Virus record (IMG/VR): IMGVR_UViG_3300020202_000122
Span: 1-43,457 of that record
From: a virus
Direction: 5' to 3' (one strand)
Length of the DNA stretch: 43,457 nt
Shown here: piece by piece, positions 1 to 43,457 of the stretch
How positions within the stretch are numbered: the stretch's first letter is position 1
Layout: every line of letters begins with the position of its first letter
The notes under the pieces: model-generated
Told to the model about the DNA's origin: nothing
The model's input: the letters and a program-made list of their open reading frames with translations, nothing else
The model's database searches: none
Made by a program: the position numbers and the translations under genes

Positions 1-335
1 TCCACGCTATCGCGCTTCGCCTCGGCCAGGGCCTCGCGCCACTCCAGCAGCATCTCGATCTGCTCACGCCGATCTTGAAGTTCCTCGAGCTGGGCGCGCT
101 GCTTGGTCACCTCGGTGCTGTCGTCCAGGCGCCTAGCGCCCTTACCGGCGTTGCAGCCCTGGCAAGCCGTCAGGAGGTTGAGCAGGTCGTTCGTGCCGCC
201 GTCCGCAACGGGCTGCACGTGGTCAACGTGCAGCACCACGTCTGGAGCTTTGGCGCCGCAATATTGGCAGGTGAAGCGGTCGCGCTTGAACACCTCGAAC
301 CGGGTCTTTTTCGATAGGGGAACGCGTGTCGTCAC
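1..335 (-). CDS. HNH endonuclease (partial, runs off the left edge)
   Basis: At least 111 residues are visible; the C-terminus lies outside the window. The start is a GTG whose last two bases form part of the TGA of the upstream gene (GTGA overlap), so translation is probably coupled. Visible motifs are FTCQYCG near residue 23, then HVDHVQPVADGG and a second Cys pair in LTACQGCNAGKG, the usual zinc-binding HNH fold. A coiled, charged tail follows. HNH proteins next to the small terminase are common in HK97-type phages, where they stimulate terminase cleavage at the packaging site, and here the terminase genes occupy the other end of the window. That role is inferred from position; the fold is clear. 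Confidence 0.9.
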   Translation of the reverse strand, partial: MTTRVPLSKKTRFEVFKRDRFTCQYCGAKAPDVVLHVDHVQPVADGGTNDLLNLLTACQGCNAGKGARRLDDSTEVTKQRAQLEELQDRREQIEMLLEWREALAEAKRDSV

Positions 336-646
336 GATGACACCTCTTCCAGCAGGGCCATCGCCACGGCGGCATCGACGGCCAGATCCGCGACGAAACG
401 GCGATATTCGGGGTGGCACTCGATATGCCGGCCTGTCCGCTTGACGGCTTCAGCCATCGACGCGGAAAAGCCGAAGCCTAGCGCGACCGCGCGAGGCGGG
501 GCACCGGTCATCGCCAAGGCCACGGCCATCGCCGTGTGCCGAGCGTTGACGACGCGGCGCCCTCCGCGGCTCGAGCGAATATCGCCCGCCGGTACGCAGA
601 GAGCGCGGGCGGTGACTGCCACGGCGGCGGAAATCTGGCGGTCCAT
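332..646 (-). CDS. DnaA domain IV-like DNA-binding protein
   Basis: 104 residues. The start chosen is the ATG just after the TAG of the upstream gene; a longer in-frame extension upstream is arginine/glycine-rich and looks like antisense noise. The core (SSRGGRRVVNARHTAMAVAL, about residues 26-45) matches the DnaA C-terminal helix-turn-helix (Bac_DnaA_C), including the RxxxxxxRHxAMxLA pattern. The DnaA signature DHTTV is not kept: FSASM stands at the equivalent place. No AAA+ ATPase part is present. It could bind DNA at a phage origin or act as a transcription regulator; which one is unknown. Confidence 0.65.
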   Translation of the reverse strand: MDRQISAAVAVTARALCVPAGDIRSSRGGRRVVNARHTAMAVALAMTGAPPRAVALGFGFSASMAEAVKRTGRHIECHPEYRRFVADLAVDAAVAMALLEEVSS

Positions 647-648
647 GG

Positions 649-1272
649 CTACTCGCCTCCGCCGGCCAGCGGCTGGAACCGCCGCCGAGTGAACAGCCCC
701 ACCGCGCGCGCCGCGGCGATCATGCGGGGCACGGCCTTGGCGGCGCTGCGCTCCACCCCCGCCAGGGCGGAGAGGTTCTCGGGGACCGCGTTCACCCGCT
801 CGCAGAGCGCGTGGAAGGCCGGCCAGAAGCCCGCGTCGGCCGGAAGCCACCAGCCGTCGGAATAGAGTTCGTCCACCAGCCCGACGACGGCGGCGAGCTG
901 CTGGGCGCGGCTGTTGCCCCGGATGGGGTCCATGACGGCATCGACGGCGCGGTCGGTGCGCGCGGCGAGCTGCCGGCGACGCCCGCCCAGAAGGTCACCG
1001 AAGGCGGCTTCAATGGCCGGCGAGAGCGCCGCCTTGGTCTCGGGGGCCGTCGCGGCGTTCGTGCCGCTCCAGCGCGCCAAGTCGTCGACGAGGCTGTAGA
1101 GCAGGGCCGGCGGCAGGGCCACCTCGACACGCTCGGCATCGCTCCAGGCCTGCACCGGCCGCAGCGGGCGGGCGGCGCGGATCGGCGACGGCACCGGCGG
1201 GGGCGCGGGGCACAGGGTGGACAGAAGGTCGGGCCGAGGCGCGACGCGGGGGAGCCAGGAGAGGTCAGCCAT
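649..1272 (-). CDS. Hypothetical phage protein
   Basis: 207 residues, not recognised. The N-terminus is proline-rich (about residues 20-45), the middle is mostly helical, and an aromatic patch SDGWWLPADAGFWPAFH lies near residue 140. The C-terminus has a basic helix ending in FTRRRFQPL. The gene starts 8 nt inside the end of the VRR-NUC gene and is followed at once by the DnaA-like gene, so it belongs to the same polycistron. Its place next to the DnaA-like gene would fit a replication accessory role, but nothing in the sequence proves this. Confidence 0.7.
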   Translation of the reverse strand: MADLSWLPRVAPRPDLLSTLCPAPPPVPSPIRAARPLRPVQAWSDAERVEVALPPALLYSLVDDLARWSGTNAATAPETKAALSPAIEAAFGDLLGGRRRQLAARTDRAVDAVMDPIRGNSRAQQLAAVVGLVDELYSDGWWLPADAGFWPAFHALCERVNAVPENLSALAGVERSAAKAVPRMIAAARAVGLFTRRRFQPLAGGGE

Positions 1273-1654
1273 GCTGCGCCTCCCCCGTCACCCCGACAGA
1301 GGCCCGAAGGGGGACGCCCCAGCCTCGCAACGTCGCCTCGACAGCCTCGACGCTGCGGGCGAGCGCCCAGTCGCAGCCGGCCGCAACCAAGCGGTCCCGC
1401 ATGGCGCGCTGCGGCTCGGACAGCACCCCGCCGCGGGGCTTCAACTCGATGAACGCCGCCCTGCCCGGCGGCAGGATGAATTGCAGGTCGGGCACCCCGG
1501 CCTTGACGCCCATCGCCTTCAAAATTCCGGCTTCCGCCGCGCTGCGGCCGCCGCCGTTCGGGACGTGCCACCACGTCACCGTTTCGGGCAGGGCCAGCGA
1601 CAGGAAGTCGGCAACGGTGCGGTGGAGATGCTCTTCGGGGCGGCACCTTTTCAT
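1265..1654 (-). CDS. VRR-NUC domain nuclease
   Basis: 129 residues, the usual size of a stand-alone phage VRR-NUC protein. Visible PD-(D/E)xK elements are GVPDLQFILP (Asp about residue 57), then AAFIELKPRGG (Glu and Lys about residues 70-72) and LSEPQRAMRDRL. Family members cut branched or structured DNA and are common in phage replication and recombination modules. The ATG overlaps the TGA of the methyltransferase gene (ATGA), so the two are translationally coupled. Confidence 0.88.
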   Translation of the reverse strand: MKRCRPEEHLHRTVADFLSLALPETVTWWHVPNGGGRSAAEAGILKAMGVKAGVPDLQFILPPGRAAFIELKPRGGVLSEPQRAMRDRLVAAGCDWALARSVEAVEATLRGWGVPLRASVGVTGEAQHG

Positions 1655-2769
1655 TCCGCAGCCTCCAGCTTCTCGACAGCACCGAACATGCCCCCGTCCG
1701 CTGCAATGCGGCGCTCGGCCAGGGCGGCGTATTCGGGGTTCAGCTCGAGGAGGATGGCGTCGCGCTGGAGGCGGTCGGCAGCCAGCCCGGTGGTCCCGGC
1801 GCCGCCGAACGGGTCAAGCACCACGCCGCCGCGCGGACAGCCCGCCTTTATGCAGCGCTCGGCCAGCTCGGGCGGCATGGTGGCGAAGTGGGCCTCGGTG
1901 AACGGCTGGGTGGCCACCGTCCAGACGTTGCGGGCGTTCCGGCCGCGCAGGTCGGTCTCGGTGTCGGGCCGATCCGGCCGGTGGGTGCCGCACCTCGCGT
2001 CGGGGGTCAGCGGCTCGCCGCGTTTGCTCGACGCGCGCCTGAAGCTGTTGCGGGCCAGCACGGCCTTCATCGGCCTATCGGCCCTGGCGCTGCCGGTCTG
2101 GCCGGCGGTGTCCTGGGCGATGCGCGCGACGCTGCTCTCCGCCAGGGGCTCCCGCACGGCGTCCAGGTCGTAGTAGTAGCGGGGCGACTTGGTGAGCAGA
2201 AAGACATGCTCGTGGGCGTTGGTCGGCCGGTCGGTGACGCTTTCCGGCATGGGGTTGGGCTTGTGCCAAACGATGTCCGAGCGCAGCCACCAGCCGTCCG
2301 CCTGGAGGGCGAACGCGACGCGCCAGGGTATGCCGATCAGGTCTTTCGGCTTGAGACCGCTGCCCTGCGGTATGCTGCCGGTTCGCGACTGCTTCTTCGG
2401 AGCCGCCGCGATCTGGACGGCGCTCAGCGACTTGGTCTTGGGGCCGCCGGCACTGTGGCCGTTGCCGGCCAGGGTTGACTTGTCCGAGGGCGCCCCGCCG
2501 CGGGACTGCGCGCCCCAGCTACCGGCGTAGCTGTCCCCCAGGTTGAGCCACAGCGTGCCGTCGTCGCGCAGCACCCGCCGCACCTCGCGGAACACCGCCA
2601 CCATGGCGGCGACGAATTCGTCGGGCGTGGGCTCCAAGCCGAGCTGCCCCTCCACGCCATAGTCCCGCAGGCCGAAGTAGGGCGGGCTGGTGACGCAGCA
2701 GTCGACCGAGCGGTCCGGCAGCGTGGGCAGCAACGCGCGGCAGTCGCCGGTGAGAATGCGGACGGCCAT
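1651..2769 (-). CDS. Site-specific DNA methyltransferase (N4/N6, beta-class order)
   Basis: 372 residues. The catalytic motif TSPPYFGLRDYG lies near residue 28 and the AdoMet-binding motif LDPFGGAGTTG near residue 316, so motif IV precedes motif I as in beta-class amino-methyltransferases. The SPPY form is frequent among N4-cytosine enzymes but does not settle base specificity. HVFLLTKSPRYYYDLDAVRE, typical of the N6_N4_Mtase family, is also present. No restriction partner is seen, so it is an orphan enzyme, probably protecting phage DNA from host restriction. It starts in a TGATG overlap with the upstream HTH gene. Confidence 0.93.
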   Translation of the reverse strand: MAVRILTGDCRALLPTLPDRSVDCCVTSPPYFGLRDYGVEGQLGLEPTPDEFVAAMVAVFREVRRVLRDDGTLWLNLGDSYAGSWGAQSRGGAPSDKSTLAGNGHSAGGPKTKSLSAVQIAAAPKKQSRTGSIPQGSGLKPKDLIGIPWRVAFALQADGWWLRSDIVWHKPNPMPESVTDRPTNAHEHVFLLTKSPRYYYDLDAVREPLAESSVARIAQDTAGQTGSARADRPMKAVLARNSFRRASSKRGEPLTPDARCGTHRPDRPDTETDLRGRNARNVWTVATQPFTEAHFATMPPELAERCIKAGCPRGGVVLDPFGGAGTTGLAADRLQRDAILLELNPEYAALAERRIAADGGMFGAVEKLEAAE

Positions 2770-3029
2770 CAGGCGGCCTCCCCAGCGACGTAAACCGCTG
2801 GTTTATGGCCGTCGCCCGCGACCAGGGGCACGCCAAGGGCCGCGCACCAGTCGAACAGGTGCTCCATGCTCGGCCGGCTGTCGCCCCGCTCCCACTTGTC
2901 GACTGCGGGCGCGGTCACGTCGCAGCGCTCGGCCACGGTGGCGAGGCTCAGGCCCTGGCGCTTGCGCTCGGCCATCAGGCGGAAGATGACCTTTGCCATC
3001 ATGGCGCTCGCGGAAAGGGGCGCGGTCAT
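2769..3029 (-). CDS. XRE-family HTH protein
   Basis: 86 residues counted from the ATG 4 nt after the upstream stop; a second possible start (MMAKV) lies 9 codons further in. The helix-turn-helix is plain: RKRQGLSLATVAERCDVTAP followed by AVDKWERGDSRPSMEHLFDW, the XRE/Cro pattern. The C-terminus is short with no dimerisation domain. It lies between a GcrA-like HTH gene and the methyltransferase, and may tune their expression. The exact operator is unknown. Confidence 0.85.
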   Translation of the reverse strand: MTAPLSASAMMAKVIFRLMAERKRQGLSLATVAERCDVTAPAVDKWERGDSRPSMEHLFDWCAALGVPLVAGDGHKPAVYVAGEAA

Positions 3030-3033
3030 CAGG

Positions 3034-3507
3034 TCACTCCACCAGTTCCGGCCGCTTGGCCGGGTGGAAGTCGTCGCAGACAGCGAGGCGGGCGCGGTCT
3101 GCCGTGTCCGCCAGGGCGAGGCGGTCATAGATCGCCCGCAACTCGAACAACGCCGGGCAGTCCTGGCCCCGCCGAAGGTGCGAGACCTCCCGGAGAATGG
3201 CGCGCTTGCGGAGTTCGAGGCCGCTCCGCTCGGACGGGGTGAGGCGCACACTGGCGGCCGGCGCCACCTCCGTCTGGGGCGTGGGCACCGGCGAGGTCTC
3301 GGCCGGCGCCGCCATGGGCGGCAGCGTGCGCTTGCCCTGGCCCGGCCCTTTGCCCAGCTCGCGCCGGATCCGGCCCAGCCGCTTCCGAACGAGGTCCAGG
3401 GGGCGGCTGAAAAGGTGCCCGATCTCCGCGATAGACTTCCCCGTCTGCGCGGCGTCGAAGAGCGCGTCCATCTCGGCTTCGGTGTAGGGGGTGTAAGGGC
3501 GCCTCAT
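3034..3507 (-). CDS. GcrA/SANT-like HTH protein
   Basis: 157 residues. The N-terminus (YTEAEMDALFDAAQTGKSIA, then EIGHLFSRPLDLVRKRLGRI) looks like the Myb/GcrA-type HTH in which a helix scans for a site after TGKSIAEIG. A proline/alanine linker (about residues 60-90) separates it from a helical C-terminal part. GcrA proteins are alphaproteobacterial cell-cycle regulators acting with sigma-70 and adenine methylation; phage homologues exist. The start overlaps the end of the next upstream gene by 4 nt. The GcrA link is by pattern only. Confidence 0.65.
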   Translation of the reverse strand: MRRPYTPYTEAEMDALFDAAQTGKSIAEIGHLFSRPLDLVRKRLGRIRRELGKGPGQGKRTLPPMAAPAETSPVPTPQTEVAPAASVRLTPSERSGLELRKRAILREVSHLRRGQDCPALFELRAIYDRLALADTADRARLAVCDDFHPAKRPELVE

Positions 3508-3944
3508 GCCGCCCTCGCCAGCTTGCGGCGGCCGCTGATGATCGCGCCGATCCCGGCGAGCGGCCGCAGGGCCTGCCGGAACTTGGCGAGCGTGACGTGG
3601 CAGTGGCCCTTGAGGCGCTTCAGCCGGGCGAACTTCACCGCAGCGGCGGCGACTTCGGCCAGGTGCTCGGCCAGTTCGTCCGCGTCGAACTCGCCATGCT
3701 CCTGCGGGTGAAGCTGGTCATCGATCATCAGGCGGAAGCTCGCCGGCAGCACGCCCTTGAGGGCGTAGAGCTCCGGCACCTCCGGGAAGCTCTCGCCCCG
3801 GCCGTAGTTCAGCAAGGTCTGGTGGCCGATGCCCGTCAGGCGGCTAACCTCCTGCGTCGACATCCTGCCGGCCCCCTGCCCCACGTGCTCGCTGAAGGCT
3901 TCCTTGAAGGCCTTGCGGTAGAGCACCCTCATAGCGTCCCGCAT
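3504..3944 (-). CDS. HTH regulatory protein
   Basis: 146 residues. About residues 28-60 (MSTQEVSRLTGIGHQTLLNY) form an XRE/MerR-like helix-turn-helix. The centre is acidic (EHGEFDADELAEHLAE) and the C-terminus basic and alanine-rich. It is the first gene after an AT-rich island (4065-4106), so it may open a transcription unit and control itself there. Its end overlaps the start of the GcrA-like gene (ATGA). A middle-regulator role, as for lambda CII, is possible but not shown. Confidence 0.65.
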   Translation of the reverse strand: MRDAMRVLYRKAFKEAFSEHVGQGAGRMSTQEVSRLTGIGHQTLLNYGRGESFPEVPELYALKGVLPASFRLMIDDQLHPQEHGEFDADELAEHLAEVAAAAVKFARLKRLKGHCHVTLAKFRQALRPLAGIGAIISGRRKLARAA

Positions 3945-4064
3945 TTGTTCTTCCTTCCGGTCTGTGGCGGGTCCGGGCGGCGGCTCCTAAGCTCAAGCCA
4001 TGCCCTGCCCCGCCCCTCGTGTTCCCCGCGTCGCAACCTCTGTCTTCGCTGGTGCGGAAACTGG

Positions 4065-4106
4065 TAGCGACGCGCTAGTAATTAAGACTTCCCTAATGTT
4101 TCAGGT
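4065..4106 (-). promoter_or_regulatory. AT-rich island with dyad, candidate promoter/operator
   Basis: In a GC-rich setting this short stretch holds TAGCG-ACG-CGCTA (4065-4077) followed by AATTAAGACTTCCCTAATG. It lies about 120-160 nt upstream of the HTH gene ending at 3504. The AT content and dyad fit a regulated promoter for the leftward genes. No clean -35/-10 pair was found. Confidence 0.35.
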
Positions 4107-4143
4107 GCGGCCAGTCCGCTTGGTCCGGCCGCGCCGGTCTACG

Positions 4144-4281
4144 TCATCGGTCCGTGCTTCGGCCCCGCTTCGGCTGGCGCAGCAGCACCGGCGCCAGGGC
4201 CAGCGCCACCACCAGCAGCGTCACGCCCGCCGCCAGGGCGAAATCGGCCAGAATGTCGAGCAGCAGCAGATCAGGGGTCAT
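4144..4281 (-). CDS. Small single-pass membrane protein (45 aa)
   Basis: The start ATG overlaps the TGA of the upstream 65-aa gene (ATGA), which supports both genes. One long hydrophobic stretch (about residues 8-32: ILADFALAAGVTLLVVALAL and on) is followed by a basic tail LLRQPKRGRSTDR, so an N-out/C-in single span is expected. No family recognised. Small membrane proteins among early phage genes sometimes block superinfection or host functions; no evidence here chooses a role. Confidence 0.6.
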   Translation of the reverse strand: MTPDLLLLDILADFALAAGVTLLVVALALAPVLLRQPKRGRSTDR

Positions 4282-4475
4282 GGCGCCCTCTCGGGCTGGG
4301 CCGGCCGGTGCACATATCCCGGCTCGCCTTTCCGAACCTCCCGCAGGTCATGCGGAAGCCGGATGTCCGTCTCGACGGGCCACCCGTTCTTCATCACGCA
4401 CTGCGGCACCGGCCTGGATAAATCGACCGGCACCAGCCTGGCCTTCTCGAGCGCGAAGATGCGGAGGGTGCCCAT
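4278..4475 (-). CDS. Hypothetical small protein (65 aa)
   Basis: 65 residues, soluble and basic, not recognised. The gene is coupled to the membrane-protein gene by an ATGA overlap. Immediately upstream of its start is a perfect 8-bp hairpin (4481-4501) whose stem includes the only G-rich stretch that could serve as ribosome binding site, so initiation may be limited by structure. Confidence 0.5.
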   Translation of the reverse strand: MGTLRIFALEKARLVPVDLSRPVPQCVMKNGWPVETDIRLPHDLREVRKGEPGYVHRPAQPERAP

Positions 4476-4480
4476 CTACG

Positions 4481-4530
4481 CCCCCACCACTTCGGTGGGG
4501 GTGACGGGGCGAGCCATGACAGCTCGCCCC
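4481..4530. repeat. Two adjacent perfect hairpins
   Basis: First hairpin: CCCCCACC (4481-4488) with GGTGGGGG (4494-4501), 5-nt loop. Second: GGGGCGAGC (4506-4514) with GCTCGCCCC (4522-4530), 7-nt loop. They lie between a leftward gene (ends at 4475 on its 5' side) and the rightward orphan gene starting at 4578. Neither is followed by a long T-run, so they may be operators or translation-control structures rather than terminators. Confidence 0.6.
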
Positions 4531-4577
4531 GCCCCTGCTACCTTGGGGTTGTCCAGACCCTCAAGGGAGCATTCCAA

Positions 4578-4856
4578 GTGGCCGAGCCAAATGTCTTCAT
4601 TGCAAATGCCGCGGAGCACACGTTGTCCGTGCCTGACGGCATCCCGCTCAAGGCGATCATCGTCGAGGTCGAAGTCGAACCCCTCAACGCAAGCGTCCTC
4701 ATCTACGGCGGCCCCACGTATACCGAGCCTCAGAAGGTCACCGGCCGGTCGGGTCGGATCGATCTGCCGTTCGACAACCCGCGCATCTATGTCCAGAAGC
4801 TGCATGACGCTACCGGCTATAAGATTTGGACGCACGGATGGCGGGAGGCTCGGTGA
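4578..4856 (+). CDS. Orphan plus-strand protein in the leftward operon
   Basis: 92 residues from a GTG with AAGGGAG about 9 nt upstream. The composition is that of a real beta-rich protein (IPLKAIIVEVEVEPLNASVL, then YGGPTYTEP and RIDLPFDNPRIYVQKL); no family recognised. It is the only rightward gene in the first 5.6 kb and its 3' end overlaps the leftward 117-aa gene by 47 nt tail to tail. A hairpin pair precedes it. This layout suggests a separately expressed accessory gene (moron). The antisense frame over it has poorer composition and was rejected. Confidence 0.6.
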   Translation: MAEPNVFIANAAEHTLSVPDGIPLKAIIVEVEVEPLNASVLIYGGPTYTEPQKVTGRSGRIDLPFDNPRIYVQKLHDATGYKIWTHGWREAR

Positions 4857-5163
4857 CATCGAGCACGGGTTCGACATAGAGGCGCACGCCCGGCTCGGGA
4901 GAGTGGGTCTCGGGCCGGGGCGTTGCGGTCCGCAGGGTGCGGGCGATCCCGTTCCGGATCATCTCCGCCCCGCCCTCGTTCAAAAAGGCGATATGGGCGC
5001 CCAGGGAGGCTCGCAGCGCCTCCCCATCCGGGCCGATGTCGCGGAGGAAGCCGCAGTGCCCGGCGTCGTCGGCACGCTGGGCGATCAGCTCGGCCAGCAG
5101 CGCGTTGGTGCGGCGCTGCTCATCGAGCAGGCGTGCCAGCGTGTGTTCGATGGCGTCGCTCAC
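4810..5163 (-). CDS. Hypothetical protein, helical N-terminus
   Basis: 117 residues. The GTG start is chosen because AGGAG lies 7 nt upstream; longer in-frame starts give a proline/arginine-rich leader unlike a protein. Residues about 1-35 (IEHTLARLLDEQRRTNALLA) form an amphipathic, coiled-coil-like helix, followed by a charged mixed region. No family recognised. It follows the Cro-like gene in the leftward operon. Confidence 0.65.
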   Translation of the reverse strand: MSDAIEHTLARLLDEQRRTNALLAELIAQRADDAGHCGFLRDIGPDGEALRASLGAHIAFLNEGGAEMIRNGIARTLRTATPRPETHSPEPGVRLYVEPVLDVTEPPAIRASKSYSR

Positions 5164-5234
5164 GGCGTCGCTCCTGTGTTGGGGGTGGTGGCGGGAGTGG
5201 GGAGGCAGATCCCAGCCGGGTTCGCGCGGCGGCA

Positions 5235-5582
5235 TCACGCCTCCACCGAAACAGTGGAGGCGGCTGGGCGGCGGCGGTCGGGGCCGGTCCAAGATCGGCG
5301 CCGGGAAGCGCTGCGGTCCACCTCGTCAAGGGGAGCCGCATGGCTTGGGCCGCAGAAGTCCTTCGGTGTCTCAAAGTCAGCCGGAATTACGGCCTCAACT
5401 TTCCTCACCGTGGCGAAGGTCGGCCGCCATGTCGGCGACTTCACATCCCGCAGGGCGCCCTCGGCCACGCCAGCACGCTTGGCAAGCCGGTCGGCCGAAA
5501 GACCTTCGGCCTCCATGAACGCGAGGATGCGCAATTGAACAGCGTCGGTGGTGTCGCGAGCCTGTCTCATGGCTCGGAGCAT
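5235..5582 (-). CDS. Cro-like XRE HTH regulator
   Basis: 115 residues from the first ATG; a second ATG four codons in (5570) is also possible. The HTH is FMEAEGLSADRLAKRAGVAE followed by GALRDVKSPTWRPTFATVRK. The C-terminus is low in structure. It is transcribed away from the CI-like gene across an 84-bp gap holding three operator copies, the classic cro position at the head of the leftward operon. A TTGACG (minus strand, 5607-5602) gives a plausible -35 whose -10 would fall over the first codons, so the message may start at or near the second ATG. Confidence 0.75.
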   Translation of the reverse strand: MLRAMRQARDTTDAVQLRILAFMEAEGLSADRLAKRAGVAEGALRDVKSPTWRPTFATVRKVEAVIPADFETPKDFCGPSHAAPLDEVDRSASRRRSWTGPDRRRPAASTVSVEA

Positions 5583-5583
5583 G

Positions 5584-5648
5584 CCGCATATTTATGCGGT
5601 TCGTCAAGCGCCTCTGCCGCACAATCATGCGGTCGCACATTTCTGCGC
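5584..5648. promoter_or_regulatory. Three repressor operators (OR-like)
   Basis: Three 16-bp dyads of one family fill the gap between the divergent regulators: CCGCATATTTATGCGG (5584-5599, 7-bp arms), CCGCACAATCATGCGG (5617-5632) and TCGCACATTTCTGCGC (5633-5648). A half-site ATGCGG follows at 5659-5664. The same family recurs three times at 9307-9362. Three operators between divergent cI and cro is the lambda OR arrangement. Confidence 0.85.
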
Positions 5649-5654
5649 CCTGTC

Positions 5655-5660
5655 GATAAT
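5655..5660 (+). promoter_or_regulatory. -10 box of the CI gene, leaderless start
   Basis: GATAAT ends 6 nt before the ATG of the CI-like gene, so transcription should begin at or next to the A of ATG and the message would have no leader. No ribosome binding site is seen. The place 17 nt upstream (GTCGCA) is a poor -35, which fits a promoter helped by repressor bound at the neighbouring operator, as at lambda PRM. Confidence 0.5.
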
Positions 5661-5666
5661 GCGGGC

Positions 5667-6023
5667 ATGCCGAACGACGTAAAGCAGCATTACCGCATAG
5701 CCTTCGAGGCCGCTTACAGGGAGCTTCTCGAAACGAAGCGCATTGCCTCGCTCCATGACTGGAGCGTGAGGGCGAAGCTCACGGAATCGGCCATACGAAA
5801 TTTCCTTGAGGGGCGGTCAGAAAGCCTCTCAATCGTGACCTACCACAAGCTTGCGACAGCAGCGGGAACCACCATTGGGTACCTGCTCGGTGAGGGCGCG
5901 CCGCGATCCGAGAAGGCGCGACTCATCCTTGAGGCCTATGAGGCGGCTCCCGAGCAAGGCAAGGCGCTTCTGGAGGCTCATGCCCAACGGGAGCTTCAGT
6001 TGGCTCGCTCGTCAGGGGAATGA
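5667..6023 (+). CDS. CI-like repressor, short form
   Basis: 118 residues. The HTH region covers about residues 20-75 (HDWSVRAKLTESAIRNFLEG and then LSIVTYHKLATAAGTTIGYL, the latter typical of the XRE/CI fold end). A helical tail follows (EKARLILEAYEAAPEQGKAL). There is no S24/LexA-type peptidase domain, so RecA-driven self-cleavage is not expected, unlike lambda CI of about 236 residues. It is divergent from the Cro-like gene with operators between, which identifies it as the immunity repressor by context. Confidence 0.78.
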   Translation: MPNDVKQHYRIAFEAAYRELLETKRIASLHDWSVRAKLTESAIRNFLEGRSESLSIVTYHKLATAAGTTIGYLLGEGAPRSEKARLILEAYEAAPEQGKALLEAHAQRELQLARSSGE

Positions 6024-6192
6024 CTTCGCTGGCGCGTTCCAGCATTCGGTCTAGGGCCTCGTCGTCCATCGCTTCCAGGGCATCGATAAAGGCGCGGCGC
6101 CGCGCAGACTGGCGCGCCACCTCTGCGTCAACAGTCGGCTCCTGCGCTTTCACCGCATTTAGGCCCTGCTTTGGATCGTCAGCGCTTCCCAT
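5923..6192 (-). CDS. Hypothetical protein convergent with CI
   Basis: 89 residues, with AAGGG 6 nt before the ATG. The first 60 residues (ARQSARRRAFIDALEAMDDE then ALDRMLERASE) look like a genuine helical protein. The last 30 or so overlap the CI gene by 101 nt and are less convincing, so the true stop is as written but the C-terminus may be unimportant. It shares an upstream region with LysR that holds a GTTGCTAGCAAC palindrome. Function unknown. Confidence 0.45.
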   Translation of the reverse strand: MGSADDPKQGLNAVKAQEPTVDAEVARQSARRRAFIDALEAMDDEALDRMLERASEVIPLTSEPTEAPVGHEPPEAPCLAREPPHRPQG

Positions 6193-6220
6193 AAGGCGCC
6201 CTTTCTACCCATTCCCAGTT

Positions 6221-6240
6221 GTTGCTAGCAACCTAGCAAC
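6221..6240. promoter_or_regulatory. Palindrome with repeated CTAGCAAC, candidate operator
   Basis: GTTGCTAGCAAC (6221-6232) is a perfect 12-bp palindrome, directly followed by a further CTAGCAAC (6233-6240). It lies between the leftward 89-aa gene and the rightward LysR gene. LysR-type proteins commonly bind dyads in such divergent gaps, so this is a likely autoregulatory site. Confidence 0.5.
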
Positions 6241-6295
6241 GTGAGATGCTGTCGTCGCGGTGCATCTCTGCTCCGCGCCGGTGCAGAGGCGCTCC

Positions 6296-7252
6296 TTGAT
6301 CGATGATTGGAACGACCTCCGTTTCGTGCTAGCCGTCGCACGCGAGGGCAGCTTCGCGGCGGCGAGCAAGGCGCTCGGAAGTGGCAAGGGTGCCACAAAG
6401 TGGACTGTTGCCCGGCGGATTGACGAACTGGAGGCGAGGCTCGGCCAGCCCCTTTTCGAGCGCGGGAGCCCACGAATGCGGCCGACGCAGCACGCCCTCC
6501 CCCTGGTCGAAGCCGCCATCGAAACCGAGAGGCGCTTGCAATCGCTGCGTTTAGGCGGAGGCCGTGAACACACAACCGCCCGGATCCGCCTTTGGGCTAC
6601 GGAGGGTATGGCCGCGTACTGGCTGCCGCATTCGCTCACGACCTTCCGACACGCCCAGCCCCTGGTTCAGGTCCAGACGGTGGCCACAATGCGATTGCCC
6701 GACCTCGATACTTCCGAGGCCGACGTTGCCGTCACCTACGATCTGCCATTGAGGGACGATTGGGTAGAGATCGCCGCATCGAAGATGACCTTCCGCGTGG
6801 CCGCCTCTCGTCGCTATCTTCTGGCGGCCGGGCGCCCAACGTGTTTCGAGGATCTGAGGCAACACCCGGTTCTCGCTTCGCCTGAACTCCCGACGACTGG
6901 CGCATGGCGCGCATGGGGTGACCTGATTGCGAGTCACCCCAACGTCGCGATGATCATTGACAGCAGCATAGCTTACGGTTGGGCTACAGCGAATGGCCTA
7001 GGCTTCGCTCCGCAGCCTATCGGGCTAATCGAGAGGGAGCGCGACGCGCTGGAGGGTTTTACATTTCCCGAGTTCGAGCCCTCACTCGACTTCTATCTAA
7101 TCTGCCGGCGCGACATCCGACAGCAGCCCCACATTGCGCTATTCCTCCAACACTTAAAGCGACAGATCTTCGAGCGCGAGCCCGGCCCCCCGGACATTCC
7201 GTGGGATAGCCGGGCAACTGTCGCGCTCGGGGCTGAGGCCCCGCGCCCCTAA
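6296..7252 (+). CDS. LysR-family transcriptional regulator
   Basis: 318 residues from the TTG chosen because the protein then opens with IDDWNDLRFVLAVAREGSF, the usual LysR N-terminus, and AGAGG lies 7 nt upstream; a GTG at 6260 gives 12 more residues. The winged HTH covers about residues 1-60 (FAAASKALGSGKGATKWTVA then RRIDELEARLGQPLFERG). The substrate-binding domain follows (about 85-300) and includes TSEADVAVTYD. Ligand and targets are unknown. It sits in the lysogeny block between the two operator sets, away from lytic genes, so it is probable host-altering cargo. It converges with the GNAT gene with a 4-nt overlap. Confidence 0.9.
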   Translation: MIDDWNDLRFVLAVAREGSFAAASKALGSGKGATKWTVARRIDELEARLGQPLFERGSPRMRPTQHALPLVEAAIETERRLQSLRLGGGREHTTARIRLWATEGMAAYWLPHSLTTFRHAQPLVQVQTVATMRLPDLDTSEADVAVTYDLPLRDDWVEIAASKMTFRVAASRRYLLAAGRPTCFEDLRQHPVLASPELPTTGAWRAWGDLIASHPNVAMIIDSSIAYGWATANGLGFAPQPIGLIERERDALEGFTFPEFEPSLDFYLICRRDIRQQPHIALFLQHLKRQIFEREPGPPDIPWDSRATVALGAEAPRP

Positions 7253-7875
7253 TCCCCACTCCTGCGCCGGTGGATGTTGGTCGCCGGTCGCTCGGCCGAC
7301 GCATCGAGCACGCCCGGCCGGTCCCAGGCGCCCTCGGGCCGGTTCATCACCAGCGGGTCGGTCGCCTCGCCGATCACCGGCACTTCGAGCCGCAGGTCGC
7401 CAGCCAGCACGACATAGCCGTGGTCGCTCATCGCAAAGGTTTGGCCGGTCGGCTGTAGGAAGCGGAAGACGCGGCGCCAGGCGCCGGCGAGCCGCTCCTG
7501 GGCATGGGTGACGATCCGGGTGTAGCCCTTTGCCGCGATGATCGGCAGGCCGAACTCGGCCATCGCCCGCACCACGCCGTACTGCGGCCCCTCGAAACGC
7601 GGGATGACGGTGATCCGCTCCACCTTGCAGAAGCCGGCGAACCAGCGCAGGCGGATGGTGCCGGCGGGGTTGCCGTCGACCTCGGCCAGGATATGGCTCG
7701 CGCAGAAGTCGTTGCCGTCCATCTCCTCCAAATAGGGACAGTCCTGGTTGGCGATGTAGACGGCACGGACCATTCGCACCTTGGCGAATCCGTTCTCATC
7801 ACGCACGAGGCCGACTGTTACAGGACCTCGCCGAAAAGGGGTTTGATCTCGCATCTTGCGGTTTCCTGATTGCAC
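7249..7875 (-). CDS. GNAT-type N-acetyltransferase
   Basis: 208 residues. The GNAT core can be traced from VRAVYIANQDCPYLEEMDGN through PAGTIRLRWFAGFCKVERIT and VIPRFEGPQYGVVRAMAEFG (acetyl-CoA loop region) to the final strand with FRFLQPTGQTF. The substrate is not predictable; the fold also resembles autoinducer-synthase-like acyltransferases. Located in the lysogeny block, it is cargo not needed for virion formation. Confidence 0.7.
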   Translation of the reverse strand: MQSGNRKMRDQTPFRRGPVTVGLVRDENGFAKVRMVRAVYIANQDCPYLEEMDGNDFCASHILAEVDGNPAGTIRLRWFAGFCKVERITVIPRFEGPQYGVVRAMAEFGLPIIAAKGYTRIVTHAQERLAGAWRRVFRFLQPTGQTFAMSDHGYVVLAGDLRLEVPVIGEATDPLVMNRPEGAWDRPGVLDASAERPATNIHRRRSGD

Positions 7876-7988
7876 GCCCGGAGTTGGGCACGTTCAGGTT
7901 TCCGATTGTCTGTCGCGTTCGCCAAGGTGGCCAAAAGGGGACCGCTAATTGTGCGGGTGCGTTGAGATGGTGGGGCGCCGGGCGCACG

Positions 7989-8017
7989 AAAAAACCGCCC
8001 GCGGTGAACCGGGGCGG
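7989..8017 (-). terminator. Rho-independent terminator of the 8037-9143 unit
   Basis: On the minus strand, CCGCCC, a 3-bp inner stem and TTCA loop, then GGGCGG lead into six T (7994-7989). It lies 20 nt beyond the stop at 8037. The design (CCGCCC-CGG, loop, CCG-GGGCGG with one bulge) is close to the plus-strand terminator at 20226-20262. Confidence 0.85.
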
Positions 8018-8036
8018 CTTGCAAACGCTTGCAGGA

Positions 8037-8744
8037 TCAGGGTGGAGAAATTGGCGCTGACGCTGGCGGAGCGGGCACTAGAATCACCTGTGGTGCCTGC
8101 TGTTTGGTTGCGGTAATCGAGTTGGCGATAGCACTCGTCTGGGCGGCAGTCTCAGCGCGCAACGCTCTGAACTCCGCTCCAATCCTGTCGTCGATGCCGC
8201 TTACTTCTGCCAGGACATAGAATTGGAGCGTGACAACGACCGCCAGAGCGGCAAGCACCAGCGCGGCGATCCCTAGCGTGCCAGACCAAAGGATGGCTTG
8301 GCTTTGCTTGATGCCGTCGAACCCACCCTCAAGCTTGGAAAGCCGCTCTTGCATGCCACCAATATGGCCGTCGCCGTTGCCGGCAGCAATGGGCTTCTGT
8401 GTGTCCGGATCGTTGGCGGTCTTATGGGTTTTGTCTGGTTTCTTGTCGTGTTCCGGCAACTGGGCGGCTCGCGTCGCGTCAGCAGCGGCGGCCTGCGCGC
8501 TAGGTCGGCTTGCGTTGCTTGACGCCTGACCCATCATCCGCGCGGCGGCGAACGCTTTATCGCGATCCTCCGGCTTGATGCTCCCAGGGCTGGGTATAAT
8601 GAATGCAGTCGCCATGAACTGTGTCCAAGGCTTCATCAGCCCTCGGTCGGACACGCTAGACAGGGCGCCTTGCTCCGTAGTCGTTGTTGCGGTCGCTTCA
8701 ATCGGGGGCCGGGGAACCAGTCGAAGGTGCGGTGGCTCGCGCAT
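8037..8744 (-). CDS. Membrane-anchored protein of a two-gene cargo unit
   Basis: 235 residues. The N-terminal half is low-complexity and hydrophilic (TEQGALSSVSD; ASSNASRPSAQAAAADATRA; a Lys/His-rich DKKPDKTHKT). A possible coiled-coil GMQERLSKLEGGFDGIKQSQ precedes one membrane span (ILWSGTLGIAALVLAALAVV, about residues 150-173) and a second helical segment IDDRIGAEFRALRAETAAQ, with a proline-rich end. The gene is second in a two-gene leftward unit that ends in a strong terminator. No family is recognised. A role in exclusion of other phages would fit its place between the two operator sets but is a guess. Confidence 0.65.
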   Translation of the reverse strand: MREPPHLRLVPRPPIEATATTTTEQGALSSVSDRGLMKPWTQFMATAFIIPSPGSIKPEDRDKAFAAARMMGQASSNASRPSAQAAAADATRAAQLPEHDKKPDKTHKTANDPDTQKPIAAGNGDGHIGGMQERLSKLEGGFDGIKQSQAILWSGTLGIAALVLAALAVVVTLQFYVLAEVSGIDDRIGAEFRALRAETAAQTSAIANSITATKQQAPQVILVPAPPASAPISPP

Positions 8745-8759
8745 TTAGTCCGTCCCTCA

Positions 8760-9143
8760 CTACTCGCCGAGTTCGACGCCGTACCTCGCCAAGTCTTCTG
8801 GCGATAGGTCAGCCATCCGCAGAGATAAAATCTCAAACATTCCGACAAGTGCTATAGGGTCAAGGATAACCTCAACCTCCTCAACGGTTCTGTTCGTTTC
8901 CATCAGTGCGACGCGTGTTTTGCCACTCTCGTCTTCGGGAAAGGTGATGATTTTTTTACTGACAACCACGTCTCTACGATTGAATGCCAGTACGATCTTA
9001 ATTTCCGGGCCGCGTCGCTCCACTCGGGCCATGCATTCATCGGCGCGGACGCTACGATAGTCCCGAGATCGCACATGAGGCACCTCGACAGTCGAGGACG
9101 CCCCCGCCTGGGGCTCGTCGTTGGGAGCGGTGCTGTCGCTCAT
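8760..9143 (-). CDS. Hypothetical cytosolic partner of the 8037 membrane protein
   Basis: 127 residues, no membrane segment. Strands dominate the middle (MARVERRGPEIKIVLAFNRR, VVVSKKIITFP) followed by VEEVEVILDPIALVGMFEIL. The layout of strands then a DPxAxxGMxEIL-like helix recalls DUF3467-type proteins, but only weakly. It opens the two-gene unit; a 286-bp gap with the second operator set lies upstream. Base composition appears less GC-rich than in the structural genes, in line with cargo status. Confidence 0.6.
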   Translation of the reverse strand: MSDSTAPNDEPQAGASSTVEVPHVRSRDYRSVRADECMARVERRGPEIKIVLAFNRRDVVVSKKIITFPEDESGKTRVALMETNRTVEEVEVILDPIALVGMFEILSLRMADLSPEDLARYGVELGE

Positions 9144-9306
9144 CTTGTTCCCTATTCATTGATATCTGTCGATGCAGAACTCAGCGCAGCCCACGCGGTG
9201 CGGCCGTTTCCCGTCCCCTTTGGCTGGATGAAGCACGGGATACACGGCACGGTACCGCAACTCACAAAGGCAGCCTCACCGTAGGTCGCACAGGCAGCCT
9301 ATGAAA

Positions 9307-9362
9307 CCGCACGTTTATGCGACCGCATAATTGTGCGTTGACCGGCCCGCATAATTATGCGA
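9307..9362. promoter_or_regulatory. Three repressor operators (OL-like)
   Basis: CCGCACGTTTATGCGA (9307-9322) is directly abutted by CCGCATAATTGTGCGT (9323-9338), and CCGCATAATTATGCGA (9347-9362) follows; its inner 14 bp form a perfect palindrome. They match the three copies in the CI/Cro gap. A TTGACC (9338-9343) lies among them and could be the -35 of the rightward early promoter, although its partner at 9361-9366 (GACATT) is weak. Confidence 0.85.
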
Positions 9363-9368
9363 CATTCC

Positions 9369-9407
9369 CTCACCAGCCCGGTTGACGCTGGTGAGCGGCC
9401 CGGCCGC
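9369..9407 (+). other. Leader hairpins of the rightward operon
   Basis: CTCACCAGC (9369-9377) pairs perfectly with GCTGGTGAG (9387-9395), 9-nt loop, and then GCGGCC-C-GGCCGC (9395-9407) forms a second dyad. They begin 6 nt after the last operator, at the very start of the expected early transcript. Such leader structures can act in antitermination, as nut or put sites do, or in mRNA protection. Confidence 0.5.
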
Positions 9408-9429
9408 TCCGCACCGCAGGGAGAGGCCC

Positions 9430-9762
9430 ATGGTATCCGTGCTGACCTTCACCGGCACAGGCGACAGTTGCTTCGAGTGTCAAGAGAGCTACGGCGACGC
9501 CTGTCACGATGACGGCGGCGCAGGGCTTCGGCGCGCCATGAAGGTGATCGCATGGGACGGGCAGGGCCTGATCGTCACCGGTCAGTACTGCCACGGCCCG
9601 ATCAAGTCGTGGGCAATCGGGCTTGCACCCTTAGGGCCAAGCAAACCCTTACCGAACTGGCCTTTGATTTGGTCGATGAATGATGACGGCCAGTCTCTTC
9701 GGCTCGAAATCCACGCACCTGACGACGTGTCGGTATCTGTCATCGAGCCGGCCGCCGCCTGA
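9430..9762 (+). CDS. Hypothetical early protein 1
   Basis: 110 residues. The start is the ATG preceded by GGGAGAG 4 nt upstream; a longer in-frame start gives an Arg/Pro leader. Three cysteines near the N-terminus (SCFECQESYGDACHDDGG) and a later Cys-His (GQYCHG) could bind metal. The rest is strand-rich (MKVIAWDGQGLIVTGQY). No family is recognised. It is the first gene after the OL-like operators and so should be the earliest rightward product. Confidence 0.65.
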   Translation: MVSVLTFTGTGDSCFECQESYGDACHDDGGAGLRRAMKVIAWDGQGLIVTGQYCHGPIKSWAIGLAPLGPSKPLPNWPLIWSMNDDGQSLRLEIHAPDDVSVSVIEPAAA

Positions 9763-9794
9763 CCCGCCTCAGCCCCCACACCTGGAGAGCCAGC

Positions 9795-10397
9795 ATGGCT
9801 GACCGCCCGATCCTCTTCTCCGGCCCGATGGTGCGCGCCCTGCTCGCCGGCCGGAAGACGCAGACCCGCCGCCTCGCCACGTCGCCGCTCGCCAAGGTGC
9901 AGGTCGGTGACCTGCTGTGGGTGCGCGAAACCTGGCGCCCAGTTCACTCGGCAGACCCCAGCCTTGGCGCGCGCTATCGCGTCGATGCCGGCCTTGACCA
10001 GACGGTGTGGCGCCCCTCCATCCACATGCCGCGCTGGGCCAGCAGGCTTACGCTGGAGGTTACCGAGGTCCGCATCCAGCACCTCCAAGACATCACCGAA
10101 GACGATGCCTTTGCCGAAGGTGTCGAGCGCCTGCAGGTGACCATCGGCAGCAATGGGCAGCCCCTTGGCTGGAACACGGCATCCGTCCGCTACGGCGACT
10201 GGTCCTACAACGCCCGGACCGCCCGCGAGGCCTTCGCGCACCTGTGGCAGACGCTGCACGGCGAGGCTTCGGACGAATGGGAAGCGCCCCTCGACGCCCC
10301 AGCCTGGGCGGCAAACCCCGAAGTCGTCGCCCTGACCTTCACCGTCCACCGCTCGAACATCGACGCGCTTCTCAGCCAGCAGCGGGTAGCCGCCTGA
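9795..10397 (+). CDS. ASCH-domain phage protein
   Basis: 200 residues. The opening ILFSGPMVRALLAGRKTQTR and then VGDLLWVRETW are typical of the ASCH (PUA-like, RNA-binding) proteins common in phage early regions. A GERxQDIxEDDAxAEGV-like block (IQHLQDITEDDAFAEGVE) and a C-terminal FAHLWQTLHG also match. Members probably bind RNA or modified bases; the target is unknown. Its stop lies inside a 29-bp repeat that recurs at 10760-10788. Confidence 0.85.
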   Translation: MADRPILFSGPMVRALLAGRKTQTRRLATSPLAKVQVGDLLWVRETWRPVHSADPSLGARYRVDAGLDQTVWRPSIHMPRWASRLTLEVTEVRIQHLQDITEDDAFAEGVERLQVTIGSNGQPLGWNTASVRYGDWSYNARTAREAFAHLWQTLHGEASDEWEAPLDAPAWAANPEVVALTFTVHRSNIDALLSQQRVAA

Positions 10398-10418
10398 CAG
10401 TCCCGGCGCCGCGGCCGA
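10390..10418. repeat. 29-bp direct repeat, copy 1
   Basis: Perfect 29-bp repeat, second copy at 10760-10788, 370 bp apart. Here it begins with the last codon and stop of the ASCH gene (GCC TGA) and runs into the gap. In the second copy the same GCC TGA lies 10 nt beyond the TAG of the 90-aa gene, so there it is a relic of another gene end. Confidence 0.9.
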
Positions 10419-10480
10419 CCGGGCAACACCACCACACGACACACGGGGCGGCCCAGCCGCTCCAACAGGGAGAGGCAGGC

Positions 10481-10753
10481 ATGGGCCACCTACACACGCT
10501 GCCGAATGGCAATGCGGTCATCGCCGAAACGGTGACCTCCGTGGAAGTCCGCAAATCCGGCGAACGCGACTGCACCTACGAGGTGTGGGTGCGCTGCTTC
10601 GATGGCGTGGAACTCGTCGCTGACGGCGCCCCCTCCGCATCGAGGGCGTCCGAGATCAGCCGCGCCGTGACCGCCGCCATCAACGCCGCGGCCAAGTGGC
10701 ATGACGATCAGGAGCCTCCCGAGGTCTCCAACCACGTCGAGATGCCGTTCTAG
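10481..10753 (+). CDS. Hypothetical early protein (90 aa)
   Basis: 90 residues. The start has AGGGAGAGG within 12 nt; the leader (GCGGCCCAGCCGCTCC) resembles the leader of the 9430 gene. The sequence is strand-rich in its first half (TVTSVEVRKSGERDCTYEVW) and ends with a helix SEISRAVTAAINAAAKWHDD. Unknown function. Confidence 0.65.
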   Translation: MGHLHTLPNGNAVIAETVTSVEVRKSGERDCTYEVWVRCFDGVELVADGAPSASRASEISRAVTAAINAAAKWHDDQEPPEVSNHVEMPF

Positions 10754-10759
10754 GCGGCA

Positions 10760-10788
10760 CCGCCTGACAGTCCCGGCGCCGCGGCCGA
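10760..10788. repeat. 29-bp direct repeat, copy 2
   Basis: Identical to 10390-10418. It follows the stop of the 90-aa gene and precedes about 100 nt without a convincing gene. The position suggests that the 90-aa gene was inserted, or a gene was lost, by recombination at gene ends. Confidence 0.9.
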
Positions 10789-10892
10789 TGCCGGTCAGGG
10801 CCGCGCCTCCCCTACCTCGCCGGGCCGCTGCGTGGCCCCCTCCGCAAAGCGGCCCGGCGGCATTTTCGACGAAATCCACACCGGAGCCGCAG

Positions 10893-11138
10893 ATGCCCGC
10901 TTCGACCTTCAACAGCCGCTCCCTGGCCCGCGCCGGCTGGCTTCTGACGATCCAACTCCTGAACCGGCTGGTAGAGCGCGACGTGCTCTCGACTGCCGAT
11001 GTCCGCGACCTGATGGACGCTGCGCTGCTCCAGGCCGAGACGATGCAGGGCGCTCCGGGAGCAGATCCCGAACTCACCCAGCAGACGCGGAAGCTGCTGG
11101 AGCGGCTGCTGTCCAAGATGCCGGCCCCCGGCGCCTGA
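10893..11138 (+). CDS. Hypothetical helical protein (81 aa)
   Basis: 81 residues, nearly all helix: SLARAGWLLTIQLLNRLVER then DVLSTADVRDLMDAALLQAE and RKLLERLLSKM. No catalytic motif is visible. A short leader with CCGGAG lies 6 nt upstream. It probably forms a helical bundle that binds another protein; nothing more can be said. Confidence 0.65.
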   Translation: MPASTFNSRSLARAGWLLTIQLLNRLVERDVLSTADVRDLMDAALLQAETMQGAPGADPELTQQTRKLLERLLSKMPAPGA

Positions 11139-11240
11139 CCGCGCCGGCTTCGGCGGCCTGCCGCCCCGGTCACCCCGCGGGCCTGCTCCCACCGGCAGGC
11201 TGCGGCAGGCCTCCCAAGCCCCTCACCGGAGAACGTCACC

Positions 11241-11618
11241 ATGCCTGACGGCTCTATCACCAACCTGCGGCTCTGCCTGCACTGCGGCGCGCCCCTCGCC
11301 CCTTCGCAGGGCGCCATGGAGCGGTACTGCGGTGCGATCTGCGGGCTCGCCGCCAACCCGACCGACCCGGTGTGGCAGCTCACCGCCCGGTACTGCGAGG
11401 ACGGCCGGCGGCGCTGCGCCCAGTCGCTCGGGGCGGCGAACCCCGAATGGCACGGCCCGCCGATGCCGGCCACGAAGCACCTGCCGGACACCGGCCCCCT
11501 CCCCCTCCGGCCGGACTTCCAGCTCCTCCGCAAGGACCGGGAGCGCCGCCGGGAAATCCACGATCTGGCCCGCTACGCGCTGCGCGCCTCGGCCTACACC
11601 GCCACCCGCCAGGAGTGA
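11241..11618 (+). CDS. Small zinc-binding protein
   Basis: 125 residues. Cysteines LCLHCGAP and YCGAICG near the N-terminus, and CEDGRRRC later, suggest a zinc ribbon. The C-terminal third is a charged helix (LLRKDRERRREIHDLARYAL). Function unknown; such small zinc proteins are frequent in phage early operons. Confidence 0.65.
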   Translation: MPDGSITNLRLCLHCGAPLAPSQGAMERYCGAICGLAANPTDPVWQLTARYCEDGRRRCAQSLGAANPEWHGPPMPATKHLPDTGPLPLRPDFQLLRKDRERRREIHDLARYALRASAYTATRQE

Positions 11619-11623
11619 CCGCC

Positions 11624-11878
11624 ATGAACATCCTCGACGCCCTTTTCATCACCGGCCCTGCTCGCCCCGCCCTGCGGGATTTCGCCTTCAACGTCGGCCA
11701 ACCGGTCTCGGTCGCGCACGAGGGCCGCCTTGTCCCCGGCCACGTCATCGGCCGGGCCCATGCCAGCGGCATCCCCGTCTACCGGGTGCAGACGGTCCAC
11801 GGCGTACTGCAGCAGCCCGAGGGTCGCCTGACCCGCCGCGCCGCCCGCCCGACGCTCGCCATCGCCGGGAGGGGCTGA
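11624..11878 (+). CDS. Hypothetical protein, SH3-like barrel pattern
   Basis: 84 residues. The middle (FNVGQPVSVAHEGRLVPGHV then IGRAHASGIPVYRVQTVHGV) alternates strands and turns like a small SH3/KOW-type barrel. The stop overlaps the next start (TGATG). Confidence 0.55.
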   Translation: MNILDALFITGPARPALRDFAFNVGQPVSVAHEGRLVPGHVIGRAHASGIPVYRVQTVHGVLQQPEGRLTRRAARPTLAIAGRG

Positions 11879-11964
11879 TGCCTGTCCCCTGGTGGCTTGG
11901 CGTGCCCTTCGCCATTGCCCTGGTGTCCGCCTTCTCCGCCTTAGCCTGGGTGACCCTGCCATGA
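11878..11964 (+). CDS. 28-aa single-span membrane microprotein
   Basis: A 28-codon gene held between two overlaps: TGATG with the gene before it and ATGA with the gene after it. It is almost entirely hydrophobic (PWWLGVPFAIALVSAFSALA). The tight coupling on both sides is the main reason to believe it is translated. Role unknown. Confidence 0.5.
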   Translation: MPVPWWLGVPFAIALVSAFSALAWVTLP

Positions 11965-12230
11965 GCCTGACGACTTACACCGACATCTCCGCCAACCAGG
12001 TGGATCTGGACCGCATCCTCGCCAAAGGGGAAGAGCGCCGGATCGGCGCCTGCGAACGCGCTCTGCGCCAAGCCCGGCTGTGGATGCAGCACGCCCGCGA
12101 GATGCAGCGGCAGATGGAGAGCGCCGCCCTCCCGTTCGCTGCGGCGCACAACCTCGCCATCACGCGGGACATCGCTGACGAAATCCGGGCCGACCACGCT
12201 GCCGCGTCCGGCCGCCAGTCGAACGCCTGA
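11961..12230 (+). CDS. Hypothetical helical protein (89 aa)
   Basis: 89 residues, coupled to the microprotein gene by ATGA. A long amphipathic region (ACERALRQARLWMQHAREMQ) suggests a coiled coil. It lies directly before the annealing-protein gene (8-nt gap), so a recombination accessory role is possible. Confidence 0.6.
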   Translation: MSLTTYTDISANQVDLDRILAKGEERRIGACERALRQARLWMQHAREMQRQMESAALPFAAAHNLAITRDIADEIRADHAAASGRQSNA

Positions 12231-12238
12231 GGCCCGCC

Positions 12239-13000
12239 ATGTCCGACAACCTCCGCCACTGGTCCGAGCTGGAGCGCACCGACCCAGCGTTCACCAAGCC
12301 GTTCACCCGAGCAGGCGGCTTCCGTGGCACCGACATCAACCCGACCTGGCGCCTCAAGCGCATGACCGAGCGCTTTGGCCCGGTCGGCATCGGCTGGGGC
12401 ATGACCAAGCCGGAGTTCACCCGCGAGGCGGCCGGCGAGGGCGTCGCCGTCTATTGCACGGTCGGCATCTGGTATATGGAGGGCGGCCAGCGCTCCGAGC
12501 CGGTCTATGGCGTGGGTGGCGACATCATCGCCGCCAGACGTCGGGACGGCGGCGTGGCGCTCGATGACGAGGCCCACAAGAAGGCTTTCACCGACGCGCT
12601 CGGCAACGCCATGAAGTCGCTTGGTGTTGCGGCCGACGTCTTCTTGAAGCTGTTCGACGACAGCAAATACCGGGAGGAGAGCGCCCAGCATTTCGCTGAG
12701 CAGCGGGAGGCCGCGGCCGACCGCCGCCCCGCCCCCTCCGTCTCGTCCCAGCCGGTCGGCAACGACACCTGGCAGCCGGTCAACATCCCGGTTCCCGCCG
12801 GGGGCCTAAAGGCCTGGGCCGGCCTGCTGAAGGGCGCCATCGACAGCGCCCCGAGCGTCGCCGGGCTCAACGAACTGATGGCGAACAACGACGGCACCCT
12901 TCAGAAGCTCCAGGCGGAGAGCGAAGAGGCCTTCGACTTCCTGTGCACTCGGGCCGAGCGTCGCCGGGGGACGCTGGTCGGCAAGCCGAAGGCGGCGTGA
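12239..13000 (+). CDS. Rad52-like single-strand annealing protein
   Basis: 253 residues. The N-terminal block WSELERTDPAFTKPFTRAGG with FRGTDINPTWRLKRMTERFG and GIGWG, followed by KKAFTDALGNAMKSLGVAAD and LFDDSKY, is the pattern of the Rad52/Sak-related phage annealases. The C-terminal 100 residues are variable. These proteins coat single-stranded DNA and pair complementary strands in phage recombination. The HNH-like gene next to it supports a recombination module. The family was assigned by motif memory only. Confidence 0.72.
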   Translation: MSDNLRHWSELERTDPAFTKPFTRAGGFRGTDINPTWRLKRMTERFGPVGIGWGMTKPEFTREAAGEGVAVYCTVGIWYMEGGQRSEPVYGVGGDIIAARRRDGGVALDDEAHKKAFTDALGNAMKSLGVAADVFLKLFDDSKYREESAQHFAEQREAAADRRPAPSVSSQPVGNDTWQPVNIPVPAGGLKAWAGLLKGAIDSAPSVAGLNELMANNDGTLQKLQAESEEAFDFLCTRAERRRGTLVGKPKAA

Positions 13001-13002
13001 CC

Positions 13003-13449
13003 ATGGCCCTCGCCCGCTCCCCCAAGGTCCGGCTCATCGACAAGTCCCAGCTGGCGATCACAGTTTCGCGGCGGCTGGAGGATAAGGCCGACGCGTGGCT
13101 GCGCTCTGACCAGCACCTCGCCTTCGTGCGGTCGCATGCCTGCCTTGCCTGCGGCCGGACCTCCAATGTCGTCGCCGCGCACGTCTGGAAGGGCAACGAC
13201 GGGGCCAAGGGCGAGAAGCCGAGCGACATCTTCACCCTGCCGCTCTGCGCGACGGCACACCTGGGCCAGCTCGGCTGCCATGACCGGCAACACCTGATCG
13301 GCGAAATCACCTTCTGGACGCCGATCCTGGGCGGGACCGACCTCGCCACGCGACGCGCTGTGGATCTGGCCGCCGCCTCCCCCTGCGCCAAGACCCGCCG
13401 GGCCGCCGCCAACGTCCTCGCCGGCCGCCATTGGAGTGAAGAGCCGTGA
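13003..13449 (+). CDS. HNH-like (DUF968-type) recombination nuclease
   Basis: 148 residues. CLACGRTSNVVAAHVWKGND then KPSDIFTLPLCATAHLGQLG and CHDRQH give the Cys-Cys/His...His pattern of the DUF968/NinG-type phage HNH proteins. Such proteins process recombination intermediates in lambda-like modules. The start ATG comes 2 nt after the stop of the annealing gene. Confidence 0.7.
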   Translation: MALARSPKVRLIDKSQLAITVSRRLEDKADAWLRSDQHLAFVRSHACLACGRTSNVVAAHVWKGNDGAKGEKPSDIFTLPLCATAHLGQLGCHDRQHLIGEITFWTPILGGTDLATRRAVDLAAASPCAKTRRAAANVLAGRHWSEEP

Positions 13450-13940
13450 GCGCCGCCGCCATCTCCGGCACCTTCGCCGATATCCGCCCGGTCAAGACCC
13501 GCTCGGTCTGCCAGCTCATCATCGAAATCCCGATAGAGCAGGCAAATCAGGCCCTCGCGGTGCTGGGCGGCATGCCGATCCCCGGCCAGGAGGCGCATGT
13601 TGCCCTTGCTCGACTGGTCGCGGCGCCGCCCGCCCAAGCCGCCCCCGTCCAACAGAGGCGGGAGCTGACGCTAGCCCAGCGGGCCGGGATGCTCTGCGCC
13701 GAAGAAGCATTTCAGCGCTGGCTCGCCCAGCGGGAGCCGAGCGTCTGGCGCTCCGTCGTCGTCATGAAGGACGGCGCCGTTGACCGCGAGGCCTCAGCCG
13801 CCGCCGCCGTGCGCCAGATCTGCGGCGTCACCAGCCGCGCTGACCTCGACAAGTCCGAAACCGCCGCTGAGACCTGGGCCAAGCTGGAGAGCGATTACCG
13901 CGCCCAGCAGGCCTACGGCGACAGCTATGCCCGCCGATAG
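13446..13940 (+). CDS. Conserved phage recombination-module protein
   Basis: 164 residues from a GTG in GTGA overlap with the gene before. The N-terminal strand block (LIIEIPIEQANQALAVLGGM then PIPGQEAHVALARL) and the later AGMLCAEEAFQRWL and VRQICGVTSRADLD recur in alphaproteobacterial phages beside annealing proteins. No activity is known. Confidence 0.7.
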   Translation: MSAAAISGTFADIRPVKTRSVCQLIIEIPIEQANQALAVLGGMPIPGQEAHVALARLVAAPPAQAAPVQQRRELTLAQRAGMLCAEEAFQRWLAQREPSVWRSVVVMKDGAVDREASAAAAVRQICGVTSRADLDKSETAAETWAKLESDYRAQQAYGDSYARR

Positions 13941-13950
13941 GAGCCCGCCC

Positions 13951-14313
13951 ATGTCTGACACCCCCGCCCCCGCCCCGCTGACGGCCGACGACGAATGGTT
14001 AGAAGTCGAGGCAGAGGCCAGCCGCCTCCTGCGCAGCCACTCTCGCGGCGTCCGTGGGCAGGTGGCCCGCAAAGAGGACGGCCTTGACTGGTGGGTCTAT
14101 GTCGTCACCAAGCGCCGGGCCGAGGCCGCAGAGCGCGACCGCGACGCCCTGCTCGCCGCCCTGCGGCGGCTGTTCAACGCGACAGCCGGCAACCCCGCCG
14201 TCCAGGTGATCGCGGCGACAGAGGCCGACCTTCTCGAAATCGAGGCCGCATACACCCAGGCCGAGGCCGCGGTGAAGCAGGTAGCCGGTACCCAGGAGCC
14301 CGCCCATGTCTGA
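13951..14313 (+). CDS. Hypothetical protein with repeated start cassette
   Basis: 120 residues, mostly helical (TKRRAEAAERDRDALLAALR). A 24-bp stretch covering its ribosome binding site and first codons (13941-13964, MSDTP) recurs at 14297-14320 in the next gene. A related AERDRDAL helix appears in the 326-aa gene downstream, so parts of these genes share descent. Confidence 0.65.
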   Translation: MSDTPAPAPLTADDEWLEVEAEASRLLRSHSRGVRGQVARKEDGLDWWVYVVTKRRAEAAERDRDALLAALRRLFNATAGNPAVQVIAATEADLLEIEAAYTQAEAAVKQVAGTQEPAHV

Positions 14314-14746
14314 CACCCCGCTCGCCCCCGCCCCTGACAGGTTCGAGCGCGTCCACCTCATGGAGGTGCACGCTCGCCGCAAACTGGTCATGCCCGACGA
14401 ATGGCGGGCCTACCGCTGGGAAGCCAAGTCGGCAGATGTCTTGGTCGTCACCGGCTGCATTGTGACGGCGACGTACACGCGAGGCCCGCGCAAGGGGCGG
14501 CCAAACTTCGACAAGCGGGACAAGGCCACGGACCTGCCGGTCGTCATAACGCGAACGGAACACGCCGCATTCTGCCAAGCCTGGGAGGCGGAAACCGGCC
14601 GCTGCCACGCCTGCCAGGGCAACGGGACGGAATGCTACGGCTGGAGCAAGGCGGCAGGAAGCCGCTACCGCGACTGCAAACGGTGCAACGCCACCGGCAA
14701 CGCTCCTGCCGCTCTCCGCCGTGAGGATGTCTCCCATGACCTCTGA
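14306..14746 (+). CDS. Zinc-finger protein, DnaJ-like CxxC pairs
   Basis: 146 residues. The C-terminal part carries CHACQGNGTECYGW and CKRCNATGNAP, a DnaJ-type CxxCxGxG pair expected to bind zinc. The N-terminal part (RKLVMPDEWRAYRWEAKSAD) is mixed. The start lies 8 nt inside the previous gene and repeats its start cassette. Confidence 0.65.
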   Translation: MSDTPLAPAPDRFERVHLMEVHARRKLVMPDEWRAYRWEAKSADVLVVTGCIVTATYTRGPRKGRPNFDKRDKATDLPVVITRTEHAAFCQAWEAETGRCHACQGNGTECYGWSKAAGSRYRDCKRCNATGNAPAALRREDVSHDL

Positions 14747-15716
14747 CACCCCCGCCCCGCTCACCCCCGAGGAACTGGCGCAGGCCAAGGACCGCGCCCA
14801 GGCGGCCGACTGCTGCGGCTGCAAGGCTCATGCGCCGCACGAAAGCGTGCTGCTGTGCCTCCACGAACTTGCCATCTATCAGCACGACGACACGGGCCGG
14901 CTGGTCGCCAGCGTCGAGGCCGAACGCGCCTTGAGGGAGGCGGCAGAGCGCGACCGCGACGCCCTGGCGGCCGAGGTCTGGCGGCTGCGGGAAGCAGCCG
15001 ATGCGGTGCTAGCAGAACGCGACCTCGATGCGCTTGCGAGGAACCCGGCCCGAGACATGCCCGGCGCTCAATTCGACGCGCTTCACGACGCCGCGGTCGA
15101 GCGGCGGCGAGCTGCCTTTCGGGCCCTAGCCCAACCCGCCCCCTCGCCGCAGGTGAGCGCCCCGCCCTCCCTGTCGGCAGCCATAGAGGCCGTGGACAAG
15201 CTTGCGCTCGACGAGGGCCTTGACCTCGCCACCCTGGAGCGGGCGAAGGTCGCCTTGCGAACCCTGGCGGTGAGCGCCCCGCCCCCATCCGCGCCCGAGG
15301 GGGACGGCACCATTGTGGTGCCATTCAATCCGTGTCTCGCCAAGCTTCGACCCGGCGAGCCCTTCTTCGTGCTGCTCGGGCGCGACGTCGATGCCGAGAC
15401 CGCCGTCCGGGTGTGGGTCGAAAGCCGCACGTATCGCCGCGGCGCGAGCGACAAGACCCGCTCCGCCCTGGCTCTGGCCGACGCCATGAGGGCTTACCGA
15501 GAGGCGCCCCCCTTGCCCAACCCTGCCCAGCCTACACCCGTCGAGGCCGCAGCAGCGGAGGAGTGGGTCACCGACCGGGAGCCGACCGAGGACGACGCGG
15601 ACGAACAGGGGCTTGTGAGGGTCTGGCCCGCCCTGCCGGCCCATTGGGCCTACCCCGCCCCCGGCCAGCGCTGGCAGCACACCCCCGCATGGCACGCCGC
15701 CAGAGCCGCGGTGTAG
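14736..15716 (+). CDS. Large hypothetical early protein
   Basis: 326 residues from the ATG with GAGG 9 nt upstream. Architecture: N-terminal CCGCKAHAPHESVLLCLHEL (possible metal site), a coiled coil ASVEAERALREAAERDRDAL, a Pro/Ala linker, then a C-terminal domain beginning VPFNPCLAKLRPGEPFFVLL with DVDAETAVRVWVESRTYRRG. The C-terminal block resembles short phage proteins that occur alone, so this looks like a fusion of helper segments. Function unknown. Confidence 0.65.
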   Translation: MTSDTPAPLTPEELAQAKDRAQAADCCGCKAHAPHESVLLCLHELAIYQHDDTGRLVASVEAERALREAAERDRDALAAEVWRLREAADAVLAERDLDALARNPARDMPGAQFDALHDAAVERRRAAFRALAQPAPSPQVSAPPSLSAAIEAVDKLALDEGLDLATLERAKVALRTLAVSAPPPSAPEGDGTIVVPFNPCLAKLRPGEPFFVLLGRDVDAETAVRVWVESRTYRRGASDKTRSALALADAMRAYREAPPLPNPAQPTPVEAAAAEEWVTDREPTEDDADEQGLVRVWPALPAHWAYPAPGQRWQHTPAWHAARAAV

Positions 15717-15759
15717 TCCGCCCCTCCCACCACTGCCACCCATAAGGAGGGCTAAGGCC

Positions 15760-15960
15760 GTGACCGACGAACAGAAGCTCCTCGCCGCCTATGAACGTGG
15801 CCTGGAGGCCGGCAGGCGTGAAGCAGCCGACGCCGTGACCCGCATCGCACAGGCGCACCGGAGACGGAACACCAGCCATGGCGACTGTAAGGCGGCGGCT
15901 GCCGAAGAGTGCCTTGAAGCCATTCGCGAACTGTCCACCGCACAGCAGGGGGAGGGCTGA
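15760..15960 (+). CDS. Small helical protein (66 aa)
   Basis: 66 residues from a GTG. The site AAGGAGG at 15743-15749 is one of the strongest ribosome binding sites in the operon. The product is helical and charged (EQKLLAAYERGLEAGRREAA). Not recognised. Confidence 0.65.
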   Translation: MTDEQKLLAAYERGLEAGRREAADAVTRIAQAHRRRNTSHGDCKAAAAEECLEAIRELSTAQQGEG

Positions 15961-15961
15961 C

Positions 15962-16360
15962 ATGTCCGGCCTCACCCACCTCATTGCCCTACTGAAACGG
16001 GCGGATGGCCCAAGCCGCGACCTGGACTACCGGTTAGCCCACGCCGTGGGGCACCCGTCTCGGGTGCCACTGGAGCTGCTGCCCCACCTCATGGAGGGGT
16101 CGAAGGCGGCCAAGGCTGTGCCGCTGTTCACGGCGAGCCTCGACGCTGCCGTGACCCTGGTGCCCGAGGGCTGGGAATGGTCCGTCCGCCTGTCGCCACA
16201 TGGGCACTTCGAGGCGTACCACGCCAGGAAGTGGGAGAGCGGGTCGGACAGAAGCGAGGCCCCCACCGCGGCGCTGGCCCTCTGCCTCGCCGCCCTCCGC
16301 GCTCGCGAAGCTGACGAAACGCTCTCTGTCCCCACCCCCACCCAGGACACCACGCCATGA
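15962..16360 (+). CDS. Conserved alphaproteobacterial phage protein
   Basis: 132 residues. The block FTASLDAAVTLVPEGWEWSV followed by APTAALALCLAALRARE is shared by many short phage proteins of alphaproteobacteria; no function has been assigned. The N-terminus (LIALLKRADGPSRDLDYRLA) is helical. Its stop overlaps the next start (ATGA). Confidence 0.7.
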   Translation: MSGLTHLIALLKRADGPSRDLDYRLAHAVGHPSRVPLELLPHLMEGSKAAKAVPLFTASLDAAVTLVPEGWEWSVRLSPHGHFEAYHARKWESGSDRSEAPTAALALCLAALRAREADETLSVPTPTQDTTP

Positions 16361-16638
16361 CCACCAACACCAAGCCCATTACCTGCCGCGGCTACACGCT
16401 GCCCGCCGATGTCGAGGCGGGGGCGCTCGCGTTCATGCGGCAGTCCTCGCCCTTCCGCGCGCTGGACCTCTTCCATGCGTTGCGCCGCCTGGGCGTGCCT
16501 GAGGCCAACGACGTGGCCTACCGCTTGGCTGACCGCCTCCTACAGCGAGAGCGGAAGCGGGGCTCCCTGGAAGTGAGGGCCGCCGCCTGGAGGTGGGTTG
16601 CCCCCGCCCCTGCCACCCCTGCCGAGGGCGCGCCATGA
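16357..16638 (+). CDS. Hypothetical protein, winged-helix pattern
   Basis: 93 residues. FRALDLFHALRRLGVPEAND followed by VAYRLADRLLQRERKRGSLE reads like a small winged helix. Coupled by overlaps at both ends. Unknown function. Confidence 0.6.
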   Translation: MTTNTKPITCRGYTLPADVEAGALAFMRQSSPFRALDLFHALRRLGVPEANDVAYRLADRLLQRERKRGSLEVRAAAWRWVAPAPATPAEGAP

Positions 16639-17054
16639 CCGACACCACCGACACCGTGACCGTGATCTGCAAGGGCTGCGGGCTGGTTAGCGTCCCCCCG
16701 CTCCGGCCGTACCCGTGCTGCCCCGAGCGCTTTAACGTCCCGCTCGACAGCGAGGCGGGCCGCGCCGTCAAGGCTGACTTCGCCTCAATTCGCAACTATG
16801 CGGTCAACGAGGGGCGGCGAGGGGCGGCCATGACCGACACCACCGACACCGGCCTCTATGACCTGACGAAAACCCAGCGGGCCGCCTTGGCCGAGGCCGA
16901 CGCACACCGGGGCCTCGGCTACGTCTGGAAGCCGAAAACCATGGAGCGCCTAGCCCAGCTCGGCCTAGTCGAGCAGCGGACCAGCGAGCCCCGCAGGAAG
17001 TTAGCGTGGTACCTCACCCCCGCCGGCCGCGCCGCGCTCGCCGGGGAGGGCTGA
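16635..17054 (+). CDS. Zinc-ribbon plus winged-helix fusion, internal start
   Basis: 139 residues. The first 65 carry CKGCG and CCPE cysteines; the rest (KTQRAALAEADAHRGLGYVW, TMERLAQLGLVEQR, LTPAGRAAL) looks like a winged helix. The start block (25 bp at 16632-16656, MTDTTDT) recurs exactly and in frame at 16827-16851, where it again follows a GAGGGG stretch. A second protein of 74 residues could start at 16830. The gene therefore looks like an in-frame fusion formed at repeated start sites. Confidence 0.6.
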   Translation: MTDTTDTVTVICKGCGLVSVPPLRPYPCCPERFNVPLDSEAGRAVKADFASIRNYAVNEGRRGAAMTDTTDTGLYDLTKTQRAALAEADAHRGLGYVWKPKTMERLAQLGLVEQRTSEPRRKLAWYLTPAGRAALAGEG

Positions 17055-17058
17055 CACC

Positions 17059-17388
17059 GTGAGCGACGTAACGCTGCTGGGCGTCCTGCGGATGCCCGTC
17101 TCGCCGAATAGCGATTACATGGCGCTGGCACAGCTTATCAACCGAGCGCGCGAGGCGGCCGATCGGATAGAGGCGCTGGAGGCCGAAAACGAACGGCTAC
17201 GGGGTCATGCCCGCTATCAGCGCACGGCGCTTGAGGGCCTTCAGATGGTCCTCCGCCGGGGCGCGCTGGTGAGCCGGGACATAGCGACGCTGGATCACGA
17301 TCTTGTGCCGCTGTTCAAGGCAGCCCTCGCAGAGGGGGGAGACAATGGCTCCGGGGAGGTGGGCAATGTCCGCCCGGAAGCTCGATAG
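17059..17388 (+). CDS. Hypothetical coiled-coil protein
   Basis: 109 residues from a GTG. A clear coiled coil (REAADRIEALEAENERLRGH) fills the middle. The end overlaps the excisionase gene. Phage proteins of this shape often sit before xis and int without known function. Confidence 0.55.
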   Translation: MSDVTLLGVLRMPVSPNSDYMALAQLINRAREAADRIEALEAENERLRGHARYQRTALEGLQMVLRRGALVSRDIATLDHDLVPLFKAALAEGGDNGSGEVGNVRPEAR

Positions 17389-17617
17389 CGCCTCCCTGCC
17401 CGGCTGGCCGCGGCTGATGCGGCCGGAGCTGGCGGCGGCCTACATCGACGTGTCCGCCCCGACGCTGCGCGCGCTGCCGATCCGCCGGCAGCGCATCGGC
17501 GGGGCCGTGCTCTATGACCGGCTTGATCTCGACCACTACGCAGATACCCTCGCCAAAGGCTCCGCCGAACGCTCGGTGGACGACTGGCTGGGCGAACTGG
17601 ATGCTGATGCGCCTTAA
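17366..17617 (+). CDS. xis: Excisionase-like MerR/AlpA HTH protein
   Basis: 83 residues from the ATG with GGAGGT 6 nt upstream; an earlier ATG at 17345 is also possible. LMRPELAAAYIDVSAPTLRA with IRRQRIGGAVLYDRLDLDHY is the usual pattern of the small winged HTH that reads a single DNA site and directs integrase. It overlaps the integrase gene by 11 nt, the typical xis-int order. Confidence 0.8.
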   Translation: MSARKLDSASLPGWPRLMRPELAAAYIDVSAPTLRALPIRRQRIGGAVLYDRLDLDHYADTLAKGSAERSVDDWLGELDADAP

Positions 17618-18666
17618 GAACGTGCACAAGGTGCGGTCCAAGAAGGGGCGCACCTACTACTACCACCGGCCGACGCGGACCCGGCTCAAGGCCGAGGTCG
17701 GCACACCCGAGTTCGTGCGCGAAGTCGAGAGGCTGAACGCCCAGGCGGAGAAGCCGGAGATCGTCGCCGGCACCTTCGGCGCGCTCTTCGTGGCCTACCG
17801 GGCGAGCCCCGAATTCGCCGGCCTGGCCGATGCCACCAAGGCCGACTACACCGACGTTATAGACTGGCTCTCGCCGCTGCACGACATGCCGCTCGCCAAG
17901 GTCGATTCGGGCTTCGCCATCAAGCTCCGCGACAAGGCCTTCGCCAAGCGAAAGCGCCGCTTCGCCAACTACGTGGTCCAGGTCTGCCGCCTCGCCTGGA
18001 ACTGGGGCCGGCCCCGCAAGCTGGCGGCGGCCGAGAACCCCTTCTCCGAAACGCCGCTGATCCGCAAGCCCCGAGGCGAGGCAAAGGCGAACCGGGCATG
18101 GACGGACGGAGAGCGCCGCGCCGTGCTGGAGGCCGCGACCGGGGGCCTGCGCGTGGTGGTCGCGCTCGGCATGCACGCCGCTTTCCGCGAGGGCGACGCG
18201 GTGAAGTTCGCCCGCCGCGGCTACGACGGCGCCGCAATCGAATTCGTGCAGGGCAAGACCGGCGAGCCCGTCTGGCTGCCGGCGCACCGCGATCTGCGCG
18301 ACATCCTCGATGAGGCGCTCGCCACCTTCGCCAAGGACCATCTGGTGTTCGCCATCGGCCAACGCGGCCGCCCCTTCACCGCGAGCGGGTTCCGCGCCTC
18401 GTTCTTCAAGCTGGTCCACCGGCTCCAGGCCGAGGGCAAGGTCGGGGAGGGCCTGACCTTCCACGGCCTGCGGCACACGGTCGGAAAGCTGCTGGCGGAG
18501 GCGGGCTGCGACACGAAGCGGATCGCCGCTGTGCTGGGCCACAAGACCACGAAGATGGCCGAGCACTACTCGGCCGGCGCCGATCAGCGGCGCATGGCGA
18601 CGGAGGCCATCCGGCGGCTGGAGCGATCCGACGACGCGGCGCAGCGGAAGCGGGATCGGGAGGGAG

Positions 18667-18671
<5 letters not shown>
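17607..18671 (+). CDS. int: Tyrosine recombinase integrase
   Basis: 354 residues (ATG at 17601 gives two more). The N-terminus holds an arm-binding-like region (VHKVRSKKGRTYYYHRPTRT), then a SAM-like core-binding domain (about 55-150). The catalytic residues are visible: Arg194 in AAFREGDAV, Lys217 in VQGKTGE, His286-x-x-Arg289 in TFHGLRHT, His312 in LGHKTT and Tyr321 in AEHYS. The stop codon lies in the first of four TGTAAAAC repeats, and a tRNA-Phe fragment follows, so the enzyme acts on the att site beside its gene. Confidence 0.97.
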
Positions 18672-18875
<204 letters not shown>

Positions 18876-18922
18876 AGGCCATCGGACGCCCAGCGGCCGA
18901 GCCTGTCAAATGAAGTCTGCTC

Positions 18923-19201
18923 ATGACCACCCCTCTCCTCCACCCCCCGATCAGCCTCCGGACAGTCGGGCAGTTCATCGAGCACCGGCACTCGTTCTGG
19001 ATCTGCTGCGCCGAGCCCGGCTGCGGGCATTCCCACCTGGCCGTCATGGAGCAGGTAGCCCGAGCGCTCGGCCCCGACTTCGACCTCTACGACGCCTCCC
19101 GTCCGCTGGCCGAGGCACTGCGGGTGACGTGCCCGAAGTGCGGGGGCAAGAGGTGGGAGCCGCGGGTCACGTCGCTGAGGGCGGTGCCGGGCCAGGGCTA
19201 A
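18923..19201 (+). CDS. Small zinc-ribbon protein
   Basis: 92 residues. CCAEPGCGHSH and a later CPKCGGKRW form two Cys pairs, expected to bind one zinc. The stretch between is helical (LAVMEQVARALGPDFDLYDA). It is the first gene beyond attP; no clear promoter was found for it. Confidence 0.65.
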   Translation: MTTPLLHPPISLRTVGQFIEHRHSFWICCAEPGCGHSHLAVMEQVARALGPDFDLYDASRPLAEALRVTCPKCGGKRWEPRVTSLRAVPGQG

Positions 19202-19212
19202 GGTCGCTACGT

Positions 19213-19242
19213 CTTGACGCCGCCCGATACGTTACGTATCTT
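19213..19242 (+). promoter_or_regulatory. Promoter with palindromic operator, second repressor
   Basis: TTGACG (19214-19219), 17-nt spacer, TATCTT (19237-19242). The perfect palindrome GATACGT-T-ACGTATC (19226-19240) covers the spacer and the first bases of the -10; a further GATAC half-site follows at 19246-19250. The start codon of the HTH gene is 27 nt beyond the -10. This is a standard negative autoregulation layout. Confidence 0.75.
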
Positions 19243-19268
19243 ACCGATACTACTGCCGGAGCCGCACC

Positions 19269-19655
19269 ATGACCCGCGCCGAACGCTTGATCCAGGCCCG
19301 CGAAGCCGCCGGCTTCACGTCCGCCGCCCACTTCGCCAGAACGCATGGCCTGAGCGAGGCAACCTACCGGGCATACGAAAGCGGCACTCGCGGGCTCAAG
19401 CCGGCCGTTGCGGAACGTCTGGCAGGGCTACTGAACGTCTCGGCATCCTGGCTCCTGCTCGGCACGGACAAGGACGGCGCTCCCCCACCCGCACCGCCCA
19501 AGCGTCAGGTGGACGGGGCGCGCCGCACGATCCTGTCCGCTCGCTTCCCCAACGGCGCGGAAGTCGAGGTCATCGCCAACCAGCCGATGGACGAGGAGCT
19601 GCTTCGGCGCCTGTCAGCTCTGCTCGACGGCCAAGCCCTGGCGCTGTCCGAATGA
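19269..19655 (+). CDS. Second repressor, XRE family
   Basis: 128 residues. HTH at about residues 5-60 (RLIQAREAAGFTSAAHFART, HGLSEATYRAYESGTRGLKP, ending LLNVSASWLLLG, as in CI/P22 C2 type proteins). The C-terminal part is short (VEVIANQPMDEELLRRLSAL) without a LexA-type peptidase. The promoter upstream carries its own palindrome, unlike that of the main immunity system. Its stop overlaps the next start. Confidence 0.82.
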   Translation: MTRAERLIQAREAAGFTSAAHFARTHGLSEATYRAYESGTRGLKPAVAERLAGLLNVSASWLLLGTDKDGAPPPAPPKRQVDGARRTILSARFPNGAEVEVIANQPMDEELLRRLSALLDGQALALSE

Positions 19656-19840
19656 ACCCCAACCACATTTGCTCCGACTGTGGGGGCGTCCTGACTGACG
19701 AGGAACGGCACTACTACGAGTTCCATTGCGAGGCCTGTGAACAGGCCTGGCACGCCCACATTCAAGATTACCGCCTCGGGCGCGTTGCCGACCCCGAGCT
19801 TGACCGCTTGTTTAGCGCGCGCCCTGCGACCACACACTAA
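19652..19840 (+). CDS. Small zinc-finger protein (62 aa)
   Basis: 62 residues, coupled to the repressor gene by ATGA. ICSDCGGVLTDEERHYYEFH and CEACEQAWHAH give CxxC...CxxC. Unknown partner; cotranscription with the repressor suggests a regulatory helper. Confidence 0.65.
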   Translation: MNPNHICSDCGGVLTDEERHYYEFHCEACEQAWHAHIQDYRLGRVADPELDRLFSARPATTH

Positions 19841-20225
19841 GGCTTCGCCCGAGTCGCGCGGTGTGGTAGCATCGGCGGTGCGATGAACTCCGTTGTTCGT
19901 TGGTTCGGGTTGGCTGGGCGGCAGGATTGCGACTCCTGCCGCTTCAGGAACCGCAGAGTACCGCCCCTCTAAGGGGCAGCGAGGCGCCGCCCTGCAAGGG
20001 GACTGCTCACGTGCCACGTGGGCGGGACGATCCGAGCGGGGCGGCACCCCCGCCCCTCACCTTCGCAGGGCTGAGGGGCGGGCCTCCAAATAGGGGCTTC
20101 ACAGCACACGCAAGACGGGTTAGCTTTCTCTTGCCCCTGCATTGCAGGGCTGACCCTATATAGGCGCGAAGCGTTCAGGTGCCGAGTGCCTCGCCCCTGC
20201 GGATGCAGGGAACGGGTTGACGGAG

Positions 20226-20262
20226 CCGCCCCGGCCTTGTGCCGCGGGCGGTTCTGTTTTTT
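20226..20262 (+). terminator. Rho-independent terminator
   Basis: CCGCCCCGGC, loop CTTGT, GCCG-C-GGGCGG, then TTCTGTTTTTT. The stem is 10 bp with one bulged C. It lies 386 nt after the last gene of the repressor unit and just before the next promoter, so it would end a transcript that includes most of the hairpin array. Confidence 0.85.
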
Positions 20263-20284
20263 GGGCCGCGCCTGCGTTTTCCCT

Positions 20285-20313
20285 CTTGCGGGGTAGGGCC
20301 ATTGGCCCTATAT
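20285..20313 (+). promoter_or_regulatory. Promoter CTTGCG-N17-CTATAT with palindromic spacer
   Basis: CTTGCG (20285-20290), exactly 17 nt, CTATAT (20308-20313), a near match to the CTTGAC-N17-CTATAT form reported for Sinorhizobium meliloti RpoD. The spacer carries the perfect palindrome TAGGGCCATTGGCCCTA (20294-20310), a likely operator. The 96-aa gene starts 48 nt beyond the -10. Confidence 0.75.
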
Positions 20314-20361
20314 CTATCCCTGTCAGGGCAACGACGCCCGCCCAACCAGGGAGCAGACGCC

Positions 20362-20652
20362 ATGTTCACCGCCACCGAGATCGTCGCCAAGCTCAACGCT
20401 GAGCACCCGCTGCCCGAGGTCGCGCGCTCGCTTGAGCGCACCACCTATAGCGATGTCGTGATCATCGTCGATGACGAGGGCGATATCGTCAAGGTGGCCT
20501 ACATCGCCGCCCCCAGCGGGCCGGTTGGCGGCGGCCACGCCCTCCCCCTGCGGGCCGACATTGTGCGGCAGTTCACGGATGACGACGACACCTGGGACAG
20601 CTTCTGCGACGAGTTCGAAGACCGCATTGCCGAGCTGGCCTTCAATGAGTAG
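20362..20652 (+). CDS. Acidic hypothetical protein (96 aa)
   Basis: 96 residues, strongly acidic at the end (QFTDDDDTWDSFCDEFEDRI). The middle is strand-rich (YSDVVIIVDDEGDIVKVAYI). Ribosome binding site AGGGAGC is 8-14 nt upstream. It overlaps the following HTH gene by 8 nt, a two-gene unit of acidic protein plus DNA-binding protein. A toxin-antitoxin-like pair is conceivable but no toxin motif is seen. Confidence 0.65.
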   Translation: MFTATEIVAKLNAEHPLPEVARSLERTTYSDVVIIVDDEGDIVKVAYIAAPSGPVGGGHALPLRADIVRQFTDDDDTWDSFCDEFEDRIAELAFNE

Positions 20653-20908
20653 CCATCCGCTACAAGACCCGAAGGCGTTCAAGGAGGCCCGGCACGCGCT
20701 GGGCCTCTCTGCGCAGGGGCTGGCGAAAGCGCTTCACCTCGGCGCAGACGGCGGGCGAGCGGTGCGGCGCTGGGAGAGCGGCGAGCGCTCGATTCCGGGG
20801 CCCGCCGCCGTGGCGTTGGCTCTGTGGCGCGACCCAGCCTGCCCGCAGATCCTCCGACCGCCCCGCTCGCCGCGCTCCAGCGCTGAGGACGACGGCGACG
20901 ACGCATGA
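20645..20908 (+). CDS. XRE-type HTH protein (87 aa)
   Basis: 87 residues. KAFKEARHALGLSAQGLAKA then AVRRWESGERSIPGPAAVAL is the XRE HTH with the conserved RxWESG turn. The tail is proline/arginine then acidic. It may read the TAGGGCCATTGGCCCTA dyad in the promoter of its own unit. Confidence 0.75.
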   Translation: MSSHPLQDPKAFKEARHALGLSAQGLAKALHLGADGGRAVRRWESGERSIPGPAAVALALWRDPACPQILRPPRSPRSSAEDDGDDA

Positions 20909-20962
20909 ACGGCGAAAGCCCCGCCCCAGCCTCTCGGCCAGAGCGGGGCAGTGTGTCGGGGG

Positions 20963-20992
20963 GGGCGATATTGGAATTCCAACATCGCCCCT
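20963..20992. repeat. 30-bp inverted repeat with EcoRI core
   Basis: GGGGCGAT, one base, TTGGAATTCCAA, one base, ATCGCCCC: a dyad with a single mismatched pair. It lies in the 131-nt gap between the rightward HTH gene and the leftward 48-aa gene. There is no T-run, so it may act as a processing site or operator; a bidirectional terminator is less likely. Confidence 0.6.
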
Positions 20993-21039
20993 TGCCCGTC
21001 AGGTCAGGCCGGGATCGGCCGCCGGTGTGCTGCCGGCGG

Positions 21040-21186
21040 CTAGCTACCGAACAGGCCGGAGAGGATCTGCACCAGGAAGCTCTGCGTCTCGGGCGGGAGG
21101 TTGACGCCCACGGCGCCCCCGACCGCGGCGCCCGCGGTGACGAGGCCGGTCCAGAACAGGCGGTTGCTGCGCAGCTTGGTCCACAT
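21040..21186 (-). CDS. 48-aa single-span membrane protein
   Basis: 48 residues from the ATG with AGGAGG 10 nt upstream. A basic N-terminus (MWTKLRSNR) precedes one span (LFWTGLVTAGAAVGGAVGVN) and a short C-terminal helix. It follows the lysis genes on the same strand but is separated by 470 nt and by a terminator. It could be a second holin-like or antiholin-like product; size and position only. Confidence 0.5.
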   Translation of the reverse strand: MWTKLRSNRLFWTGLVTAGAAVGGAVGVNLPPETQSFLVQILSGLFGS

Positions 21187-21210
21187 CGTAGGGGCGCCTC
21201 CTGAGCGCAC

Positions 21211-21240
21211 GAAAAAGGCCGCTGCGGGGTGCGGCGGCCG
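21211..21240 (-). terminator. Terminator upstream of the 48-aa gene
   Basis: Minus strand: GGCCGC, an 11-nt middle that can pair further, GCGGCC, then TTTTT. It sits 25 nt before the start of the 48-aa gene, so either it ends the lysis transcript and the small gene is expressed by read-through, or it acts as an attenuator for that gene. Confidence 0.65.
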
Positions 21241-21656
21241 GGGGAACGGAGAGTATTTTTTGGTCTTGCAGATCAGGGCCTTAGCTGCGAAACGCGAGCC
21301 AATTGGGCCAGATCGGAGAGCATTGCGGGGGCAGTCGACGAAATGGTTGGATTTCCCAACCATTCAGCGAATTTCCGGCCCAGATCAGTGGGTTAGCGCA
21401 GTCGACGCCCTGCGCCGCCGCCTTCGCGCCCCGGATGACGCCTGCCCAGTTCGATTGTTGCGGGCGGAGCGGCTTTTGCGAAATGATCCGTTTTGTGGAT
21501 CATTTCTCAATGTGCGGCCGAGGGCGGTGATCAGCGACTGCGGATCGGCGAGGAAATCGGCACCAACCCTAGCTAATCCGCGGGTTTGAGGGACGATCCA
21601 GCGCCAGAGAGAATCGGTGCCGCGGGGAGCTTGTGCATCGCATGCACATACTCAAG
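21241..21656. other. Non-coding stretch downstream of the endolysin
   Basis: No gene with good composition is seen. It contains perfect inverted repeats AATGGTTGG/CCAACCATT (21342-21364), GAAATGATCC/GGATCATTTC (21480-21506) and TGTGCAT/ATGCACA (21632-21648). The block ending GCAGTCGACG occurs twice (21331-21340 and 21399-21408), each time preceded by a CCAGATC-like word. The features could belong to an origin, a regulatory region or a decayed gene. Confidence 0.5.
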
Positions 21657-22157
21657 TCAGGCCGCCTGCAGCTTCACATCGGGCCAGGGCTTCGGCGGCA
21701 CCTTGCCGTCCGGGCTGCAGAACAGGGCCTGCTCGGCAAGCCGGCGGCGGGTGAGGCCGGCCAGCACCTTGCCGCCCGCCCGGTTCCAGCGCGGGAACTC
21801 GGCTGCAGCCATGGCGTGGTTTCCGGCCTGCAGGTGCCGCAGCAGCGTGGACTTCTGCAGGGCCGCGCTGCCGAGGTTGAAGGCGAAGCAGGTGAGCGCG
21901 GCGTGGGCGTTCTCCCCCAGGCCGGGGGCCAGCCGCTCGACATCCGCCGCGAACCTCGCCGCGTCGTCCTGCAGGTACTGTACGGCCATGGCGAGGCCGA
22001 TGAATGCGCCCTCGTAGGCACCCTTGCCGGTGTGGCCCCACCCTATGGTCCACACGCCTGCAGGACAGCGGTACGCCTGCAGCGCCGGCCCGCCCTTCGG
22101 CCCCTGCTCGAAGTGCTGCAGGAGCGCGAGGCCCGCGTCGTTCAGCCGGCGGGTCAC
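21657..22157 (-). CDS. Endolysin, glycoside hydrolase 24 lysozyme
   Basis: 166 residues from a GTG in GTGA overlap with the secreted-protein gene. The catalytic region is LLQHFEQGPKGGPALQAYRC followed by PAGVWTIGWGHT: Glu17, Cys31 at the usual Asp position and Thr37. Cys in place of Asp is known in many phage lysozymes of this family. There is no signal sequence, so the protein relies on the holin gene upstream. The gene body is part of the CTGCAG cluster. Confidence 0.92.
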   Translation of the reverse strand: MTRRLNDAGLALLQHFEQGPKGGPALQAYRCPAGVWTIGWGHTGKGAYEGAFIGLAMAVQYLQDDAARFAADVERLAPGLGENAHAALTCFAFNLGSAALQKSTLLRHLQAGNHAMAAAEFPRWNRAGGKVLAGLTRRRLAEQALFCSPDGKVPPKPWPDVKLQAA

Positions 22158-22357
22158 GACGGCGCCCCCGGCGGTTCTGCAGGACGCAGCGGCTCTTCGC
22201 TCCAGTCCCGGCCTGCAGCCAGCACGCAGGCGGCGCCGCTCGGCAGCAGCAGGATCAGGGTCCAGGTCCGGCCGTCTGCAGACTGCAGGCGCTCGACGAC
22301 GGCGCCGTTGGGCGCCATGCCCCAACCTGCAGGCCGCTCGCCGTAGCCCTCCTGCAG
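21666..22357. repeat. Cluster of 15 CTGCAG palindromes
   Basis: CTGCAG begins at 21666, 21715, 21803, 21828, 21855, 21969, 22058, 22077, 22116, 22177, 22213, 22276, 22283, 22327 and 22352. I found only about seven in the remaining 42.7 kb. The sites fall in three codon phases: CTG-CAG (8), nCT-GCA-Gnn (6) and nnC-TGC-AGn (1). Confidence 0.9.
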
Positions 22358-22459
22358 GCGGGACAGCACGGCGTCCACCGGGCCGCAGGAGAGCTGCTGC
22401 GCCCCCGCCCCTCCCGCCGCCAGGACAAGCGCCGCCGTGGCGCAAAGCAGTGCGCGCAT
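22154..22459 (-). CDS. Secreted hypothetical protein of the lysis cassette
   Basis: 101 residues. A clear signal peptide (MRALLCATAALVLAAGGAGA, cut before QQ) leads a small domain: LSCGPVDAVLSRLQEGYGER with NGAVVERLQSADGRTWTLIL and CVLAAGRDW. Related small periplasmic proteins occur in alphaproteobacteria without known role. Between holin and endolysin it could be a spanin-like or regulatory lysis protein, but it lacks the lipobox or membrane anchor of Rz/Rz1. AGAG precedes the ATG. Confidence 0.65.
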   Translation of the reverse strand: MRALLCATAALVLAAGGAGAQQLSCGPVDAVLSRLQEGYGERPAGWGMAPNGAVVERLQSADGRTWTLILLLPSGAACVLAAGRDWSEEPLRPAEPPGAPS

Positions 22460-22503
22460 AGGTCTCTCCGTTTCTGGGGTTCCGCCTGCCGGGCGGCGCG
22501 GTC

Positions 22504-22851
22504 TCAGGCGCTCGGCTTCGGCGCCAAGCGGTCCACAAGCCGCCACACGACGGCCTCGACGAAGCCCGGCCCCAGGTAGGCGACGGTCACTATGAGCCCC
22601 GTCGCCTGCCAGCCGGTGACGGCGTAGTAGTCGGCTAGACCGCCGCCGATGAAGCCGGTGCCGAGCGCCACCGGGAACTCCCAGAGCATGGCGGGCGACA
22701 GGAACTTCCGCCGGCCCGCCTGCACCTGGCGGGCGTGGTGCATGAGCCGCCCCGTCAGGGCCGCAAACATGGTGACGACAAAGCCGAGCAGCGCTTCCCG
22801 CCAGGGCGGCGGAAGTTGGTCAAGCACGGCTTGTAGGACGCTCTGCGGCAT
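22504..22851 (-). CDS. Holin
   Basis: 115 residues. LPPPWREALLGFVVTMFAAL, a basic HHARQVQAGRRKFLSPAMLW, then FPVALGTGFIGGGLADYYAV and GLIVTVAYLGPGFVEAVVWR give three membrane segments, as in the LydA-type holins of alphaproteobacterial phages. It makes the inner-membrane lesion that releases the endolysin. It is the first of the three leftward lysis genes. Confidence 0.8.
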   Translation of the reverse strand: MPQSVLQAVLDQLPPPWREALLGFVVTMFAALTGRLMHHARQVQAGRRKFLSPAMLWEFPVALGTGFIGGGLADYYAVTGWQATGLIVTVAYLGPGFVEAVVWRLVDRLAPKPSA

Positions 22852-22925
22852 GGCCGCCTCCTATGGACTGGCCGCCGCAGCAGCGTGGTTTCGGTAGCGG
22901 TGACCCCGACGTTATGCCGGAAATG

Positions 22926-22955
22926 AAAAGGGCGCCCCGAAGGACGCCCCTTGTT
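22926..22955. terminator. Terminator between the P63C gene and holin
   Basis: Minus strand: GGGCGTCC, loop TTCG, GGGCGCCC, then TTTT. The 8-bp stem includes one G-T pair. It lies 19 nt after the stop of the leftward P63C gene, so the holin gene needs a separate promoter or read-through. Confidence 0.7.
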
Positions 22956-22973
22956 GTCGCGATGTGCTTGGCC

Positions 22974-23804
22974 TCAGTGGATGTTTGCAGGGGGCAACTC
23001 GCCCAGAAGAAGCCCGATCTGCCGGTTCGCATCTTGGAAGTTTCGTGCGAACTGCTCTTCGAAGTGCTGCAACGACACGCTCGAACGGAGGAGCACCGTT
23101 ACGGTGTTCACGTGCTGTCGCAGCCGCGCGAGGTGCTTGTCCTTGAGCATCTGGTGGTGCTTATGCGCTCGGTCCCCGCTGCCGAGTCGCGGATTGGCAG
23201 AGCGCAGGGCGTTCAAGCCCAGACTGCCCAACAGATAGCCGTAGACGAACTCGTTGATGAAATGGGCGCAGTTGGAGTGGTTGTTTCCAGCAGGGCGGCG
23301 CCAGTTACCCACCCGGTGCAACTCAGTCCAAAAGGCTTCGGAGAACTCCTGCTCCCAATCCCGCGGCGCCGGCAATAAAAGGTCGCGGACGATGGCGCCA
23401 TAAGCGCCGGTCGGGAATGCCCCGCGCCGATACGCGACGAAGGCGCGGCTGATTTCGACGAAGATTGAATCGGCATCTGACGTGCCGGCTTTCCCGACAA
23501 TGAACACCGCCTGCGCTTCGGTCAGGTAGAAGGCCGTTCCAGGGCGGCCACCTCGCACTGGGTCTGGGTTCAGCGTCACCTCTCGCAGAACATTGATCTG
23601 GTTGAGGAATTTCCGATACCGACGGATCAGAGCCCGGAAGTCCTTGATGTTGGCATAGCCCAGGCGGCTCGCAAGCCGCTCATCAAGGACGCGCGCTTCA
23701 TCATCGTCAGCAATGGTCTCAATACGGATCGCCAGCGCGCCCGCTGCGACATTCTTATCCAGGCTGTTGCCAGACGCACCTCTCCGGTGCGAACATGCGG
23801 TCAT
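22974..23804 (-). CDS. P63C-domain protein
   Basis: 276 residues. The N-terminal part (EARVLDERLASRLGYANIKD, then IRRYRKFL and GGRPGTAFYLTEAQAVFIVG) is the KilA/Rha-type DNA-binding region found in phage antirepressors. The C-terminal part (FSEAFWTELHRVGNWRRPAG to INEFVYGYLLGSLGLNALRS, HKHHQMLKDKHLARLRQHVN) is the P63C domain. Such proteins often lift repression or alter host regulation. It has its own promoter and a 220-nt leader, and may be expressed from the prophage. Confidence 0.8.
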   Translation of the reverse strand: MTACSHRRGASGNSLDKNVAAGALAIRIETIADDDEARVLDERLASRLGYANIKDFRALIRRYRKFLNQINVLREVTLNPDPVRGGRPGTAFYLTEAQAVFIVGKAGTSDADSIFVEISRAFVAYRRGAFPTGAYGAIVRDLLLPAPRDWEQEFSEAFWTELHRVGNWRRPAGNNHSNCAHFINEFVYGYLLGSLGLNALRSANPRLGSGDRAHKHHQMLKDKHLARLRQHVNTVTVLLRSSVSLQHFEEQFARNFQDANRQIGLLLGELPPANIH

Positions 23805-23883
23805 GTTTCGCCTTGCCTCCTTCTAGGCAGTGAAACCTAGGGCGGTTCGCGGATGTACAGTCCGTCAGCCGCCCGGCTTGCCG

Positions 23884-23923
23884 GCGGGGGTGCTTCGGCC
23901 TCGACAACCTTCCGCACCCCCGC
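23884..23923 (-). other. Leader hairpin of the P63C gene
   Basis: GCGGGGGTGC (23884-23893) and GCACCCCCGC (23914-23923) are perfect complements around a 20-nt loop; the stem can extend by three more pairs. It lies in the untranslated leader about 80-120 nt before the start codon. No T-run follows, so control of translation or RNA stability is more likely than termination. Confidence 0.55.
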
Positions 23924-24030
23924 TGGCCCTCAACGCTCTGAAGAGCGCCGGGAACTCGACAATACCAAAGAGCGAGCGGCCAATGCGAGTCGCGCCATGG
24001 CGATTTTTCGCCTTCCGTTCGCTACTAGGC

Positions 24031-24069
24031 ATTATAGCCTCGAAAACGCTTGGAGCCTAAAAAAGCGTT
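24031..24069 (-). promoter_or_regulatory. Promoter of the P63C gene with dyad at -35
   Basis: A perfect TATAAT on the minus strand (24036-24031) with TAGGCT 17 nt upstream as a modest -35. The dyad AACGCTT/AAGCGTT (24045-24051 and 24063-24069) brackets the -35, so a repressor is likely to act here. Confidence 0.6.
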
Positions 24070-24071
24070 GC

Positions 24072-24096
24072 AAAAGTGATGCCTCCTGGACATCAC
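24072..24096 (-). terminator. Terminator of the tail operon
   Basis: Minus strand: GTGATG (24096-24091), 9-nt loop, CATCAC (24081-24076), then TTTT. It follows the stop of the last tail gene (24125) by about 30 nt. A small CGCCA-TTTC-TGGCG hairpin lies in between. Confidence 0.6.
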
Positions 24097-24124
24097 GCCG
24101 CCCCCAACGCCATTTCTGGCGACC

Positions 24125-26131
24125 CTACAGCCGCTCGGTGTGGGTGAGCGAGAATTCGTTCCAGTATCCGGTGCCGTTGAGCATCATCAGCCCGGCCTCC
24201 AGGTCATTGCCGAGCGTGCCGACGATGGTCTCGCCCCGGCTGTCCGAGCGCGCCGGGAACAGGCACAGGGCGACGTTGCGCAGCTTCCCGCAGGCCCGCC
24301 ACATGGCCTGCGCCTGCTCATAGTCGCCGTCGGGGGCCATCTGGAAGTTGAGCTGATGCCGGCGCGGCCGGGCGCCCTCGACGCCGTGCAGCCCGCCCCA
24401 GCGGTTGGTCGCGGCCTCGTCCATGCTCATGCGGGCCGACATGGCGCCCCAACTGAAATTGCGGCTGGTGGTCCACACCGGCCCCGCCATCAGCACGCCG
24501 ATGTCGATTGCGGTCCCGGCCTGGGTCACGTCGAGGCGGAGGTAGCGGCCAGACTGCGGCGCGGCGAACTGGAGCCAGCAATTGCCGTTCTCACCGGGCG
24601 TCGGGGTGAAGGTGGCGTCGTAGCTGGGGACGATGGAAGTGGCCTCGCTGCCCGAGAGCGCCTGGAGCTGCGCATTGCTCAGGCGGGAGCCGTAGAGGCG
24701 CAGGCGCTTTATGTGGCCGTTCCACACGACATCGCCGCCGCCAATGCAAATCCGGGTGATCGACCCAACGGCTCCAGACGTGTCGGTCGCGACGCTGCCG
24801 CCGTTGAATGAGGACGCGAAGTCGTTGGCCTTGTAGACCATCGCCGCGCGGACCAGCGTTCCCGCCGTCATGACGGGGCCGGCCAACTGCGCGGCCGTGA
24901 CGCCCGCCGCGCGAACCAGCGCGAAGATCTCCTCGGTGCCGCTGGTGCCGTTATCGTTCTGAAAGAAGCCGATCCGGTTGGCCGCGGTACCGTCGTCGAG
25001 GGCAACCGGCCATGGGTATGTCGAGCCGAAGACCGGGCGCGACGCCTCGATGGCGATCGTCCCCTCGGCCGCGTTAAACCCGGCGATGGCCGAGGTCGGC
25101 ACGGTCCAAACGTCGGCCTGCCGGGTGACGGCGGCGGAGGTCGTCGGGATGTAGCTGGTCAGGAAGGCCCCGGCTTCGAGCTGGGCCCCGAAGGCGTCGA
25201 GGTGCGACCCGGCCGCTGGCGTGCCGCCGATGCTCCCGCCGGTGGCGAGGTACAGCAGCGCCAAGCCGGCGGTGAACGCCGCTTCGGTCGTGACCTTGAC
25301 CCAGCACCGCCACCAGCCGTTGCCCGCCGCCTCGATGCCGCTGTCGTCCGGGGCGGTGCCGTCCGTGCTGCCGAGCAGCGCCCCGGACGACAGGTCGAAC
25401 AGCCTGCCGCGGAAGGCCGAAGCCCCGACCTGGAAGCGCAGCGCCGCCTGCGTCAGGGTGCCGGCGCGCAGGTAGGCGCTCAGCACATACTGCGTCGAGC
25501 CCGCCACCGTCACGCTCCGGGCCGCGTTGACGAAGGCCCCGCTCCCGTCCGCGGTCAGCCGGCCCGAGGCCGCGCCGTCGGGCGCCGTGGCGCCGGGCGA
25601 GGCGGCGCAGCGCGTGCGGCTCCAGCCGGTGGAGAAGTCGTTGGAGGGCCACAGCAGGTTGGTGCGCGCCTCCTCCAGCAGCCAGCCCCGCCGCGCCAAG
25701 GACGCCGGATCGTGGTCCAGCCGCAGCCAGCCGGCGGCGCGGGTGACCAGCAGCCCGGCGGCGTCGCGGCAGGTGGCGGCGCTGGCGCGGGCGAAGCTCC
25801 CTGCCGGCGCCGCGCCGTTGTCCGTCGCGGTGGCGCTGTGCAGCTCCAGCAGCGCGGCCGCCTCCTCCAGCGGGTCGGATCCGACGCGCACCCGGACGCT
25901 GGGCGCGGTCAGGTTGGTCATCGCCAGCACGACGGCCCCGATGCTGGTGCTGGCGCCGAAATCGGCCATGACGCTGGCCCTGGTGCCGAGCCAGCGGCAG
26001 AGCGCGGAGGGCTGCTCATACTGCAGATGGCCGTCGAGCGTCAGGCCCGGCGCCGGCCCGGCCTCGCCGCGCGGCGTGGACAGGGTGGCGAGGGGCATCT
26101 TGTCGTCCCAGAGGACACGGCAATTGGTCAT
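24125..26131 (-). CDS. Tail fibre / receptor-binding protein
   Basis: 668 residues. The N-terminal part opens MTNCRVLWDDKMPLATLS. A carbohydrate-binding-like module starts near EEARTNLLWPSNDFSTGWSR (about 150-340), followed by a LamG/concanavalin-like part (about 340-500, RPVFGSTYPWPVALDDGTAA to FNGGSVATDTSGAVGSITRI). The C-terminal part (about 510-668) has strands and the motif MWRACGKLRNVALCLFPARS. Repeated lectin-like modules at the distal end of the tail operon mark the host-recognition protein. Confidence 0.72.
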   Translation of the reverse strand: MTNCRVLWDDKMPLATLSTPRGEAGPAPGLTLDGHLQYEQPSALCRWLGTRASVMADFGASTSIGAVVLAMTNLTAPSVRVRVGSDPLEEAAALLELHSATATDNGAAPAGSFARASAATCRDAAGLLVTRAAGWLRLDHDPASLARRGWLLEEARTNLLWPSNDFSTGWSRTRCAASPGATAPDGAASGRLTADGSGAFVNAARSVTVAGSTQYVLSAYLRAGTLTQAALRFQVGASAFRGRLFDLSSGALLGSTDGTAPDDSGIEAAGNGWWRCWVKVTTEAAFTAGLALLYLATGGSIGGTPAAGSHLDAFGAQLEAGAFLTSYIPTTSAAVTRQADVWTVPTSAIAGFNAAEGTIAIEASRPVFGSTYPWPVALDDGTAANRIGFFQNDNGTSGTEEIFALVRAAGVTAAQLAGPVMTAGTLVRAAMVYKANDFASSFNGGSVATDTSGAVGSITRICIGGGDVVWNGHIKRLRLYGSRLSNAQLQALSGSEATSIVPSYDATFTPTPGENGNCWLQFAAPQSGRYLRLDVTQAGTAIDIGVLMAGPVWTTSRNFSWGAMSARMSMDEAATNRWGGLHGVEGARPRRHQLNFQMAPDGDYEQAQAMWRACGKLRNVALCLFPARSDSRGETIVGTLGNDLEAGLMMLNGTGYWNEFSLTHTERL

Positions 26132-26138
26132 GTCGGCC

Positions 26139-27764
26139 TCAGTAGTAGACCAGCAGCTCGGTCCTGCCGGCGGCGAGGTCGGTGTCGACGACGTAGGCCG
26201 TCACGTGGCGCGGCGCGGCGAAGTCCGGGTCGGCAGGGTGCTCCAGCGAGCCCGTCATGCCCGGCTCCACCTGGCCGAAATAGGCGTCGGTGACGATGCG
26301 CCAGTACCGGCGCGGCACCGTCCACAGGTCGCGGCGCCGCTCGGCCTCGGCACGGGCGGCGGCCTCGCTGCGGTAGAGGCCCTGCAGGCGCGGCCGGAGC
26401 CCCTGGCGGTAGCTCTGCTGGGCGGACACCGACGCGGCCGGGGCGATGCGCGCCGCCTGGAGCAAAAAGGCGCGGTCCTCGGCCGTGGTGGCCGCGTCGA
26501 GGTCCGACTGCGCCCCGGCGAAGTTCGGCCCCCACTCCACCTCGCAGCCGGTCCAGGGCGGCGCCAAGCCCTCGGGCGGTGGAACCTCTTCCAAGGCGAG
26601 GATGTCGGCCCGCGTCAGGACGAAGGCCGGCACCGGGTCCGGGGCCCCGAGCAGGAAGGGGCGGAACAGGCCCAGGCGCGACATGCCGCCCTCGGCCCCG
26701 ACCCCGGCCAGCAGCCGCCCCGCCACCTCCGCCACCGTCGCCACCTCGGGCCCCACCCACAGCCCGACCTCGGCCGTCACTGCGAACGCGAAATGGGCGA
26801 AGGCGTCGGGGTCCAGGTCCGCCGTGTCGAGCCCGCCCCGCGCCAAGATGCGCGCCAGGATTTCCGCCGCCGTCGAGACGTAGCCGCCCCGCGCGTCGCC
26901 CTCGAAGCGCACCAGCACCGGCCCCGAGGCGTCGAAGCCGAGCGTCAGGAAGCCCGTCGCCTCGTCGGCCGCATACTGCCCGGCGCCCGGCGCGTCGCCC
27001 TCGAAGCGCACCAGCACCGGCCCCGAGGCGTCGAAGCCGAGCGTCAGGAAGCCCGTCGCCTCGTCGGCCGCATACTGCCCGGCGCCCGGCGCGCCGGACA
27101 CCCGCACCAGCCGGACGCCGCGGTGCCAGACCACCAGCACGGCCCTGACCGGCCCGTCATGGACCTGCCAGCGCCGCGCCGCCGCGTCCACCAGCACCGC
27201 CGGGGCCGCCGGCACATGGCCGTAGCCGACCGGCTTGGGGCGGCCGGCGAGGTCGAAGCCGCCCTCGTCACCGCCCAGGCCGGTGTAGACATTCTCCTGG
27301 AAATAGCCCGTCAGACGGTGGTCCTTGAGCCGCAGCGGCAGCAGCACCCGATCGCCCTGGCGGCGCCAGGCGGCGGCCGAGCCGCGCAGCACCGGCGCGG
27401 CGGCGTCCAGCGACAGGCCGCGCCGGCACGGCGCCCCGCTGCCGCGTGGCAGCTCCAGCACGTCGAGCGCCACGTCCTGGCCGTCCACCGCATAGTCCCG
27501 CGTCAGGGTCAGCAGGCGCCGGTCGCCGTCCCACAGCTCGGCCTCGCCCACCGACAGGGAGAGCCCGCCGCGGCCGGGCGTCGCCTCCTGGCGCAGGCGG
27601 ACGGTGCCGAGCAGGCGCGGGTCGAAGGCGGCGTTGGGCACGGCGTCGTCCGGCCGCGACAGGTAGCCGGCATTGGCGAAGCGCCAATCGACGGTGCCGG
27701 TGTAGGCGTCGGCCGCCGGCAGCGTGGCGAGCGGCGCGGTGCCGAGGGGGCGCAGTCCGAGCAT
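26139..27764 (-). CDS. Minor tail protein with perfect internal duplication
   Basis: 541 residues. It opens MLGLRPLGTAPLATLPAAD, a start shared with the 54-aa gene upstream. The long central region has many strands. A 33-residue unit (APGAGQYAADEATGFLTLGF and on to RFEGD) occurs twice in tandem with no difference. The C-terminal part includes ERRRDLWTVPRRYWRIVTDA, followed by a strand-rich end. A baseplate or fibre-connector role is likely from position; family unknown. Confidence 0.65.
   Translation of the reverse strand: MLGLRPLGTAPLATLPAADAYTGTVDWRFANAGYLSRPDDAVPNAAFDPRLLGTVRLRQEATPGRGGLSLSVGEAELWDGDRRLLTLTRDYAVDGQDVALDVLELPRGSGAPCRRGLSLDAAAPVLRGSAAAWRRQGDRVLLPLRLKDHRLTGYFQENVYTGLGGDEGGFDLAGRPKPVGYGHVPAAPAVLVDAAARRWQVHDGPVRAVLVVWHRGVRLVRVSGAPGAGQYAADEATGFLTLGFDASGPVLVRFEGDAPGAGQYAADEATGFLTLGFDASGPVLVRFEGDARGGYVSTAAEILARILARGGLDTADLDPDAFAHFAFAVTAEVGLWVGPEVATVAEVAGRLLAGVGAEGGMSRLGLFRPFLLGAPDPVPAFVLTRADILALEEVPPPEGLAPPWTGCEVEWGPNFAGAQSDLDAATTAEDRAFLLQAARIAPAASVSAQQSYRQGLRPRLQGLYRSEAAARAEAERRRDLWTVPRRYWRIVTDAYFGQVEPGMTGSLEHPADPDFAAPRHVTAYVVDTDLAAGRTELLVYY
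26891..27088. repeat. Perfect 99-bp tandem duplication
   Basis: Copy 1 at 26891-26989, copy 2 at 26990-27088; identity continues to 104 bp at the same lag. No base differs. The unit is 33 codons, so the frame of the tail protein is kept. Confidence 0.95.
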
Positions 27765-27767
27765 GCG

Positions 27768-27932
27768 TCAGGCCCCCGGCGGCTTCTGATAGGCGGCGAC
27801 GGTCAGCAGCAGCACCCGCCCCGCCCCCGGCCGGCCGCGCTCCAGGCGCACCGGCGGCGGCAGGGCGGCGTCGCTGTCCTCCGGCCGCAGCGTGGCGAGC
27901 GGCGTTTCGCCCGGAGCGCGCAGGCCGAGCAT
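27768..27932 (-). CDS. 54-aa protein repeating a tail-protein N-terminus
   Basis: 54 residues, start in TGATG overlap with the DUF4376 gene. MLGLRAPGETPLATLRPED parallels MLGLRPLGTAPLATLPAAD of the next gene, and 17 bp are identical within the corresponding DNA. The rest (VRLERGRPGAGRVLLLTVAA) is short. It may be a small tail adaptor or a leftover of a duplicated 5' end. Confidence 0.55.
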   Translation of the reverse strand: MLGLRAPGETPLATLRPEDSDAALPPPVRLERGRPGAGRVLLLTVAAYQKPPGA

Positions 27933-28387
27933 CAGCCGGGCCAACCGCTGTCGAGGTCGGGTGCGCCGCCCGCCGCCAGCTCGGCCGCCTTCTGCGCCTC
28001 GACGGCGAAGCAGGCCGCGACGAAGCTGGCGACGTGCAGGGCCAGCGACGCCACCTGCTCGGCCGTCAGCGGGCGGTATTCCCCATCCGCGAATTTCCAG
28101 CCCGCGCCCTCCGGCCAGTGGCCGTCGCGGGCGAGGCTGTAGGCGTTGCCGAGCTTGGCCTGGCTGTCGCGGTCGGTGTGCACCGGCCAGCCCTCCCACA
28201 GCGTGCCGCCGGTCTCGACGGCCCAGCGCCGGGCGGCCAGCGCGGCGGCGTCCACCGGCGGCGCGGCCAGCTCGGCCAGCACGGCGCCCAGCGGCAGGGC
28301 CTCCAGATCGCGGCCGGGCTGCGGCGTGGCGAAGTGCGCCGCAATGCGGCCGCCCTCGCCGCGCTCGACGAAGCGGGTGTCGTCCAT
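27932..28387 (-). CDS. DUF4376 tail protein
   Basis: 151 residues from the ATG with GGGGA 7 nt upstream (a second ATG lies two codons earlier). The C-terminal two thirds (LAARRWAVETGGTLWEGWPV, HTDRDSQAKLGNAYSLARDG, GWKFADGEYRPLTAEQVASL) match DUF4376, common in tail fibre or fibre-assembly proteins. It probably helps assemble the adjacent fibre. Confidence 0.8.
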   Translation of the reverse strand: MDDTRFVERGEGGRIAAHFATPQPGRDLEALPLGAVLAELAAPPVDAAALAARRWAVETGGTLWEGWPVHTDRDSQAKLGNAYSLARDGHWPEGAGWKFADGEYRPLTAEQVASLALHVASFVAACFAVEAQKAAELAAGGAPDLDSGWPG

Positions 28388-28398
28388 CGTCATCTCCC

Positions 28399-29451
28399 CT
28401 ACTTGCCGCGGGTGTCCACCCAGCCGCGGGTGCGGATCTCCACCAGCGGCGTGGTGGCGGTGGCGCGAACGCCGATCTGCCGGGCGGTGCTGGTGCGGAT
28501 GCGCCCCTCCCAGGCCGCCACGACGTTGGCCGCGGAGGTGGCGAGGGTGGCGGCGCCGGAGCCGGCCGAGGCGGCGCTGTCGGCCTCCCACACCGAGGTC
28601 AGCAGGACCGCGGCGGCGGCGGTGGTGTCCTTGACGGTGACCCGCAGCAGCGCGTCCACCGCTATGCCGTTCGGCACCGACAGCGCGACCAGCGTGCGGG
28701 AGACGGAGGTGGCGGCGCCGGAGAGGTCCAGCGGCGGGGCGCCCAGCAGGAATTCGTCGCCGAATTGAGCGAATGCCAGAATGTCGCCGCCGCTGTTGGT
28801 CAGCACGGCGCCGAGCCGCCGGCGGTGGGTGTAGCCGGTCGGCATGGTCGGGGCGGAGGCGGAGAGCGAGAAGAGCCCGTCGAGCGTGCCGTCGTCCTTG
28901 CCGATCAGGTAGACGTGGTAGGTGCTGAGCCCCGCCTTGGTCCCGGTGTCGAGGCCGCCCGCCCCGCTGCCCGCCGCCCAGGAGGCGTTGAGGCTCTTGG
29001 TGAGGCCGGAGCGAAGGTCCATGCTGCGGCTGCCGTCGCTGGCGCGGCAGCTCCCCACGGCGATGTCCACGGCCGAGAGCGGCGAAGTGGCGTTGTTCGC
29101 CAACGACAGGCCGAAGATGTGGCCGTCCGGCACGAACGGGGCGTCCGCCACGTCCAAATAGACCGAGCTGGTGCCGGCGAGGTTGATCTTGCCGCCGCCG
29201 TTGGTGGACTTCAGCACCGTGTCGCGGGAGAGCGTCGTGGTGCCGTCGAGGTTGGCGGTGACGGTGCCGATGCCGGCCTCGCGCGCGCCCGTCGTCTCGA
29301 TGGCGTAGGTGACCTGGGCGGACTGGCCGCTGCTCAGGCCGAGCGCCGTGCGGAAGGTGAGGAAGCCGGCCGGCGCCCCGCCCAGCCCGACGCTGCCGGT
29401 GCCGGTGGTGGTGGTGGTCTCTTTGGTGAATGCTGCTGCGCGCGGTGCCAT
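28399..29451 (-). CDS. Minor tail / fibre-like protein
   Basis: 350 residues, rich in Thr, Ser, Ala and Gly with many short strands (TANLDGTTTLSRDTVLKSTN, YHVYLIGKDDGTLDGLFSLS). It starts one base inside the last codon region of the tape measure gene. The sequence resembles structural tail proteins of alphaproteobacterial phages; it may form the upper fibre. Confidence 0.65.
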   Translation of the reverse strand: MAPRAAAFTKETTTTTGTGSVGLGGAPAGFLTFRTALGLSSGQSAQVTYAIETTGAREAGIGTVTANLDGTTTLSRDTVLKSTNGGGKINLAGTSSVYLDVADAPFVPDGHIFGLSLANNATSPLSAVDIAVGSCRASDGSRSMDLRSGLTKSLNASWAAGSGAGGLDTGTKAGLSTYHVYLIGKDDGTLDGLFSLSASAPTMPTGYTHRRRLGAVLTNSGGDILAFAQFGDEFLLGAPPLDLSGAATSVSRTLVALSVPNGIAVDALLRVTVKDTTAAAAVLLTSVWEADSAASAGSGAATLATSAANVVAAWEGRIRTSTARQIGVRATATTPLVEIRTRGWVDTRGK

Positions 29452-32400
29452 CAGGCTGCCCTCTTCGCCAGTTCTTTGAGTTGCTCGGCCAGCATGCGGA
29501 TCTCGCCCCGCAATTCGGCGTTCTCGCGCCGCAGCGACGCCAGGCCCTCGGCCGTCGAGCGGGCCTGCATGTCGCCCACGCCGGCCACCGTCCGGGCGAC
29601 GTTGCGCAGCTCCGTCACCACCCCGGACATGTCGGGCCCGGCGAGGAGGGCGCGGGTCTCGGCCGGGTTGAACACCCGCGCGGAGGGGCCGGTGTAGAGC
29701 AACTCGCCGGGGTGAATGCGGGCGACGTTGCCGGTCACCCCGCCCTCCGAGAAGCCCGGCACGGCGGCGAGCATGGCCTGCGCGGTGCCGAGCACCCTAT
29801 TTCGCACCGCGGCAAAAGGGCCGTTGTCGTTCGCCAGATCGCCGAAGGTGAGGCGGTCGATATACCCCTGGAGCCCGGACAGCCGGCGCTCAAGCTCCTG
29901 CGCCTGCTGCTGGCCGAACTGCTCGAGCACCGCCTGCCGCTGGAGCGCGTTCAGCTTCTCCACCTGCGCCAGGTCCGCGCCGAACTTCCGCGCCGCGTCG
30001 AGCCGGGCGGCGGCGTTGCGCTCCTCCAGCTCCAGCGCCCAGCCCTTCGGATCCAGCGCCTGCTTGAGCTGGTCGGCCACCTGCTGGTCGAAGCTCCGCG
30101 CCCGGCCGGCCTGCGCCGCCGCCACGTCGAGCCCCAGGCGGCGGAACTCCCTGTCCTGCTCGGCCGCCGTGTCGGTGAGCGCCTTCATGGCCTGCTCGAC
30201 ATCCGTCAGGGCCTTTGCCGCCTTGACGATGCCGTCGTAGGTGGCGGCTTTGCCGAGGTCTTCCAGCAGCCCCTCGACCGCCTTGGCGTTGCTGTTCGCC
30301 GCGGCGGTGACGAAGCTGGAGCCCGCCCCGACGAAGGCGCCGCGGGCCATCTCCCGCCGCAGCGCGTCGGCCAGCGCCGCCCCGGCGTCGGCATAGCCGG
30401 TCAGGGTCGCGCCGTTCAGCCCGAGCACCGCGCCGTTCTGCCTCTGTTCGACATGCACGGCGGTGTTGCCCAGCCGGGCGCCGCTGAGGGCCGCCACCGA
30501 CGCGAACGCCTGGGCGATGCCGGACGACAGCCGGGCCGCGGCCTGGGCGTCCCCGCCGTTGTCGGTGTTGCTGTAGCCGGAGGTCGCACCGCCGCTGCTG
30601 ACGAAGCCGGAGCCGTAGCGCGGGCCGATGCTGGGGCGCCCGCCGAACAGACCGCCCAGGGCCGTGCCCGCGAAGCCACCGACTATGGCACCGAGGGGGC
30701 CGCCGGCCGCGCCCAGGATGGAGCCGAGGGCCGAGGCGCCCAGCGCGCCGCCAGCCACCGACCCGGCCAAGCCGCCGATGGTCCCGCCGATGCCGCCGCC
30801 CAGGCCGAACAGGTTGGCGCCGAGGCTGCCGAGGATACCCCAAGGCGAGTAGCCTAGGCCCTGCGAAAAGGCGCTGCCGGCGCCGTTGATGACGTTTCCG
30901 CCCACCATGTCGAGCGCCATGCCTGAAGCGTTGCTCGACAGGCCGATGGCGGCCCCGAAGTTGCTCCCGGCGATGCTGGTGCCGATGCCGGCGAGGGTAC
31001 TGGAATAGCCGCCGGAGAACAGGCTGCCGAGGCTGGAGATGCCAGAGGCGATGTGGCCGACGCCGCCGGCGCCGCCGCCCATGCTGCCCAGCGCCCCCGC
31101 CACGCTCCCGAGGGTCGGGGCGTTCGAGCCGAAGAGCATGTTGCGCAAGGGGTTGATGGCCGCGAGGCGGATGAAGTCCTGCAGCAACTCCGACAGCACC
31201 GCCTTGCCGACCGAGCGCAGCGACACCATTGCATCCTCGCCGCGCGCGAACGCCGCGGTGAGCGCCTCACCGATCCGATCAAAGGCCCGGCTGCCGAAGT
31301 CCTCCAGTTCCCGATAGGACGCCTCCATCTGCTCGATCTGACGGCTCACATCCTCCTGGAGCGCGTACTGCTGACGCAACGCGGCCAGCGTCGCCGGGTC
31401 GTTCCGCAGCAGCGGGTCGTTCCGCAGGGCGTCGACAATGCGGTTCTCGACGGCGCGGGTGCGCGGGTCGCCCCCGGCAACGGCGAGGCGCTGACGCAGC
31501 ACATCGGTCTCGTCCCTGGCCGCCTGCTTCAGGTCGCGGTAGCGGTCAATCTGCCCGTCCATCGCCCTGATGTTCGACCGCCGCGCGCGCTCCGTCGCTT
31601 CGATGAGGGCGGAGGACTGGCGGTCCAACTCGTTCTGCGCCTGCTGGGCGGCGTTGAGCCGGTACACTTCGCGGGCGTTCTGGGCGACGGTCGCGCCGAA
31701 CCGGCCGCGCTGCTCCACCGAGAGCGCCAACACCGCCTGCTGCGCCGCCAGGTCCTCGCCCGTCAAACCGATGACCTTGCGTTCGTCGGCCAGCCGCTGC
31801 GTCAGCTCCTGGCTGGCGCGGGACAGGTCCAGGGTGACGCCGGCCGCGGCCGCGTCGAGCCGCATCTGCCGCTCAGCCGCCGTGACGACTTCGCCTCGCA
31901 TCGCGATCTCTTCGCGGCCGACGGCCAGGAAGCGCGCCCGCTCGGCCGCCGGCAGCTTGAGCGCCTCCGCCTCCAACTTCGCGACAGCAACCGCCTTCTC
32001 CGCATCGGTCTGCAGCGTGCGGCGCGCAAAGTCGATGGCCTCCAGGGCGGCATTGGCATCGTTCGCGCTGACGCCGGGCAAGCCGAAGCTGTCGTTGATC
32101 CCCGCTTCCAGCAGGTTGAGGCGATCACGCTCCCCGGTCAGGGGTGTGGCGCTGCGCAGGGCTGTCCGGGCGTCGATGTTCCGCCGCAACGCGACCTCTT
32201 GCTCAATGAGCGCGCGCGTCGTGTCGTCAATGCTCTTGCGGTTGTCCGCTTGGGCGGCGGCCAGCGCCTCGGTCGTCAGTCGAGCCCGCTCTTTCTCCGC
32301 GCTCGACTGGCCTTGGGCCGCGGCCTCTGCCGTGAGTTGGGCGATCGATCCCCTCAGCCCACCTCGGAAGCGCTCGGTGGCGTTCGCAAACTCTGTGATC

Positions 32401-33731
32401 GCCTCTACGCCTTCTCCCGTCGCCTTGGCGGCACCGCGCGCACCATCATTGTAGAGGCCATAGGTGAGATTGAGGTCGTTGAGCGCGTTGCGTGCAGCCT
32501 CGGCCTGTTCCTTGAGACCAGCGATGATGCCGCCAGCCTGTCCGGCTGTGCCCTTGGTTCCGGTCTTGTTGAGCAGCTCGAAGGCCTTGATGTCGGCCTG
32601 GATCTTCTCCAGCGTGGCGCGCGCCGCGCCCAGGGTGAACCGCTGCTCCGCCTCCAGGGCGCGCACACGCTCCGCCCCTGCCCCCTTCATCTCGTCCATC
32701 GTCTTTTTGGCGAGGGCGAGGGTCGCGGTGTACTTCTTCTGGATCGCTTCGGCGCGAGCCGTCTCTTGAGTGACGGCGTAGTAGACCGCGCCGGCAGCAG
32801 CGAGGCCGGCCGTCACCGCGCCGATGATCGGCGCCGCCGCGATGAGCGCACCCTTCAGAGCCGCGACGCCGCCTTCGACCATCAGGAAGGCCTGCGCCAC
32901 CTGCGGACCCTGCTGCCCGATGATGGTCATGATGCTGGCGCCGGACGACAGCGAGGCAATCGCGTCCGAGGCGGTGAAGCCGAGCGTCTGCATCTGGCCC
33001 TTGAGCAGGGCGACGCCGCCCGCCGCCTGCCCGGAGGCCTGGGCAAGGTACTGCTTGCGCTGCGCCAGGGCGGTTTCCGCCGCGGCTAGCTCCTCCGCGG
33101 TGGCGATGCCCAGCCGGCGGGCGGCGGCTAGCTGGCGCTCCTGCTCCTCCACCTCGCGCATGGCCGAGCGCAGGGGCACCAGGGCGTCAACGGCGCGGCT
33201 GGCGGCCTGCCTCTCGGCCTCGGCTTCGGCGAAGACGGCGGCCGAGGCGGCGGCGCTGCCGCCCGCTCCTCCGCGCACTCCCAAGGCTGCGTTGTAACGG
33301 TCTTGGCTGTTGGCCGCGACCTGCTGCGCCCGCGCCGCCGCGATCATCCGCTCGCGTTCCAGCGCGGAGTCGAGGCCCCGTGCATACTGCTGCGCAGCCG
33401 CTGCGGCCGTGCCGTATTTCTGCTGAAGCCGCTCCAATAGCTGGGCCTGCTGCTCGGCCGATATCGCGCCCCGCTGGAAGGCCCTGTCCAATACGGCCTG
33501 CCCCCGCTCCAAACGCTGCTGCGCCTGATAGACCGGATCCAGTTCACGCCGCAGTCGCTCCAAGGCGGCGCCCTGGCGACCAAGCACCTGCTCCACGCGC
33601 TCCGTCGCCTGAGTGACCTGGCGATTGGCCTGAAGAACCTTATTGCTGGCCTGCTCGAACAGCTCCGCGCCCTGCTGGGCGGGCCGCGCGTCATAGACGA
33701 GTGCCGTAACGGCCTCTTCGCGCTGTGCCAT
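29451..33731 (-). CDS. Tail tape measure protein
   Basis: 1426 residues from the ATG with GGGAGG 5 nt upstream; an earlier ATG (33800) adds an unlikely leader. The N-terminal third is long coiled coil (QASNKVLQANRQVTQATERV; QAQLLERLQQKYG). Hydrophobic segments include GALIAAAPIIGAVTAGLAAA and a long Gly/Ala stretch near residue 1000 (IGGTIGGLAGSVAGGALGAS), expected to help DNA entry. At roughly 0.15 nm per residue the tail would be about 200 nm long, by the general rule for this family. Confidence 0.93.
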   Translation of the reverse strand: MAQREEAVTALVYDARPAQQGAELFEQASNKVLQANRQVTQATERVEQVLGRQGAALERLRRELDPVYQAQQRLERGQAVLDRAFQRGAISAEQQAQLLERLQQKYGTAAAAAQQYARGLDSALERERMIAAARAQQVAANSQDRYNAALGVRGGAGGSAAASAAVFAEAEAERQAASRAVDALVPLRSAMREVEEQERQLAAARRLGIATAEELAAAETALAQRKQYLAQASGQAAGGVALLKGQMQTLGFTASDAIASLSSGASIMTIIGQQGPQVAQAFLMVEGGVAALKGALIAAAPIIGAVTAGLAAAGAVYYAVTQETARAEAIQKKYTATLALAKKTMDEMKGAGAERVRALEAEQRFTLGAARATLEKIQADIKAFELLNKTGTKGTAGQAGGIIAGLKEQAEAARNALNDLNLTYGLYNDGARGAAKATGEGVEAITEFANATERFRGGLRGSIAQLTAEAAAQGQSSAEKERARLTTEALAAAQADNRKSIDDTTRALIEQEVALRRNIDARTALRSATPLTGERDRLNLLEAGINDSFGLPGVSANDANAALEAIDFARRTLQTDAEKAVAVAKLEAEALKLPAAERARFLAVGREEIAMRGEVVTAAERQMRLDAAAAGVTLDLSRASQELTQRLADERKVIGLTGEDLAAQQAVLALSVEQRGRFGATVAQNAREVYRLNAAQQAQNELDRQSSALIEATERARRSNIRAMDGQIDRYRDLKQAARDETDVLRQRLAVAGGDPRTRAVENRIVDALRNDPLLRNDPATLAALRQQYALQEDVSRQIEQMEASYRELEDFGSRAFDRIGEALTAAFARGEDAMVSLRSVGKAVLSELLQDFIRLAAINPLRNMLFGSNAPTLGSVAGALGSMGGGAGGVGHIASGISSLGSLFSGGYSSTLAGIGTSIAGSNFGAAIGLSSNASGMALDMVGGNVINGAGSAFSQGLGYSPWGILGSLGANLFGLGGGIGGTIGGLAGSVAGGALGASALGSILGAAGGPLGAIVGGFAGTALGGLFGGRPSIGPRYGSGFVSSGGATSGYSNTDNGGDAQAAARLSSGIAQAFASVAALSGARLGNTAVHVEQRQNGAVLGLNGATLTGYADAGAALADALRREMARGAFVGAGSSFVTAAANSNAKAVEGLLEDLGKAATYDGIVKAAKALTDVEQAMKALTDTAAEQDREFRRLGLDVAAAQAGRARSFDQQVADQLKQALDPKGWALELEERNAAARLDAARKFGADLAQVEKLNALQRQAVLEQFGQQQAQELERRLSGLQGYIDRLTFGDLANDNGPFAAVRNRVLGTAQAMLAAVPGFSEGGVTGNVARIHPGELLYTGPSARVFNPAETRALLAGPDMSGVVTELRNVARTVAGVGDMQARSTAEGLASLRRENAELRGEIRMLAEQLKELAKRAA

Positions 33732-33756
33732 GCGACCCTCCCAGCTATGCCGCCCC

Positions 33757-34008
33757 TCAGGGTTGGGGCTCGGACGCCTTGGAGCGCAGCAATGCGGCAA
33801 GGCCCTGAGCCACGTTCTGCGGCTCAGGGGCCTCGGCCTCTGCCGGTCCCCAGGGACTTGTTTTCTTCAGGAAATCGACCTTGCCCTCTAAGGCGAGTTC
33901 GATCTGCGGAATGGGGGTGTTGAGCGCCACGTCGGGCGGCCACCCCAGCCACCCGCACGCCCACTTGAAGAGTTCATCCCAGAACTCATCGAGTGTCAGG
34001 CTGCGTCC
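33757..34008 (-). CDS. Tail chaperone extension (T part, by -1 frameshift)
   Basis: No start codon of its own is needed. Read in the -1 frame after the slippery site it gives 83 residues: LTLDEFWDELFKWACGWLGW then PPDVALNTPIPQIELALEGK and VDFLKKTSPWG. The fusion product would be 195 residues. Production of a G-only and a G-T chaperone is general in long-tailed phages; the two bind the tape measure during tail assembly. Confidence 0.85.
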   Translation of the reverse strand, partial: GRSLTLDEFWDELFKWACGWLGWPPDVALNTPIPQIELALEGKVDFLKKTSPWGPAEAEAPEPQNVAQGLAALLRSKASEPQP

Positions 34009-34343
34009 TTTCCCTCGCCCTCGCCCTCCGCGGCCTCTTCGAGCGGGCGCCCGCCGTTGGCGAGGATGAGGATGAAGTCGGTCAGCGGGCCGACCAAGGC
34101 TCGAAGGCCGGTGCGAAACACCCGGTCCTCAAGGCCCTTGGCCTCCGCCTCGGTCTTCATGCCCAACCCATGCCGCACGACGGTGACATAGGCGTCGAGG
34201 TTCTGTGCGAAGAGCGCCTGGTGCGCCGCCTGGAAGCCGCCCAGCAGGCGGCTGATGTTCTTGGCCGCGGCGATGGTCGGCTTCAGCACAACCTCCTCGC
34301 CGTCGAGGGTGACGGTGATCTGACCGGCGTCGAGCTTGCTCAT
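33996..34343 (-). CDS. Tail assembly chaperone (G part)
   Basis: 115 residues from the ATG of SKLDAGQITVTLDGEEVVLK. The middle (AAAKNISRLLGGFQAAHQAL) and the acidic end EEAAEGEGEGKDAA match tail chaperones between the tail tube gene and the tape measure gene. Most ribosomes should stop at the TGA here; a fraction shifts at GGGAAAG. Confidence 0.88.
   Translation of the reverse strand: MSKLDAGQITVTLDGEEVVLKPTIAAAKNISRLLGGFQAAHQALFAQNLDAYVTVVRHGLGMKTEAEAKGLEDRVFRTGLRALVGPLTDFILILANGGRPLEEAAEGEGEGKDAA
34008..34014 (-). promoter_or_regulatory. Slippery site GGGAAAG for -1 frameshift
   Basis: On the minus strand, G GGA AAG in the zero frame of the chaperone gene, five codons from its end. It is the same heptamer as lambda G-T. 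Shifting back by one continues in a frame open to 33757. Confidence 0.9.
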
Positions 34344-34440
34344 CAGGGGTGCTCCATTCAGGGGCGCCAGGGGTATTGAGGGGTTGGCAGGGCGGCGGCC
34401 CCTGACCTCCGCCGCCCCGCCGCGCTCGCGCGAGCGTTCC

Positions 34441-34926
34441 TTACGAACTGGTCGCCGCCACTTCGATGATGGCGCCGTCGATGCCGATGTTGACCGTGGA
34501 GCCCACGATGTTGTTCGCACCGCCGATGTTCGTGGTGTAGGACATGACCTTCCCAGGGAAGTAGAAGGTCGTCGGCTTGGGGCTGACGCCGCTGGACGGC
34601 TTGTCGTTCAGCTCGATCTTGAAGTCGTAGTTCGAATAGCTGTCGGCCGCGGTCTTGATGATCGTCTGACCGGCATCTGACGGCACGCGTGCGATGGTGA
34701 GCTGGAGCGAACCGTTATCCTTCGAGCCCTTGAACTTGTAGGTCTCGTTGGAGCCAACGGGATTGTGGGTGATCGGCTGGTAGGACGTGCCGAACTCGCC
34801 GAAGTTGGTAATCTCACCCACTTCGACCCAGGTCAGCGCCGCATACTCGGACGCGGTGTCCGTCGCGTCGGCATGGACGCCGGCGATGAACAGCTTCGTC
34901 TTCGGGGAGGTGACGACTCCCGGCAT
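34441..34926 (-). CDS. Major tail tube protein
   Basis: 161 residues, strand-rich (LFIAGVHADATDTASEYAAL, TYKFKGSKDNGSLQLTIARV, PTTFYFPGKVMSYTTNIGGA). Size, position before the chaperone and the IGxxTxYxPI-like pattern (FGTSYQPITHN) fit the tube subunit that polymerises around the tape measure. Confidence 0.85.
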   Translation of the reverse strand: MPGVVTSPKTKLFIAGVHADATDTASEYAALTWVEVGEITNFGEFGTSYQPITHNPVGSNETYKFKGSKDNGSLQLTIARVPSDAGQTIIKTAADSYSNYDFKIELNDKPSSGVSPKPTTFYFPGKVMSYTTNIGGANNIVGSTVNIGIDGAIIEVAATSS

Positions 34927-34978
34927 GGTGCTCTCCTATCGTGTGTGGAAGCCGCCTATGCGGCAGGGCCGCCTGGGG

Positions 34979-35392
34979 TCAGGCGGTGTAGTGGGCGGTC
35001 ACCGGCACCGAGACCGAGACCCGAAACGTGTTGCCGTTCTCTTCATCGCGCTCGCCGGGGCCGATGCGGGGCGCCTCGGTCTCGATGCCGGGCGCGAGCG
35101 TCTGGCAGCGCAGCAATTCGCCGATCTGCTGGGCGATGGCATAGGCTCCGTCCGTCCCCTCCCCCTGGGGAACGAAGACGTGGGCGAAGATCACAGCGTC
35201 TTCGCGCGCCACCCGAAGGCCGGCGGAGCCGAACAGCGAGCTTTCCGCCCCGGCGCCAAGCACCTCCAGATAGACCCAGGGTTCATTTCCGGGTTGGTGG
35301 AACTGTTCGTTTGGGTAGGCGATGGGCGCGGTTGCCCAATCGCGCGGGAGGATCGCCCGCACGGCATCGACGATGGCCGAGAACTGCATCAT
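34979..35392 (-). CDS. Tail terminator (DUF4128-like)
   Basis: 137 residues. MMQFSAIVDAVRAILPRDWA with IAYPNEQFHQPGNEPWVYLE and the C-terminal VSVPVTAHY follow the DUF4128 tail-terminator pattern. It would cap the tail tube for joining to the head. Confidence 0.78.
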   Translation of the reverse strand: MMQFSAIVDAVRAILPRDWATAPIAYPNEQFHQPGNEPWVYLEVLGAGAESSLFGSAGLRVAREDAVIFAHVFVPQGEGTDGAYAIAQQIGELLRCQTLAPGIETEAPRIGPGERDEENGNTFRVSVSVPVTAHYTA

Positions 35393-35398
35393 TCCTCC

Positions 35399-36019
35399 TC
35401 AGCGCACCGTCATGATGAGCGCGGGATAGGTCAGCGGATCGCCCTTGCGGCGGCCCTTGCGTCCACCGTCGCGCTTCAGGCGGTATCCCCCGGCCAGTTC
35501 GATGTATTGGACATCGGCCTCAACGCTGTTGCCGAAGCGACGGAGGACCACCCGCTGGAGCCGGTCCACGATGCCAGGAGGAACTCTCACCGTCATCGCC
35601 CCGACCTCGATTTTGCGCGCGTAGGGTCGGTCGTTCGTTAGAACGATGCGTCGGGCCGACGGAGGGATGGCATCGGCCGCGACCTCTTTGCCGTCCACCA
35701 TCAAGAACCAAGCCCTGCGAAATGCACCGCTATCGACTGGCGACATTTCCTGGGCCTCTTTCAGCGCGAAGGTGGCAGCCTCGCTCGCGAAAACGAACTC
35801 GTAGCGGATCACCCCGTAGGGCTTGACACTCTCCTCCGGCGCCCCGAGCCGCCCGTCGACGAACGTCTGCACCTCGGGCAGGTCGCCCTTGAGCTTGCGC
35901 AGGTGATCCACGAGACCACGCCGGGCAACAGCCGCGTGGTGCCGCTGCACATCAGGTGGCCTGAGGCTATCGACGGCGAGCCGGATCGTGCGCTCGAACG
36001 CTGCCGTCGAACGTGCCAT
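35399..36019 (-). CDS. Tail completion / neck protein (HK97 gp10-like)
   Basis: 206 residues from the ATG with AGAGG 7 nt upstream. MSPVDSGAFRRAWFLMVDGK and IVLTNDRPYARKIEVGAM match the phage neck/tail completion pattern (SPVDTGxxR...N..PYA..iE.G). It joins head and tail in the family. Confidence 0.72.
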   Translation of the reverse strand: MARSTAAFERTIRLAVDSLRPPDVQRHHAAVARRGLVDHLRKLKGDLPEVQTFVDGRLGAPEESVKPYGVIRYEFVFASEAATFALKEAQEMSPVDSGAFRRAWFLMVDGKEVAADAIPPSARRIVLTNDRPYARKIEVGAMTVRVPPGIVDRLQRVVLRRFGNSVEADVQYIELAGGYRLKRDGGRKGRRKGDPLTYPALIMTVR

Positions 36020-36106
36020 CGCATAACCTCTAGCTGTGGCATATTGACTCGGGGTGGGCATTGGCGCCTTGCTCTTGCCAGTGCAAACCCCGGATGGAAG
36101 GTAACG

Positions 36107-36415
36107 ATGGTCGTCGTGATGCGCGCCTTAGCCTTCGGCGTTCTTTTGTTCGCCAGCGCTGGTGCCTACAAGCTCTGGTCCGACATGCAGCCACCCACCT
36201 TCCATGAGGTGGAAGCTTGCAAACTGACGATGATCGGCAAGGTCGACAACCCGCTGATCGTCTGTCGAGATGCCTTGGAGACGCGAGCGGCATCACGCTC
36301 ACATTACGGTTGGTATGTCGCCGGTGCCATTGGCGGCGGGCTGATCGGCGCCGCGCTGCTCTGGGCGGTAGGGGCGCTGGTTGCCAACTCCCGGCGGGGC
36401 GCGACCGCCGCCTAA
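36107..36415 (+). CDS. Plus-strand membrane protein (moron)
   Basis: 102 residues, the only rightward gene in the 19-kb leftward structural block. AAGG lies 5 nt before the ATG. An N-terminal span (MRALAFGVLLFASAGAYKLW) and a C-terminal span (YVAGAIGGGLIGAALLWAVG) flank a periplasmic part with two cysteines (VEACKLTMIGKVDNPLIVCR). The gene fills the gap between two connector genes and overlaps the convergent one by 4 nt. Likely cargo made in the lysogen, for example for exclusion; function not known. Confidence 0.75.
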   Translation: MVVVMRALAFGVLLFASAGAYKLWSDMQPPTFHEVEACKLTMIGKVDNPLIVCRDALETRAASRSHYGWYVAGAIGGGLIGAALLWAVGALVANSRRGATAA

Positions 36416-36771
36416 CCCCTCACCCACACCTTCCACCCGACCAGCGTTTCGCCGTCGTAGAGGGCTTCCGCCCCCTGCACGGCGGAACCGTCGAGGCTGT
36501 CGCCCTTGGACGGCCTGTCGGGCCACTGCCCGGCGGTGACGCCCACCGGCGCCGCTCCGGGCCAGCCCGCCGCGGTGAGGTCGGCCTGGGCGATGCGGAC
36601 CTTGCGATCCCCCTGGATGACCCCGCCCACAAGCTCCTGCGGCTGGTAGGCCGTGGCCTTGCCCTTCACCGTCGCGCTCACGAAGCTGGAGCCGGTGCCG
36701 ACGCGGCGCTTCAGCACCATGCCCCGCCCGGCCCGCGCCAGGGAGGCGGCGAAGCGCTCCAGGGCGGACAT
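36412..36771 (-). CDS. Head-tail connector (head closure) protein
   Basis: 119 residues, strand-rich (RRVGTGSSFVSATVKGKATA, QPQELVGGVIQGDRKVRIAQ, ALYDGETLVGWKVWVRG). Position between the gp6-like adaptor and the neck gene fits the head closure protein. It starts in a TGATG overlap. Confidence 0.65.
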   Translation of the reverse strand: MSALERFAASLARAGRGMVLKRRVGTGSSFVSATVKGKATAYQPQELVGGVIQGDRKVRIAQADLTAAGWPGAAPVGVTAGQWPDRPSKGDSLDGSAVQGAEALYDGETLVGWKVWVRG

Positions 36772-37361
36772 CAGAAATGCACCGTTCGGTGTGGGTCAAG
36801 GCGCCCGGCGATGTCCGCCGGCAGCCCGCCGCGCAGCTCGGTCTTGTCCGGATCGAAGTAACTCAAGGACTCGACATCGGGGTTCTGGTAGCTGCGCAGC
36901 GCCGGGTCGCGGCCTTTGGCGGCGTGAGCCCTGACGCAGAGGTCGATGCAGGCCCGCTCGATGTCGGCCGGCAGATCAGGTGATGGTTCGCCCGGCAGCA
37001 CGTAGCCCGCCTGATAGACGACGACGGTCTTGCCCGCCGCCCAGCAGGACGGGCCATCCGCGCCGTCGAGCCGCAACAGCAGGCCGGCGGCGCTGTCGGC
37101 CTCGTAGTCGGCCGCGGTGAGGACCGTGCCGGCCTCTGTCACGCTGGTGACGCTGATGACCGGCCGGGCCGAGAGTACCAGCCGCGCCCGCCGCACATCC
37201 GACCGGAAGGTGTCGGTGACCGCGCGCCGGCCGAAGACCCTGCTGCAGTAGGCTTCGACGGCGGCCGACTGCTGGGCGAGCAGCGCCGTCAGGTAGGCGT
37301 CCTGGCTGTTGTCCGAGATGCCGAGTTCGGCCTTCAGCGTGGCGAGGGTCGTCAGGGGCAT
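36771..37361 (-). CDS. Head-tail adaptor, gp6-like
   Basis: 196 residues. LTTLATLKAELGISDNSQDA with YLTALLAQQSAAVEAYCSRV and the end ADIAGRLDPHRTVHF match the HK97 gp6 connector family. It binds the portal ring after DNA packaging. Confidence 0.85.
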   Translation of the reverse strand: MPLTTLATLKAELGISDNSQDAYLTALLAQQSAAVEAYCSRVFGRRAVTDTFRSDVRRARLVLSARPVISVTSVTEAGTVLTAADYEADSAAGLLLRLDGADGPSCWAAGKTVVVYQAGYVLPGEPSPDLPADIERACIDLCVRAHAAKGRDPALRSYQNPDVESLSYFDPDKTELRGGLPADIAGRLDPHRTVHF

Positions 37362-37406
37362 GGCGGCCTCGGAGGGTTCGGGGCGGCCGGAGCCGCCCCG
37401 GTTGGC

Positions 37407-37832
37407 TTAGACCGGCGGATTGGAGGTCGGCTGCCGGTGCGGGTGCCCCAGCAGCGCCACGGCGGCCAGGAAGGCGTTGCCCGAATTGCCGGTCGGGGTG
37501 ACCGTCATGCGGACATACCGCTTGTGGCCCCGGTAGCCGATCTTCCGGGTCTCGTTGTCGTCCGCGAAGGTGAAGCCGGCCAGCGCCTCGGTGCCGATCA
37601 GCTCGTCATCGGCGACGGCGGCGGCGTCGGACAGGGCCGGATCGTCGCCGTCCTCCACCAGCACGGCGAAGGTCGCGTCGGCATCCGCCAGCGCGCCCGT
37701 CATCAGCAGGAACGTCAGGCTGTCGTAGCCGCGCGTGTCGATGACCTCGCTCACGAACGGCGTATTGTCGGCCACCGCGGCGACGGGGCTGATCGCCCGC
37801 ACCGGGTGGATGTGGTTCATCATGTCGCGCAT
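37407..37832 (-). CDS. Possible capsid decoration protein
   Basis: 141 residues, many strands (PFVSEVIDTRGYDSLTFLLM; RKIGYRGHKRYVRMTVTPTG). It follows the major capsid gene, the usual place of decoration or head-fibre genes. The family is seen in alphaproteobacterial phages without assigned role. Confidence 0.6.
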   Translation of the reverse strand: MRDMMNHIHPVRAISPVAAVADNTPFVSEVIDTRGYDSLTFLLMTGALADADATFAVLVEDGDDPALSDAAAVADDELIGTEALAGFTFADDNETRKIGYRGHKRYVRMTVTPTGNSGNAFLAAVALLGHPHRQPTSNPPV

Positions 37833-37905
37833 GTGCGGCCCTCCTTAGGCCGAAGGGCGGGGCGGTGCCGGAGCGCCGCCGCCGCTCGCGTTGACGCTGC
37901 CGCCC

Positions 37906-39255
37906 TTAGGCGGTGAACTTCAGGAACTTGAAGGCCTCGAATTGCACGGCCCCGCCGCCCACGCGCCGGGTCGTGTAGAACCGCACGAAGGGCTTGTTGG
38001 TGTAGGGGTCGCGCAGCACCCGGAAGCCCTGGCGGTCCACGATCTGGTAGGTCTCGCGGACATCGCCGAAGCCGAGCGACAGCGAGCCGGCCGCCAGCGC
38101 CGGCACGTCCTGGGCGATGGTCACCGGGTAGCCGAGGATGGTCTGCGGCTGGCCCTGCTGGAGGCCCGGCTGCCACAGGTAGTTGCCCGTGGTGGACTCC
38201 TTGAACTTGCGGATCAGGGTGATGACCTCGCGGCGGGTCACCCAGCGGGCATTGCCGAGGTAGGCGTCCTTGAAGGCGCCCAGCAGGTCGAACAGCTTGT
38301 CGGCCGGGTTGCTGGCGGCGAAACCGCCGTTCGCGCCCGTGGCGATGTGCTCGAAGGTGCCCCAGGCGCGGGCGTCGTCGGCCGTCGCCGCGGTGTCGTA
38401 GGCGAACAGGCCGCGGGGCTTGTTGGCGCCGTCGCCCACCACGAAGGCGGCGTTCTCGACGCGGGTCAGCTTGTCCGCCACCTTGCCGGCCAGCCACGCC
38501 TCCACGCTGACGTTGGCGTCGTCGAGGAGCTGCTGCGTCGCCTCGGGCTGCGCGAACAGCTCATAGACCGGGATCCGCCATTTGCCGATCTGCGGCGTGC
38601 CGGTCGTGGGCCGGGGCTGGGTCTCGCCAACCCAGCCGCCGGACGACGCCTCGTTGCGGTCCACCATGCCCTCCAGGGCGTCGGTGCCGATCACCTGCAC
38701 GCTCGCGACCTGACGCATCGGCGAGGTCTCGAACACGCGGGTGACGATGCGGCCCGACATGTCGGCCGGAACGAGGTAGCCACCGTCCGGGTCGGAGCCG
38801 ACCGACATCGCCTTGCGCTCGGCATCGCCGAAGCTGCGGTCGCCGCCGCGGACGAAGGCGTTGAAGCCCTTGCGGTAGTCGTCGTAGGCCTCGCCCGCCA
38901 CCTCGGCCGGGGCCGGGCGGCCGTACATGCCGGCGAAGGACTTCAGCGAGGCGTTGAACGCCTTCACCTCGGCCTCGCGCTTCTCGCCCGCCTCGCCGCC
39001 GCCGGCGCCGGGCCGGTTCAGCTTCTTCTCCAGGTCGTCCGCGCGGCGCTCCATGGCGTCCTTCGCCTCGGAGAGCTTGGCGAGCGCGTCATCGATCTTG
39101 GACAGCTTCTCGGTGGTCACGGCGTCGGGCGAGCCCTTCGCCTTGATCTCCTTGATCTCGCGCTCGTGGGTGGACTTGAACTCCTCGAACGCCTTGCCGA
39201 GGTCGGTGACGAGTGCGGTCACGTCGTCGCCGGCCGACTTGATTTCGTAGCCCAT
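37906..39255 (-). CDS. Major capsid protein, HK97 fold
   Basis: 449 residues from the ATG with GGAG 6 nt upstream. Residues about 1-110 form a delta-type coiled coil (EEFKSTHEREIKEIKAKGSP) expected to be removed by the protease. The HK97 core begins near SVGSDPDGGYLVPADMSGRI and includes PVYELFAQPEATQQLLDDAN, NAAFVVGDGANKPRGLFAYD and the C-terminal FVRFYTTRRVGGGAVQFEAF. Confidence 0.95.
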   Translation of the reverse strand: MGYEIKSAGDDVTALVTDLGKAFEEFKSTHEREIKEIKAKGSPDAVTTEKLSKIDDALAKLSEAKDAMERRADDLEKKLNRPGAGGGEAGEKREAEVKAFNASLKSFAGMYGRPAPAEVAGEAYDDYRKGFNAFVRGGDRSFGDAERKAMSVGSDPDGGYLVPADMSGRIVTRVFETSPMRQVASVQVIGTDALEGMVDRNEASSGGWVGETQPRPTTGTPQIGKWRIPVYELFAQPEATQQLLDDANVSVEAWLAGKVADKLTRVENAAFVVGDGANKPRGLFAYDTAATADDARAWGTFEHIATGANGGFAASNPADKLFDLLGAFKDAYLGNARWVTRREVITLIRKFKESTTGNYLWQPGLQQGQPQTILGYPVTIAQDVPALAAGSLSLGFGDVRETYQIVDRQGFRVLRDPYTNKPFVRFYTTRRVGGGAVQFEAFKFLKFTA

Positions 39256-39265
39256 GGGGCTCTCC

Positions 39266-39943
39266 TTAGGTTCGGATGGTGCGCAGGAGCTGCCGCAGGG
39301 CAGCCGTGGTGTCCTGTGTGCCGCCGGCGTCGCGCTGGGGGATGGACTTGAAGCCGCTGGCGAGGATCGCCTTGGCCTCCTTGCGGGAGAACCCGGCATC
39401 GCGCAGGGCCTCCTCGGCATCTCGGATCGTCAGGCCGCCCTCGGACTTCACCGAGGCGACGCGGGCCTTGGGGTTGGCCGGGAACGTGACCAGGGACACC
39501 TCCAGGAGGTCCAGCTTGGTCAGCTTCCGGCGCGGCTCCTCCGGCCGCGAGCGCGGCTCGTAGGCCTTGGTCACATAGCCGATGGACAGGCCGTCGATGG
39601 CCGGGCGCGGCTCCATCTTCAAGAGGGCGTAGGCCTCCCGGCCCCGCGCCGTGTCGGCCAGCTTGCCCTCCACCTTCAGGCCGATGCTGTCCTCTTCCAT
39701 CGAGGTCCAGATGCCGACCGGCGTCATGTCGTCGGAGCCCATGCCCCAGCCGCCGTGCTGCATCAGCATGGCTGGCCACTGGCCGGTGCTGGCGGCCCGC
39801 GCGAGCGTTTCGGCGAAGGCGCCCTTGACGATCACGTCGCCATAGCTGTCCACGTTGTCGAAGACGGCGCCGTAGCCGGAAAAGGTCATGGTCTCGCCGC
39901 CCGCGAGCTTCACTTCGCGGAGGCCGAAGGCGTTGCGTTCCAT
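39266..39943 (-). CDS. Prohead protease, S78 family
   Basis: 225 residues. MTFSGYGAVFDNVDSYGDVI, the catalytic His in PAMLMQHGG, the Ser in AIDGLSIGYVTKAYEP and LLEVSLVTFPANPKARV follow the HK97 protease. It removes the delta domain of the capsid precursor during head maturation. Confidence 0.94.
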   Translation of the reverse strand: MERNAFGLREVKLAGGETMTFSGYGAVFDNVDSYGDVIVKGAFAETLARAASTGQWPAMLMQHGGWGMGSDDMTPVGIWTSMEEDSIGLKVEGKLADTARGREAYALLKMEPRPAIDGLSIGYVTKAYEPRSRPEEPRRKLTKLDLLEVSLVTFPANPKARVASVKSEGGLTIRDAEEALRDAGFSRKEAKAILASGFKSIPQRDAGGTQDTTAALRQLLRTIRT

Positions 39944-39951
39944 CTTGCGTC

Positions 39952-41181
39952 CTATGGGTTCGGCGCGGGATCGGCCGGCGGTGGCGGCTCCTGGGCCGGA
40001 TCCACCATGTTGAGCGGCACGCGGTAGGCCTCGCCGCCCTCGTAGGGGTTCATGTCCTCAAGGGCGCGGATGTCGTTCGGGCTGAGCGCCCCGACGCCGT
40101 AGAGCTTGGTGTAGAACTCGGCCCGGTCCTTCATCGCCCCGCGCAGGAGGCCATTGACGGTGAACTTGCAGAACAGGCCGTCCCGGCGCTCCCGCTCGCC
40201 CAGCAGCGAGCAGTCGAGGGCCTGCTCCCAGGCCACGTATTCCGGGCCCAGCGTGTGGACGACATGGGCGCCGAAGAACTGCTCCGCGCTGGCATAGGTG
40301 CTGGCCTTGTCGGAATAGCCGACCATCTGCGGGAAGACGTTCAGCGCCCGGCAGATTTCCTCCACCTGGTGCCGCCGCGTCGCAAGGTGCTCGGCATCGA
40401 CCCCGCTCATCGCCAGCGAGGTCCACTTCGCCGCCCGGTCCAGAATGAAGGGCCGGCCCGAGTTGGCGGCGCCGGCGTGGTTCTGTTCGATCCACTCGCG
40501 CAGCGCGTCGTATTGGGCCTTGTTGAGCGTGCCTTCGACCGAATAGAGGCCGCTCGTCTGCACCCCGTTCTTGTGGAGCTTGGCGTGGGCCTCCTCGGTG
40601 GCGATGGCGAGGCCGATGGCCTCCCGCGCCAGCTTCACCGTATCGAGCCCCATCCAGCCGTTCCAGCTCGGCCCCCGCAGGTGCAGGATCGCCTCCGACG
40701 GGAAGGTCATCTGCCGGCCGTTCGGCGCCGTTACTGTGTAGGCCAGCGAATAGTCGTCGTTGCGCTTGACCGCGACCTGGCCCGGCTCGAACGGGATCAG
40801 TTCGACGATGCTGCCCCTGACCCGGTTGATGAACGCGTAGGCGTTGCCGCAGAGCGTGCGGTGGAACTCCATCATCTGGCGCAGCTCGAACGAGGTTTGC
40901 CAGGGGTTCGGCCGCAGCCGCAGCACCTCGAACAGCGAGTGGTCGCGCGCCGGCTCGCTCCCGCCGCCCGGCAGCTCCCGATAGACCTTCAACGGCACCT
41001 GGGCGACGCCGTTGGCCCGGACGCGGGCGCAGGCCAGCACGGTCGATACCTGTAGGGCCGTCGAGATCGTGACCTCGACGCCCGACTTCGACGGCGGGCG
41101 TCCGAACATCTCGCGCAACAGTTCCTCTACGGTCGGGCCGCTCTTCGCCTCCCGCCCTGTCAGTCGAGCCAGCCAGCCCAT
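39952..41181 (-). CDS. Portal protein, HK97 family
   Basis: 409 residues. VLACARVRANGVAQVPLKVY, NPWQTSFELRQMMEFHRTLC with GNAYAFINR, and FPQMVGYSDKASTYASAEQF are the hallmarks of the HK97 portal. It forms the dodecameric ring for DNA passage. The C-terminal 20 residues are proline-rich. Confidence 0.94.
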   Translation of the reverse strand: MGWLARLTGREAKSGPTVEELLREMFGRPPSKSGVEVTISTALQVSTVLACARVRANGVAQVPLKVYRELPGGGSEPARDHSLFEVLRLRPNPWQTSFELRQMMEFHRTLCGNAYAFINRVRGSIVELIPFEPGQVAVKRNDDYSLAYTVTAPNGRQMTFPSEAILHLRGPSWNGWMGLDTVKLAREAIGLAIATEEAHAKLHKNGVQTSGLYSVEGTLNKAQYDALREWIEQNHAGAANSGRPFILDRAAKWTSLAMSGVDAEHLATRRHQVEEICRALNVFPQMVGYSDKASTYASAEQFFGAHVVHTLGPEYVAWEQALDCSLLGERERRDGLFCKFTVNGLLRGAMKDRAEFYTKLYGVGALSPNDIRALEDMNPYEGGEAYRVPLNMVDPAQEPPPPADPAPNP

Positions 41182-41212
41182 GCGTAACCTCGTGGTTTCG
41201 CCGCGCCGCGGC

Positions 41213-43078
41213 CTAGCTTTCCCAGAATGACGCGCCCGCCTCTACCTGCGTCGCAGTGGCCGCGCCCACCGCCATCGCCAGCGCGACCACGGCGTCAATG
41301 CGATTGGTGGCCTTCCGCTTGGAGAACCACCTGTTGTCCTGCTGGTCCTTCTCCGTCGCGGCCGACATGCAGGCCGAGATGAGGACCGGGCTCTTCCTGA
41401 GGCGGATGCGCCGTTCCAAGATCAGTGTCTCAAGCTCCGTTATCGAGCCGGGCATCCACAGCCCCAGCGGAGGCTCCTCGCCCCGCGCCTTGGCTGCGGC
41501 GACGGCCTCGTCAGAGGGCCGCGCCCGCACCTTGCCGCCCTGCGGATGCGCCACCTGGTCAACCGTGACCCCCATCGCATCCAACTCGTCCTCCAGCTTG
41601 CGATAGGCGTAGCGGTCATAGGCGATCTGCCGGATCGCGTATTCGCTGGTCGCCTCCGCGATGCGGGCGGCGACGAAATCCAATCTGATCTGCCGGCCGG
41701 GCGGCGCATTGAGCCAGCCCTGCGCGGCCCACACGTCGTAGGGCGCCTTGTCCCGAAGCGCCCGCTCATGCAGCGTGTCGCCCGGCGTCCAGGCCTCAAC
41801 CCAGGCGTCGAAGGTCGGCAGGACGGCGATGGTGCCATCCGGCCGCGGCACCTCCACGGCGCCGGTCGGCACGACGAAGGCCAGCGCCGTCAGGTCCTGC
41901 GATCCCGACAGATCGGCCCCCATGAACACCTCAGCGCCCGCATGCTCAGCCGGGTCGAAGTCCTCCAGCACGCCCTCCAGGGCCTCGCGGGACATCCAGG
42001 CCTCGTCCGCGTCGGTCCACTGGCAGAAGTGCAGCCGCAGGATGCCGTTCAGCTTGCCCGGCAGCGCCTTCGCCTGGCGCACCACGTCGGCCAGGTACTC
42101 CCGGCTGATCGTCACGCCCAGCAGCGGGTTCGCCTTCTCCCAGCACGACGGGTCCTCCAACGGGTCATCGCCCTTGTCGAGCGCGCACACGAAGCTGAAC
42201 GTCGTGTCGTCAATCGGCTCGCCCACATAGGCGAAGTCGTCGTCGGGCGTCATCGTACCGGCCGCCACCCGGACGGCGTGCTCATGCTCCTCCCAGCAGA
42301 CCGAGTTCCGGTCGGAGCCGGAATTGGTGATCATCAGCAGCAAGGGCTGGCGGCGGAATTTGAAGCCGCGCTCCAGCATCTCCATGATGCTGCGGTCGGG
42401 GTGCTCATGCACCTCGTCGCACAGCGCGAAGTGCGGCCGCGGCCCCGAGCCAGTCTTGCCGGCGTCCTTGCTGATCGGCCGGAAGAAGCTCTGCGAGGCG
42501 TGGTGGGCGATGTTGAACTCGCGCCCCATGCCGCCGCTGAAGGACAGCTTCCGCAGCAGGGCCGGCGATTTCCGCACCATCTTGCAGGCGTCCTGAAAGA
42601 GAATGCCCGCCTGTTCCTTTTTGGCCGCCGCGGCGTAGATCTGCGCCCCCGCCTCCCCGTCCGCCGTCATGCCGTAGAGGCCAATGCCCCCGGCGAGCGG
42701 CGACTTGCCGTTCCCCTTGCCCTGCTCGATGTAGGCCCGGCGGAACCGCCGCGTGCCGTCCGCCCGCTTCCAGCCGAACAGCATGCCGGTCACGAAGGCC
42801 TGCGAGGGGTGCAGCCGGAACGGCCTGCCCTCGAACTGGCCCTCGGAGAGCCGGAACACCCCCTCGAAGAAGCTCCACACGTGCTCGGCAGCCGCCACGT
42901 CGTATCTCAGGCCGCGCTCCCCGCCCCGCTCCAAGTCGTCCAGGTGCCGCCGGCAGGCGTTTCGGACGTGGGGCCCGGCCACGAACTCCCCGGCCAGCAC
43001 CGCCCGCGCATAGGCGGTGGCGCGGTCGTCAGTTCGGGCGGGCGAAGAACGCCTCGTCCGGGTCTTCCTCTCCGTCAT
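41213..43078 (-). CDS. terL: Terminase large subunit
   Basis: 621 residues. Walker A EQGKGNGKS (about residues 118-126), Walker B HFALCDEVHEH (about 215-225), then the RNase H-like nuclease with GADLSGSQD, AYDRY and NRIDAV supplying acidic residues. The protein packages DNA and cuts it. The start overlaps the small-subunit gene by 50 nt; the N-terminus VAGPHVRNACRRHLDDLERG is typical, so this start is near correct. Confidence 0.95.
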   Translation of the reverse strand: MTERKTRTRRSSPARTDDRATAYARAVLAGEFVAGPHVRNACRRHLDDLERGGERGLRYDVAAAEHVWSFFEGVFRLSEGQFEGRPFRLHPSQAFVTGMLFGWKRADGTRRFRRAYIEQGKGNGKSPLAGGIGLYGMTADGEAGAQIYAAAAKKEQAGILFQDACKMVRKSPALLRKLSFSGGMGREFNIAHHASQSFFRPISKDAGKTGSGPRPHFALCDEVHEHPDRSIMEMLERGFKFRRQPLLLMITNSGSDRNSVCWEEHEHAVRVAAGTMTPDDDFAYVGEPIDDTTFSFVCALDKGDDPLEDPSCWEKANPLLGVTISREYLADVVRQAKALPGKLNGILRLHFCQWTDADEAWMSREALEGVLEDFDPAEHAGAEVFMGADLSGSQDLTALAFVVPTGAVEVPRPDGTIAVLPTFDAWVEAWTPGDTLHERALRDKAPYDVWAAQGWLNAPPGRQIRLDFVAARIAEATSEYAIRQIAYDRYAYRKLEDELDAMGVTVDQVAHPQGGKVRARPSDEAVAAAKARGEEPPLGLWMPGSITELETLILERRIRLRKSPVLISACMSAATEKDQQDNRWFSKRKATNRIDAVVALAMAVGAATATQVEAGASFWES

Positions 43079-43415
43079 CGGGCATCGCCACCTTGGTTGC
43101 GTCGGCCGGCGTCGCGCCCATTGAGCCGAGGCACTGGCGCAGCAGGTTCAGCGCCTGCACCCCCACGTCCTGGCCGGCGATCAGCCGGGCGCGGATGGTG
43201 ACGGCGATCTCCAGCAGGGCGCGGTGCGACCCGTTCAGCCACGGCAACTCGCGGGCGAACTGCGCCCACACCGCCTTCTGCTCTTTCGACAGCCAGACCG
43301 GCGGGGTGCCGAGCGGCGGCGCCTTGGGCTCCTGGCGCTTGGCGAAGCGCTGCGGGTTCTTGGCCGCCTGCCCCGACACCGCGGCCTTGGCCTTCGGCGT
43401 GCGGGGCATCGCCAT
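43029..43415 (-). CDS. terS: Terminase small subunit (P27-like)
   Basis: 128 residues. PPVWLSKEQKAVWAQFAREL and HRALLEIAVTIRARLIAG follow the P27-type small terminase. The protein recognises the packaging site. It begins 42 nt from the right edge, where the HNH gene from the left edge would be expected to lie upstream. Confidence 0.85.
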   Translation of the reverse strand: MAMPRTPKAKAAVSGQAAKNPQRFAKRQEPKAPPLGTPPVWLSKEQKAVWAQFARELPWLNGSHRALLEIAVTIRARLIAGQDVGVQALNLLRQCLGSMGATPADATKVAMPDDGEEDPDEAFFARPN

Positions 43416-43457
43416 CGGGTGACCTCAACATTTGAACTGTGGACGCGTGCAGAAAGG

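Follow-up and report, generated by a model that had tools for sequence, protein, structure and literature searches.

A HIP-like load of CTGCAG palindromes confined to an endolysin gene and its partner gene in a phage genome

The motifs termed highly iterated palindromes (HIPs) are known from cyanobacteria, where they are spread genome-wide, and include HIP1 as well as alternate HIPs, some of which have six-base motifs such as GGCGCC; a proposed origin is methyl-cytosine-directed mismatch repair at GmeC, which requires no function of the sites (Elhai 2015, PMC4390886). The origin of HIPs is a long-standing open question that has been studied mostly in cyanobacteria. Clusters of a different short site, the Dam GATC site, are found in control DNA at E. 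coli oriC and at phage P1 pac. Here we describe a block of CTGCAG sites in a phage that is a HIP load in its pattern, yet is confined to a two-gene module and is therefore not a HIP member in the strict sense.

The DNA analyzed (hereafter the window) is one strand, 5' to 3', of 43,457 bp (positions 1-43,457 of IMG/VR virus record IMGVR_UViG_3300020202_000122). It contains 22 CTGCAG sites, 15 of which lie in a strandless block of 692 bp at 21666-22357 (starts at 21666, 21715, 21803, 21828, 21855, 21969, 22058, 22077, 22116, 22177, 22213, 22276, 22283, 22327 and 22352), with the other 7 elsewhere. A preliminary description had reported 15 sites in about 690 bp and about seven in the remaining DNA, irregularly spaced by 7 to 114 bp and in all three codon phases; the spacing and the phases were borne out (8 sites read LQ, 6 are of the PAG/AAA/SAD/AAG/PAE type and 1 reads FCS), and the clustering proved even stronger than stated. 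When all hexamers of the window were scanned for local clustering, CTGCAG ranked first (15/22 in 700 bp, scan-corrected p ~4e-20), and the runner-up, CCTGCA, reports the same signal. Every TGCA in 21657-22460 is part of a CTGCAG (15/15), versus 7/98 in the remainder of the window. With 15 sites in 804 bp versus 0.27 expected per 700 bp from the second-order composition of the window, over-representation relative to composition, as is typical of HIPs, was observed within the block only. The earlier estimate that chance gives well under one site thus holds for a random 700-bp stretch (~0.3) but not for the peptides encoded here, for which the expectation rises to ~4.5-6 sites owing to the enrichment of LQ dipeptides.

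The block falls within two genes on the minus strand that form a co-translated pair. The first (21657-22157) encodes a GH24 phage endolysin (Pfam Phage_lysozyme, E 2.6e-35; phrog_7, E 4e-44; supported by alignment) and holds nine sites, six of them read as Leu-Gln; judging from the sequence, it likely starts at a GTG that overlaps the stop of the upstream gene (GTGA). The second (22154-22459) encodes a small secreted protein with a signal peptide-like N-terminus that matches phrog_25396, a family of unknown function (E 8.5e-20; alignment and family survey), and it carries six sites, with none in its first 34 codons. The assignment of both to lysis genes thus stands for the endolysin, a recognized lysis protein, but not for its partner, an uncharacterized secreted protein. 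Members of phrog_25396 occur in 84/385 sampled genomes of one class, reached via an alphaproteobacterial genome, at no more than five copies each. Further upstream in the same cassette, a LydA-type holin gene (22504-22851, minus strand; Pfam Phage_holin_3_3) has no CTGCAG. The non-coding stretch 3' of the endolysin gene (21187-21656, strandless, 470 bp) has none either, and the edge of the block thus coincides with that of the gene. This stretch also contains an inverted repeat at 21476-21510 (TTGCGAAATGATCC-N7-GGATCATTTCTCAA) that is overlapped by a promoter-like site.

In a GC-rich gene, such a cluster could in principle arise from codon habit, from the amino-acid composition or by expansion of a repeat, as Leu and Gln are preferentially encoded by CTG and CAG and 8/15 sites read LQ. 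Several tests on the coding sequence speak against this. First, codon-preserving shuffling, which had been named as the refutation test for a DNA-level signal, yielded a mean of 4.4 and a maximum of 8 sites for the endolysin gene (9 observed) and a mean of 1.8 and a maximum of 5 for the small-protein gene (6 observed), with 0/10,000 shuffles reaching the observed count in either gene. Second, resampling from the codon use of the phage structural genes gave 3.5 and 1.0 sites, respectively, and again never reached the observed numbers (0/20,000 each). Third, LQ dipeptides elsewhere in the phage are encoded more often by CTCCAG (7/15) than by CTGCAG (4/15), whereas in the gene pair CTGCAG is used in 8/8 cases. 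Moreover, six sites require the rare codons CCT, GCT or TCT followed by GCA, and CCT, GCT and TCT occur in the pair exclusively within CTGCAG sites. No other palindrome exceeds four copies in the pair. A tandem or minisatellite origin was ruled out as well, since site spacings take all residues modulo 3 and no tandem repeat or tandem family was found; the other dense CTGCAG clusters that we inspected differ from the block, most of them being short minisatellites or peptide repeats in a single phase. In the tail region of the same phage, a protein encoded at 26139-27764 has an apparently exact direct repeat of ~33 residues in the ORF list (APGAGQYAADEATGFLTLGFDASGPVLVRFEGD, twice in tandem).

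To quantify saturation, we counted, over all three phases, the places at which a synonymous choice of codons would permit CTGCAG and compared them with the number used. The gene pair uses 15/20 of these opportunities (75%), and within 21666-22357 the sites occupy 15/17 mutually compatible places; of the unused places in the pair, one is incompatible with a used site that it overlaps, and two belong to the signal-peptide region beyond the block. By contrast, six other genes of the phage (holin, Rha-like regulator, tail, portal, terminase and tape-measure) use 3/95. Frame independence and saturation of permitted sites, two further traits of HIPs, were thus observed directly. Such a fraction-of-opportunities measure tells a DNA-level drive from codon habit and could be scanned over viromes.

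Comparison with homologues pointed in the same direction. Endolysin homologues (n=122) use 25/275 places (9%) and offer a mean of 2.3 places each, versus 12 here, and they contain a mean of 0.39 and a maximum of 3 LQ dipeptides, versus 6 here. Similarly, the matches among small-protein homologues (n=28) use 2/51 places, versus 6/8 here. Both the synonymous choice and the protein sequence have therefore shifted towards CTGCAG: LQ and further peptides that permit the site were gained where the alignments vary, as seen for the Gln of the LQ pairs in the endolysin, and the conserved CPAG motif of the endolysin was recoded synonymously with rare codons. As to whether sites or only residues are conserved, a check suggested in the preliminary description, the array proved absent from endolysin and small-protein homologues alike, and no homologous CTGCAG array was present at the endolysin loci examined (80 viral, 47 genomic) or at 20 small-protein loci. 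On the basis of the shuffles, the resampling, the opportunity counts and the homologues, codon habit or a peptide repeat is refuted and can hardly account for the block, and the earlier proposal of a DNA-level signal that is independent of codon phase is well supported. We conclude that the feature is real and extreme and that the signal acts at the level of DNA.

What process saturates the pair? For comparison, HIP1 (GCGATCGC) fills 58/72 of its synonymous places (81%) in the Synechococcus elongatus plasmid NC_007595, with 96/163 for the CGATCG core, which places the block and HIP1 of this plasmid in the same saturation regime. The code offers more places to a palindrome of only six bases, and saturating them yields the high density of the block. 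CTGCAG also has a central GC, as the GmeC-repair model requires (PMC4390886). The explanation that we favor, tentatively and at somewhat short of an even chance, is that the endolysin and its partner carry a HIP-type CTGCAG load laid down by a DNA-level process and that the module was imported from a different genetic background. A process acting on DNA, rather than on protein or RNA, would convert nearly every position that the code permits to CTGCAG and would push variable residues towards Leu-Gln and Pro/Ala/Ser-Ala; it could be either a methylation-directed repair bias of the Elhai type, possibly involving a CTGCAG methyltransferase, or selection for the site. The two-gene module would have evolved in the other background and then entered the phage by the modular exchange that is usual for lysis genes, and the load would stop at the boundary of the pair because the module evolved elsewhere.

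The surroundings of the block differ from it. The remaining 42.7 kb of the window has somewhat fewer CTGCAG sites than expected (7 versus 15.7, p 0.012). Four related prophages, whose portals are ~53% identical, lack CTGCAG altogether in 21 kb each. A genome-wide excess was thus not found, and the phage carries a HIP-like block rather than a HIP genome. Other palindromes are scarce in the window outside 21657-22460, including CCCGGG (0 observed versus 29.8 expected), CGATCG (4 versus 34), CAGCTG (1 versus 21.5) and GGGCCC (9 versus 38), and this avoidance suggests past restriction pressure. Two genes at 6260-7252 (a LysR-type regulator) and 8037-8744 (its neighbor) have a GC3 of 0.73 and 0.66, versus ~0.9, and are likely recent cargo. 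Against import of the endolysin module stands its codon use, which outside the sites is the same as that of the phage structural genes (mean log-likelihood -0.790 versus -0.794), so that nothing besides the sites marks the pair as foreign.

This similarity in codon use fits an in-situ origin. In the main rival explanation, the sites are a local cis-acting array built in this phage, with a repressor, a nucleoid protein or a replication protein as reader or with the methylation state as the signal, so that site occupancy would affect lysis expression, replication or packaging. Such an array would operate like the Dam-site clusters of oriC or P1 pac, either through many weak cooperative sites or by titration as a sponge. 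Their extreme confinement to 692 bp would suit such an array, as would site intervals that vary a little less than at random (CV 0.60, p 0.047). The phage also encodes a DNA methyltransferase, a candidate reader, and other IMG/VR contigs (L387 and relatives) have CTGCAG-centered non-coding arrays near a primase gene. On the other hand, helical phasing near 10.5 bp was not found in the block (p 0.42), and beyond a modest preference for a flanking G (17/30 half-sites) the sites have no clear consensus past the hexamer. The array is lacking from homologous cassettes, and the adjoining 470 bp of non-coding DNA, where an array would be cheapest, has no site. The near-saturation of permitted positions also exceeds what an array needs and resembles the genome-wide drive of HIPs rather than an array of fixed number, and the L387-type arrays differ from the block in being non-coding with an extended TTTTCTGCAGAAAA palindrome. 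We found no GC-skew switch of note at the block that would indicate a replication origin. Taken together, these findings do not support the dedicated binding-site or control array proposed in the preliminary description, and we regard a local array as possible but rather unlikely. The related reading that the phage itself assembled a maximally dense array within its lysis genes, as a DNA device whose function depends on methylation or on a protein reader and which was paid for with amino-acid changes in the endolysin, appears doubtful; if true, it would represent a cis-element of a new class that runs through two coding sequences.

The methyltransferase (1651-2769, minus strand) had been put forward as a possible reader of the sites. 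It belongs to the N6/N4 DNA methyltransferases (PF01555; phrog_67; PDB relatives CcrM, RsrI and PvuII), it showed no sign of CTGCAG specificity, and its nearest solved relatives, of the CcrM, RsrI and PvuII type, have other targets. We also considered a function at the level of RNA, in which repeated CUGCAG would serve as a processing, binding or pairing motif in the lysis mRNA. CUGCAG is self-complementary, and gene order suggests that all sites lie in one transcript. Nevertheless, the transcript does not exceed shuffled versions in folding stability (z -0.5), a search of Rfam returned no family of note and the spacing is irregular, which renders an RNA motif improbable.

We then searched for a donor of the module and for similar arrays. 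Using a three-site out-of-phase CTGCAG pattern as the criterion, we found no HIP-like CTGCAG genome among the sampled Alphaproteobacteria (385), Gammaproteobacteria (369) and 29 order-level genomes. A single-protein scan of the genomes encoding the small protein likewise revealed no donor, and plasmid searches returned distant homologues only. At the DNA level, the phage showed no similarity to known phages. CTGCAG-rich lineages do exist, as seen from related metagenomic phage contigs (L312/L479 and L453) with a milder, genome-wide CTGCAG excess in all three phases (e.g. 61 sites in 13 kb) and with CTGCAG as the single most over-represented palindrome over their whole sequences. Saturation in phase 1 is ~33% in contigs of this type versus ~55% in the gene pair. 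It is possible that L312, L479 and L453 represent a CTGCAG-HIP lineage outside cyanobacteria. No other multi-phase coding cluster approaching the block was found in 4.56 Mb of DNA for any of the 64 six-base palindromes; the next CTGCAG clusters, on L387 and L427, are non-coding or adjoin a primase gene. Three complete scans of viromes, each with a strict four-site pattern, gave 4-10 stretches apiece, the majority of which were minisatellites or runs of LQ in a single phase. The array at L387:11332-11480, with counterparts on L352, L427 and L448, consists of TTTTCTGCAGAAAA-type palindromes in non-coding DNA immediately 5' of a primase-like gene and looks like an iteron-type replication origin common to several phage contigs.

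A block of 0.7 kb at HIP level in an otherwise ordinary phage of non-cyanobacterial type offers a compact object on which ideas about HIPs can be tested. Either it points to a CTGCAG-HIP lineage that has yet to be described, together with the methyltransferase of that lineage, or it is a dense functional array within lysis genes. In gene content and order, its surroundings resemble known cassettes with a LydA-type holin and a GH24 endolysin, whereas none of the 122 endolysin homologues carries a CTGCAG array. The L387, L352, L427 and L448 arrays share with the block clustered CTGCAG in several phases but are non-coding, iteron-like and next to a primase gene. Like the block, oriC and P1 pac have dense, irregular short palindromes, which in P1 pac also lie within coding DNA; they differ in having fewer sites and a known methylase and reader, whereas the block consists of CTGCAG inside lysis genes. 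The closest likeness in pattern is to HIPs, which share with the block a short GC-containing palindrome, all codon phases, irregular spacing and near-full synonymous use (81% versus 75%), but which pervade whole cyanobacterial genomes, whereas here the motif is CTGCAG and the load is limited to two phage genes.
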